Assembly: GCF_036850765.1 (NCBI RefSeq)
Contig: NC_089495.1
Coordinates: 116,025,033-116,089,032, forward strand
Origin: Saccopteryx bilineata
Taxonomy: Eukaryota; Chordata; Mammalia; Chiroptera; Emballonuridae
Length of the DNA: 64,000 nt
Reading direction: 5' to 3'
The notes under the pieces are model-generated. The model searched no databases. It was not told the origin of the DNA and saw nothing but the letters and a program-made list of their open reading frames with translations. Shown here piece by piece: positions 1-64,000 of the stretch (positions within the stretch are counted from its first letter, which is position 1; each line of letters opens with the position of its first letter). Position numbers and translations under genes: made by a program.

Positions 1-1030
1 CAGCCACGGCCACCAATATCTTTTGAAATAGTGTCTTTTTAATGTTTTATTTACCTAAACAGTTGAAAATACTTGTTTTTCATTACTCAACAAAGTACCT
101 CAATTTTCTACCACATTTTGAATCAGTGAAAGCACATTGATGAGACATCATCACAATCGCTTCCTTGTCTGAAGAATCTGTCAAGTTGGAATGTCTCCAA
201 AGGTGACTATTTAGTAGCTGTCCTAAGCATTACCATGCCAGGCACCCCCCTTCACTACAGCTGTGACAGAAAACTACCTTGCTCTGGAGAACTTTTACCT
301 CATCTGTACCTCCTAGTTCTTTTCTTCACAACTACAAACTAGTTGTCAGTCCTTTGCTCGGGTTTATTACTAACAATACTGTCCTGGGAAAACACAGTTC
401 AAGGAAGGACAAGACCATTTCTAAATCTGTAGTATCACCAGAAACATTTGAATCTTTTCTCTCTTGTAAAAGAAGCATACAAAACAGAAAATAAGCTATA
501 GCCTTGCCTTGAGAGAAGTTCAATAAGGAGCTGAAAATGAAGCATGCTTCAGATTTTAAAGGTAATGAAGAAATAAGAGATGAAACATCCATCAACACTC
601 TAGAAGCAGCTTCAGCCATATTAATGACATTTCAAAGAAATGGACCATAACAGCATCGAGTGCCCCGTGGTTTGTTCCACTCATCTGCAGGGCATCAACA
701 GGCTTTTCCAAAAATGTGTGGACAAAAACACTTTGAGCTCAGATCTGTAGGCTTAGCCTTCTAAAGATGATATCTGCAAGTTGCCATGGTAACTCACAAG
801 GTGCCATCTTTAAGAACATTAAATTCTTAGGGAAAACACACGGAAATTTTAGCACTAAAAGCTATTTCCCTGGACAAACTGTTTATCAGCCTGCATATCT
901 CTGGCCCCTTTTAACTTTTCTTTGATTTTTACTTTCACTCCACTGTTCAGTGAGTACAGAATTTGGGAACAAGTGAAAACAATATTTGAGGTCTTTTATT
1001 ATAGATTTTCCTTGAAAAATTCCATAGTAC
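1..1030. other. Unassigned AT-rich sequence
   Basis: No gene, SINE or LTR is recognised here. The only ORFs are 95 codons or fewer and lack any known motif. Positions 2-15 read agccacggccacca, which recurs at 13182-13195, so the window may begin at the edge of a dispersed repeat that is also present there. Confidence 0.4.
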
Positions 1031-1034
1031 AGCT

Positions 1035-1578
1035 AGTGCTCGACTTACGACCACAGTTGGTTTCAACAGACAGGTCGTAACACGATTTGGTCATAAGTTG
1101 AGTAGGCTATGTGTACAGTACTGTGAAATGATGTTATAAAAATCTTTAAGTCATATTTTATCATAATTTTCTTTCATTATTGTTATATATCATAATTTTC
1201 TTTGTTCATTTTATGCCATTTGTATCATCTCTACACCATTTTGTTTCTTATTTTTACATTTGTCAGGTTTAAGTAAAACACTGCATTACCAGTACAACTG
1301 GTTTAATATTTGCAAAGACAATTTCCTCTTGGTAGATATCTTGAGAGGGGTTTGATGAAAAATATCAAAGACACAAAACACAAATTGCTGTACCGAGTCT
1401 GGGATAACAGTTGAAATGGTGCACACGGAGATGGTAGTGCTGCTGGAAGCTGGTCTGCACTGTCGTATGCCCAGCTGGGCAATGCTTGCGCTGCCAGACA
1501 CGAAGCAGTTGTGGCTAGCAACTGTGGTTGTCAAGTTGAATGCTCGTAAGCTGCATAGGTCATAAGTTGATCAATATT
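1035..1578. mobile_element. Possible non-autonomous DNA transposon with imperfect inverted ends
   Basis: The left end reads gctcgacttacgaccacag and the right part (about 1520-1550) contains aactgtggttgtcaagttga, which is an imperfect reverse complement of it. The left end also folds on itself, because ggtcgtaa and ggtcataagttgag follow within 50 bases, and a second ggtcataagttga closes the right end. The middle is AT-rich and non-coding. The family is unknown to me; exact ends and a target duplication could not be fixed. Confidence 0.4.
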
Positions 1579-3503
1579 TGTAGTTTTAAACTGAATAAGC
1601 ACTACTCCCACCACCCCATGTTCTTTTCTATCAATTGATTCTTTCATGGGAACTTTCCTCTTTTATTCTTAATATTGGCTTGTAGCCAATATTAAAGAAA
1701 GGGACTTCTTCCTTGCTTGGAAACCATGAAGTCTAAATGTCAACTCATTTTTCCATAGTTTGGTGAGATGGGGACTTTTCCTCCTCTTCTATAGAATTTA
1801 TTTTTGTATGTCAGTCATGTAGGATTTAGCATAGTAGGAGTTAGGATTCTTCTTCCTCTTTGAATTTCTTTCTAGTTAAGCTTGGAATGGAAGCCATCCG
1901 ACGTGTGAATGCACCAGGAAGATCCTTGTGTTCTACTAGTTCATTTGTATCTGTACCAGAATCAATGGAAGGAAATGATTAAGGAAGGGCAACACAGGTA
2001 AGTAGAAAAGGACTTAACAAAAAAATGTTTAGTAATTGCAATGCTTTCTGCATGTGACCTAAATTCCTAATCTATTGATGAAAAGCAAAGTTGATTAGTA
2101 ACAACATACAGGTACATAAGGCCCTTACAGTCCACAAAGTTTACCTTTCTCAGCGAATACTCTCCACAAGTCTCAGAGGTGGAAGAACAGGTGTTCTCAT
2201 TCCTGTTTATTGATGAGGTTTAGAAGGGTTAAGTGCTTTATAAAAGGTCACACACTCCCAAACATAGGGTCTAAATATTTCAGAGAAAGACTGTCTTGCA
2301 CTTACATTATGTTTCTGGGCCCCCTTCAAGACTTTTCACGGCTTGAAGACTGCTACTTCATGAAGATTGGGCAGATGTGAGAAAAGGAAGTAAAATAGTT
2401 GTTTTGAAATCCAAACAGGGGTTCAAAATGAAGTTTGAATCAATGGAACACTACCTTATGTGTCTTCTGCTACAAAAAATCAGACCTAATCAGTTAGAGC
2501 TGTGAAGACTAAAGGAGAAATTACTGTTGCCATTGCGAAAGCCAGCCAGATGAAACTATTACAGGTGCCACTTTAATACTAATTTTACAAAAGCTATAGT
2601 AGCAGTGATCAATAATGATAAATTATCTGAGCAAAGTTAGGAATAACAATTACCTTTGTAAAGCCCATTGCCAGTTATGAATGGTTATTAGAGAATAATG
2701 ATTTAACAATGGTACCTATGTTAATAATCAATCATGGAAGTTCAGGAAAACAATTAATGAATGGTTTTTTCAGAGACTGCCTGGAAACATGACTTAGCAA
2801 ATAAGTTTTTGAAATTGAAATCTAACTGGGAAGGAACAGATGGCAAACATTGAGACCACCTTGTGCAAGGCTCAGGAGATTCCCAGAGATCAATCTTACT
2901 CCAGCACTGGCTGAGCATTGGTTAATAGAGTCAAGAAAAATAGAACAGATTCTGACACTGATGAAAGTCAGTTGGTAAAATAATCAACTATGAAACCATA
3001 CATAAGCTAAATCAAAGGAGCTGGAAAAGTTTCTTAGATCTCATAAAAGAGATATCAAAATGATCGAATGTTGCCTGTTGAAATGGGGTTCTTGCGGTGT
3101 CATGAGGAAAGCTTTTCGGAGACTACACATGAGAGAATGAGATATGATTGTAAGATTAATTAAAGCTGGAGTGAACACAAAGGACTGTCCAGGGTTCAGC
3201 TCTGTTCCTCTGGGGAATATGTCCAACTTTGTCTTCATCAAGCCCAGAAGAAAAGTCAGGATCTAGAGATTCTGTGTCATTGGTTCAGTCCATGTCATAA
3301 CTTAGTCCAGTTCAGCCTCTTTCCCCAGCCAGCTAGTTTTGGCTCTGGCTCTGGCTGTGTTCTGGCCAGTGCTGTGTTGCTGTATCCAAGCTCACTTTAA
3401 GAGCCTGCACTTGGGGACCACGCTGGGACCCACACAACTACTAGGCCCCATGGCTGCTATGGAGAGAATGCACAAACAAATGGGTGAATGCATGTTACTG
3501 AGT
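1579..3503. other. Mostly unassigned sequence
   Basis: No gene is seen. Apart from the possible MIR-like piece listed at 2105-2285, I see no repeat I can name. Confidence 0.4.
2105..2285 (+). repeat. MIR-like ancient SINE remnant
   Basis: The order of words (ccttacag, ...tctcagaggt..., ttgatgaggtttagaagggttaagtg split over 2200-2235, ggtcacacac) matches the core of mammalian MIR/L2-type repeats, where a tgaggaaactgag-like stretch is followed by gttaagt and gtcacacag. It is strongly diverged. Confidence 0.4.
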
Positions 3504-3529
3504 GAGAGAGAGAGAGAGAGAGAGAGAGA
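3504..3529 (+). repeat. (GA)n microsatellite
   Basis: About 13 uninterrupted GA dinucleotides. It lies just before an L1 3'-end-like fragment. Confidence 0.9.
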
Positions 3530-3534
3530 ACCTT

Positions 3535-3830
3535 TTGTTTTTCTTTTTCAATTAGAAATTAAATTTAATGGAGTGACATTAGTCCATAAGAACACATAGG
3601 TTTCAGGTAAACATCTCTATAGCATTTGAACTGTTGATTAAGTTGTATGCTCATTAGCCAAAGCCAAATCATTTTCCATAATTGTGTATTTATTCCTCTT
3701 TATTTCCTATCCCCCACCACTTGCATCTGATAATCACTTTACTTGTGTCTGGTTTTTAGTCTCTGATTATATTACCTTGGGCTTGAGAAGGACCAGGCAT
3801 TCTTTCAAACTAACCAATCAATTTCCCGAT
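3535..3830 (-). mobile_element. LINE-1 3'-UTR fragment, reverse orientation
   Basis: The run ttcaattagaaatt, ggagtgacattagtcc, cataggtttcaggt and the later C-rich cccccaccacttgcatctga-like stretch match the reverse strand of the non-coding 3' end shared by many bat LINE-1s (gtgacattggt...taggtttcaggtgt). No coding part is attached. Assignment is from memory. Confidence 0.5.
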
Positions 3831-4004
3831 CTTTTACAAGCTTGTCTTGGGGCCTCCCTTTTTTTTTCCATTTCCTGGACCTTCAGGGGTGCTGTATCCT
3901 CATCCAATCCAATTCTTTTCCAAGGCTAGGCACCTCCCCTTTATAGCCACCATCTTGGCTCCTATTGCACATGCCTTAGCAGAGAAATTTCTCCTTTATT
4001 GTGT

Positions 4005-4025
4005 TATCTCTCTCTCTCTCTCTCT
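4005..4025 (+). repeat. (CT)n microsatellite
   Basis: About ten CT dinucleotides inside otherwise unassigned sequence. Confidence 0.85.
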
Positions 4026-4639
4026 GTAATCCTGGCTTACTGGCAACAATCGTTCCTGCAATTTTTGATGATTAAGGCTTGAATATGGAAGATGCAGTAG
4101 TCCCCTGGGGAGCCTATGGATGCTGCAACTCCTTAGTGAGGCAGGCTCAGTATCCAATTCAGCTCCCTAGTTTATTATTATTCTTAACGTCCAATTCCAT
4201 TTGCTCCCTTCCTTTCATACTAGCTACGTACACTAACACTAGAGCTTGTGGATCTTACAATCAAATTTCCATTGAGATTTTCAAACAGAGACCTGTGTCA
4301 GAACTGAACCCACTGGATGGATCATATAACCATCAACTTCCCTCCCATGTAGGAGGGTGCATCCACAGCACATGTAGGTTTCTATGCATGAATAAATTTG
4401 TTCAAATAAAAATGTAGGTGTCTTTGGTGCTTCCTTCTCTTTCTTTTCTATAAAGAAGTTACCATCTGAAAGAATACTGACTTTTTGTTTTACACCATCT
4501 CTTGAATTCTATGGTGGTGGTAATTTTCAGCTTGAATAAAATGGCAAGAAATCAGAGTATGTGTTAACAATAAATAAAGTCATGCTATTCATTTATTGAA
4601 CATGTACCATGCTTCAGCACTGTGCTAAAAGGACTCAGA
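4026..4639. other. Unassigned sequence with a possible L2 tail
   Basis: The stretch at 4590-4632 (ttcatttattgaacatgtac, then cagcactgtgcta) resembles the 3' end of LINE-2. Nothing else is recognised. Confidence 0.35.
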
Positions 4640-5195
4640 ACCTGAACTTGTGCTAAAGGGGCTCAGAAACATGCCACTCCAAAATATGCCACTTTAGCAT
4701 GTGAATTATTTTGAGCTGAAGGAATCAAGACCCACTTACCAGATTCAGGAAAAGCTCTTCACCTTCTCTTTATCTGCAAAAAGAGAATATAAATGTCCCC
4801 ATTTGTGAGGGAAATCTGCATTTATAAAAGAAATTTTCATTAGAAAACTTACCTGTTGCAGAAAAGGAGCTACTACCAGAGATAAATGTTTCACCTCATT
4901 AATCCATATAACAAGGTAAACTTTGCTTATCATACATTTCCACCTCCTACCTTCCTTCAGATATTTCCTTCCCCTCACTCAGAAGCCCCAGACCCCCATC
5001 TCTTTCCTTAACTCTGGGTGGAGTACAAGTCTCAGTTCTCTGGTTGCCTTTGAGTCTCATATCCTTGTGACACTTCTGTGTGTACATGTATAATTGAATT
5101 TGTTTTCTTTTCTTCTGATTATCTGTCTTGTGTGAATTTAATTCTTAGGCCAGTAACAGAACCTAAAGGGTAGAAAGGAAAATGTTTTCCCCCTG
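4640..5195 (+). mobile_element. Solitary ERV-type LTR, family uncertain
   Basis: The segment holds aaatatgccactttagcat followed by attattttgagctgaagg near its start and ttcttaggccagtaacag near its end, which I recall as conserved blocks of an old mammalian ERVL-like LTR. A related but different copy with the same opening block is at 44888-45445. No internal retroviral genes adjoin it. Ends are approximate. Confidence 0.5.
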
Positions 5196-6550
5196 AAACC
5201 TGAATTTTCTTCTTTAATCTTCAAAGCAAACAGAATAGGTGAGTATGTTCACTTCCCTCTTATTAATGAGGAAGTCCAGGTTTCATGTAGTTAAATTAAC
5301 TGTAGACTTGGCATTTTTAGCCAGATCTTATCTGCCTACCAAATATGTGTTTTAACTGTTGTAATATTTAACCTATACTGCTCCTCCCCACCCCTCAGAG
5401 TAGGAGGTAGAGAAACAAATAATGATTATTTTTATGGGTCAAGAAGTGAAAAATTTTTTACTGAGGTAATATTACTATTTCATTGGGGAAGAGAAGACTT
5501 CCGTCATTTCTTCATCTGGATCACATGTGAGAAAAAAAGAAGGCTAATTCCAGGGCTTACAGGCTTTATCTCTGCCTGCCTCAGTAGAGAGAGATCTTTC
5601 AAAGGCCTCATTTATAATGATTGAGATATTTCAGGTAGTGGACAGAAAGCCTAGGATTCACTGGGGTGTTCTGATTGGGGTGGTAAGCTTAGAATTTGAG
5701 TCTGGAAAATGAGTTTAATTAGGTCTAATTGATTTAACCAACAAATAGGCACTCTTCATATATTTATGTTTTCTCCTGAACTGATGAAGGTTTGCAGTCT
5801 GAAGAACAATGGGTGCCTGTTTGTTTGTTTGATTCTTTGTTATTGAAGGTTCATCCTTCTCTACTCATGTAAAGTATGTGACATTAAAGAAGTAAGCCCC
5901 CCCTGCCCCCCAAACCAAGAAGCTTCAAGGACATTTTATGTTTTAGGCCAAGCATTCAGAGAGATTTTGTAAAGGACACTTTTGTAATTATTGAAATTGT
6001 ATGACTTGTACTGTTACTGTAATGTACTTCATTCCTAGCATTGGAATGCCTGTGGTGTAGACAGCAAAGCAAGCAAAAGGGGTAGAATGTTGGCCAAATC
6101 AGTTTGTAAAATATGATTTTTATACCTGTTTGTGATTTACAGTGAAGGCTAGGCAACACCAATTAAAAATGGTCAGTGAAGTTACAGATTGCATTCCTGC
6201 TTGGGAAGAGCTATTATTTTGCTAATGGAGAGGGTTTTGTACTAGGAAGTTTGAAAGAAAGAAGGAAGGAGAAATCAGACTCCCCTCTCCTCTTCACTAA
6301 GGAAGAAGAGAAGCAATGAGGAATGTAGGGGGGAAGGGAGTCCACAGGAGATTACCTGAATAACCCCTTCCTCTCTCCTTTTCTTAAGAGTTTCTAAGAC
6401 CTTAATGGGCAAATTCCAATGCTTATTTTCTAGCCTCACCTAAACTTCCTCCCATCCTGAAATTGTGTGATTGACATGTGTACATCTAGACAGAGGGATC
6501 GCAAGCCCCTTGCATGTGAATCGGTGTTTTGTAAAGGGTATATAAGATGT
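5196..6550. other. Unassigned sequence
   Basis: No gene or clear repeat is seen. A small C-rich tract lies near 5897-5912 and a tgtttgtttgtttg run near 5818-5832. The last 18 bases before the L1 (6551-6568) are its target-site duplication. Confidence 0.4.
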
Positions 6551-6568
6551 AAGAAATCTAATTTCAGG

Positions 6569-7416
6569 ACCTGAAGATGGCAACGGAGTAGGCGGATGCA
6601 CAGACACCCAGCTCTCACCACCAAACTGGAATACAAATCAATTTAGGAAAAATTAGAGTGAAAAACCAACTCTGGACTACAAGAACAGCTCTCAAAAACT
6701 AAGAAGCAAAGAAGAAGCCACAACAAACCTGGTAGGGAGCGCCTGAATCTCCCCTGCTTACAGGAACAGAGGGGGGGTAGTGAGGCTGAGAGCCCAGAGG
6801 GGATCTAACTCTAGGGAAAAGAGCAGAAAATACTGCTCACAGCAACTTGCCTGGCGACCAGGGAGCGAGGTGTGTTGAAAAGACCAGCTTATCTCCCAAG
6901 TGGAAAGGAAAGAGAGAGGGACAGACTATGAGGGGCTAAGGAATGCAGGAAATGACCTAAAAAAAAAGCTGACTCATTCGTGATGGAGGTGGCCATAGCT
7001 GGGGGAGGAACTGACCCTTCCCCACAAAACAGTACTTATTTGCTTCCGGATCAGAGATCTCCAGACATCTCTCCAGTCAGCAAAACAAGACACAGCTGAA
7101 AACAAGAAGTGGGGAGGAGGGGCAGTAATTCAGGTTTCCATGGAGATCTGAGATACACCTCCCCCTACTGACGCTGAAAAAACACCCTGTCCCCAGAGAG
7201 ATTAGTTGGTGGAAGAGGCCTTCAGAGTCTCAGGTTACACCGATCGCATTCCTGGATACAGTTTCAAGAAAGCCCCCTGCTGAGATCAGTAAACAAGACT
7301 ATCATCTGTTAAGAAAACAAACAAATAAAGACTTTAAAGCTGCCCAAATCTGAAAGTGGATTACAAATAATAGCTGATACCAATCCAAGAAGACCTAGAA
7401 ATAACACAACTGAAAA
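6569..7416 (+). promoter_or_regulatory. LINE-1 copy A 5' UTR / internal promoter region
   Basis: The 848 bases between the element's 5' edge (acctgaagatggcaacgg) and ORF1 carry no long ORF. In LINE-1s this region holds an internal RNA polymerase II promoter. The opening gaagatggca resembles the YY1-type site (AAGATGGC) that sits at the start of many mammalian L1s. Activity is inferred, not shown. Confidence 0.6.
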
Positions 7417-8400
7417 TTGGAGGCAGACAACACCAAGCCTAGACTCAACCAACTCTACAAACAAAACACCAACAATGAGAAGACAAAAAGTGCAATCCAA
7501 ATGAAACCACAAGAGAATCCTTCAGGAGATGAACTGAGTGATATGGAAATAATCAAACTTCCAGATGCACAGTTCAAAATAATGATTGTAAGGATGCTTA
7601 GGGATCTTAGAACAACAGTGGATGGTCATTATGAACATCTAAATAAAGAAATAGCAAGTATAAAAAAGAATCAGTTGGAGATGACAAATACAATATCAGA
7701 AATAAAGAACACAATGGAAGGAATTAAAAACAGGATAGGTAGAGCTGAGGATCAAATCAGCAAGTTGGAGGACAACTGGAATGAAAGCAGAGAAGAAAAA
7801 AGAAAAGAGACTCAAAGAGTCTGAGGAAACTAAGAGAGCTCTGTGACAACATGAAGAGAAATAACATCCACATCATAGGGGTTCCTGAAGAAGAAGAAAA
7901 GGAACAAGGGATAAAGACTTTGTTCAATCAAATCATAGCTGAAAACTTCCCTAAATTAATGCAGGAGAAACTCTCACAAGTTCAAGAAGCACAGAGGACT
8001 CCATTAAAGAGAAACCAAAGAAACCTACACCAAGACACATCATAATTAAAATACCAAAGCTAAGCAATAAAGAGAAAATATTAAAAGCTGCAAGAGAAAA
8101 AATAGCTATCATCTACAAAGGAGCCCCCAAAAGGATGACATTTGACTTCTCAACAGAAACATTTGAGGCCAGAAGGGAATGGCAAGAAATATTCAAAGTA
8201 ATGCAGAACAAGAACCTACTTTACCCAACAAGGCTATTATTTTAAATCGAAGGAGAAAGAAAAAGCTTCCCAGACAAAAAACAGCCCAAGGAATTCATTA
8301 CAACCAAACGAATGCTGCAGGAAATGTTAAGGGGCCTGTTGTAAACAGATCAAAGTGGGAAAAGAATATAGCAAAAAAGAAATACAGGTTTAAAGAATAA
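7417..8400 (+). pseudogene. LINE-1 copy A ORF1 (RNA-binding chaperone), frameshifted
   Basis: ORF1p coats L1 RNA as a trimeric coiled-coil chaperone. The first 135 codons (7417-7824) include a long heptad-like charged stretch (from about residue 45, with repeated I/L/E/K spacing) fitting the coiled coil. A stop at 7822-7824 and a frame change lead into 7851-8045, which holds the NIHIIGVPEEEE block typical of the RRM-like domain. A further frame change leads to 8179-8400, ending in KKKYRFKE, the usual basic tail. Total span, 984 bases, fits the usual size of about 330-340 codons. ORF2 starts two bases after its stop. Confidence 0.9.
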
Positions 8401-11400
8401 AATGTCAATAAACAACTACATATCAATAATAACCTTAAATGTAAATGGATTAAATGATCCATTCAAAAGACATAGGGTAGCTGCGTGAATAAGAAAACAG
8501 GACCCATACATATGCTATCTACAAGAGACACACCTTAGAACAAAAAATACACATAGACTGAAGGTAAAAGGATGGAAAAAAACATTTCATGCAAATGGAA
8601 ATGAAAAAAAAACTGGGGTAGCATCATAGGGATTCCTGAAGAAGAAGAAACAGACAAAGTGGACTTTAAAACAAAGGATATAGTAAGAGATAAAGAAGGC
8701 CACTACATAATGATAAAGGGAGTAATCCAACAGAAAGATATAACTATTATAAATATCTATGCACCTAATATAGAAGCACCTAAATATATAAAGCAGACTT
8801 TGATGGATTTAAAGGGTGAGATCAACAGCAATACTATAATAGTAGGGAATTTCAATACCCCACTAACATCACTAGATAGATCCTCAAGAAAGAAAATTAA
8901 CAAAGAAACAGCAGACTTATTGGACACACTAGATCAACTCGATTTAATAGATATCTTCAGAACTTTTCACCCTAGAGCAGCAGAATATACATTCTTTTCA
9001 AGTGCTCATGGTACATTCTCTAGGATAGACCACATGTTAGGGCACAAAAGTGCTCTCAACAAATTTAAGAAGATTGATATTATATCAAGCACTTTCTCCG
9101 TTCACAACGGTATGAAACTAGAAATGAACCACAACAGAAAAGCTCAAAAATTCTCAAACACATGGAAACTAAATAGCAGTTTGTTAAATAATGAATGGAT
9201 TAAGAATGAGGTCAAAGAAGAAATAAAAAAATTCCTAGAAACGAATGACAATGAGCATACAACAACTCAAAATTTATGGGACACAGCAAAAGCAGTACTG
9301 AGAGGGAATTTCATAGCACTACAGGCACACTTCAAGAAGCTAGAAAAAGCTCAAATAAACAACTTAACCCTGTATCTAAAAGAACTAGAAAAAGAACAGC
9401 AAGTAAAGCCCAAATGGAGTAGAAGGAAGGAAATAATAAAGATCAGAGCAGAAATAAATGACATAGAGGCTAAAGAAACAATACAGAGGATCAATGAAAC
9501 TAGGAGCTGGTTCTTTGGAAAGGTAAACAAGATTGATGAACCTTTAAGTAGACGCACCAAGAAAAAGAGAGAGAGAACTCAAATAAATAAAATTAGAAAT
9601 GAGAGTGGAGAAATACCAACTGACACAACAGAAATACAAAATATTGTAAGAAAATACTATGAAGAACTGTATGCCAAAAAACTCGACAACCTAGATGAAA
9701 TGGACAAATTCCTTGAAACATACAATCTTCCAAAAATCAGTCTGGAAGAAGCAGAAAACCTAAACAGACTGATTACACCAAATAAGATTGAAACAGTTAT
9801 CAAAAAACTCGCAACAAAGAAAAGTCTGGGGCCTGATGGCTTCAGAACTGAATTCTACCAAATACTCAAAGAACTAACTCCTATACTTCTCAAACTATTT
9901 CAAAAAATTCAAGAGGAAGGAAGACTTCAAAGCTCCTTTTATGAGGCGAGCGTAATTCTGATTCCAAAACCAGGCAAAGACAACACAAAGAAAGAAAATT
10001 ATAGGCCAATATCTCTGATGAATATAGATGCTAAAATCCTCAACAAAATATTAGCAAACAGGATCCAACAATATATGGAAAAAATCATACACCATGATCA
10101 AGTGGGATTTATTCTGGGGAGGCAAGCCTGGTACAATATTTATAAATCAATCAATGTGATTCATCACATAAACAAAAAGGAGAAAAACCATATGATAATT
10201 TCAATAGATGCAGAAAAAGCATTTGATAAAATCCAGCACCCATTCATGATCAAAACTCTCAGCAAAGTGGGAATACAGGGAACATACCTCAACATGATAA
10301 AAGCCACCTATGACAAACCCACAGCCAACATCATACTCAATGGGCAAAACTTAAAAGCAATCCCCTTAAGATCAAGAAGAAGGCAGGAGTGCCTCCTTTC
10401 ACCACTCTTATTCAACATAGTTCTGGAAGTCCTAGCCACAGCAATCAGACAAGAAGAAGAAATAAAAGGCATCTAAATTGGAAAAGAAGAAGTAAAACTA
10501 TCATTATTTGCAGATGATATGATATTGTATATAGAAAACCCTAAAGTCTCAGTCAAAAAACTACTGCACCTGATAAATGAATTCAGCAAAGTGGCACGAT
10601 ATAAAATCAATACTCAGAAATCTGAGGCATTTTTATACGCCAACAATGAACAGTCAGAAAGAGAAATTAAGGAAACAATTCCCTTCACAATTACAACCAA
10701 AAAAATAAAGTACCTAGGAGTAAACTTAACTAAGGAGACTAAAGACTTGTACTCGGAACATTACAAAGGATTGATAAAAGAAATCAAGGAAGATACAAAC
10801 AGGTGGAAGCATATACCATGCTCATGGTTAGGAAGAATAAACATCATTAAAATGTCTATATTACCCAAAGCAATCTATAAATTCAATGCAATACCAATTA
10901 AAATACCAATGACATACTTCGAAGATATAGATCACATATTCCAAAAATTTATATGAAATCAAAAAAGAACATTAATAGCCTCAGCAATCTTAAAAAAGAA
11001 GAATAAAGTGGGAGGTATCACACTTCCTGATAGCAAGTTATACTACAAGGCTATTGTACTCAAAACAGCCTGGTACTGGCATAAGAACAGGCATATAGAT
11101 CAATGGAACAGCACAGAGAACCCAGAAATAAACCCACAGCTCTATGGACAACTGATATTTGACAAAGGAGGTAAGGAAATACAATGGAGTAAAGACAGCC
11201 TCTTTAACAAATGGTGTTGGGAAAATTGGACAGCTACCTGCAAAAAAATGAAACTAGATCACCAGCTTACACCACTCACAAAAATAAACTCAAAATGGAT
11301 AAAAGACTTAAATGTAGGCCGTGAAAACATAGGCAGTAAGCTCTCTGACATCTCTCGGAGCAATATATTTGCTGATTTATCTCCATGGGGAAGTGAAATA

Positions 11401-11865
11401 AAAGACAGGATAAACAAATGGGACTATATCAAACTAAAAAGCTTTTCCACAGCTAAAGAGAATAAGAACAGAATAAAAAAACAAACTACACAATGGGAGA
11501 ACATATTTGACAATATGTCTGATAAGGGGTTAATAACCAAAATTTATAAAGAACTTGTAAATCTCAACACCAGGAAGACAAAAATCCAATCAAAAATGGA
11601 AAAAAGAAATGAACAGACACTTCTCCAAAGAGAACATACAGATGGCCAATAGGCATGTGAAAAAATGCTCAACATCACTAATCATTAGAGAAATGCAAAT
11701 TAAAACCACAATGAGATATCACCTCACACTAGCCAGAATGGCGCAGAATAAGTGCTGGCGAGGATGTGGAGAAAAGGGAACCCTCCTGCACTGCTGGTGG
11801 GAATGCAGACTGGTGCAGCCACTGTGGAAAACAGTATGGAGATTCCTCAAAAAACTGAAAATCGA

Positions 11866-12286
11866 GCCCTGGCCGGTTGGCTCAATGGTAGAGCGTCGGC
11901 CTAGCGTGTGGAGGACCCGGGTTTGATTCCCGGCCAGGGCACATAGGAGAAGCGCCCATTTGCTTCTCCACCCCTCCGCCGCGCCTTCCTCTCTGTCTCT
12001 CTCTTCCCCTCCCGCAGCCAAGGCTCCACTGGAGCAAAGATGGCCCGGGCGCTGGGGATGGCTCTGTGGCCTCTGCCCCAGGCGCTAGAGTGGCTCTGGT
12101 CACAACATGGTGACACCCAGGAGGGTCGCAACATGGTGACGCCCAGGATGGGCAGAGCATCGCCCCCTGGTGGGCAGAGCGTCGCCCCCTGGTGGGCGTG
12201 CCGGGTGGATCCCGGTCTGGCGCATGCGGGAGTCTGTCTGACTGTCTCTCCCTGTTTCCAGCTTCAGAAAAATGCAAAAAAAAAAA
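11866..12286 (+). mobile_element. Ves-like tRNA-derived SINE inside L1-A
   Basis: The head gccctggccggttggctcaa, with tggtagagcg (A box) and ggtttgattcccgg (B box), is tRNA-derived and would be transcribed by RNA polymerase III. It is followed by the gcttctccacccctccgccg body and an A tail. A target duplication AAAAACTGAAAATCGA lies at 11850-11865 and 12287-12302, so the SINE clearly inserted into L1-A ORF2. This copy is about 60 bases longer than the one at 17497 because of internal tandem duplications (see findings). Confidence 0.95.
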
Positions 12287-12474
12287 AAAAACTGAAAATC
12301 GAACTGCCTTTTGACCCAGCTATTCCACTTATAGGAATATACCCCAAGAACACCATAGAATGGCTCCAAAAGGAGAAATGCACCCCCATGTTTGTGGCAG
12401 CATTGTTCACAATAGCGAAGATCTGGAAACAGCCCAAGTGTCCGTCAGAGGACGAGTGGATTAAAAAGCCTTGG

Positions 12475-12492
12475 TATATATATATATATATA
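12475..12492 (+). repeat. (TA)n microsatellite in L1-A ORF2
   Basis: About nine TA units expand an originally short ta-rich site at the end of ORF2, coding for alternating Tyr-Ile. Confidence 0.8.
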
Positions 12493-12678
12493 CTATGGAA
12501 TACTACTCAGCCATAAGAAATGATGACATCAGATCATTTACAATAACATGGATGAACCTTGATAACATTATACAGAGTGAAATAAGTAAATCAGAAAAAA
12601 CGAAGAACTATATGAATCCACACATAAATGGGACATAAAAATGAGACTCAGAGACATGAACAAGAATGTGATGGCAAC

Positions 12679-12745
12679 GGGGGTGAGGGGTGAGGGGAGG
12701 GGGGGTGAGGCGAGGAAGGAGAGGGGGTGGGGGAGGGGAGGGGCA
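12679..12745 (+). repeat. G-rich tract in L1-A 3' UTR
   Basis: Runs of three or more G occur repeatedly (ggggtgaggggtgagggg, then ggggggtgagg, ggggtgggggagggg). Such polypurine tracts are common in LINE-1 3' UTRs and can form G-quadruplexes on the sense strand. Confidence 0.8.
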
Positions 12746-12936
12746 CAAAAAAAACAGATAGAAGGTGACAGAAGACAATTTGACTTTGGGTAGGGTTATA
12801 CAGCATAATCAAATGTCAAAATAATCTGGAGATGTTTTCTCTCAACATATGTACCCTGATTTATCTATGTCACTGCATTAAATTTAATTTAAAAATTAAT
12901 TAATTAAAAAAGAAAAAAAAGAAATCTAATTTCAGG

Positions 12937-13989
12937 GAGCATGTGTCTTTGGAGCCACTGGCCCTACATGCTCTGCCGGCTTTTTAATAAATTCTCTTTT
13001 CCTCTTATAAAGTTACCTGAGTGTCTATCCTCCATTGGGTCACTTTCCTGCAACAGCAGGTGTTATGCTTCAGGCTTTGGGTTGTCTTTCTTTTCATTCT
13101 ATGTTCTCCTCTGAAAAATTTGACCAAAACTTTGACATCAGTTATGACATCATATAATATACACATACTGTATGGTCAGTAGCCACGGCCACCATCACAG
13201 CTGACTGGCCCATGCAGGTTTGCATTTGATTAGGACAGACAGTAATGAAACAACAAAGCTAAGAACTGGTGGGCCATTAGCTTTAATCCTAGCTTGCACC
13301 CGGCGGGCAAGAAATACACACAGTGGGAAAACACTTCCCTTTCCATTCAGGGCTCCCAAAGCCACTGACTCATCTGAGTTTCCTAGAATCAAAGGTTTCT
13401 ACCTCACCAGCCTTATTCACCTCTGTTCCTCATCTCCATCTCTCTGCACAAACTCTGCCCATACTGGCTTCTCCTTCAGTACTCCGCCATCTTGGCTGCT
13501 TCTCCTTGCAATGCTAATTTAAGGAACCGAGAGAGCAAGTCCCCAGTCTGCCCCATTTTATAGTGTAGAAATCCAAACTTTTAAGCCAATATACAAATAA
13601 GAAAGTCTCTGATACAAAGTCTTTTATCTGAGGCATAAATGGAATTCCTCAAAAGAGTGCACCACCCTATATCATGTAACAGTCAAGGGTGTGGGGAAAA
13701 GCTTAGTTTTGAGAATATTTTAGGATTAAAAGGGTGGGAAATGTTTAGTCTTAAAACTAAGCCTTAGACTATAATGACTTTGCTGGCTTCCAGCCTGTTC
13801 CAACACCCAATGCAAACTATAAGCGAGCAAACATATATATCATATTTACAAACTTATTTGACCGACACATACACACACAAACAGGAATAATGCTCTTGGC
13901 TACATCCCTCCTCAAAAAGTCATATAACCAACCGTTTGCTTGAACTGTCAATATACATGTCTCCTTGGAATCTCAACCATATTATTTCC
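12937..13989. other. Unassigned sequence, possible LTR-like repeat at 13178-13805
   Basis: The first part (12937-13177) is unassigned. From 13178 the sequence has agccacggccacca, also found at window positions 2-15, then CpG-containing cacccggcgggcaa and ccgccatcttggctgc, and ends near ccagcctgttccaaca. This composition suggests an ERV LTR or other dispersed repeat, but I cannot name it. A short ORF at 13220-13522 has no recognisable protein. Confidence 0.3.
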
Positions 13990-14290
13990 AAAACCAATTC
14001 ATGACCTTCTCCATAAGACACAAGTCTCTTCCAGTGTTCCCCTTCTCAGTGAATGGCAACATCATCCTTCCACACACATCAACCAGAGGCCAGAAGTGAT
14101 CATTGATGCTTCATTTCTTGTCACTCCTATATCTGTTCCATCACCAATACTGTTCCTTTACCTGAAACACAACTCTTTTGATCCAAGCTATTATTATCTC
14201 TCTCCTGGACTCCCAGCTTCCTATTCTACATCATTCTCAAAGCCAAATGATGTCACATAATACTCCAGTTTAAATTCCTTAATTCACTGT
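13990..14290 (+). repeat. LINE-2 fragment
   Basis: The words ttgatccaagctattattat and ctctcctggactcccagctt match the L2 3' region (tccaagccaccatcatctct, cgcctggattactgc) that I recall. It is old and diverged, and the following LTR appears to have landed in it. Confidence 0.45.
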
Positions 14291-14294
14291 CCGT

Positions 14295-14889
14295 TGTGTG
14301 GTTGAAAAGTGGACGGCACGCTAAGCCTGGCAAGCTCAGGGGAAGCCTGCAGGGGGTTCTTGGAAAATCAGAGAGCAAAAGTGACCACCTTGGGTGATCT
14401 GAACATAAAAATTCCTAATGTAACCAAGTTATAGTGGGTAGCCACACATTGACAGAAGTCTGTCTTTACCTTAAATGAGCACCTTTATAACATACCTTTG
14501 CAATGTCAGAGTAATTCTTTTTCTTCACCTGTTGCACCGCAGTTGGAGATCCCGACCTTTTATTGTTCCCCAAATACCACCTCTAAGTGCTGCAAATGTT
14601 AATTGCTTACTGTCCTGTACCCACTAATGTTAAAGAAGTATTTGTCTATTTGTTTTTATTCTTTATTTAATCTCAGAGATTTTCTCACTTTGCTTTCTCC
14701 CATTTCTCTAATTGACCACCAACAAATTTTATGTTCCTACCCCCTTAATGTCACCTTCTTTGACTGTAATGTATAAAATAAACTGCTATTCTCTGGAGAA
14801 TTTTCTTAATGTGCTGAGATTTTGCTTCCTGGCAATTGTCATCAATTTGGCTCAGATAAACTCATAAAAATTCTCTACACGGTTGAACA
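14295..14889 (+). mobile_element. Solitary ERV-type LTR
   Basis: About 595 bases, starting TGTGTGGTTG and ending GGTTGAACA, so the ends follow the TG...CA rule. A polyadenylation signal AATAAA lies at 14777-14782, about 110 bases before the end. No viral genes adjoin it and no clear target duplication was found, so the ends are approximate and the family is unknown. Confidence 0.5.
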
Positions 14890-15124
14890 TTTCTTATGTT
14901 GAAACTGCTTTCTGGAAAATGCATTATTGTTTAATGTGGTCTAAAAGGATCTGCTTGGTGGGCAAGCTCCCCCATCACGAACAGATCTTTAGCTTATCTG
15001 CCCCCTGGGCCATGCTGTTCTCTAGTTTGCCTCTTACTTTAAAAACTTTTTTCATCTCAGGGATGTTGTACATGTTATTTCTTATACCTGTATAAATTCT
15101 CTCCTTTGTTTGCCTAGTTGATAC

Positions 15125-15430
15125 CTAGTTACTCTTCAAATTTCAATGAAGCCTTCCCTGACTTCCCTAGCTAGATCAAACTCCCTAGTCCAGGCTATCT
15201 TAACACCGTGCGCTATTTGAGTTGTGTTAAATATTTATTGACATGTGACAGGTTGATACCTGTCCCCACAATTAGATGATAATTTACATGATGGCAGAGT
15301 CCATGTCTTTTTGTCCACCACTGTACCCTCAATATCTATTTATTACCTGTTCCTGGAAGGTGCTTATAAACACTTGCTAAATATCTGACTGATTGACCAA
15401 TGAACTAAATGAATGAGTGAATGAATGTAT
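15125..15430 (+). repeat. LINE-2 3'-end fragments
   Basis: The stretch tcaatgaagccttccctgac followed by gatgataatttacatgatgg, gcagagtccatgtctttttg and a tail of tgaatgagtgaatgaatg matches the 3' end of L2. It may be the remainder of the L2 interrupted at 14295. Confidence 0.5.
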
Positions 15431-15540
15431 TAATGTTATTAATATGTTAAGGTTCTACAACTTGCTAGAATTCTAAAATGTTAGAAGCTCAACATGGAGG
15501 CAAGTCTTAACTCAATTGTTTCCTTAAATCTTATCTTCTT

Positions 15541-15745
15541 GGCCCTGGATGGTTGACTGAGCAATAGAGCACAGACCCAGTTTGTGGAAGTCTTGGGTCT
15601 GATTCCTAGTCAGGGCACACTGAAGAGGAGACCGTTTGCTTCTCCCACTTTCACTTCCTCCTTCTCTCTCTCTCTCTTTCTCTCTTCTCCTCCCATAACC
15701 ATGGCTCTATTGGTTCAAGTACATTGGCTCCACATGCAAAACAAA
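15541..15745 (+). mobile_element. Old Ves-like SINE, 3'-truncated
   Basis: ggccctggatggttgactga, agcaatagagcac and gtctgattcctagtcagggc are diverged A- and B-box regions of the same SINE type as at 17497. The CT-rich middle and catggctctattgg body follow, then homology fades. No A tail is seen. Confidence 0.8.
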
Positions 15746-15818
15746 ACCTCTGGGGTTTAGTCTATTCTATTTAGTGAAATGCTCACCAGGATCATCTTCT
15801 TCATAGGAAAACTAATAT

Positions 15819-16101
15819 TGTCAGAGCCCACACCTCCAACCATCTCCTTGACCTAACTTACACAGACCAACCAATATTCCCCTGCCCTAAATCAACCCAG
15901 GGCCAGGCACCGGACAATGAGGGAAAGCTCTTAAGTCCTAAAGCCTCCTGACTGGCACTTGTGCCTCCTCCCTCCCCATTGGTCCCAAGTGGCGTGGCAT
16001 ACCTCTCCCTCTCAGGAAATGTTAGCAATAAAAATCTTCTTCCAATGGCATTAATGTCTCCCTGTCATCACTCAGTCACCTATACAAATTAAAATCCCAC
16101 A
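15819..16101 (+). mobile_element. Short solitary ERV-type LTR
   Basis: The segment begins TGTCAGAGCCCACACC and ends AAAATCCCACA (TG...CA), with AATAAA at 16027-16032 followed by a CT-rich stretch as in an R/U5 region. Target duplication was not established. Family not recognised. Confidence 0.45.
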
Positions 16102-16179
16102 GATAACATGGAGACTATCATTATTCTTTGTCACCTGGCTTCCCCTTTTTCCTAATGGAAAGCAGATCCAATAAAGTCA

Positions 16180-16280
16180 AGGACCTATGGCTGTTTTGTT
16201 TCTGTTTCTGGTGCTTAGAGCAATGCCTAGCACATACTAGAACTTCAATAAATATGTGTTAAATGAATGAATAAATGCTT
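16180..16280 (+). repeat. L2/MIR-type 3' tail
   Basis: gcctagcacatactagaact followed by tcaataaatatgtgttaaat and gaatgaataaatg matches the well-known L2 3' end (ggcacatagtaggtgctcaataaa...). Confidence 0.6.
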
Positions 16281-17085
16281 CTGGTCCCACTTCTGACACA
16301 CTATTATTTGTAACTTTCAGTTTTCCTTGGACAGAAATTTTATCTTACTCCCCTGCATATGGACGGGTCCTCTCTGAAAATCTGTTATTGGTTACAAGCT
16401 TAATACTTGGTCTGATTCATATAAACTAGCCCACTGCATTCTCCTTCATTTTGCTGGTACCCAGATCTCTCAGATGAGCCCCTCGGGTTCTGAAGCCAGG
16501 AATGACTCCTGGTTGCAGTATCAGAAATCCTCTTTCTGTGTCTTTTAAATAACTTTCCAACCACAAAGTGTATGAATTGTGAGTAATGAAGAAATAGAGA
16601 CTTGGGTCCAGAGCCCTGATATGTCTCAACTCTGGGTGCCTTTGAGCAAGTCAATTGATAATTGTGGGAGGTGTCCAATACTATCTTCCTTAGTATACAG
16701 CATGGGAAAAACAAATGCGTAGGTTTAGATGCTTCCACGTGGATTCCATTAGCACCCAACTAGATGCCTTTTCAAGGTCTCCATTAACTTTATGAGTTCA
16801 TGACCCATTTTATGGTTGCCAAACATAATGACAATTTTTCAGTCTCATTGTTTTTCTTACCTCTCCTTCTAATGGATAAGGCAAAGTTCAGCACTTAATC
16901 TTTACCTTTGAGATATGTAGACATATGCCAGGTTGAGCAACACTCATTGTTTAAATTACTTTGATTGAACTTCTATTTGGAGTTACTATATTCTTAAAAT
17001 ATGTTTAAAAGAGCCCAACTCTTCTAAGATCAGTTTCTTCTCACAAAAAAAAGCAGTCTTGTAATTATAGCATTCTCTTTTGATT
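16281..17085. other. Unassigned sequence
   Basis: No gene or repeat recognised. A 119-codon minus-strand ORF at 16400-16759 has no start context or motif that would support a protein. Confidence 0.4.
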
Positions 17086-17089
17086 ATAG

Positions 17090-17275
17090 AAAGAATTTAC
17101 TCTTATATAGTTGACATTATTGAGCACTACATAAATTATATCATTTTCATCTTCAAAATAGATGTCTAATTTTACAAATAGAAAAAAGAAGGTCCAAAGC
17201 AGTCAAGTCACTAGCTGTTAGTCACATAGCCAGTAAACAGTAAGAGAAGGGTTTAAACTAAAGTAGTTCTCCTCA
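17090..17275 (+). repeat. MIR-like ancient SINE remnant
   Basis: ttattgagcactacataaat, then ttttacaaatagaaaaaaga and agtcaagtcactagctgtta followed by gtcacatagccagtaa follows the order of the MIR/L2 core (attttacagatgaggaaac ... gtcacacagctagtaa). Confidence 0.5.
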
Positions 17276-17496
17276 TAAACTACACACTTAGCCACTCACA
17301 TGTGTTACCTTTGTGGGTTGAATGAACTAAGTAACTTAATTCTTACTGACTTGAATTCATTCTCTTTCCTAATTGTATATTTCACAAACACATTATGCTG
17401 ATGACACATGCTAAACTCCCTTGAGCCACAGGTTGCTGTTAAGTGATTGTAATCATCCTTATAGATCAGAAAGCAAGTGTACATAAAGGCTACCAT

Positions 17497-17858
17497 CCCT
17501 GGCTGGTTGGCTCAGTGGTAGAGTGTTGGCCTGGTGTGCGGGAGGCCTGGGTTCGATTCCCGGCCAGGGCACACAGGAGAGGCGCCCATCTGCTTCTCCA
17601 CCCCTCCCCCTCTCCTTCCTCTTTGTCTCTCTCTTCCCCTCCCGCAGCCAAGGCTCCATTAGAGCAAAAATTTCCCCAAGCACTGGGGATGGCTCTGTGG
17701 CCTCTGCCTCAGGCGCTAGAATGGCTCTGATTGCGGCAGAGTGACGCCCCAAGATGGGCAGAGCATCGCCCCTTGGTGGGCATGCCGGGTGGATCCTGGT
17801 CGGGCGCATGTGGGAGTCTATCTGACTGCCTCCCCATTTCCAACTTCAGAAAAAAAAA
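17497..17858 (+). mobile_element. Ves-like tRNA-derived SINE, full length
   Basis: The head ccctggctggttggctcagt and B box gggttcgattcccgg are near-perfect, then the standard body and an A tail. A 12-bp target duplication AAAGGCTACCAT flanks it at 17485-17496 and 17859-17870. This is a good reference copy of 362 bases. Short ORFs in it are chance products of the GC-rich body. Confidence 0.95.
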
Positions 17859-17933
17859 AAAGGCTACCATGACACTAAGAAACCCAATGGCAAGAGTCCA
17901 GTTACAATTCATGACATTTGTGTCCTGGTATTT

Positions 17934-18257
17934 GTTTTGTTTAGAGTTCTTTTTTATTTTATTTTAATTTATTGTGTTTACATAGATTCTAGTGTCCCCT
18001 CGAATGCATTCCCCCTCCTCCGTGTTCCCCACAATATTCCCCTTTCCTCCCTCCCAGCAACGCCCTCCCCCTTTCCCTCCAGGATTAGCTTTTCTTCTTT
18101 CTATAACGTTGTGTTCTGTGTGTATAATTTCATCAAAACCTTTCCTGTTCTGATCCCATCCTCTCATCCCCTTTCCCTCTGTTTGCTTTCCCTCTAGACC
18201 CATTGCACTCGCCTCTGTCTCTATTCTGTCCCTCAGTTCATATTGTACATTAGATTC
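17934..18257 (-). other. LINE-1 copy B 3' UTR and A-rich tail
   Basis: The plus strand shows a T-rich run (ttcttttttattttatttta) that is the A-rich tail, then C-rich tracts (gcattccccctcctccgtg and similar) which are G-rich in the sense direction, as in other L1 3' UTRs. Confidence 0.8.
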
Positions 18258-21200
18258 CTCAAATGAGTGGGGTCATATGATATTTTTCTTTCTCTGCCTG
18301 GCTTATTTCACTTAACATAATAGTTTCCAGGAGGTCTATTCGTGTTGTCACAAAAGGTAAGATTTCCTTCTTTTCCATGGCCCCATAGAGTTCCATTGTG
18401 TATATGTACCACTGCTTTCTAATCCACTTGTCCACTGATGGGAACTTAGTCTGTTTCCATATCTTGGCTATTGTAAACAACACTGCCATAAACATGGGCG
18501 GTATTTCTTGTTCTTGGGATATATTCCTAACAGTGGTATAGCTGGGTCAAAAGGCAGTTCCATTTTTAATTTCTTGAGGAATCTCCATACTGTTTTCCAC
18601 AGTGGCTGCACCAGTCTGCATTCCCACCAGCAGTGCAGAAGGGTTCCACTTTCTCCACACCCTCACTAGCACTTGCTATGTTTTGTTATGTTAATGAGCG
18701 CCATTCTGATAGGTGTGAGGTGGTATCTCATTGTGGTTTTAATTTGTATTTCTTTAATGATTGGTGGTGTTGAGCATTTTTTTCATCTGCCTATCGGCCA
18801 TCTGTATGTCCTCTTTGGAGAAGTGTCTATTCATTTCTTTTGCCTATTTTTTGATTGGATTTTTTTAACTCGTGTTGAGTTTTACAAGTTCTTTATAAAT
18901 TTTGGTTATTAACCCCTTATCAGATGTATTGTCAAAAATGTTCTACATTTGTGTGGTTTATCTTTTTATTTTGTTCATATTGTCTTCAGCTGTGCAAAAG
19001 TTTTTCAGTTTGATATAGTCCCATTTGTTTATCCTGTCCTTTATTTCCCTTGCCCATGGAGATAAATCAGCAAATATATTGCTGCAAGTGATGTCAGAGA
19101 GCTGACTGCCTATGTTTTCTTCTAGGATGCTTATGGTTTCATGACTTACATTTAAGTCTTTTATCTATTTTGAGTTTATTTTTCTGAATAGTGCAAGTTG
19201 GTGATCTAGTTTCATTTTTTTTTGCTGGTGGCTGTCCAATTTTCCCAATACCATTTGTTAGAAACTGTCTTTACTCCACTGTATGCTCTTACCTCCTTTG
19301 TCAAATATCAATTGTCTATAAAGGTTCAGGTTTATTTCTGGGTTCTCTGTTCTGTTCTATTGATTTATATGCCTATTTTTATGCCAGTACCAAGCTGTTT
19401 TCCATCTAATGGCCTTGTAGTATAACTTGATATCAGGAAGTGTGATACCTCCCACTTCATTCTTCTTTTTCAAGATTGCTGAGGCTATTCATGTTCATTT
19501 TGGTTCCATATGAATTTTTGGAATATTTGTTTTATATCTTTGAAGTATGTCATTGGTATTTTAATAGAAATTGCACTGAATTGATAAATTGCTTTGGGTA
19601 ATATAGACATTTTAATGATGTTTACTCTTCCTAGCCATGTACACGGTATATGTTTCCACTTGTTTGTATCTTCCTTGATTTCTTTTATCAATGTTTTATA
19701 ATTTTCTATGTACAGTATCATATCATCAGCAAATAATGATAGTTTTACTTCTTCTTTTCCAATTTAGATGCCTTTTATTTCTTCTTCTTGTCTGATTGCT
19801 GTGGCTAGGATTTCCAGAACTATGTTGAATAAGAGTGGTGAAAAGGGGCACCTTCTGTCTTGTTCCTGATCTTAAAGGGATTGCTTTTAACTTTTGTCCA
19901 GTGAGCATGATGTTGGCTGTGGGTCTGTCATAGATGGCCTTTATTATGTTGAGGTATGTTCCCTGTATTCCCACTTTGCTGAGAGTTTTGATCATAAATG
20001 GGTGCTGGATTTTATCAAATGCTTTTTCTGCATCTATTGATATTATCATGTGTTTTTTCTCCTTCCTTTTGTTTATGTGATGAATCACATTGATTGATTT
20101 GTGAATATTGTACCAGGCTTGCCTCCCCAGAATAAATCCCACTTGATCATGATGTATGATTTTTTTCATGTATTGCTGGATCTGGTTTGCTAATACTTTG
20201 TTGAGAATTTTAGCATCTAAACTTATCAGGAATATTGGCCTAAAACTTTTTTTGTGTGTGTTGTCTTTGCCTGGTTTTGGAATCAGAATTATGCTCGCCT
20301 CATAAAAGGAGCTTGGAAGTCTTCCCTCCTCTTGAATTTTTTGAAATAACTTGAGAAGGATAGGAGTTAGTTCTTCTTTTAATGTTCAGTACAGTTCGCC
20401 TGTGAAGCCATCTGGCCCAGGGCTTTTGTTTATTGAGAATTTTTTGATAAATATTTCAATCTCATTTCTTGTAATAGTTTATTTAGGTTTTCTGATTCTT
20501 CCAGATTTATTTTTAGAGATATTTTTCAAGGACTTTGTCAATTTCACCTAGGTTGTCTAATTTTTTGGCACACAATTCTTCATAGTATTTTTTTACATTC
20601 CTTTGTATTTTTGCTGTGTCAGTTGTTTCTTCTCCACTCTCATTTCTAATTTTATTTATTTGAGTCCTCTCTCTTTTTTTCTTGGTGAGTCTGGTTAAAG
20701 GTTCATCTGTCTCTTTACCTTTTCAAAGAACCAGTTTTGGTTTTATTTATCTTCTGTCTTGTGGGTTGTTGGTTTTTTTGTTTTGTTTTGTTTTTGCCTC
20801 TATGTCATTTATTTCTGCTCTGATCTTTATTATTTCCTTTCTTCTACTTCCTGTGGGTTTTACTTGCTGTTCTTTTTCTAGTTCTTTTAGGTGCAGTGTT
20901 AAGTTGTTTATTTGAGCTTTTCCTTGCTTCTGAAGGTATGCCTGTAATGCTATAAACTTCCCTCTCAGGACTGCTTTTGCTGAATCCCATAAATTTTGAG
21001 TTGTTGTATGCTCATTTTCATTTGTTTTGAGAATTTTTTAAATTTTTTCCTCGATCTTATTGTCAACCCATTAGTTATTTAAAAACATGCTGTTTAGTTT
21101 CTATGTGTTTTAGTGTTTTTCAGTTTTTCTATTGTAGTTTATTTCTAGTTTCATGCCATTGTGGTCAGAGAAGATGCTTGATATGATTTCAATCTTCTTA

Positions 21201-21849
21201 TATTTGTTGATGCTCGTTTTATGTCCTAACATGTGGTCTATCCTAGAAAATGTACCATGAGCACTTGAAAAGAATGTATATTCTGCTGCTTTAGAGTGAA
21301 AGGTTCTGAAGATATCTATTAAATCCAGTTGATCTAGTGTGTACTTTTATTCTGCCATTTCTAAATTAATTTTCTTTTTTGAGAATCTATCTATTGATGT
21401 TAGTGGGGTATTCCAATATGTTACTATTGTAGTATTGCTGTTGATCTCACCCTTTATGTCTATCAAAGTCTGCTTTATATATTTAGGTGCTCCTATATTA
21501 GGTACATAGATATTTATAATGGTTATCTCTTCCTATTGGATTGCTCCCTTTATCATTATGTAGTGACCCTCTTTATCCCTTGCTATAGCCTTTGTTTTAC
21601 AGTCTATTTTGTTAGATATAAGTATTGCTACCCCAGCTTTTATTTTTCATTTCCTTTTGCATGAAATATTTTTTTCCATCATTTTACTATCAGTCTATGT
21701 GTATTTTTTCTTTTGAAGTGGGACTCTTGTAGACAGCATATGTACAGGTCCTGTTTTCTTATCCATTCAGCTACCCTATATCCTTTGATCGGAGCATTTA
21801 ATCCATTTACATTTAAGGCTATTATTGATATGTAGTTGTTTATTGCCAT
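18258..21849 (-). pseudogene. LINE-1 copy B ORF2, broken and internally deleted
   Basis: The start is at 21849 (minus strand), two bases past the ORF1 stop. Recognisable pieces include the reverse transcriptase block at 19726-20169 ([17 protein letters not shown], then [15 protein letters not shown]), the FADDM motif near 19725-19740, and the C-terminal block at 18259-18495 (FTIAKIWKQ). Many frameshifts and stops separate them. Compared with copy A, about 74 codons (222 bases) immediately after MILYIEN are missing without loss of frame: the sequence passes directly to [10 protein letters not shown]. It cannot encode a working protein. Confidence 0.9.
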
Positions 21850-21850
21850 T

Positions 21851-22870
21851 TTATTCTTTAAATCTATATTTCTCTTTTACCAGATTTTTTTCTCGCTTTG
21901 TTCTGTCTACAGCAGGCCCCTTAACATTTCTTACAGCATTGGTTTGGTTGTGATAAATTGCTTGAGTTTTTTTGTTTGTTTGTTTTTTGTTTTTTGTTTT
22001 TTTTATCTGGGAAGCTTTTCATTTCTCCTACAATTTTAAACAATAGCCTTGCTGGATAAAGAAGTCTTGGTTGTTGGTTCTTGTTCTGCATTACTTTGAA
22101 TATTTTGCCATTCCCTTCTGGCCTCAAGTGTTTCTGTTGAAAAGTTGGATGTCATCCTATGGGGGCTCCTTTGTAAATGATTGACTGTTTTTCTCTTGCA
22201 GCTTTTAGTATTTTTTTTTTTATCTCTTAGCTTTGGTATTTTGATTATGATGTGTCTTGGTGTAGGTCTGTCTGGGTTCTTTTTTTATGGTGTTCTCTCT
22301 GCTTCTTGAACCTGTCTTACTCTTTCCTACATCAATTTAGGGAAATTTTCAGCTATGATTTCTTCAATCAGGTTCTCTATCCCTTGTTCTTTCTCTTCTC
22401 CTTCAGGAACCCCTGTTATGTGGATATTGTTTTTCTTCATGTTGTCAATGAGCTCTCTTAGAGTTTCCTCAGACTTTTTGATGCTCTTTCTTTTTCCTAT
22501 TCTGCTTCTGTGCTTTCACTTATCTTGTTCTCTAAGTTGCTGATTCGATCCTCTGCTTCATCCAGCCTGCTTTTCATTCCTTCTAGTTAGTGTTTATTTC
22601 TGATATTGTGTTTGTCATTTCTGTCTGGTTCTTTTTTATGATTTCAGTGCCCCTTTTGATGCTTATAATTTCTTTATTTAGGTGCTCATTAAGTCCATCC
22701 AGTGTAGCTTTGAGATCCTTAAACATCTTAACAACCATTATTTTAAACTCTGCATCCAGTAATCTGATTACTTCCATTTCATCCAGATCTTTTTCTGGAG
22801 ATTTCTCTTATTGATTCATATGGCTTACTTTCCTCTGTCTTCCTATTGTTTCTGTTTGTGGTTTGCAGGC
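21851..22870 (-). pseudogene. LINE-1 copy B ORF1, broken
   Basis: The coiled-coil part is clear at 22583-22777 (LLDAEFKIMVVKMFKDLK, LNEHLNKEI), matching copy A ORF1. The rest is recognisable in pieces down to the stop at 21851-21853, with stops and frame changes in between. The upstream limit is approximate. The role is that of an L1 RNA chaperone; this copy is dead. Confidence 0.85.
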
Positions 22871-24479
22871 TTGTTCAAGTTGTGGTCTCGTTAAATAATA
22901 GAGGCTCTTTTCTGTTTTTTATATCTTAACTGGGTCAGGTGTGAGGAGCCCTTCCTTACGATATCACTCTAACAAGGGTTGTTAGATCCTGAACTGATGC
23001 TCTTCATATCTGGCCTCTGGATGTGCCCTCCCTGGACCTTCTTGGCTGGAGCCTGGCACAGACCATTTGGGGTCACTGCCTATGACTAGCCCTTGTTTAT
23101 CTTTTTTGAGCAACAGGCAATCCAGATCCTGCTGCTGCCTCTGCTGAGCCCAGGTGCCATTGTTAATATCAACTCAGGCTGGCTTTTATCTACTTTGGCC
23201 TGGAGGATGTTCATTTAAATGTTCAGGTTCCCCTGAAATCTGATTTCTACCATCTCTTATTGGTGGCTACTTGTTGGGCTCAGTACCATAAATCTGGGGT
23301 TAGGTAAAGTATTGAATGTGGCTTGCCCCTTAGCCTCAGTTGTCATTCTATCTAACCTTTTTTTTATATATATTTTTCTTTCAGCCCTCAGGAGGGTGTG
23401 GCCACAGAAGTCCAATGGGTGTGGCCTTTGTGTTCCCAAAGTGTGGTCTGTCCACAGGCCCACCATCACTGCTGCTGCTGCCTCAGCGTTCAGGCCTGGG
23501 CATTGCCAGTGCCGTCCCACCGCTGTGGTCACTGCAGCTTCTGCCTCAGTTCCACAGGTGGGATTGCACATGCATGCCGGTCTGCAAGCCCTGGCCGGTC
23601 CCTGGCTTCCTCCCTGCCCCCACAGCAGGACTGCATTCACACACTTGGGCCGCAGCTGGCTCCTGGTTTCTGCCCCTGTGGACCTGATCGCTCTCCCACA
23701 TCCCACTGCTGCCCTCCCTCCAGCGAGCACTCAGCAGTGTGGGGGTGGCATTGTAGCTCAGATCTCTGAACTCAGTACTGTATCCTTGGTGGATCCCTGC
23801 TTCTAAGCGACTCTGTTCTGACTGTAACAGTAGAGCTTTCATTTGGCTGGTGACCTGCTTCCTCTTGCTGGTATTGCTGGTTCCAGGAAAAATATTCACT
23901 TTAGATTTGGGTAGTGACTCAGCCTTGGGGTTAGGGTAGCTGTCCCTCAAAGTATTTCTCCCTGTGCCTCCTAGATTACACTCTGTTCCTGCTACTCCAG
24001 TCCTCTCAGCTCTCCTCATTTCCTAGAGCCCCAGGTGAGTGGTTGTGAGAGAGGTTTTCTGTGCAGTCCCTTTAAGATGAATCCTGAGTCTGAGAAATCT
24101 GTCTCTTTCTTGCAAACAGTATCCTGACTTGTTTTACAGCTAAATACTGTCTGTATGCCTCTTCTAGTCTCCAGGGATGCAGGCTAGGGCTTCAATCCTG
24201 GGGCCCACGACCCTCCCCTCTCTGGTAAAACCCCACTACCATGCAAGTCTCACGAGGCAACCACTTGCTCCTGGGAGCTGGGCAGCCCTCTCCATGTTTC
24301 CACTTTTCCTACCAGTCTCAGTGTGGCTTCTTTGGAACTCTTTGGTTATAGATTACTCTTGGTTTAGCGCTAAATTGGTTTTTCCAGATGTTTGTTCTTA
24401 AAATTAAGTTATAATCCACTTTGGTTCTGGGAGGTGGAAATTAGAACGTCCACTTACTCCATCGCCATCTTGCCGCCCC
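22871..24479 (-). promoter_or_regulatory. LINE-1 copy B 5' UTR / internal promoter region
   Basis: The minus strand starts aggggcggcaagatggcgat, similar to copy A's start and to the YY1-type AAGATGGCG motif near L1 5' ends. The region is GC-richer than its surroundings, with CpG in the 23400-23750 part. It holds overlapping ORFs on both strands (the longest, 164 codons, antisense at 23312-23806), probably due to base composition. Confidence 0.65.
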
Positions 24480-24487
24480 TGTCCTGG

Positions 24488-24814
24488 GTTTTTTTTTGGT
24501 ATTTTTCTGAAGTTGGAAACGGGGCAGTCAGACAGACTCCAGCATGCACCTGACTGGGATCCACCCGGCATGCCCACCAGGGGAGCGATTCTCTGCCCAT
24601 CTGGAGCATCACTCTGCCGCAATCAGAGCCATTGTAGTGCCTGAGGCAGAGGACATAGAGCCATCCTCAGTGCCCGGGATAACTCCACTGCAATGGAGCC
24701 TTGGCTGTGGGAGGGGAAGAGAGAGACAGAAAGGAAGGAGAGGGGGAGGGGTGGAGAAGCAGATGGGCGCTTCTCCTGTGTGCCCTGGCCGGAAATCGAA
24801 CCTGGGACTCTCTA
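24488..24814 (-). mobile_element. Ves-like SINE at the 5' edge of L1-B
   Basis: Reverse orientation: tail as a T run at 24488-24500, body (gaagttggaaacgg ... gtggagaagcagatgggcgc), and the tRNA-like part gccctggccggaaatcgaac. The A-box head is truncated. TCCTGG occurs on both sides, so it used nearly the same site as L1-B's target duplication and is the younger insertion. Confidence 0.9.
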
Positions 24815-24825
24815 TCCTGGTATTT

Positions 24826-26279
24826 TTATAAGTCCTTTGAGACTTTATACATTTTACTTAATTTTTAATTTCATAGAGGCATTTAAGAGCTAAGAACAGA
24901 ATCAGGTTTTAGTCTTTGATAAAGGTGATAGCTTAGATGGCAAATTACTTTCAAGACAACTTAGTACAGGTAGCAGCAGACATGCTTCAGGATTCTAAGG
25001 TCTGCATATTAGTATGCAGAAATACCACCAGCTGCCTACATCATTTTCTAATAAACCAGGTTTTCATTAGGTTCCAATTACCCAAAGTGTGTTTGCCTTG
25101 TCAGACATCGATTTTCAAAAGCAGTTTTGTCTTGAGCCACTTTAGCTCCCACAGATTTCTCCTTTCCTATCCATTTGCTGTCTTTCTGGTTCTCTATCTC
25201 CTTTTTTTCCCCAATATATCCAAAAAAGCTCTTATTCTCTTCAATCCCTTTGGCTTTTTTTCAGCATAGTCAGTGAGTTTGCTGACCTTATTTCTTTCTT
25301 CTTGACTCCAACAGTATGTCATCTGCACTTCCACAGTTTATGACAGCATGTATTTGTTTTGACAAGCCATCTTGAAATCTAATTGAATGTTTCTTGTTTT
25401 AATTTCTTTTTTCTTCTCAGAGGGACACTAGATATCTGGATCTTTACCACTGACCTCTCTTTAAATTTCTACCTGAATTAATACTGTAACATTAGATATG
25501 TGAACATGCAAAATGTGCAAATCAATGCGTTGAGTTAAATTTCTTAAGAAATATTTTGAGCATCTGGTAACATGCAGAAAAAAATGTTCTGCCACCAAAG
25601 GCAAATCTGTTAGACTACAGTTCAAGTTCAAAGGAAGCATCATTATAATGCATACATATTTTACTTTTCATCTCAATAAATTTCCTAAATGTATAGGGAT
25701 AAATATATTACCAAAAGGTCTAATGAAAAAAGAGAAAATGTTTTGGTGTTTAGATATATCATTCTGAATTTAAGCAAAGTAAAAATCATATTTTATGTTA
25801 ATTTCAAACTAATATAACTTTGAACAATCATTATTTCCAAAACTGATGATCATTGACAGTTAAGATTACACTTCTCTTTAGATATACATTAGAATTCTAT
25901 CTTTTATCTTCTGGCTTAATTGTGTTACATCTCAGCTCCTTCATAAAATAACTGAACACAAGCCCTCATAATTTGATTTCATACCTTTTTTCAATCAAAT
26001 AAACTTTATTATTTCCCAGAATCATTGACTGCATTATAAATAAGGATTGAAGGACTGAAAAATGGAAAAGTCAGATTTTGTTTTGGCATTTATATCAATA
26101 ATAAGTGTTTGGATGCATTTAAAAATCACTGCACTTACTGCTAGTAAATCCAAAAAAAAATGGTTCATAGACATGACCCTGGAAAATCAAAATTTCCTTT
26201 TCATATAATGATTTTAATAAACCTTCTACATGAAAAATATCATTAATTTTTATCCAGTGGGAGATATAAACTTGCTTTG
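24826..26279. other. Unassigned AT-rich sequence
   Basis: No gene, SINE or LTR is recognised. The short ORFs have no motifs. Confidence 0.4.
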
Positions 26280-26745
26280 CTATTGCCAGAGGAATCTATT
26301 AGAGTTAAGCACGTCTTATCACTCCTCTGCACAAATATTCCAATGGTTGTATAACTCAATAAAAGGCAGAAATCACAGATGAAGACACCAAGGCTTTTAG
26401 GACTTGACCTGAAAGGCAAGATTAAATCGAGAAACAAAACATTGAAATGGTTTCCTTCCAGCCCTTCCATTGGTCCACAGGCCTGCACGAATCAGCTGCC
26501 TCTTGGGCCTGCACTTCCAGGCACTAACCCCTCATTTTCTCTCAGCTATATCAGTCTCCTTGTCCTTCCTGGAAAATGTCAGGCAGGCTCCTGCCTCAGT
26601 ACCTTGGAAATTCCTTCAGGTTTTTGCTTGGAATGCTCTTTCCCCAGATTCTATACATTCCACTGGCCCAGTCTCTCCTCTCTTGTCCTCTCCTTTCTAA
26701 CTCCTACCCCACACTCTCACTTCTCACTGGGGAACAATTTTTTTC
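26280..26745 (+). repeat. LINE-2 fragment
   Basis: The order tcactcctctgcacaaat, ctccttgtccttcctggaaa, tgtcaggcaggctcctgcct, ccttggaaattccttcaggt and tggaatgctctttccccaga matches the L2 3' half (catgctcctgcctcagggcc, tggaacgctcttccccca). Old and diverged. An ORF on this strand is incidental. Confidence 0.65.
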
Positions 26746-27061
26746 ACTTTCTGATGCATGAGGTTTTAGAACTGTTTATATATATTTCTGCATCGCTAAT
26801 TCCAAATCTGAAATTTGTTTTTTGGTTCATGCTCTAGTTTTTAAGCAATTTTAATTTCTTTTTGTTACAGTTAACGGCGTGCATTGGTTTTTAAATTGGA
26901 GTTAAAAAGCAACGATTCTTGGATTGAACATAAATAACCACAAGGCAAGTAATGTTTTACAAACATCACATTTACATAATTGTAGTTGTTTTTAAATGTA
27001 AAAAATTATTGTCTGATAAAACCACCCTCTAATTTTGTTTTAAGATTGAATCATAGCTTCT
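26746..27061. other. Unassigned flank 5' of the invertebrate-like ORF relic
   Basis: AT-rich sequence with no recognised repeat. If the relic is part of a mobile element, its left terminus should lie in or just before this stretch, but I saw no matching inverted end or polyA/target duplication. Confidence 0.35.
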
Positions 27062-28738
27062 TTGAGTAGGCGTAAATGTAAGAATAGTCCTGACACCTTC
27101 TGTTATATCTGTGGCTGTTACACACTTCAATGTCAAAGGCACAGTATTTCATCATTTGTGACACATGCATATATTGCCTATTTTCAAGTTCCCCTTGTCG
27201 ATCAAGACAAGAATTGGGCTCCTCATATTTTGTGTCATAATTATGAGGAAATGCTTCGTGACTGGACAAAAGGAAAATGCAACAGAATGCCTTTTGGTAT
27301 TCCCATGGTTTGGCGTGAACCTAAGGACCACAGCAGTGACTGTTATTTCTGTCTGATCCATACAAAGGGCATCAGCAAAACAAACAAACAAACAAAAAGA
27401 AACGGTATATGATTGCATATCCTAATATTCCTTCAGCAATACAACCTATCCCACACTCTGAGACACTCCCAGTTCCAGTATTCAATGGTTTTATTTCTTC
27501 TAAGGACAAAGAAAGTGAACATGATGATCAAGTGTATTTTGATAAGATGCATGAGGAAATGGTTGTAGAATCTGAAGGGTCTTCTTTTGATGCCAAGTAG
27601 TCGTTAACCCCTCAGCCAGTGGTAGTCAACCTGATCCCTACCACCCACTAGTGGGCATTCCAGCTTTCATGATGGGTGGTAGCAGAGCAACCAAAGTATA
27701 AATAAAAAGATAGATTTAATTATAGTAAGTTGTTTTATAAAGATTTATTCTGCCAAACAGCGAAAATCCGACATAAAGTACTTGTAAATAATTATTATTA
27801 TATTTCAACATGCTGTAACTCTGCTTTATAAATTTTATAAAGTAAAGTTACTTCCCTACTTTATAAATCACCATTACTGTGGAACTAGTAGGCAGTTAGA
27901 AAATTTTACTACTAACAGAGATACAAAAGTGGGCAGTAGGTATAAAAAGGTTGACTACCCCTGCCCTCAACAGTTTAACCAACCCACATTGAATGACTTA
28001 GTAAGAATGACATAAAAATTGTCCTCGACTTTCTGAAGTATGAGGAGCATAATTGGATCATTTGTGTGGATCTTAAAAGGTAAATTTCCTTCTAGGACAA
28101 CAGAGAGGTTTCACGAAGTATCCTTGCTTTCTGTGTTTGTGGGACAGCTGAGCTCAGGAGAAACACTGGACACAGAAGGAGTGGCTGAAATGTGAAGCTC
28201 TGGAAGTAAGGATGCAAAATATTGTGAATGAACCTGTAGTTAATCGAGACAGGATCATTTTTCCCCCACTTCACATTAACTTGGCTTAATGAAGCAATTT
28301 GTTCAGGCTTTGAATAGAGAAAGTGAGTGCTTTCAACATATTATTTCTGCTTTTCCTGCTTTGTCTTTCGAGAAGATAAAAGCAAGTGTATTCGATGGAC
28401 CTCAAATTTGAACCCTCATACATGAGGAAGAATTTGCCAGGAAAATGAATAAGGAGGAGTTAGCAGCATGGCAGTCTTTTGTGGCAGTTACAAAGAACCT
28501 CCTTGGCAACAAAAAAAACCCCAGAAAACTATGAACTTCTGGTTCAAAGGATGCTGTTGGCTTTCCATGACATTGTAACATGAGCATTAAGATTCACTTC
28601 CTGAACAGCCGCCTTGATAAGTTTCCCGAAAATCTTGAAGCTGTTAGTCATGAGCAGACTACTGCTAAGCATCAAACCAGATTGTCCTCAACAAGTACAC
28701 AAACGCAAGAGTTACAAATGCAAATTTTTGCCTGAATA
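27062..28738 (+). pseudogene. Relic of an invertebrate-type, Cys-rich transposase-like ORF of unknown function
   Basis: No gene name is known. The pieces resemble a multicopy family annotated only as uncharacterised in arthropods and cnidarians (from memory). Piece 1 (27062-27412): TTG stands where ATG is expected; motifs are SPDTFCYICG, QDKNWAPHILCHNY (a CxxC whose second Cys is Tyr), LRDWTKGKCNRMPFGIPMVW and DCYFC. A frameshift follows, then AYPNIPSAIQPIPHSE (27409-27600) to a stop. A hAT MITE interrupts at 27617-27963. Piece 2 keeps LNDLVR (about 27987), KYEEHNWIICVDLK (28036), GFTKYPCFLCLWDS (28110), PPLHINLGLMKQFV split by a frameshift (28265), LAAWQSFVAV, and NMSIKIHFLNSRLDKF (28576), ending HKRKSYKCKFLPE-stop. 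Segments after LVR and after VSHEQ are missing. No introns are visible. A zinc-binding, RNase H-like transposase is inferred. Confidence 0.75.
27617..27963. mobile_element. hAT-type MITE (347 bp)
   Basis: Terminal inverted repeats: left CAGTGGTAGTCAACCT, right reads AGGTTGACTACCCCTG, a near-perfect reverse complement. It is flanked by an 8-bp target duplication, CCCTCAGC (27609-27616) and CCCTCAAC (27964-27971), with one mismatch. Eight-base duplications and CAG...CTG-like ends are the mark of hAT transposons, several waves of which are known in bats. It has no coding capacity. Confidence 0.88.
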
Positions 28739-29379
28739 GAATTTAAATAAGTTTTGTGCAAATTTTATGATTAAAATAAGTGTTTTAATATGTTCTATTT
28801 CAAAATTTTAGACAAATTCTGATGCAAACATATCTTTTAGTGTTTTTACTGCATTATATAAATTATTATATTTTCACAAAGATGATGCCCAAGAAGACAT
28901 TCTACTTCATTATGTTAAACTAAATGTTAAAAAATTTTACAAGATGAAAACCTAAAATCTTGAATTGTAAAAAAAACTGTAGCTTACAGAGAAAAACTAA
29001 TGTCAGATTTGAAATCAGCACACTCGAATTAAGTATGAACAAGTGTTTTTGTGGATGCAACAAAAATTTTGTTCCCCAGGGATATCAGGCCAACCTTCCT
29101 TGAATACCCTGCATGAATTAATTAGTACATCCCGCTGATGTCCCCAATCTACATTCCTTTACATTATTTTCCTGCAGAGCATGCATTCCCAGCTCATACT
29201 GTCCACTTGTTCACTGTCTATAACTTAAATGCAAGCTCAGAGAGAACCTGACCACTGGGTTTGTCACTATTTCCTCAAAACTGAAAAGAGGACCAGAATT
29301 GTAATATTTTCCCAGGATATAATCAATGAATTAGTGAATGAGGTTATCTTCCCTGAACGTATATTATAGACATATTTGT
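28739..29379. other. Sequence 3' of the ORF relic, unassigned
   Basis: AT-rich, no ORF. The part to about 29070 (atttgaaatcagcacactcg, then gtgtttttgtggatgc) may be the relic's 3' UTR, since similar words follow invertebrate members as I recall them, but this is weak. No A tail or target duplication was found. The remainder is unassigned. Confidence 0.3.
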
Positions 29380-30055
29380 ATAAAAAAACATAAAATAGAA
29401 ACAGTGGCAGGGTCACAAGAAACAGATGGACAGCTGTCAGAAGAAGGGGGGATGAGGGGACAGATTCAAAGAAAGTGTTGGGATTAGCCAAATTATATAT
29501 ACATAACACATAGATATAGATAACAGGGTAGCAATTCCCAAAGGGAAGGGGAGATGGAGGGAGCAGAGGGGGACAAAGGGGGTAAAATGGGAATGGACAG
29601 TGGTAGAGCGTTAGCCCAGCGTGTGGAAGTCCCTGGTTTGATTCCCGGCCAAGGCACACAGGAGAAGCGCCCATCTGCTTCTCCACCCCTCCCCCTCTCC
29701 TTCCTCTCTGTCTCTCTTCTTCCCCTCCTGCAGCCAAGGCTCCACTGGAGCAGAGTTGGCCCAGGCGCTGAGGATGGCTCTATGGTCTCAGCCTCAGGTG
29801 CTAGAATGGCTCTGGCCACAACAGAGCAATGCCCCAGATGGGTAGAGCATCTGCCCCTGGCGGGCATGCTGGGTGGATCCTGGTCAGGGGCATGCAGGAG
29901 TCTGTCTGACTGCCTCCCCACTTCTAACTTCAGGAAAAAAAAATGGAGGGGAAATGGAAAGAAACTTTGCATGAGATATGGGGAGCACATTGCCTAGGGT
30001 AGAGGGTGTTATATTGAGTGGGACACTTGAAACCATGGTCAACACAATAAAAAGT
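29380..30055 (+). mobile_element. LINE-1 3'-UTR fragment, 5'-truncated
   Basis: Purine-rich 3'-end sequence (ggaaggggagatggaggg, gggacaaagggggtaaaa) followed by gagggtgttatattgagtgg, gacacttgaaaccatgg and acacaataaa. A SINE splits it at 29598-29943. The terminal 60 bases recur at 36425-36480, so they belong to a dispersed family; the purine-rich style and the AATAAA end point to a bat L1 3' UTR. Confidence 0.55.
29598..29943 (+). mobile_element. Ves-like SINE, 5'-truncated
   Basis: It begins at cagtggtagagcgtt, lacking the first ~20 bases of the tRNA head, keeps the B box (ggtttgattcccgg), the body and an A tail at 29935-29943. The flanking aaaatgggaatgga versus aaatggaggggaaatgga suggests an imperfect target duplication. 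Confidence 0.9.
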
Positions 30056-30165
30056 TTTAAGAGAAAGGGAAGGGAAGCGGAGGCGAGGCAAGGCGAGACA
30101 AGGCGAGGAAAGGAGAGGAAAGGTGAGGAAAGGAGAGGAAAGGCGAGGAAAGGAAAGGAAAAACA
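30056..30165 (+). repeat. Purine-rich degenerate tandem repeat
   Basis: Imperfect tandem copies of about ten bases (aggaaaggcg / aggaaaggag) with no pyrimidines except scattered C and T. It directly follows the L1 3' end and may have grown from its A-rich tail. Confidence 0.8.
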
Positions 30166-30697
30166 TTGAACCAAGGGAAGTGAAGTGACAGAGACTTGAG
30201 CTGTGTTTAGAGACAGGGTGAACTGGTCAACCATAAAGTTAGTGAAATGCTGAACAAGCTCCCAAGTGTCAGAGGTGTGGTTCAGATTTGATTCCTGTCT
30301 GAAAAATGGGGTCAGTACAGGAGGCCAGATGCACGAGGCATTTCACAGAGTCTCCCCTGTTGCATGATTGATGGGAAAGATGCTTTGCTCGCTGCTGTCT
30401 GAGGCAGCCACAATTTCAAGCACGTCAGGTATTTCCACTGGGAAATGCAAAGGGCCTGAATGGATTTGTGCCAATTAGAGGACATCCATTTTTAAGACAT
30501 TATAACTGAAGCGGACTTTTCTAGGAATCCTGCAGAGACAAATCTTCAGCCTTCGTAGACCCCTGAAAAGTCTGCGTGTAGGAAAGAGTAAGATTCAGAT
30601 AGATCCCGGGTTCTTCGGTTCCCAAGGTTAAAAGAAACAGCTGGACATGCCACTAGCCTATGCAGCAGCCTCCTTGTGTGAGTTTAGAAAAGGTTTC

Positions 30698-31498
30698 TGT
30701 AAGGTATTTTTCCCCTGCCGAGAAAGAAGGAAGGGGCCGGAGCCACAAAGTGTGGAATAATAAAAGTTTTTTTTGTTGTTTTTTTTGTATTTTTCTGAAG
30801 CTGGAAACGGGGAGAGACAGTCAGACAGACTCCCGCATGTGCCCGACCGGGATCCACCCGGCACGCCCACCAGGGGCAATGCTCTGCCCCTCTGGGGCGT
30901 CGCTCCGCCGTGACCAGAGCCACTCTAGCGCCTGGGGCAGAGACCAAGGAGCCATCCCCAGTGCCCAGGCCATCTTTGCTCCAATGGAGCCTTGGCTGCG
31001 GGAGGGGAAGAGAGAGACAGAGAGGAAGGGGGGGGGGGTGGAGAAGCAAATGGGCGCTTCTCCTATGTGCCCTGGCCGGGAATCGAACCCGGGTCCCCCG
31101 CACGCCAGGTCGACGCTCTACCGCTGAGCCAACCGGCCAGGGCCAATAAAAGGTTTTATTGAGTACAGAGCACATCCCGCCAGATGAGGTCCTCTGGTCC
31201 GGGGACAGAGACCAGAGGAGTCGCAAGGATTAAACCGTGTGAGGGATATATAAAGGGTCCCTAGGTTGGACGAGCTAATGTGACGTAGTGAAATCTCACT
31301 GGCTGACGAATGTGTCACTTTTTTGCAAAGGGTTCCTGGGAAGTTTCTTCTGGCGTGCTTGGTTGTGGGCGGTCCTAGCCAAAGTTCCCGGCCTGACCTT
31401 TCCCCATTATCCACCGACCTTACAGTTTCTTTCCCTTCCTCCTGGGGACCACAAATCACTGTGCCCTGGCAACGGGTCCCTGTCACGTCACCCTTACA
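30698..31498 (-). mobile_element. Solitary ERV-type LTR, split by a SINE
   Basis: The ends are a perfect inverted pair, TGTAAGG at 30698 and CCTTACA ending at 31498, and the match extends outward (TTTCTG / CAGAAA). On the minus strand there is a TATA-like TTTATATA near 31245, then AATAAA in CTCAATAAAACC just before the SINE insertion, the expected U3-R order. Without the SINE it is about 415 bases. Its GC and CpG content suggest a fairly young gammaretrovirus-like LTR; no viral genes remain. Confidence 0.7.
30767..31144 (-). mobile_element. Ves-like SINE inside the LTR
   Basis: Full-length, reverse orientation, ending ctgagccaaccggccagggcc split at the right edge; the B box reads ggaatcgaacccggg on the plus strand. 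Target duplication AATAAAAG at 30759-30766 and 31145-31152. The insertion sits in the LTR's polyadenylation region. It carries few changes and looks young. Confidence 0.95.
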
Positions 31499-34251
31499 GA
31501 AAGGTCAGTTATTTGTGATGGCCCTAGGAATAGCAGGGTGTTTCAGACAGCGGGTGAACTGCTCACACTCAGGACTCCCATCCCAGGAGGCACCCGAGGC
31601 TTCTGGGACTCTGGCTTTCTGAGTTCCCCAGCTGAAATAAAAGATTCTACAAGAGACCCAGGCCTTCTCTCCCAGGTCCTCCTACTTTGCCCAGTGACTC
31701 CTAGGTGAACACTGAGGCCCAGCACCTGTTGTGAAGGATCCTTGCTTCCACTTCGAGCTGCCCTCGCCTTTCTCCAAGGTTCTTCATGTTATCTCTCCAG
31801 AAGCTTCTGTGTCAGCCAAGGCCACACAGAGACATAGTTAAAAGCGCTGTTATGGATTCAGACAGGCATAGATGTGTGTCCCACAAGGCTCATGTCCCAG
31901 AGCAAATTTCCATGAGGTTCAGATTCCTCAGCTTTGCAACAGGAGGCAATAACTATCTCAGAGGACTGTTTAAGTTTAAATAATGAAATGTACCCATATA
32001 GTGGCTGGTGGATAATACAAGTGGTTATCACTGTATGTTATCTACTGTTTATTAGCACTAGTATATTTGACAGTAATTTATACTCATAGTCTAAATCACA
32101 GAAAATTTCTAAGATCTTTACTCTGAACAATGTTAATCCTCACCAGTGTGTTATATTTATGTTGCAAATGTAACTTACATAAGGTTTATAATTATAATTG
32201 ACTTCATAACATTTTACATACATTTTAGTCTCAGCATTTATTTTTCCAACATTAATATAGATATATCAACTTCTTTTTTCATTTAGTATCTGTTTGGTAT
32301 ATCGTTTTCCAATTTTCCCAACTTTTCTGAGTTCTTTTGTTCTATACATGCATCTTTAAATAATACATCTTAGATTTTTGAAATCCAATTTTAAAAACCC
32401 TATTTCTTTCTTTCTTTTTTTTTAAATTTCCTACAGCCATTTTCAGGGACCTCAATGACTTCAACTATCTTCAAATCTCATAGCATGACTTTATTTTGCC
32501 AGCTTTCTCTAGATTTCTGTAGAAACACAGGTAAGCAGCCTCATTGGCTGGCTTAAAACACTATTTCTAATTGTAAATTTAAGCCATATGCACTCATTTT
32601 ATTTTAAAATGTGATTAAAAATAATTTCTATGATCTTATATAGTGTTTTCAATTTACTATATTTCTTTTTATATTTTTTCTTTCTTTCCTTTCTTTCATC
32701 AATGTTTAGTGAGTTATTTTAATCTTTTTAAAGTTGTCCCATGGCTATGAAATTATATAACCTATTTATTAAAGGTTATCTTAAAATTTTTTATTGATAT
32801 ACTTCACCTAACAAAGTCTAAATTTGATCACTATCTCTCTCTTCCTCCTGAACACACCTTACCTGCATCTCACATACTATCTGTGCCAATATCTTTATTC
32901 ACCTTGCTTCTTTGTCCCCCTAATTATTCATTATAAATAATATTTTACTCAGTCAGTCCTTATTTCTATTTACTCAACTTTATCAACTTCTTTACCAACT
33001 TACACTTTCTTTATGAAGTTCATGCTTCCACAGTTCACGCCTTGCCCCTTGGCATTGAAACCCAAATCCTGTGTTTCGCCATCACCCAGAGCAGCCACAG
33101 CACCAGCACCTGAGCATCCAGCTCTCGTTCCAGTCCATCTTTGAGGCTAGCAGCTGGAGAGCTTCATTTTTCTCTTGCAAGCTCAGCAATGTACTTAAAA
33201 GACTGTTATAGCGTATTCTGCATTTCAAGGTATATATCATTGGGGTTTTTTGATAGTGATCAAGCGAAGTCACGTTCATACATTGATTAAATTTTAGGTG
33301 GCAGGCTGTGTTCTCACTGTCAGAGCCACAATAATGGGAAGTAAAACAGTCTGGCCCTCAAGGAGATTCCCATCTAACAGAGATAGTTATAGGTCAAATA
33401 TGTGCAGTGAAGAACTTTAGGACTCATAGATGCTATACCTACTAGGTCTCACAGTAGACTGAGCTTCCTAAGAATAAATATGCTGTCTTGATTGTCTTCC
33501 CATCCCGAGTATGTTAGCAAGAAAGTACTATCCTGCTATATAGAAAGTACTCCATACATGTGTATTGCCTGAACATATGAATGAATTCTAGAAATCAACA
33601 AATGTTTTTCTTATTGCTTAGTCCCAGTTTTTAATTCATGAGAAGTAAGATGTTTACCATCTTCTAATTATATATAGATTTTTATAAAGGTTTTATTTGA
33701 AAAATATTTAATTTTTATTGTACTACTACAAATACTAGTTAACAATTGAATCTCCACTATATCGAGCATTGTTCCCAGAAGTTTCCAGACATCATCTTAT
33801 TTTAACCTCACAATAGCTATAAAGTAGGGCATTTGTGGCCAAGATAGGGTTGCCCATTTGAGGCTACTTTAGGAAGTAATTTAAATAAGTCTCACTGTAG
33901 TTTCTGTTCTTGGTGTACTATACCTATATGCATTTGTCAGACTCTGGTTTCAGTAGTAATTTTTTAATAGAGATTATCCATTCTTCTTACTACTATAGTC
34001 AATGTTTGTGACACTTAGCTCATTTACAACTTGATTACAGTCTTACTGATTAATAATCACTGGGCTAGAAAATCCACACCGACTCTGGTGACTATGCGCC
34101 ACGCTGACTGTACTGCTACGTTGTTCTTAAAATCTGCAACTAGAACACATTTATATCTGTGATTCATTTTTCATCCATAGCTTCCTTCTCCACACACCTT
34201 CCAGCTAGGAGGGTGCAGGCTATCTGCTACCATTAGCAATCCCAAACACTT
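31499..34251. other. Unassigned sequence
   Basis: No functional gene. The minus strand at 33075-33270 reads, with one frameshift and a stop, like a short coiled-coil protein (DIYLEMQNTL, then FKYIAELARE, then GLERELDAQ), possibly a decayed processed pseudogene whose parent I cannot name. The stretch at 33765-33905 may be an old MIR. A poly-pyrimidine run lies at 32404-32424. Confidence 0.3.
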
Positions 34252-34267
34252 ACAAATAAATTATTTA

Positions 34268-34492
34268 TTTTTTTTATTTTTTTTAATTTTTTTTATTATT
34301 ATTCATTTTAGAGAGGAGAGGGAGAGACAGAGGGAGAGAGAGAGAGGAGAGACAGAGAGAGAGAGAAGGGGGGGAGGAGCTGGAGGCATCAACTCCCATA
34401 TGTGCCTTGACCAGGCAAGCCCAGGGTTTCGAACCGGCGACCTCAGCATTTCTAGGTCGACACTTTATCGACTGCGCCACCACAGGTCAGGC
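34268..34492 (-). mobile_element. tRNA-derived SINE (short bat type)
   Basis: Reverse orientation: T-rich tail, (GA)-rich stretch, gccttgaccaggcaagccc, gggtttcgaaccggcgacct (B box) and tgcgccaccacaggtcaggc head. A perfect 16-bp target duplication, ACAAATAAATTATTTA, is at 34252-34267 and 34493-34508. Confidence 0.93.
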
Positions 34493-34669
34493 ACAAATAA
34501 ATTATTTAATACTAATCTAGAATTTTAGAATTTATCCAGGAACCAAAACTTAGTATATTGCAAAGTAGACCTTGCTTTTAATAATTGGGCAAATATTAGC
34601 CCACACATTACCCTGTCACCTTTACTATTCTCCAAGAGTTCCCAAATATTATTTATAATAGTTATGGAA

Positions 34670-34998
34670 GCCTGACCAGGTGGTGATACAGTGGTAGAGC
34701 ACTGAACTGGGATGCGGAAGACTCAAGTTTGAGACTCCGAGGTCGCCAGCTTGAACACAGGCTCATCTGGTTTGAGCAAGGCTAACCAGCTTGAGCCCAA
34801 GGTTGCTGGCTTGAACAAGGGGTCACTTGGTCTGCTGTAGCCCCCTGGCCAAGGCACATATGAGAAATCAATCAATGAACAACTAAGGTGCTACAATAAA
34901 GAATTGATGCTTCTCATCTCTCTCCCTTCCACTGCCTGCCTGTCTGTCTGTCTTTGTCACTCTTTCTGACTCTCTCTGTGTCTGTCACCAAAAAAAAC
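34670..34998 (+). mobile_element. tRNA-derived SINE (long 'gcctgaccaggtggtg' type)
   Basis: Head gcctgaccaggtggtgatac, B-box region caagtttgagactccgaggt, then cgccagcttgaacacaggct and the gaacaactaaggtgctac, gatgcttctcatctctctcc tail. Target duplication AGTTATGGAA at 34660-34669 and 34999-35008. A second copy of this type is at 56266. Confidence 0.93.
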
Positions 34999-35048
34999 AG
35001 TTATGGAATTATATCTAAAATTATTTCAATAACCTAATATTGTGGATG

Positions 35049-35503
35049 ATGTGAGAAATGTCCCTTCTTTTTCCTCACAGTTCCTCTGGCTGGTCTAATA
35101 ATCAAATTGACACAAAACAGATTAATAGAAAATAACCAAATTTATTACATGTGTACATATGCAAGTTCCATAAAAATTTGAGATTCCAAGACAAAGTTGA
35201 TAGTTGAGGCTTCTATGCCATCTTGAGCTAAGGAGTAGAGGGAAGGGGTTGTAAAGGCAATTCATATGGAGATGAAAAGCAAGTGTTTGGCAAACAAACC
35301 TTTGCTGGGCCAGCTTGTACAATGGGACACAGAGAAGCCTTGCTAGGTTCCTTCCTGACTCTCACACACGATATGTCTTTTCCTGGAGCAGGTCCTCTAT
35401 CTAAATTCTTTTAGGAAGTTAGGGAGAAGGTCAAAGGTTCCTCCTGAGTCCTCAATATCCCAAAGAAGCATATTTTCAGGTTGCAAAACTCTACTTTCCC
35501 TCA
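35049..35503 (-). mobile_element. Old ERV-type LTR, reverse orientation
   Basis: aaccaaatttattacatgtg, cttttcctggagcaggtcct and ttcaggttgcaaaactctac match the reverse of an old mammalian ERVL-like LTR that I recall; tttattac fits an inverted AATAAA. Ends (tgtgag... / ...tttccctca) are approximate and no viral gene is attached. Confidence 0.5.
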
Positions 35504-35719
35504 ATATCATTTTTTTAATTGTCTAAAATATCACAATTATTCCAAAAGGCTAGATGTTATTTTACTGCCTTGGCATTAAATACATTTTATTGATTACTGT
35601 TCTACCTTTTCTAATTTGAATTTTGTCTCTTTCTTAGAGAAAATTTAAACAAATTATGAGATGAACAGTTCCGCAGACATGACCTATGTTGGCTGTCCTT
35701 GGAATAATAGCATTTCCTC

Positions 35720-35795
35720 ATCACTCAAGAAATACTTATCTAGTTCCCACTCTGTTCCAGGCACTATTCCAGGGGCCACAGACAAAACAATAGAC
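35720..35795 (+). repeat. L2 3'-end fragment
   Basis: caagaaatacttatctagtt, cccactctgttccaggcact and attccaggggccacagaca is a clear match to the L2 tail (tttattgagcacctactatgtgccaggc...). Confidence 0.6.
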
Positions 35796-35959
35796 AAAAA
35801 GACCCCCAAAATTCAGGTTTCATGGTGCATACAATGTAGCATTACATGATATAAATAATCATTTTCTAATCCGAAGTCTTTAATGGGGAAAAGGGAGCAA
35901 ACTTTCCAGCCTGTTCACACTTCGTCTGCCACCTTCATCACTACCACCAGTAACCACAT

Positions 35960-36185
35960 ATATGCAGACATACATGACCCTAAAGATACACCAGACTTCT
36001 CGATGGTTCTGGACTCCATCCTGCATTTCCTTGCCTCCGTGTCTTTGCTGTAAGCATCACCTCTACCTAACAAGACCTTTAACCTCAAGCCCTACCAGCA
36101 ATTCAAAATCATTCATAATCTTATATCCAGACCATTTTATTTATCCTAATACAAATATATGTCTTCTCTTCATTCAATCTCATTA
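35960..36185 (+). repeat. Probable L2 fragment
   Basis: atcctgcatttccttgcctc, cgtgtctttgctgtaagc and the pyrimidine-rich context resemble the L2 body. Weak. Confidence 0.35.
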
Positions 36186-36384
36186 TGCAGTGAGTTAAAG
36201 CAATAGCACCATTTGGGAATCTGTTTGGGATCATGGTTACTTTTGAATATAGATATGCCCTTATTAAGTTGTAAGAAACAGTCAAGACCTATGGTCAAAA
36301 AGTTATTTTCCCTTTTACAACTTTAAAATTCATAATGCCTAAACAATATAGGCACAGAATTAGGTCTCAGAAATACTTGGTGAG

Positions 36385-36490
36385 AAGAGCCTTTGCATGG
36401 GGAAGTGGGAGGGGCATGGCTTGGTGTGCAGAGGGTGTTATATTAAGTGGGACACTTGAAACCACGTCAACACAATAAATTTAAACAAGA
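36385..36490 (+). mobile_element. LINE-1 3'-UTR end fragment
   Basis: gagggtgttatattaagtgg, gacacttgaaaccacgtc and acacaataaa match the end of the 29380-30055 element almost base for base, so this is a second copy of the same 3' end, strongly 5'-truncated. Confidence 0.55.
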
Positions 36491-36739
36491 CCTCATCTTG
36501 GCACCCCTTAACACTGAATAAATGATCTCTGGAAAATAAATCTATTCAAGATTTTCTATATTTATAACATCCTTTTCCTTATATAGGACCAAAAATTATT
36601 TGGTAATAGAAATGATGATTATTTAAATTCTTTAAATAAAAAAATTGAAATTAAAAAATAATAATACTTGATAAATTAAATGATAGATTAATGTCTGTGT
36701 TGTATAACTCCATTTTTAACTTATGTAATCAGTTATTTA

Positions 36740-36840
36740 TTTATCTATTCAAAAATATTTAGTCAGCGCCTATTAGATTCCATCACCCTCTTAAGAAACT
36801 GAGAATAAGTGAGTGAACAAAACAGACAATAACATTTTTA
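36740..36840 (+). repeat. L2 3'-end fragment
   Basis: tattcaaaaatatttagtca, gcgcctattagattccatca then gtgaacaaaacagacaa follow the order of the L2 tail. Confidence 0.45.
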
Positions 36841-37426
36841 CTTAGTTTTGGAATTAAGTTAGAGTTCATGAAAAATCACCTGTCTATAAGGATTGATAAG
36901 ATGCTGGAGTCTATTAGTAAAGGAAATGGCAACATTTCTTTTGGAGATTGTGAAGTGCAGTCAACTTTATGTCTTAAAGTCTCCAAATGAATTCTTCCCT
37001 GGAGGCAAGGGGATGGATATTTTCATCTCAGAATGTTCTCTCTTCATGCCTTTAGTTTTGTGAATTAATATGTATGAGGCAAAAAACCAGGGGAGTCTAC
37101 TCTTCCTCCACCTTTAGTTTTTCATGCAAACAATGGAGCCAGTGAAAGGCTTCTATAGAAATCATTTGTTACAGAAATTATAGTAAGTTTAAGATTTCTA
37201 TTAGCCCCGTAGACCTCATCTAAAGTAATCTAGTTTTCCAAGAGCTTTAAAAGTTTAATAACTTAGATGGGTCAGTTATCTGGATAGCTAGTATTTTGTG
37301 AGGAGAGATACAAGAAAATCTTGTAAGGAAAAAAAGTCTTAAATAGCATAAAATTTAAATTAATTTTTTTTAATCTCCCACAAAATAGTACCTTAAGAAT
37401 GTCAGAAGGCTTGACCAAAATGTAAA
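36841..37426. other. Unassigned AT-rich sequence
   Basis: Nothing recognised. Confidence 0.4.
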
Positions 37427-37676
37427 TATACTGCTCACAAAAATTAGGGGATATTTCAAAATGAATATGAAACAATTAGAAAAAAAGCATTTCATTTTTT
37501 TATTAAACAAGAACATCAGAAAAGCAAATGACAAGTCAAAGAAAGTTGTTCAATTATGTAAATGAGATGCAAAACCAACTTTTATTTCATTGGTGAAAAT
37601 GCACCATACAAAAAAGCTGAAAATACTGGACTATCTGTACGTTCCCTGGTCCCCTAATTTCTGTGAGCAGTGTATA
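37427..37676. mobile_element. Mariner-type MITE (about 250 bp)
   Basis: The inverted ends are TATACTGCTCACA followed by AAAATTAGGGG on the left and, as reverse complement of the right end, TATACACTGCTCACA then GAAATTAGGGG. Both ends are at TA, the target of Tc1/mariner elements. No transposase ORF. The low divergence between the two ends suggests a fairly recent family. Confidence 0.8.
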
Positions 37677-40600
37677 TGAAACGGATCATAGAAAAGCTTG
37701 AAATCATAACATAGCCACTCCTAAGAAACGTGTTGGTAAAGAGGTGGTTGGGTTTTCTCTGGTTCCTACTAAATACAACCTGTAGTGCTTATAGTGCGTT
37801 TCCTTCAAAACCTTTCCTTCTAAGGTATTGAAAAGATGAAGAGAAGTTGAATCGTCAAATAAAGAACTCAGCATTGGCAATAATCTTCATGCAGCAGCAG
37901 CCAAGTTCATATGCCTTCTGTTGTCCTGTCCTCCTTCTCTTCCCACCACCTTTCCTGGCATGTCTCCTTCAACCCCCATGCAGGGTGCCTAGGACAGCGC
38001 ACCCAGAGCAACTCTTTCTTAAACTGACCTGACCACTTGCAGATAGTATAGTTACACCATTCGTACTTTTTATGTATACTTTCTGGAGCCCTGATGTATT
38101 TATTTCAACTGGATGGTTTCAAATGAAATTTATTTCAGCTTTGCTGGAGTCAGAGGAGCTAGCTACTTCTGACCACTGCTTTATGCCAGGGAGATGCCTA
38201 AGTGAAAAATCAAAGACAGTTATCTTTCTGTCATTATTACTTAGAGAATCCTGGAAGTCAGTTCTGGGAAAAGAAGCTGAAGTGTGAGTAATAGGACTGT
38301 TTTTATTATTGAACAGCTAAAGTTGCGAATGGCACAACTATAGAAGCTTTGGTGTCCCCAATTCCAGAAGACTGCTTCCTCCCAGGCCCCACCCTGGCTC
38401 CATTGGAAGTGTGCTATCAGAATGGGGACATGCGTCTCCACCTCCACATCAAGCAAAGCTGTCATCTTCCTGGGAGACTGAGCAGCTGGAAGGTTAAAAC
38501 TATCCAGAACAAAATATTCCATTCCGGTTTCCACCTTAATCAGGCCCCTGGCAGGCAGCCCAGCCTTGAAAAGAAGGTAGCTAAACTGGGCGGAAGCAAG
38601 GAACAGGATAATTGGAGACACGAGCAATGAGGGAGAAACTGCATTCAGGGCTTTGGGCTAAAGGGGGAGCTGGGTGACCACACAGAAGCCCTCAGGCCTT
38701 TATTTCTTTTAATAAGATTTCAGTGGAGGCTTGACCTCCTCTGGGGTTGGTTTATCATTGGAATAACCCATTCTTCACCATAAATTCAAACATGTCCCTT
38801 CAGGCTCATTGATATTTGGGGAGCATGTTGTTATTATACTCTATTCACTGAGCAAACAACCATGTAAGGTGCACACTGTAATAAGCACTGACTTCTCCAG
38901 GCTCTAAGTGTCGGCCTGGGAACCAGAAACACAGGAACCTGCCTTGTATGGAGCCTTGCATTCTGGATGGTGGCCTTCTGCAGAAAGAGACATATAGACT
39001 AAACAAAACCATCAATAAGGTCGTTTCTTGTATTAATATTGGATAAAGAAAATGACACCGGTTTATGTGCTAGAGTCACTTGAATAAGGACAAGATCTGT
39101 TTTTTTACGATGAGAGGTCAAGACTGGTTTTGCTGAGAAGACCTTTAAACTTGGATATTGACAATGTGACCAGCCAGCAAGGATATTTGGGCTACCAACT
39201 ATAATAGAGGGTACAAGATGTAGAATCTCTAAAACTTGGAATTTAAATATGATTAAAAATATAAATTTCTAAAAATGGACAGAAAAGCTTGACATATCGT
39301 AAAAATATCCACTCAAAGGAGGTAAGATATATGAGTAATTAGATAACACAAATCTAAACCCATAATTATTTATGTAACTACATACACAATTCAAATATAT
39401 ATCGTATATTCACATCTATATTTTATATGACTATATTTCAAAGTAACATTGCATTTTACCATAAGTTATATGCATAAGTTTTAAAAACAACGTATGTTCT
39501 GTTTTAAAGTTTATTTCCCTTAATATTTTTGAATTAAAAGTGTTATAGAAATGAGGAGAGATGAGTCACTTAATTTGAAGACCTGATCTTGCATATGTGA
39601 GGACACTGCTGGCGAGGGTGCACAGCCAGGAGCAGCCGAAATGTACGAAGTCTTAAAAACAGACACAACGTTTGTCCTTAAGAAGCCTAAATTTCACTGA
39701 GCTGTGTGCTCTATCATAAAAAGATGGCATTAAGGCAAGACATAATGTTGCAAGTGAGATTAAATCAAAGTTTCCTGAAAGCATCAAGATACTGTGATTT
39801 ATCCCAAAAGACTTGATAAAGGCATAAAGATATTAAATGTGGTCATATTCAGAGCCCATGGCAAATGGTCTCTTTGAAAATTACAAAGACTTGTAATTTT
39901 GTTGTTGTTCTGGTAAGACATTAGAAAAACTGAGAATAATATTTCTGAATAATTTTCTTGTTAGCTTAACCAACTGATTGGTTTAATTCAGAATTCAGAA
40001 TCTATGAACTAGACTGAATAACATCTGAAGTCTCTTTTGATGCTTTGATTCAAAACATATTTCTATTAAAAGTTTTTTCTATTTCGACATTTAAAGATGG
40101 ATTTAATATCGTGCTGATAAAAGAAACTGCAAATGATAAAATTAAATTTTGTTATACATTTTATTTTATTTTTTCAAAAATAGTGAGAGTCTGCTAGGTA
40201 TTAAGTGGAGATGCAAAAGAAGGATACAACTTTTCCTCAGTTTGTTTCTGGTGTATCTGTCTATCAATAGGAAGAGGAAACAAATGCTGTGCTGCAGAAC
40301 TTGGAAGGCTGAACACTGTATCAGTTAGTGACAAAGTGAATGACACATGTCAGTGCTAACTCCAGTTTTTAGAATTGTGAACCACAAGATTCTAACTGTG
40401 AAGTTGATCAAAGGCAGATTACCCGGTAAATCTGATGAGATGCACAATATTGATTTTGTCACGTAGTGAAAAAGGCATAAGCTCCAAGTAACCACATAAA
40501 TGATGGTTCTCAGTATTCTTTTTACATAACCAGATAAAACTTTTATGAATTTTGTTTCCTGGGTTTTTTAATTTGTCAACAACCATAATCAGTGTTGACA

Positions 40601-40964
40601 ATTTTCATGATAAAGTGTATGTTCAGCCATGCAAGTGCCCTGAAACCCTAACTTGCTTAAGATTTTATTCCCAACTTGTATGAAACTCTTTCCTTCCTAG
40701 TGCTTCTTTCACCATTGTGACCTTAGAGGTGCAAATTTCTATGAATTCTCTCCACCTTCGACCTCAGCACCAGAGTCAGCATTATTCTCTCCGAGTCCGG
40801 CCCTGCTGTTGAAGCAGTGAGGACAGTGGCTGTGGCCACTTCGTTGTGTTGGGGAAGCCGTAGCAGACTGGAACTTAGATAATGTGAGCTCAGTCCTGTG
40901 GGCTCAGTCCTGCAGTTGGACGTGGAAGAAGCGAGTGCCACCGAATCACAGATTATTTACTTTT
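37677..40964. other. Unassigned sequence
   Basis: No repeat family is confidently recognised over more than 3 kb. ORFs at 38241-38627 (-), 38349-38630 (+) and 40723-40941 (-) are under 130 codons and have no known motif. The GC-richer block 38340-38640 could be conserved non-coding DNA or a pseudogene; I cannot tell. Confidence 0.35.
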
Positions 40965-41015
40965 TATTTCAATTTTTCCATTGATTTAAGTGAGAGGAAG
41001 GAAGAGAGAGGGAAG

Positions 41016-41047
<32 letters not shown>

Positions 41048-41128
41048 CAAGCATCAACTTGCTCCTCTTGGTTGTTCCATTTAGTTGTGCACTCACTGAT
41101 TACTTCTCCTATGTGCCCTTAGTTTTGT
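40965..41128 (-). mobile_element. Diverged tRNA-type SINE, partial
   Basis: The plus strand shows tttccattgatttaagtgag, a long (GA) run, gcatcaacttgctcctcttg, gttgttccatttagttgtgc, actcactgatt and acttctcctatgtgccct. This matches the reverse of the 3' two-thirds of the SINE at 63212. The tRNA head is missing. Confidence 0.7.
41010..41047 (+). repeat. (GA)n microsatellite in SINE tail
   Basis: About 17 GA units, grown from the CT-rich part of the SINE. Confidence 0.85.
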
Positions 41129-41384
41129 AATTTATGTGTTCTGTATCATTGTTTCTCATTATGTGTCATCATATTCTCATTTTAGTCAGTAAAATCATCC
41201 AGAAAACATATCTCCCAGGAAACAGGGGAACTGTTCTGGTTGCTCAGCTTTCTTCTTAGGACACTTGGCCAGTTTTTCACTGTGCGACTTAATGTTGAGT
41301 CCCCTGTACCTGGATATTGTACATGACCATCAGTCTCTATCAGTCCTTCTTTTCCTTTCTTTCTTTTAAATAGATTATCATATT

Positions 41385-41735
41385 TTGAAGGTTTTTTTAA
41401 ATTTCTTTTTCAATTACAGTTCACATTCAATATTATTTTTTATTGGTTTAAAGTGTACAGCACAGTGGGTAAAAAACCATATATCTTACATATTGTAGTA
41501 ACCCCCACAATACATAGTTATTACAATATTATTGGCCAATTTCCTATGCCATACTTTACAACCCTGTGACTACTTTGTAACTAGCAATTTGCACCTTTAT
41601 ATCCCTTCACCTTTTTCACCCACTCCCCAACTTCCTTCTCCTCTGGCAACTATCAGTCTGATCCCTGCATCTACGAGGCGGATTCTATTTTGTTTGCTTG
41701 TAGTCCTTCCTTTTCCTATAGTTTCTATACTTTTC
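41385..41735 (-). mobile_element. LINE-1 3'-UTR fragment, reverse orientation
   Basis: tttctttttcaattacagtt, taaagtgtacagcacagtg, ttgcacctttatatcccttc, cccactccccaacttccttc and ctggcaactatcagtctgat match the reverse of a common mammalian L1 3' UTR. No ORF2 is attached. Confidence 0.6.
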
Positions 41736-44349
41736 TGAGACTCTGGCTTATTCTCAATGTCTTAAATCCATCTTCTTTTACTTATATCATAGAAGAAAAT
41801 ATTTCTCTATCTACTGCACTAATGGCTACTGTATTATAAATTAAAAATAGTTTAGGATTAGCATGATTTTGCTACATTATCTACACTAATAGACATACGT
41901 TGCTTCTATATACGTGATTGTTCTCCTTCCCTTTGTCATAAATACTCATTGCCTTCATCTCCTAATCTGAACACTATTTGGGCATCTGCCTGAATCAATG
42001 CATCTCAAATAGTTATCCTTATTGAATTCAAATAAATGTGTATTGCCTCTCGCTTTGGAAGGACATTTATTTTTAGGTTAGCAGGACCCAAGTAATACCA
42101 TTTAATTATTGACTCTTCATAATCAGAAAAAAATGTAGGAGTGAGCTGTTAGAATTTGTTATAAAAGAAATAAACTCATTAATACTAAAATTTGACACAC
42201 CAATTTGTGTGTTGAGACTTAGAAAAGCGTAGAAAGGATATGTAAAAGAATTTTGATTCAAAGCCAAATTCTTCTGAATTTCGGGTACCTCTCACCTTGT
42301 CCCTCTCTTTTCTTGATGACCCCATCCCTAGTTTGGAACAAGTTCTCCCTCCTAAAACTTCAAGCTTCACATGTATACCCACGGAATCAGCCTCACTCTG
42401 CATTTTTTCCTTCATCTTTCTGAAAAAATAACTTTTCTGCCAACATCCCTGCCTCTGCCCTTAGCATCTTATTGTTGGCACCAGCCAACAATCCTTCTAG
42501 AACACAAGGTACATACCACACAGAACCCAGCAGAAGGTGTTTATTTCTCCCAGCTGCTTGATCCAGAGTGGTAATAAGCAACATTCCACTCATCTGTTTC
42601 TGCACCTGTTGTCTCTTTCTCTCAGGTTGTCTGATATCTAGCCCCTGACATAATGCATCGTTACAAGGGATCCTACCAACAGGCAAGACTCCCCATGTGT
42701 CTGCTCATGCCTGTAAAGCAAAAACTAAAATAATGTTGGCAGTGGCAACAGCAACCAAAAGAAACCCAAAAGAGCACAATGACCATATATCCTATTTAGG
42801 GCCTAGGGTCTATTTGCCTACACCATTACTTCTCTCAGGCCTAACACCTAGAGGCATGTGCTCATTTGCTAAGCTGCTTTAAGATTTAGTGAGGAGCCAC
42901 AGCTAACCAATAACTTTTAATAGCTTGTCTTCTATTGACTCCAGCCCACACATTAAAGTGCCTAATAAAAATTTTAAAAGGGTAGCTGCAAGGACATAAG
43001 GACAACAGAAAGTTAATAGCTTCATCCACCTCCATTTGAAGAAAACATGAGAATTATTTCAGTTTGCATGCAGAGTTTGTGTAAGAAGACAATTGCTCAC
43101 TGTGCCATCTTTCCACAATGGTTTTTTAGATGAGTTTATAAAACATATAAATTCTTTAACTGAAATGGCTATATTCCTCAGAAAACTCTAAAATCAATCA
43201 TCTTTGTGAGGTGCAGATGAATTAGTCTTATAAATCTGAAACCTTTGTGCACACAGCAATGAAATTTGAAAAAAAAAAAAATTCTCAGGAATTCCTTCAA
43301 ATGTTGACACTCCCCACCCCCAGCTGAAATAAGACTGAGTCAACCAAGGGCTTCAAGAGATGAAGCAACACCTTGGCCTCAGAACTAGAGTCATGTATTG
43401 CAATTCCAGAACTAGAGTGAGAATCTCCCTGAAGCCCTGGCTGGAGCTTTTGAAGAAGGACACGCATTGTGCTTGTCCCTAGACTGATTTGGGGGAGAAA
43501 GAAAGTAACTGAGCTAGCAGATACATATCATTTTAGGATGGGGTTCATTTTGAAGCAGCCTTCACACTTAGCATTATAAACAAGTACCATCAAAGGGTTT
43601 CTTTTAGATTATGGGTGTGAAGGCTTACCCCCAAAAAATGGACATAAATTAAGTCCTCCTTCAAGTCAAAAACTCTTCATAAATTGTCCAGTTTAAGCCT
43701 GCATAGTACTTGACTCTTTCTTTACATTCTTATATTACTTTAGGCAAGAATAAAACCTAACAGGAGATTTCTTTTGAGTTACATACCAGACAACAGACGA
43801 AAAAACATCATTATGGGCATTTACACCCGAGAAGTAAAGGGCAATATTCAAACATACGTGTGCTTTCTTGGTAGCAGTTCTAATAGACAGTTCCTATTTG
43901 TGCTGAAAGATGTTTGTGGAGAGATTGGAAGTGGTACATTGAGAAGACATTTTACAACACTGAAGCAGGATGTAGTAGGTTGTCGTTAAAACCCATATGC
44001 TGAGAAAAGCAGTCACCAAGCTCCCCCTCAGCAACCAAGAACTTGCCAATGACCTGCAAGCCAAGCAGGGTGCTAGGCAGCATGGAAGACTCAAAGCAAC
44101 AAGGACATAACTTCTTTCTTAAAGGTGATTATTTACAATCTAGCTGTGAAAGCAAAGCATACTTGTCAACTAATGTGGGAACAAAGCAAAGCAACATTTC
44201 AGTAAGGCATGTGAGAGGCTTGGAGAAGTCAACAAAGAACCCCAACATCAAGGACTTATGCATAACTCAGTTTGGGAGTCATGGAGATGTATATTGTGTA
44301 TTGAAGGCGGATGACAACTTTATGATTTAGTGGTAGGATGATCAACCAT
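41736..44349. other. Unassigned sequence
   Basis: No gene. An ORF at 43774-43989 (71 codons) has no recognisable motif. ORFs at 42393-42686 (-) and 44043-44330 (+) are likewise unsupported. No repeat is confidently named. Confidence 0.35.
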
Positions 44350-44421
44350 CCCTATTGCTGAACCTGGGTCTTCAGCATCCCAGGCCAATGCTCTATCCAC
44401 TGAACCACTGCCTGGTCAGGC
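44350..44421 (-). mobile_element. tRNA-type SINE head fragment
   Basis: gaacctgggtcttcagcatc, ccaggccaatgctctatcca and ctgaaccactgcctggtcag are the reverse of the 5' 70 bases of the SINE at 49920. Only the tRNA-derived part is kept. Confidence 0.75.
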
Positions 44422-44887
44422 ACATAGTTTTCAAAACTATCTCACAGGAAGAATAAAATGCAGGTAAAGTTTATTTTGTTCATTTGCTTTCACTTGAGAA
44501 GTTCTCAGCAAGTAATAATATCAGCATAGATGAGCATTATTTGACAAGATGGAGTTCTAGACCTTGACATTGCAATCTACATTGAATGGCAGTTGAGGAA
44601 GTAAGCTAGTGGCAGGTCAGGCCTGGGAGTGCAGTTGGCCAGGAGTAGTCTGAGACCATACCTCAAGCTTAGCAAAGTCAGATAAAAAAAGAAGAAGTCT
44701 AGTTTATTTATGAATAAGTAGGAGAAGAAGGCTGGAATTTAATATATGAGAAATCAGGTAATAAAAACTAAGAACCCAGTCAAGGGGGTTGGATGAACAA
44801 CCTGAGCCAATAGTGAAAAGATTTGGGAAAAGGGTATGAGTAGAATGGGGAATATAAAGGTTTAATGGAAAGAAATTTGACGTTTAC
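44422..44887. other. Unassigned sequence
   Basis: Nothing recognised. Confidence 0.4.
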
Positions 44888-45445
44888 TGAAGGGTCACCT
44901 ACAACTATCCCCATGTCAAAACAAAATATGCCACTTTAGCATAAGCCTTATTTTGAGCTGAAGGCAATTAGATGCAGAAAGTTTTATGTCCTGCCTTTGT
45001 CTGCTTAAAAGCTGGGCATAGATTTCCTTTTGAAGAAGGTACTTCCATATCTACCCCCCCCATCTCACCAGCACCCTAATTCCAGGGAAAGCAAAGCAAC
45101 TCTTAACATCAAGGACAGAAAAGTTGATGTCAAGATGAGTTTGCATAAACAGATCTTACTAAAATAATCCTTATTTTTCATCAGTTCCCATTAGTTTCTG
45201 GTCACTTGCTCCAAATTTATCATTCCTTGAAGTCTGAACTATCTTTCTTTTGTTAAAAAAGAAAGGTTATACCAGCCCCTGCATCTGACAGTTTATTTAA
45301 GATTCACTTCTTTTCTGTGAACTCTTGTGATATAAAAATTAATTAAAACTGTGGTCTTCCCCATTAATCCACCTTTGGTGAGTTTAATTTGCAATCCCCA
45401 GGTACCAAAGTAAGAGGGAAAAGGAAATGTTTTTCTTCCTTGACA
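44888..45445 (+). mobile_element. Solitary ERVL-like LTR
   Basis: Starts TGAAGGGTCACC and ends TTTTTCTTCCTTGACA (TG...CA). Internal blocks are aaatatgccactttagcat, aaggacagaaaagttgatgt, catcagttcccattagtttc and tgagtttaatttgcaatccc, as I recall from an old mammalian ERVL LTR. The opening block is shared with 4640-5195. No target duplication confirmed. Confidence 0.6.
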
Positions 45446-45828
45446 CTCATTTTGACCCTCTGAGAAAATTGAAGAAGTTGCCACTATCTAACTGCAAATC
45501 TCTTGCTCTTTCTAATATAATTTACTAAAGGTCCTTTCTATTAAACTTCCTGGCAGAGGAAGGAAATGGTTTCTAAGAATGTGTGCCCTTGAGGTCATAG
45601 AAGACAAGGGACTCATCAGGCCAGGTGGCAGGGAAGGGACTGGAGAATCAGGCAGTTTGTAACTCTGGCAGGATTATTCCAAAGCAGTTGGTCACATAAT
45701 TTCTCCACAAGTAAAATACCTGAGGACCAACCAATTGGCTGAGAGGGAATTAAATGAATCCTCTCATTCTTTAAAATTGAAAAAAAAATCTTAATTGTAC
45801 TTTTTCCCTGAATTAGTACATTGTTGTC

Positions 45829-45851
45829 ACACACACACACACACACACACA
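45829..45851 (+). repeat. (AC)n microsatellite
   Basis: About 11 AC units. Confidence 0.9.
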
Positions 45852-46374
45852 GCTATAGCTATATCATATTTTCAACTCTGAGATAAGCTGGATATAAAGT
45901 CATAAGAAAGTAAACATTCATAATGAAATATGTTCAAGTGCTATCCTGTTCTTCTCATCTCCCTGGCTATATCTATATTTCAAAAAATTAAACTCCAAAG
46001 GAATTAATGACCAGTAACAATCTCTACAGAACAGTGTGGGAATCGAGTAAGCAGAAGTCAGAAAATGCCGAAGGGTATAATTGATAACATGATGACACAG
46101 AAAAAAAAATTCAAGTGTGAAGTTAAGTACAAAACTTCTTAGAGAAAATGTAGAGGCTTGTGCTATCCCACAGGACCAATCTGGAGAACTATTAGTGTTT
46201 GGGGAAGCAAGAACCAGAGAATAATTGTTGTTGTTTGTTTATTCTTGACAGCTTTAAAGAACAATTTCTCTTAGAGGAAAATTTCCATTTCCTACTAAGA
46301 AGTTCTTTCTAAACCCAAGACCATTCCAGGAAAGTTTTTTGTTAGTTCTTTCTTGAATTTTGGGAGTGGATTTT

Positions 46375-46420
46375 GCGCGCGCACACACACACACACACAC
46401 ACATACACACACACACACAT
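46375..46420 (+). repeat. (GC)n(CA)n compound microsatellite
   Basis: gcgcgcg followed by CA repeats with one interruption (acacatacac). Alternating purine-pyrimidine DNA of this kind can adopt Z-form. Confidence 0.9.
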
Positions 46421-46617
46421 CCCTTACCTAATCTGTTTATTTAATTGCTTCAGTAGATTACCATTCCTCAAGTTCAAGTGTTTAAAAAATCACTGAAAAT
46501 GAAACATGTCCAGGAAAAGAATTTTTAAAAATCAATGTTACGAAGATTAGATACCACACTGGTGAATGGAAGGGCAGAATTTTGTCCATGGTGGTGGCTG
46601 AATTGGACAACTACTAT

Positions 46618-47583
46618 GTCCAGTATTAACATTCGCAGCTAGGAGTTAACAAAAGAGAAGGGAGGAGACTGGGTGGGCCTGATCGAGTCTGGAAGTTACA
46701 CTTAACTAAGCTTAAAGCAGGGATATAGCTAAACCTCATCAAGGACATTAGCACCCTCCCATTCACCCTAGGGTAGAAAGGAAGGACCAACTTTTTAATC
46801 TGCCCAGTGGGCAAACCCCCAGCAGCCAGAATAATCAGAAGGAGGAATAAACAATAAAGGGGAAATTGCTTTGCTGGGTACTTTCTAAGCAGAAGCAATA
46901 GTGGAGACAGACAGGGGTGCAGTCGAGCCTGGAAAACCTGGGAGAAAGACCCAATAGGGTATGGGAAAGACCCAACACAAGCCCTAGAAGGGTTAGAAAA
47001 AAGATTATTGAGTATGAAAGAAAGCCTCTCAGTCCAAAACCTGAGGTAATATATTCAATGCTCAACAAAGGCCCACCTCGATAGCACACATTTATTGTTT
47101 CTTCATTGCAGACATGTGGGCCCAAAAGCCACAGGGAGCCAGACTTGGGTGGGCTGCCAGCCAGGGCCTGGGTGTGGCAGCACAGCAACATCCAGAGTGC
47201 AGCCAGGAACAGAGTCTGAGCTGGCCAGGTGGGGGCAGAGACGGAGCTGGCCTGAGCTTTGACACGGACTAAACTAAACTACAGCAGCTTCAGACGCCCT
47301 GATGATGCCAGGTAATGGCACAACCACAGTCCTGATGTCTGGACTCTGCTCCTTCTCCTGGGCTGGATGAGAACAAACGTGGCCTTCTGGCCCCAGAGAC
47401 TAAGCTTCCCCTGTGGGGAGACAGAGCTTAGCCATCTGGTCATGAACGAGACACAGGACACCTGGTGGTAGTCCTTTACTTTTGCTCCAATAAATCTTAT
47501 CACTGCACCTCATCCTCCTGTGTGTGGGTTCCTGGAATTCTTTTCTTGTGACTCCTTGAAAGAACCCTATTTCCACTGGCAAC
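46618..47583 (+). mobile_element. Probable ERV LTR (3' part best supported)
   Basis: The right part has AATAAA at 47489-47494, a CT-rich stretch, then ends tttccactggcaaca, typical of retroviral R-U5. Upstream sequence to a possible start TGTCCAGTATTAAC at 46618 has the composition of an LTR plus perhaps some internal remnant. Ends and family uncertain; no ORF worth naming. Confidence 0.4.
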
Positions 47584-48490
47584 AAAGATTATTCATTGTC
47601 AATGTGATTTTTCATAAAATGTTCCAAATGTGTTCTGAGTTACAGCCAGTCAATTTAGGCACTTAGATCTAGGTAAGCACTGGATGCCAGAATTTCTTAG
47701 CACATTAGGCAACAAGCCACCCACACTGCTAAGAAAACCTTGCTTCCTATTAAAAAGATATGGTTTTTGCATAATAGCAATTAGCAGTTGTTTCACTTGC
47801 AATAGTAAAGGTTTAATAATCTCTAACACAAGAATTAAAATATATAAATGCATTTGGTACCAACACTATATAGTCTTTCAATCCTTAAAGGACCTCTGAA
47901 TCATGAGGCTATTTCAGGAAATATAACTCACTGAGAACAAATACCTGAAATACACTGCTTTAAAATTAAGGAAAAATTATTGTACCCCATTGAAATTTGT
48001 AATCTCTTGTTAATGAAGTTTAAAAAGACAGCATATTTATCACAGGGGAGCCAGGGAAAAGGGAGTAGTAATTATCAGAATATATGCACCACATCATTAT
48101 TTGACTTCATTCCTTATGCATTTAAATTGTGTCCACTAGGCGAGTCTTTTGTAATAAAAGTGGGTGATTTTGATAGCCTACTTAATGTAAATTTATATGC
48201 AATCTGCAGCTAGTTTTAAAAGAAGAAAATTCCCAAATTTTATTACCATAGTTTCTAGGGTAATTAATGGCGGAAAGGTTAAAATTCCAAACACATGTTG
48301 ATCCTGTTAACACATGGTTGATTCCAAACAACTCCCCAAAGATATTCTTCCTTTTTATACCAGGCATCTAGATTGTAAAATAAGACAGCAATTGTGAGAA
48401 ATACTGTATAACAGGAAGGATCTGCAGACGCTGAGTTCATTTATCCCTTCCTAACGTTATTTTTCATCATAATAACAAGAAAATTTGGGG
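47584..48490. other. Unassigned AT-rich sequence
   Basis: Nothing recognised. Confidence 0.4.
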
Positions 48491-48655
48491 TGTCTACTAT
48501 ATGCCAAGCACTCTATAAGCACTACCTTCTTTCAATCTGACAGCAAAACTATATGGTATGAATTAATATTTTCTTCATTTCACAACTAAAAATTTTGGGA
48601 CCCAGAGAATTTAAGCAACTTGTTCAGCGTAATTCAGCTGGTAAGTGGCACCCCC
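48491..48655 (+). repeat. MIR/L2-type remnant
   Basis: gtgtctactatatgccaagc, actctataagcactac, then ttcatttcacaactaaaaat and cccagagaatttaagcaac, ttcagctggtaagtggca follow the MIR/L2 core order closely. Confidence 0.65.
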
Positions 48656-49169
48656 ACACACACCCTGAATTTGAGTCCTGAATCACTTGAGTCTGTGATT
48701 TATCACTGAGGAAATGTGTAGTCATCAAATCATATCATAAATTCCTTCTGCAAAATCGGAAACCTTTTCAGATTAGACAAACTATTTCACTGACATTTTC
48801 CTGTCATCAGTGTCTATATGTGACAAACCAGGCAGCAAAACTGAGCAAAATGTATCAGCTTCTTCACTTTGAGCAAAATAAGACACTCAAAGCCTCTCTG
48901 TATCTTTAAGGTCCTATTCATTTCTTTATCATGCTCCAGATGAGAAAAATGCCCTACATCCACTGGTCAATCCACAGCATCCTCCGCCAGTAATATCTGT
49001 ACCTGAAAAAACACAAAAGCCCAAAGATATTTCAAATACCACTCTGTGAAGCTATAGTAGGCAGTTAGACAGATATGAGGAGAATAAGGACAATGGACCA
49101 GGTATAGATGGTCACCAAAGCAAGGATGACAGGATAGGATTCAGGCTGTGTTTCAGATTTAAGTCAAGA
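48656..49169. other. Unassigned sequence
   Basis: Nothing recognised. Confidence 0.4.
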
Positions 49170-49640
49170 AAAACAGCAAAACCAGACAAGTGATTCCACA
49201 GCTGACCTCAGAACCATCTGCATTGATTAAGGATCCCCTGTCCTGATGCCAACCAATCAGTGGAAAACACAACCCTGAAAGGACACATCTGTAGATCTAA
49301 TGAATATGCTGTTGAGATCTATCCCTGGGACCTCCCCTAAAATCTCCAGCCTCAAAAGCCCTGAGGACACAGGACCCAGTGTGTTCTCCCTCTTGGCAGC
49401 ACGCCTGTGCCTTTACCCCCCTCTCTCCCACTCTCAGGTATGTTACCTTTATCCTTCTCTCTCCCAAGGTTCAAAGGCCCCTTCTTCTGCCTCTGTAACC
49501 TGTTTCCTAAAACCCATGCCTTCTACGTCTGTGACTTTCTAAATAAACTTTCTCTTATGTTTTGAGTCTTGACTCTGAATTCTTTCTTGGCCAAAATTCA
49601 AATACCAAGATTGCTGAACCAAGGGTCCCACCTGACCCCA
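49170..49640 (+). mobile_element. Probable ERV-type LTR
   Basis: gatgccaaccaatcagtgg, a CT-rich middle, AATAAACTTTCTC at 49542, then ttgactctgaattctttctt and ccaagattgctgaacc give the U3-R-U5 pattern of a gammaretrovirus-like mammalian LTR. Ends are not fixed. Confidence 0.45.
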
Positions 49641-49919
49641 CCTGTCTAACTCCTGGTGCTGTTTTCATTCACACCACTGCCAATAGAGCTTCTTTTACTA
49701 TCCCAGACAAAATAAAATATTTCTGCCTCTATGCTATCTTAACAGTTACCTCTATCAGCACACAAATCAGAGAGCATTCAAAATTATGAGTTGAACTTTC
49801 TCCTATACTAGACCATATTCCAGGGCTCTTAGTTTTCAATGTATCTGTTTCATTGTAAGTCTATTTCTCAATTCATTTTTCATATTTCTAAATTATATTG
49901 CAAGAGGTTATTATTATTA

Positions 49920-50250
49920 ATTATTATTATTATTATTTGTGACAGAGATAGACACAGAGAAAGGAACAGAGAGGGACAGACAGACAGGAAGGGAGAGAGA
50001 TGCGAAACATTAATTCTTTGTTGTGGCACCTTAGTCGTTCATTGATTGCTTTCTCATATATGCCTTGACCAGGGAGCTACAACAGACCAAGTGACCCCTT
50101 GCTCAAGCCAGCGACCTTGGGTTCAAACTGGTGAGCCTTGCTCACACCAGATAAACCTGCGCTCAAGCTGGCTCAACCTCGGGGTTTCGAACCTGTGTCC
50201 TCCGCATCCCAGTTCAATGCTCTATTCACTGAGCCACCGCCTGGTCAGGC
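49920..50250 (-). mobile_element. tRNA-derived SINE (long type), reverse orientation
   Basis: A tail as (TTA)-rich run, then gtggcaccttagtcgttcat, tatgccttgaccagggagct, ccagcgaccttgggttcaaa, ggggtttcgaacctgtgtcc (B box) and the head gagccaccgcctggtcaggc. The flanks aagaggtta (49902) and aagaggtga (50251) form the target duplication. Confidence 0.9.
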
Positions 50251-51481
50251 AAGAGGTGATTATTATTGAAATTTTATTTTCATAAGGCTGCCCAAATTAT
50301 TATTCTAAAGAAACACAAACAAAAACAGTGATTTTAGCATTATAAATGAAAAATCTGTCAACTAAGAAACTTCTAGACTTGTAGGAAATTTGTATGAGTT
50401 TAATTGAACCAAATAGATGACATATGCTAGGGAACCAGATCTCAAGTGCTCCACAGAGTAACAATTTTGCAGCTTTTTAAAAATGCATTTTAAATTAAGA
50501 AGGAAACTCTGGGAGAATACACAGGGGTGGGAACAGCAAGGTGGGGACTGAATTACAGGCCAGTAAACAAGATTCTGTGCTTTCTTGAGGATAAGTAAGG
50601 TTTATTTCAAAGCTGTGTTAACCTAGATGCACAAGAACAATGGACAGGGCTTGCTTAAGGCAAAAATAAACCTCATACTTAAAAATTATATGCCTGAGGT
50701 ATGACTATCCACTGTAATTCACCAGGTTAGGAATTAATAATCAAACCATCCTATGCAGGTATTTCTCATGAGGTCCTTCCCTTTTGTTTTTTTGTTTGGT
50801 TTGGTTTGGTTTTTATCCACACACCAAAGAATAGCTCCAAGCAATTTATCACAAAGTGACAAAGTATCTGACACCTCTATTTGAAGGAAGACCCAACCTT
50901 CGGATAATGGAGAATGCACATTACTACATGGTGGTCTGTTTTCTACTGCTTTATAACATAAACATTCCAGAGAGCTCTCATGGTTGAGAAAATGTAAAAT
51001 TAATATTTAGCCTTTTTTTTTTGGAAACTAATTTTATGAATAGCTTTATTTCATTTTAATATCTTAAAACCATAGCTATCAAATGAGGGACCTCAGGATT
51101 GATTGTTGAAACAAAAAAGTGACTAACTCTATATCATCAATTAAAACATATGCATTGCCATGCAGAATAAATAATACTCTGGAAAAGTATAAATTACACC
51201 AGTCCTGTAGAATCTAAAATAAAAATGAAATTAAAGACTACTTAGCAAAAGCAAACTCAGTTTTCCCTTAAGGGAAAAGATAAAGATCCCTAGAAGATTA
51301 AACATTCATGTGTGCTACTCTCTAACAATTTTTATGAATCATCGAGTCTTATTGAAAGGCACAATTATACATACATATATAGAACATTTTCATATATATA
51401 CAGATGTGTGTGTTTATTGTTAAATTTTTATAACATCAATGTTAACTAGAGCTTTAAACTTTGTCTTACTAAAAATAAATT
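50251..51481. other. Unassigned sequence
   Basis: The stretch at 50390-50450 (tgagtttaattgaaccaaat, gggaaccagatctcaagtgc) looks like the reverse of an old LTR 3' part, but is too short to call. Otherwise nothing recognised. Confidence 0.35.
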
Positions 51482-51860
51482 GAGGTGTTAGCCAGCTCCC
51501 GTTCTGCCTGGAGCTGTGAACAAGAGTTGGAGGGGGCTTGGCTGAGATGTCCCACAAAGGGGAGGCTCGCTGCAGTACGGTACAGTCAGAAACTTCCGAA
51601 AACTCAAGTCTAAGTCGACAGTGTCCTCAGGGAGGTCCTTGGAATGGAAGGAAGCTATCTCTTACCTAGACCCTCTCCGCGACTACGGTAAATCATGGCG
51701 CTACCACAGTGCCGCCAGTTTAAAGCTTCAGAATGGAGCTAGGGTTTGCGCCTGCAGTGATATGTTTTTGTAGGGTTTGTGCAAATATGTGCGCAATCCA
51801 GGTATAAGTGCTTAGTTATTGTAATAGCGAAGGATAAAGAGAAGAATAAGTAAGGAAATA
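51482..51860. other. CpG-richer patch of unknown origin
   Basis: Within AT-rich DNA this patch keeps several CpGs (ctctccgcgactacgg, aaatcatggcgctaccacag, gtgccgccag). It could be an LTR, a pseudogene or a weak promoter. No ORF, splice signal or known repeat allows a choice. Confidence 0.3.
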
Positions 51861-52071
51861 CATGAATATAATGTCAAACTACAGCCCAGCCAGTAGCAGA
51901 AATGGATGGACCACGCGTGATAAGAAGCAGGGAAGGAAGCAGGGTGAAGTGACTGAGTGGTTTAAAATGATCTACATTTTGTGTGTGTGTGTGGGGGGGG
52001 AGAATGCAAAATGTCATATTTCTTATCAACTCAGTTATATTTTTGTTCAATCCCCGAAGCACTAGTGTCTG

Positions 52072-52172
52072 TGGCAAGCTGGAAAAAGTCACTCCCTAAA
52101 GACATTCCTGTCCTAGTCCCTAGAACCTACTCTGTACTATGAGGTACAAAATATTCGTAAGTTTGTGACAGA
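52072..52172 (+). repeat. Possible MLT1-type LTR fragment
   Basis: gtggcaagctggaaaaagtc, cctaaagacattcctgtcct and agtccctagaacctactctg resemble the start of MLT1 LTRs, as in the longer copy at 57763. Short and diverged. Confidence 0.4.
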
Positions 52173-52479
52173 ATATGTTTTTATCTATCAGGAAATTTTC
52201 TTTATCTTACAAGCTAAAAAACACTAAAAAATCTTGGAAATTGTTACCAAAGAAGTGCTATACGCCAATCTTATGCTTTTGCAATATATTCTTTATCCAA
52301 GCTCAACCCTCATTCTCCCTCACAAACAGAGATTAGGCAAAGAATTCAGGCATTGTAACAGACACAATGTGGGGCAGAGCAAATGGGGACTTACGATGGC
52401 TCTGAAGAGGACTGGGGCTGTGCAAGGTTATATTGCAGCCTGTGTCAGCAGAGGCAGGTTAAAGTCGGTGGAGGCCCCA
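52173..52479. other. Unassigned sequence
   Basis: Nothing recognised. Confidence 0.4.
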
Positions 52480-52716
52480 GGCACAAGAAAATATTGGGCC
52501 CCTTAAAAAAAGAGAAAGACAGGGGAAATAAAAATACATGCTAACCATATTTTTAAATAAATAAAAAATATTATGTACTATTAATTTTAAAAATGTACAT
52601 ATGAAACCAAACTTGGTGTCTTTAGAAAAAAGTATAAAGTTGGCGTTTTGCAGGGCCCTTCAGAAGTCGGAGCCCAGGGCACGCGTGCGGTGTGCCCACC
52701 ATTAAATCCACTTCTG
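52480..52716. mobile_element. Possible non-autonomous DNA transposon
   Basis: A short AT-rich core is bracketed by GC-rich ends: left gtcggtggaggccccaggca, right gcacgcgtgcggtgtgccca followed by ccattaaatccacttctg. The ends are only weakly complementary (GTGG...GGCAC). I recall similar 'ggccccaggcac...' repeats as hAT-like elements, but no 8-bp duplication could be confirmed. Confidence 0.35.
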
Positions 52717-54230
52717 TGTGTCAAAGAAATTAACAAAGTGTCAAAGATTTCCATCAGCCTTATAGAGCCAGTCTGGAAACTGTCACAAAGTTCTGCTGCC
52801 TAAGCAGCACAAAATGCAATGGTAATAAAATAGGAAATTAAATTAAGAAGTTCAGCATGCTCTATAGGAGACTGGCAGAAAAAAACCAGTGAACCACAGT
52901 GATCTGCAATCCAGTGAGCCTGGCTTTAATGGGGAATCAAAGTGGCCCCTATCTCTTTATCTTGGGACACGTCCACAACCTGGTTGACCAGTTGACTGTT
53001 TTATCCAAGTGGGTCCACACAGGACTTGAAATATTTTGTTTGAGTATTTCCAAGGATACCCAAGAATCCTTCAGGTGCCAACAGTTTGAGTAATGATTTT
53101 GTTCCTCAGAATTTTTGTGTTCTTCATCTTGGACTCAGCCCCATCAACTTATGCATGATCAAGAGCCCTGGTGGCAAAGTCTATACCAGAGAACTAATGT
53201 TCATGTTTCCTGTTTGTTTGTGTGCTCTGCTAGGAATGTGTCAGAAATTATAATGAGCATGGTGCTCATTGGTGATAGTTCCCATGGGCAAAGGACAAAA
53301 GAAAAGGTAAATTATTTGGAAGGCCAAGTAGAATTCAGGTAACAGATGAACAGTTACAATTTTCTCCATCCCCTGCTTCCCAAGAAGGCCTCTCAACTGA
53401 GATTTCTAACTTTAGAAAAAAAAGGAGGGGGGGGTCCTGTTACAGATTGGAATGATATTTCTGACAGTAAATAATAGTCTTTATGTCTCAGGAGTTTGAA
53501 CTGCAGATAACAAAGAATATTGCTGAATTGTCTGTGCGGGATACAGCTTTCACTGGACAAAAAAAAAAATCTTATTTCGTTCACAGCCAATTCCTTTCTT
53601 CGAGGTGGATATGAGTCTATTACAGGGACCTCAGATTACTTTGACAGCTGAAAACACTCTCTTATGGGTCCATTTTGTGTCAGGTGCTCTGCTCATCACT
53701 GGAGATTCAGACATGATTACGAAGCAGCTCTTCACAGACAAAAAGAATAAGGAGAGTTACCCTGTCCTGAGTTTGAATTCTGACTCCATCTCCAAGTAGC
53801 TATGAGACTTTGAGCAGGTTCTAATGTGTCCTTCTAATGTATAAAACGAGGATACCAAAATCCTTATCATCTAATGTTACTTCCTTTGAGTCGCTTAGAA
53901 TCTGGTGAGAGGATAAGCCGGCACACAGATACCTAAATGCTGTAAGAGAGGAATATGCAGATATGTGGAAGCGCAAGAGACCTAAGAAAGAGACTTATTA
54001 ATGAATTTGTAAGACATAGTGGCCTGCAATTCAGACAGCGCTCTGATTTATCAAATGTAGCAACTAAGGCTCCCCTAAGTTCAGTTAGCCAGACGGGTCC
54101 TAACAGAGCATCTTATCTATAAAGCATAAAGGTCTGACCTTCCATGGTGCTCTTTCTGATTTGAGCATTAATTAGAACTAGACAGTAAAAAAGGAAAAAT
54201 TGAGAAAAAGAAATGAAAGGACTTCCTGAC
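52717..54230. other. Unassigned sequence
   Basis: No gene or confident repeat. A possible L2-tail trace is at 53680-53740. Two homopolymer-rich runs (ggaggggggggtcc near 53426 and an A run at 53560) are present. Confidence 0.35.
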
Positions 54231-54418
54231 CTGTTCACACTCCATTTCTCGGCTCGGAATCTGCACCTGAAATCTGCAAGTAGTCACCGTGGAGTGGAGT
54301 CCCGCCGGCGCCCCTTGCTGGCAGCACCCCCTCCAGAGACACACCTTTCCACCACACCAAACCGCACCTGAATCAGCAACAGGGGCGCAAAAAAAGCCGA
54401 AACTTCCAAGGCCCTGGT
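54231..54418. other. GC- and CpG-rich patch of unknown origin
   Basis: About 190 bases with ttctcggctcgga, gtcccgccggcgcccctt and caggggcgcaaa stand out against flanks that are mostly A/T. No ORF or known repeat explains it. Confidence 0.3.
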
Positions 54419-55984
54419 TTTTTTTCTTAATAATGCTTTAAAAAGGAAAATTTATTTTTATATTTATTTATATTTTATGTTTTCTTTGCTTATACTCTTA
54501 AGAGTCAGCCATTTTTTAATACCGGAATGACCAAACCAGCCTTTCAGGAAGTCTCTGTCCTACTGCTAATTTACATGTGATGTGACCACGTTCATTATAA
54601 TCTAAAAGGAAAAAAAACTCTTAAAAAAAAAAAGAAAGCAAAAACAACAACAAAAAATCTCATTTAAAGCATCCAGAAATCTTTGGAGTGTGTGCTTAGC
54701 TGTACTAAAGTAATTGATTTGTATGAGATAAAAGGCCAAAGATAAAAAGCTTCTTTGTGTTCCTTTTTTGTTGTTGTTGTTGTTTATGAAGTTGCTGTTT
54801 ATTATATTTATTTATTTAGCCTGTTTGATGTATACGTGAAAGATTGTTCTCCAACAATAAAACAGAATTTTATTTTGCTGAATTGTTCTAACAAAATAAA
54901 TACATAAATAAATAAAGGTTTACCTGTAATTATAAGTGCATAGGAGCCAAGTACCATATTTTTATGTTTAATATTGGTTAATGTCATTCAGTTTGCACTA
55001 AAACGTTTTGGAAGACCACTCTCTTCCAATATTAGTGAGAAGGCTATAAAACCAAGGCTGAAAAATCAGAAACCGTGAAAGCCCAGGCAGCCATGTCTTA
55101 TAAGGAGTCTGGTTAGGACGTTGCTGTCATTGCAGCTGGTCACTGTGCATCATAACCACGAGTATGGATGCTATGGCCAATACCAAATATGGGATGCTGC
55201 TGCCATGGTAACCTGCAAGTTGACTCACGGCACTACCACAACAAGACTTCCCAGTCATTCCCACCGACTTACGTTACAGGCTCTGGATTCCACACCCTGA
55301 TGAGAACATCAGATGGACCAGGGTCTTCACTTGTGTGCCTTCCAACAGCCAAGGAGCTGGGAAGGGGAATTCTGTCTCCTTTCAGACTCCAGGGGATCCT
55401 TTCCAAGTAGGGAATGCAGGTGGATGCTGGACAGCTAACCTCATCAAAAACTACTACCTCGTACCACTCTGCATCTGGTAAGTGTGTCTAAAAACTGTTC
55501 TTGGTGATGACATAGAAGTGTCTTTTTACATTTAAAAAAATGGGTAAGGTTTGTTGTAGCGAATGAGTGAGAACAAATGCTAGGTCTCTTCATTTTTTAA
55601 TGCTTCAGATGTATTTCTAAATCATTGAAAAGAGATGTTAATTGCATGGAAATTTTCTGAAAGAGAAAGAACAATTTTCACATTCTGAGCAATCTTCATA
55701 ATTGAAAATTAGAGAAAAGAAAATCATAAGAACTGTATTAGAATAAAGGCTTTAATGAACTAATGTATAGTAATTTAGCCCCTGTGGAGCTTTGAGAAGT
55801 TGGAGCACTTATGACACTCTCTGCTCCACCTCTACTCTTAGGAAGCTTTGAGGCTTAAAGTAGATGTCTACCGAGAGGACAAGAGATGTGCTCAATCTGA
55901 CCTGCCTCATTGGAGGATAGAGGAGATACCATGTTCTCACATTCAGTGGAAGAGAAATCACATTTCTCCTGTAGTCCCTGAATG
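54419..55984. other. Unassigned sequence
   Basis: The first 650 bases are very AT-rich with (TTG)n and (AAAT)n runs. The block 55085-55480 is GC-richer and could be a pseudogene or conserved element; its ORF (55168-55410) has no known motif. Confidence 0.35.
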
Positions 55985-56075
55985 CACTAGTTTATTCACT
56001 CATTTATTAATTCAGCAACATGCATTAAATGTGTTCTTCATGTCATTCATCATGCCATGCATTGGTGAGCAAGTT
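55985..56075 (+). repeat. L2 3'-end fragment
   Basis: tagtttattcactcatttat, taattcagcaacatgcatta and gccatgcattggtgagca match the L2 tail order (attcattcaacaaatattta, ccaggcactg). Confidence 0.45.
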
Positions 56076-56265
56076 GGACAGAATTCTTTTCTCTCTTCTT
56101 TTCAGACATTCTTGTGCATTTCTTTGGAGGAGCACACAAGGTATTCATGTGTAGATGAAGCAGTACATTGATAGATTTGGGTCAGGAGAATATCTCATTC
56201 CAAACCTGAGGAACCATGTCACTTTACAGAGTCCTTTTTTCTTTTTGCAAGAGAGAGAGAGAGTT

Positions 56266-56591
56266 GCCTGACCAGGTGGTGGCGCAGTGGATAGAGCTTC
56301 GGACTGGGATGCGGAAGGACCCAGGTTCGAGACCCCGAGGTCGCCAGCTTGAGCGCGGGCTCATCTGGCTTGAGCAAAGAGCTCACCAGCTTGGACCCAA
56401 GGTCGCTGGCTCCAGCAGGGGGTTGCTCGGTCTGCTGAAGGCCCACGGTCAAGGCACATGTGAGAAAGCAATCAATGAACAACTAAGAAGTCGCAACGCG
56501 CAATGACAAACTGATGATTGATGCTTCTCATCTCTCTCCATTCCTGTCTGTCTGTCCCTGTCTATCTCTGCCTCTGTAAAAATAAATAAAA
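56266..56591 (+). mobile_element. tRNA-derived SINE (long type), young copy
   Basis: gcctgaccaggtggtggcgc, gtggatagagcttcggactg (A box), ccaggttcgagaccccgagg (B box), then cgccagcttgagcgcgggct, aaggcacatgtgagaaagca, and the ctctctccattcctgtctgt tail with aaaaataaataaaa. Many CpGs survive, suggesting youth. It sits between GA runs that mask its target duplication. Confidence 0.93.
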
Positions 56592-56815
56592 AGAGAGAGA
56601 GAGAGAGAGAGAGAGATGAGAAGCATCAACTCATAGTTGTGTCATTTTAGTTGTTCTTTGATTGCTTCTCATATGTGCCTTAACCAGGGGGCTTCAGTTA
56701 AGCCAGTGACCATGGGATCATGTCAATGATTCCACGCTCAAGCCAGTGACCTCTTACTTAAGTTGATGAGTCTGCACTCAATCCTGCAACCTTGGGGATT
56801 TGAACTTGGGACTGT
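56592..56815 (-). mobile_element. tRNA-derived SINE (long type), reverse orientation, diverged
   Basis: gagaagcatcaactcatagt, gattgcttctcatatgtgcc, aagccagtgacctcttactt and gggatttgaacttgggactg are the reverse of the same SINE type. It abuts the preceding SINE tail-to-tail. Confidence 0.85.
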
Positions 56816-56847
56816 GCTACCATCAATCAAGGAAAAAAAAGGGGGGG

Positions 56848-57040
56848 TTAAAAACACTTTATTTATTGATTTTACAGAGAGAGGAGAGAGGGAGGGTGGG
56901 GGAACGAGAAGTATCAATTCATAGTTGCTTCACTTCAGTTATTCATCGATGTGCCTTGACCAGGCAAGCCCAGGATTTCGAACCAGCTACCTCAGCATTC
57001 CAGATCAACACTCTATCTACTGCACCACCACAGGCCAGGC
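56848..57040 (-). mobile_element. tRNA-derived SINE (short type), reverse orientation
   Basis: ttatttattgattttacaga, GA-rich tail, aagtatcaattcatagttgc, gccttgaccaggcaagccca, ggatttcgaaccagctacct (B box) and gcaccaccacaggccaggc head, as in the copy at 34268. Confidence 0.88.
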
Positions 57041-57762
57041 CCAGGCCTTCTTTTACCTAGTCAGGTGATCAACTCGCGCATTAGTTCAAGATGACAGACA
57101 TCACTTTTGAAATTCAAGTTGCTTATACAAACTGTCCTTTTACCTCTGCAAATTTATGTAGGTTGAGAAGACAAGTAATCCAATCAAGTCGAAAACCTTT
57201 TAGTCCCTTCTACCCTCCTATCAAATTGTCTCTTCTACAGTCTTTTGTATACCGATAACCTTGGATTAACATGACCATTAGAGCCTGTGATGAATATGGA
57301 ATGAGACATGAATAGTTTCTTTCTTCTTTGGAATCTTTCTTGTTAAAAAAAGTTATCATATTTGAATGTTAGATTGTAAATGGAAACAGGTGCCTGCAGA
57401 AACCTGCCTCTGGAGCTGTCCTTTCTCTGCCACTACTCTCTTACTCTGGTACCGTATCAACAGCAACCACCCGAGTTTTCAAAATATCCTAGCCTCTTTT
57501 GTACATATCGTGATCCTCCCATTGCTGGCATTTGTCAGCTGTCAGAGCTGCATTAGCAGCTGTCATAACCTGTCCAGTGTTATTTATTTCAAAGCCTAAC
57601 ATCCACAGAGGGACGCAGCCCTGGAGGCCAAGAGAGGCTCAGAATGCTGCAGGGTTTACTGTGAGAAAAATCTGCAGCCCAAGAGGCCAAACATATCCCA
57701 GTAGTGTTTAAAGAATCTAACAGTCTATCTGAGAAGAACCAGAGAATTGAGGGGCTAAGAGG
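57041..57762. other. Unassigned sequence
   Basis: Nothing recognised. Confidence 0.4.
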
Positions 57763-58209
57763 CTGTGGCAGGCTGAATAAATGTTCCCAAAGATATCTAT
57801 GTCCTTATCTCTCGAATCTGTGATTATTAACTTACATAGCCAAGAGACTTCAAAACTGTGATTAAATTAAGGATCTGGACACGGTGAGATCATCCATTTC
57901 AGCCCTAAATGTAATCACAGCCATCCTTGTAAGAAGGAGGAAGAGGAATATTTGAGTATGGGAGAGAAGACAATATGATGTCAGAGCAGAAATCATCATG
58001 ATACCACTATAAGTCAAGGAATGTAGTCAGGCAGCCATCTGAAAGCAGATAAGTCTGGATTCCTCCCTGAACCCTCCAGGAGAACCCAGCCCTGCAAACC
58101 TCTTGATATCAGATACCTGAGGCATTCTGGACTGCCTCCAGTATTGTAAGAGAATGGATTTCTGTTGTTTTAGTAATGTGCTACTGCAGTCACAAGAAAT
58201 GAACACTAG
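57763..58209 (+). mobile_element. MLT1-type (MaLR) solitary LTR
   Basis: tgtggcaggctgaataaatg, ttcccaaagatatctatgtc, ttacatagccaagagacttc, actgtgattaaattaaggat, taatcacagccatccttgt, then cctccaggagaacccagccc, tgcctccagtattgtaagag and tttctgttgttttagtaatg follow the MLT1 consensus order from end to end. It is an old, genome-wide mammalian repeat. Confidence 0.8.
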
Positions 58210-59414
58210 GTTTTTCCCCTAATTGGCCGAGACAGTAAAGCCCAATTATTAAAGGAAAAGAAAACACCCCGCATTCCTCTAGCTATGCCAGCTTTCCAAT
58301 ATTGATTCAAAGGAAAGACAACTTTCATGTTTTCCTTGAGAACCCAAAGAAAAGCATGTACATATCTGTTTCCAAGTGGGCCCTGGACATTTTTAATGCC
58401 ACAGCTTTCCTTCGTCCATTCCTACTCTCCAGCCCCAAGTACCCAACTATTTAACTACACCCCCTGTTTTGCTCTTCTGCATGCATTCTCTGCCTTTGCT
58501 CACCCAGGAACACCCACTAGAACTGTACTGTCTTTTGTTCTTCATTTTTAAAATGGCTATCCACCCTTTGAGACAGCAGAAAGCTTACTACCTATCCAGT
58601 ATGCCTCATAGTTACAAAATGAGGCGAAGCTACAAAATGAGTTATGCTCCTCTTTGCATTCTCATGGCCTGAGAACACTGAACACCAATCACTTCTGATT
58701 CATTATTGACTTAACAGAGCATGAGCTTCTCCAGGACAGAGACTGTATCATCGTTCCCTGAGAAACACTTGCTATGTGTTGGGTATTACAGTTGCAGTTG
58801 AAATTGATACATGAGTGAGTGAATTCTGAGTCTTTCTTCTCTCCTTCCCCACCCCAATGCGGATATTTCTCACTCTGCCTTTATTCCTTACTCTCCCCCA
58901 TTTGAAAAACCAGTCCACATGCCCCGTGAACACTTTAGGTTAAGTGGAAAATTATTTCCTTAAATTTAGCTATAAAATTTATACTGCATTAAAAAATGAA
59001 TAGCTTCAGTTCACAGCATGTTAAGTTATACCAAGAAGATTGACAATTCTGTCCAGCTGAAAATCTCTTCTAAGGCTAAGCTTCATTAGAGATGAAATTT
59101 GATTTTTCTGGTCACAACCTTAACCACTACATCTTTCTATTCCCTGGTAGTTGTATTTTAGTCTGACATAGATCTAGGTATAAATAAGGAAATATATAAA
59201 TATGTAGCTCTAGATGCTGTAGGTCTGTGTCCTAATACAGTATATATGCTGTATATATGCTATGTATGACTAGATGTATTTGTGTTTCAAGATTAAATAA
59301 AAGCCATGAGTTTAATTTGATGTTCTGTCATTTATTCATTGCATAATCTTTGACAAATTCTTCAAAATGAGTTTGTTTCTACATCTATAAAATGGGACAA
59401 ATAGCTACATTTTA
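58210..59414. other. Unassigned sequence with a possible L2 tail
   Basis: 58725-58800 (catgagcttctccaggacag, gagactgtatcatcgttccc, acttgctatgtgttgggta) resembles an L2 tail. Otherwise nothing recognised. Confidence 0.35.
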
Positions 59415-59651
59415 GTAATGCATTCTTTTTTTTGTAAATTTTTTTTTAGAATTTTTAAATTCACATTAGAGAGAAGAGAAAGAGAGTGAAGGAGAGAGAG
59501 GAGGGGGAGAGAGAGAGAGAAGAAGAAGAAGATGAGAAGCAGGAAGCATCAATTCCCATATGTGCCTTGACCAGGCAAGCCCAGGGTTTCAAACTGGAAA
59601 TATCAGCATTCCAGGTTGACACTTTATCCACTGTGCAACCATAGGTCAGGC
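59415..59651 (-). mobile_element. tRNA-derived SINE (short type), reverse orientation
   Basis: T-rich tail, GA-rich stretch, atgtgccttgaccaggcaag, cccagggtttcaaactggaa and ccactgtgcaaccataggtc head. Target duplication CAAATAGCTACATTTA at 59398-59413 and 59652-59667. Confidence 0.92.
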
Positions 59652-60604
59652 CAAATAGCTACATTTAAAGGCTATTATGAGAACTATCAAGCCTGTGTAA
59701 AAGCTACTATATAGTGAATGATCAGTAAATAGTATATGTTATTAATATCTCCCTTAAATGTCTCGCATTTTTCAAAATTACGTTTCTATAATAATATAAC
59801 TTTATACATGTCTTCAGTACACATAATATTGTAAAAAGATCATTAAAAATTAAATAAACATGCCAGTGTTCTCAGTCCTTGGAGCACCTCTGGCTCAGCT
59901 AGACACACACCCAGTAAGCTTCAGCCCCTTATTTCAACTTTCCTCTAAGTCATTCTAAATCGAATCTTCCCCACCATCATTCTGATTATTAAGAGCTTGT
60001 TTGTATCACACCAGAATTCTTTGAAAAGTGTCTCACATTTTAGACCTTATCCTCTAAGAATTTCAATTTAGAGAGGTCATAATCACAAGACAAACTGTTT
60101 CACTAGGGTCAGAAGAGTAGGATCAATGTGGGTGCTCATTAAAGAGAAACACCTAAGACAGAGCCGCGACTTGCTAATGAACCACTGTCTGCTGCCTTCT
60201 TTCCCAACCTGCTGACTGCTAACAACGCTGGACCAGTCCAGGTCCTAGTCCTTCTGAAGTGAAATCCAGAGAATGATTTGAGAGGGACAGAGCAGGAGAT
60301 TAAGAAGAAATCTGTGAGATTAGTGAGATGGTTCAAAATATACATGATAGAGGGCTCAGGTGGCATGAGGCAGAGGGAAGAAAATCCTCTTAGGCTGAGC
60401 AGGAAAAGAAGGTTAGAATTTGTGATGCAAAAAGCTTCAATAACTATAAGGAAAGGCTAATGTGGAATCAGATCACTTGAAAGTTCTTTAAAAGACACAG
60501 GTAAAAATAAATAAATAAAATTTATTTTTATTTATACTTTGACACTAATTGAGCTTTTCCAACTCAACCACCTTAAGAAAACAGAGACCCCTGTTATTTT
60601 ACTG
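59652..60604. other. Unassigned AT-rich sequence
   Basis: Nothing recognised. A short (AAAT)n run lies near 60505-60520. Confidence 0.4.
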
Positions 60605-61320
60605 TATTTATTTATCAGTTCTCATAGTTTTCTGGTAGAATATTCTGGGTTCTCTCTATATAGTATCATGTCATCTGCAAATGGCAGTTATATTTCTTCT
60701 TTCCAATTGTAAGCTTTTTATTTCTTCTTGTCTGATTGCTGTGGCTAGGACCTCCAACACTATATTGAATAAAAGGGGTAAAAATGGATTCAGTAAAGTA
60801 ACAGTATACAAAATTAACATTCATAAATTGGTTGCATTTTTATAAACCAATAGCAAACTACCAGAAAGGGAAATTAAGAAAGCAATTTCAATTACATTTT
60901 TAAAGTACCTGGGAATAAATTCAACCAGTGAGGTAAAAAACCTGTATTTGAAAAATTATAAGACACTAAAGAGAGAAATTCAAGATGATGCAAATAAATG
61001 GTCATGAAGTGAAAGAATTAACATCATTAAAATGTCCACACTACTCAAAGGAATCTATACATTTAATGCAATCTCTATCAAAATACCAGTGGCATTTTTC
61101 ATGTAATTAGAAAAAATAAATCTAAAATTTATATAAAAGCACAAGAGACCTTGGATAGCCACAGCAACCTTGAGAAAGAAAAACAAAATTGGAGGTATCA
61201 TGTTACTTGATACATAGCTATACTACCAAATGATAGTAATCAAAATAGCATGGTATGGGCATAAAAACAGATACACAGATAAGTGGACAAGAATAGAGAG
61301 CCTCCAAAAAACCACTTCTG

Positions 61321-61492
61321 GTGCCCTGGCTGGTTGGCTCAATAGTAGATTGAGTCAACCTACTATTGGCTCAATAGTAGCATTGGTTGATTCCCAGCCA
61401 GGGCACAAGAGAAGCAACTATCTGCTTCTCTATCCCCATCCCCTTCTCTCTTTCTATTGCTTTCTCTATCTATCTATCTCTCTATCTATCTC

Positions 61493-61535
<43 letters not shown>

Positions 61536-61796
61536 CTCTTCCTCTCCAGCAGCCATGGCTTGATTGGTTTGAGCAAGTTGGCCCCAGCACTGAAGATGGC
61601 TCCATGGCCTCTGCCTTGGGCACTAAAAATAGTTCAGTTTCCGAGCAACAGAGAAAAACCCCAGATGGGCAAAGCATGCCCCACAGAGGGCTTGTAGGGC
61701 ATATCTTGGTTGGGGCATATGCAAGACTCTGTGTCTCTGCCTCCCATTCTCTCATTAAATAAAAAATAAAAATAAATTTAAAAATAAAAAATGAAA
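61321..61796 (+). mobile_element. Ves-like SINE with expanded CTAT repeat, inside L1-C
   Basis: gtgccctggctggttggctc head, gattcccagccagggcac B-box region, a (CTAT)n expansion, then catggcttgattggtttgag body and an AAATA-rich tail. AAACCACT-like flanks at about 61308-61317 and 61803-61812 suggest the target duplication. The tRNA-like head carries an internal duplication (see findings). Confidence 0.88.
61466..61533 (+). repeat. (CTAT)n microsatellite
   Basis: About 17 CTAT/CTCT units within the pyrimidine-rich part of the SINE. Probably polymorphic. Confidence 0.9.
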
Positions 61797-63211
61797 AGAA
61801 ATAAACCACTGCTTATACAGTCAATTAAGACATGACAATAGAGGCAAGATTATACAGGGGGATAGTCTATTCAATAAATGGTTTTGAGAAAACTGGACAG
61901 ACACATGCAAAAATGTGAAACTAGGACACTTTATTATACTATATACAAAAATAAACTCAAAATGGATTAAAGACCTAAATATAAGATCCCAAACTGTAAA
62001 ACTCCTAGAAAAAAATATATGTAGTCAACTCTCTAACACTGCTCTTAGCAATATATATATTGGGGCAGGGGGAAACAAAGGAAAAATGAATAAATAGGAC
62101 TATATCAAACTAAAAAGTTTTTCCTAGCACAGAAAACTATCAAAAAAACACAATCTATGAATTGGAGAAAAATAGCTGCTAATGATATATTGGATTAGGG
62201 ATTATTATCCAAAATTTATAAAGAATTCATAGAACTTAACACCAAAAAGCAAATAATCAAATTATAAAATAGGCAGAAGAACTGAATAGACATTTCTTGA
62301 AAGAGGACATACAGATGGCTAATAGACATATGAAAAGATTTTCAAGGTCACTAATCATCAGAGAAATACAAGTTAAAACCACACTATGATATCACCTCAC
62401 ACTTGCCAGATGGCTATCATCAATAAATAAACAAACAACAAATGTTGGTGAGAATGTGGAGTAAAAGATCCATTTGTGCATTGTTGGTGGAACTGCAAAT
62501 TAATGCAGCCACTATGAAAAGCTATACAGAGATGACTCAAAAAATTTAAAATAGAACTACTTTATGATCCAGCAATTATACTTCCAAAGAAATCCAAAAC
62601 ACTAATTCGAAAAGATATATGTTCCCCTATGTTCATTGCAGCATTATTTATAATAGCCAAAATATAGAAACAACCTAAGTGAACAACCCAGTGGACAACT
62701 GGGTAAAGTGGGATATATGTATATTCATTTATACATATATATGTATAAATATGCAATGGAATATTACTCAGCCATATAAAAGAATAAAATCTTATCATTT
62801 CCAACAACATAGACCTAGAAGGCATTAGCTAAGTAAAATAAGTCCAACAGAGAAACACAAATAACATACAATTTTATTTATATGTGGAATCTAAAGAACA
62901 AAATAACCAAAGAAACAAAACAGGTTCATAGATACAGAGAACAAACTGAGAGTTGCTAGATTGGGGTGAAGGTATCAAGAAATACAAACTGGTAGTTACA
63001 AAGCAGTCATGGGAACTGAATGTACAGCTTAGAAAATATAGTCAATAATAATATTGTAATAACTATGCGTGATGCCAGGTAAATCCAAACTTATCAGCGG
63101 CACCACTTGGTAAATTATATAAATATCTAACCACTATACTGAACAATCTGAAGCTAATATAAAATAATATTGAATGTTAACTAATTTTAAAAATGTAAAT
63201 AAAAAAAAAGT

Positions 63212-63420
63212 CCCTGGCTGGGTGGTTTAGTGTCATCCCAGTGCACAAGTTCATGAGTTTGATTCCCGGTCAGGGCACATACAAGAAGCAATCGATGAAT
63301 CAATGAGTGCACAACCAAATGGAACAACAAGTCGATGCCTCTCTCTCTCTCTCTCTCTCTCTTTCCCAACCCTCTTCTCTCCCTCCCCCTCAAATCAATG
63401 GAATATTTTTTTTAAAAAGA
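63212..63420 (+). mobile_element. Ves-type tRNA-derived SINE at the L1-C tail
   Basis: tccctggctgggtggtttag, gagtttgattcccggtcagg (B box), gcacatacaagaagcaatcg, atgaatcaatgagtgcacaa, (CT)n and tcaaatcaatggaatat tail. It sits directly after the A tail of L1-C, a common landing site for L1-driven SINEs. Confidence 0.88.
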
Positions 63421-64000
63421 AGAAAATAAAATGAAAACAGAAGCCACTTGTTTAGGGTGATAAATGAAAACATGAAATGCATTGATTAGTTCTATGTGAA
63501 GCAGAACAGTTCAAGAACTTCACGGGCTCCACCACTCTCGCTCTAAATCAGGATGATGGCAACCAGCAAGGGTGCATCTGGGGAGTTCATCTCTCTCAAG
63601 GTCAATATCTTGACCTGGTCCTCTTAAATAAAAATAAGCTTAGGTTCCTAATTTAACCATGCAGGTCCAGGTTCCTAGTCCCAGCATTGCAGCTTAACTA
63701 TAGCCTTTAACTTGTATTCAAGTCTGACTACTGCTTTTAAAAACTGACCTCTGGCTTTCTCGCCTCTTTGGCTCTCACGCATGTGCTTTCACCTGCTTGA
63801 GATTGGTCCTAATGGGGCCCCAGGATTCTTTCCGAGACCGAGTTTCCACTGGCCCTGAGTAGTTCAGAAAATGTGGGTGTTTTAACTGATCAAGAAATGC
63901 CACGTAAAGGGAGAGACTTTCATAAACTATTTAAATAAGGGCTTGGAAATTTTAAAGAGAGACTAGAACACAACTTTAAAACAGTTTTGTTAATCTGAGC
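63421..64000. other. Unassigned sequence to the window end
   Basis: Nothing recognised. Confidence 0.4.

Follow-up and report, generated by a model that had tools for sequence, protein, structure and literature searches.

What is the origin of a stretch in the genome of the bat Saccopteryx bilineata that resembles a cysteine-rich protein of invertebrates? The window, that is the whole stretch of 64,000 nucleotides analysed here, holds such a stretch at 27062..28738. An earlier note had read it as an intronless, decaying copy of a protein family of invertebrate type, probably a mobile element and perhaps horizontally acquired. The motifs quoted in that note are all found on the plus strand of the window. 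The coordinates hold for the coding remnant; for the element as a whole they are too narrow, as it is much longer (26725-29081). We are confident that 26725-29081 is a dead, internally deleted copy of a Chapaev3-type transposon (CMC superfamily, RAG1/Transib fold), whose family entered an ancestor of the bat, multiplied in one burst and then decayed neutrally.

The element and its transposase

Of 107 candidates found with the first open piece (27050-27412), 103 are relatives at E <= 0.001, and the hosts among the matches listed for it are a mantis shrimp (Oratosquilla), a glass sponge (Oopsacas) and a beetle (Diabrotica). With a best value of 9.8e-54 the resemblance to proteins of invertebrates is highly significant, in agreement with what had been claimed for the family. 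A second search adds Hydra and the bat Saccopteryx leptura, and further hosts among the matches listed are beetles, a psyllid, two frogs and a worm lizard. The S. leptura protein, P0105, is an uncharacterised protein of 681 aa annotated as isoform X4. When its core is used as query, 1,247 proteins among 4,459 candidates are found at E <= 0.001; the hosts from this search were read from the best 120 of the 1,247. Nearest among the matches listed are P0107, P0109 and P0114, at 77-79% to the core of the bat protein. Eight pieces of the window are identical to P0105 at 355 of 411 residues, with a five-residue overlap between the first two.

Full-length members have a single uninterrupted frame of about 565 codons that codes for a DDE transposase, and the family is indeed intronless. 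Two catalytic aspartates, D265 and D319, are present in 52 of 52 alignment rows, and E514 and E517 in all 50 rows with a residue there; of these two we infer E517 to be the catalytic glutamate. Further, the zinc-type motif C(2)C is found in all 52 rows (C338/C341), the LH motif in all 51 rows with a residue (L386/H387), and in the H(4)H motif H495 is present in 49 and H500 in 50 of the 50 rows with a residue. The core is predicted to have an RNase H-type fold of the RAG1/Transib type, and the fold of the N-terminal cysteine-rich domain resembles ZAD, with every score below the formal thresholds. The zinc-binding nuclease or transposase that had been proposed is in line with this zinc-rich, predicted DDE/RNase H-type enzyme. 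ZAD (Pfam zf-AD, in insect transcription factors and ZNF276) precedes zinc fingers, whereas the ZAD-like domain of the bat family precedes a transposase. A common origin of ZAD and the N-terminal transposase domain (27053-27388) is conceivable from the resemblance in fold.

In Pfam no piece or protein reached the cutoff (nine in one search, six in another), and the sub-cutoff lines 'HEV_ORF1' and 'Cnn_1N' are taken as chance. None of three family sequences matched NCBIfam. Among 72 pattern matches in viral contigs and 50 in prokaryote genomes no relative was confirmed, and none of 367 matches to viral structures reached E <= 1e-3. A viral origin was dropped, given the viral contigs and structures. 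P0177 is a family member in a Pseudomonadota metagenome bin; since the prokaryote matches gave no confirmed relative, it is probably contamination from a eukaryote. A second unusual entry is P0160 from the frog Anomaloglossus baeobatrachus, named olfactory receptor 2AP1-like, whose N-terminus is the zinc domain of the transposase family; it reflects either an artefact of the gene model or the capture of an exon.

The features of the window copy are as follows.

26725..29081, plus strand: whole transposon copy of 2,357 bp, a non-autonomous deletion derivative attributed to the Chapaev3 type; inverted repeats and ends common to other copies
26725..26744, plus strand: left terminal inverted repeat, CACTGGGGAACAATTTTTTT (inverted-repeat pair of 21 nt, 86%)
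26795..26822, plus strand: left subterminal inverted repeat (86% over 28 nt to reversed 28992-29019)
27053..27388, plus strand: transposase codons 1-112, N-terminal zinc domain with predicted ZAD-like fold and DCYFC motif (84% to P0105)
27391..27600, plus strand: transposase codons 108-176 in a different frame, ending at the stop 27598-27600
27617..27963, strand not assigned: MITE of presumed hAT type inside the transposon, 347 bp, with inverted ends and an 8-bp duplication (27609-27616 / 27964-27971)
27965..28006, plus strand: transposase codons 181-194, then the junction of deletion A (alignment to P0105, junction comparison)
28006..28286, plus strand: transposase codons 303-326 and 328-396, with the second catalytic Asp (CVDLK), the C(2)C zinc motif and the LH motif; stop at 28149-28151
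28283..28498, plus strand: transposase codons 396-467 (GLMKQFV...); stop at 28409-28411
28521..28657, plus strand: transposase codons 474-490 and 493-520 in two frames, with the H(4)H site; junction of deletion B at about 28657
28658..28739, plus strand: C-terminal end of the transposase (KPDCPQQVHKRKSYKCKFLPE, stop), from alignment to P0105 and translation
28992..29019, minus strand: right subterminal inverted repeat, pairing with 26795..26822
29062..29081, minus strand: right terminal inverted repeat; the terminal GTG is GGG in the window copy

The frameshifts and stops that had been noticed before are real: in addition to the three stops there are several frame changes in the coding remnant, and ATA stands in place of the start codon at 27053. 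Within 27053..27388 a Tyr replaces one Cys that is invariant in alignment A1 (conserved Cys columns), and at the H(4)H site an Arg is found in place of the second His. The MITE has 16-bp inverted ends (94%), and its 8-bp duplication agrees at 7 of 8 positions (CCCTCAGC/CCCTCAAC); we take it to be of hAT type from the length of the duplication and from the end sequences of hAT elements. As this duplication surrounds the MITE inside the transposon, the MITE was inserted later than the transposon, and its presence agrees with the earlier argument that the locus is genomic and not contamination.

Aligned end to end, the inverted repeats of the 2,357-bp unit score 54.5, compared with a maximum of 51 in 1,000 shuffles, which is a modest margin alone. 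The proof of the boundaries, beyond this score, is the other copies in the genome. At the flanks of the window copy no target duplication is visible.

Elsewhere in the window there is a SNORA33 match (32429-32554, minus strand, 91 bits), which may be a retroposed snoRNA copy. RPS12 is the usual host gene of SNORA33; an RPS12 locus was dropped, the RPS12 protein search being empty across the window. Weak tRNA matches lie at 11871-11941, 17501-17566 and 31068-31138, and two of the three resemble the heads of a single tRNA-derived SINE family.

Copies, age and entry into the bat lineage

In the genome of S. bilineata all 150 scored matches, out of 4,035 first-look candidates, have E <= 7.9e-55, the window copy included. 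A 22-base pattern of the right end has 1,051 exact occurrences in the 2.61-Gb genome, compared with 0 for the reversed control. These two numbers exclude a chance origin, and on the same numbers a single-copy host gene was rejected for this genome. The exact pattern is held by 25 of 60 fetched copies, and scaling by this fraction gives about 2,500 right ends genome-wide, a rough estimate since the 60 were picked among the best-scoring matches. The copy number of the family is about a thousand or more.

An alignment of copies had been suggested as a way to find the ends, and it does reveal them: the left end (at most 3 mismatches in 14) is present in 45 of the 60 fetched copies, the right end in 52 and both in 38. 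The 3-bp flanks are identical in 18 of the 38 two-ended copies, and in 14 of these they read TWA; when the flanks are re-paired at random (2,000 trials), 6.6 are identical on average and 14 at most. No 3-bp duplication is seen in the other 20. The site pattern in the two-ended copies is A-TWA, followed by the element from CACTGGGGAACAA to TTGTTCCCCAGTG, followed by TWA-T, with A at -4 in 24 and T at +4 in 29 of the 38. Flank identities of other lengths are rarer: 8 bp in 0, 5 bp in 1, 4 bp in 1 and 2 bp in 6 copies. Target duplications are 8 bp in hAT, TA in Tc1-mariner and TTAA in piggyBac elements, and membership in these groups was rejected on the counts for 8, 2 and 4 bp. Empty sites were searched with 120 + 120 bases of joined flank from the 38 copies, giving only weak matches of 70-72% (L011), which carry no weight as evidence. 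The two copies that keep both ends and are free of large deletions measure 2,385-2,391 bp, and at least one genomic copy has a stop-free open frame of 572 aa. With terminal repeats, target duplications and this copy number, the element is a mobile one, as had been supposed.

The ends of the copies differ from each other by a mean of 0.062 (61 copies, 1,820 pairs, CpG sites removed), and by 0.057-0.066 inside the deletion classes with ten or more pairs. The tree is star-like, and the labels of the two large deletions, A and B, are spread across it, requiring 17 and 13 changes compared with shuffled means of 18.4 and 12.6. The low divergence and the shape of the tree fit a single burst. At a substitution rate of 2 to 2.5e-9 per site per year this burst would have occurred roughly 12-16 million years ago; it is perhaps older, because the sampled copies were chosen for good preservation. 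Star-like copies and burst-like expansion are also described for other Chapaev3 families, and these share with the bat family a patchy spread over vertebrates and invertebrates (PMC4079192).

How did the family enter the bat? In a tree of 43 rows the lizard pairs with Hydra (100/94), and frog and bat lie in two separate subclades within a larger clade (98/94, 24 of the 43 rows); ten rows of this tree have an assigned organism, and one further row is a bacterial bin that looks like contamination. In a tree of 153 rows lizard and Hydra fall within one four-row group (0.899). Taken alone, the tree indicates horizontal transfer for the lizard or Hydra, not for the bat. Together, the patchy hosts, the young copies and the tree support horizontal transfer, and the acquisition that had been proposed is likely.

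Vertical descent from an ancestral vertebrate, followed by loss in almost all lineages, could also explain why there are members in frogs, a lizard and a bat and why frog and bat rows share one larger clade. It gains a little from the fact that the conflict in the tree concerns the lizard and not the bat. However, the lizard groups with Hydra in both trees, and copies that are star-like and about 6% apart are much too young for a family kept by descent since early vertebrates. Horizontal spread has also been published for Chapaev3 families (PMC4079192), and we consider vertical descent improbable. We infer that the family most likely entered the ancestor of S. bilineata by horizontal transfer, and that one burst and neutral decay followed.

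Comparison with Chapaev3, Transib and RAG1

The published hallmarks of Chapaev3 are the C(2)C, LH and H(4)H motifs, CAC...GTG ends and a 3-bp TWA duplication between A and T (PMC4079192). The bat family has all of these, and by these features it resembles Merrow, Garfield and Conan. The biochemistry of the family had been called undescribed; transposons of its kind are already described in the same paper. In size it is also similar: complete Merrow and Garfield elements are 2,289-2,455 bp and code for 556-562 aa (PMC4079192), compared with 2,385-2,391 bp and about 565 codons here. Merrow and Garfield have two exons, in contrast to the one uninterrupted frame of the bat family, while most other Chapaev3 elements are single-exon (PMC4079192). 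An N-terminal Chapa zinc domain is given as a feature of Chapaev3 (PMC4411706); the N-terminal cysteine-rich domain of the bat family resembles ZAD. The mammal in Table 1 of PMC4079192 is the tenrec, with 88 copies of the 1,865-bp Conan, whereas the bat family has more than 1,000 right ends.

Among the closest known systems is the HzTransib transposase (PDB 6pqx), with which the bat transposase shares the RAG1/Transib fold, predicted here. The RAG1 core has 10% identity to the bat transposase; RAG1 is a host recombinase, and the bat protein belongs to a mobile element. The family could be a member of the Transib/RAG-like lineage proper instead of Chapaev3, but this is very unlikely. Transibs typically have 5-bp duplications (PMC4411706), while here 3 bp are duplicated in 18 and 5 bp in 1 of the 38 copies, and the TWA target and H(4)H match published Chapaev3 features (PMC4079192). 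A PDB sequence search with the family found nothing relevant, and the profile search gave neither Transib nor RAG1. In one published scheme Chapaev3 is a clade of the wider Transib superfamily, making the difference more one of rank than of kind.

For a Chapaev3-type enzyme of this structure, the ZAD-like zinc domain would probably aid dimerisation or binding. The transposase would bind the long inverted repeats and cut beside CAC/GTG, and the element would insert between A and T at TWA, whereby these 3 bp become duplicated.

Deletions, selection and the fate of the copies

Deletion A is 325 bp long and removes the first catalytic Asp; deletion B is 76-77 bp long, removes the catalytic Glu (E517) and shifts the frame. 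At the protein level both had appeared to be in-frame, a view that was given up on the DNA lengths. Junction A is found in 19 of the 60 copies at no more than 4 mismatches, and is exact in 11 of these and in the window copy. For junction B the numbers are 41 and 20; in the window copy 17 bases across the break match, after which one base is missing. Both junctions occur together in 17 copies, whereas the undeleted A site is found in 37 and the undeleted B site in 7.

By coverage, the B segment is absent from 26 of the 60 copies, the A and B segments from 20 and the A segment from 2; most of the core is missing in 7 copies, and 5 show none of these losses. All four combinations of A and B exist. 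Coverage gives a loss of B in 46 copies compared with 41 by the direct junction test. The two calls conflict in nine copies, several of which are truncated or have private deletions, and the counts based on junctions are the safer ones.

The large deletions are not private to the window copy. The two deletions had been read as decay in place, and the recurrence of their junctions in other copies contradicts this. That both arose in the window copy after its insertion, the matches being recurrent deletions at the same sites, is most improbable. The 4-base microhomology GCAG at junction B makes recurrence conceivable, and all four combinations are found, but at junction A there is a mere 1-base overlap, and both junctions recur exactly in many copies. 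As A removes the Asp and B the Glu, the window copy probably never encoded a working enzyme at its present site, and was probably moved by an enzyme made elsewhere. In general, copies without these residues kept their ends and would have been mobilised by the enzyme of intact copies.

The coding capacity left to a deletion-B element could include the ZAD domain, the two catalytic Asps and the greater part of the core. Inactive enzymes of this sort, made in excess, might have occupied the ends, poisoned active multimers and ended the invasion. We regard this self-limiting burst as an unlikely though possible course; the KP elements of the P transposon are a precedent.

The copies do not demonstrate purifying selection: the codon positions diverge about alike in copies with B or with A and B. 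In the five copies without large deletions (10 pairs) the coding divergence is 0.036 and 0.042, compared with 0.058 in the ends, and the third codon position is not raised. In the B and AB copies the N part also diverges less than the ends, perhaps because the matches were ranked by the N part.

One locus deserves separate mention. L010 is likely the orthologue of P0105: in a single frame, broken by a stop at codon 105, it agrees with P0105 at 551 of 564 residues, and it carries residues by which P0105 differs from the other alignment rows. The tail of P0105 matches separate stretches downstream of L010 (21/21, 79/84 and 14/15 residues), and P0105 therefore has the look of a transposase frame joined by splicing to host exons of the same locus, a candidate fusion in S. 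leptura. For S. bilineata the stop in L010 argues against recruitment of the fusion. L010, L069 and L071 lie at about 45.15-45.18 Mb (G000:C4).

An old host-gene relic, or a processed pseudogene whose parent is a bat gene of transposase origin, is scarcely credible for the window copy: the annotated P0105, its likely orthologue and the lower coding divergence of the undeleted copies speak for it, but 1,051 exact ends, the 3-bp duplications, noncoding ends common to the copies, which a retrocopied mRNA would not carry, the behaviour of the codon positions and the stop in L010 speak against it.

What is known already is the Chapaev3 kind of transposon in the CMC superfamily; what is new is a high-copy family of Chapaev3 type in a bat. 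Bats are known to have acquired hAT, piggyBac and other DNA transposons (PMC4298943), and this paper on bats mentions Chapaev a single time, among superfamilies that it lists. The tenrec is the sole mammal in the Chapaev survey of 2014, in which Conan was not found in dozens of other mammalian genomes (PMC4079192). Among the matches listed from the open-licence literature we found no paper on Chapaev in bats or on transposons of Saccopteryx.

The bat family adds a lineage of RAG1-fold transposons to the DNA transposons acquired by bats, and supplies datable copies with clean ends and target duplications. The junctions common to many copies show how deleted derivatives became most of the sampled copies. 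Databases hold numerous members whose open frames are long, which would permit direct assays of the enzyme. To learn how such enzymes work, it would be useful to compare a RAG1-fold transposase that has a ZAD-like domain and comes from a mammal, a host that uses RAG1 as well.
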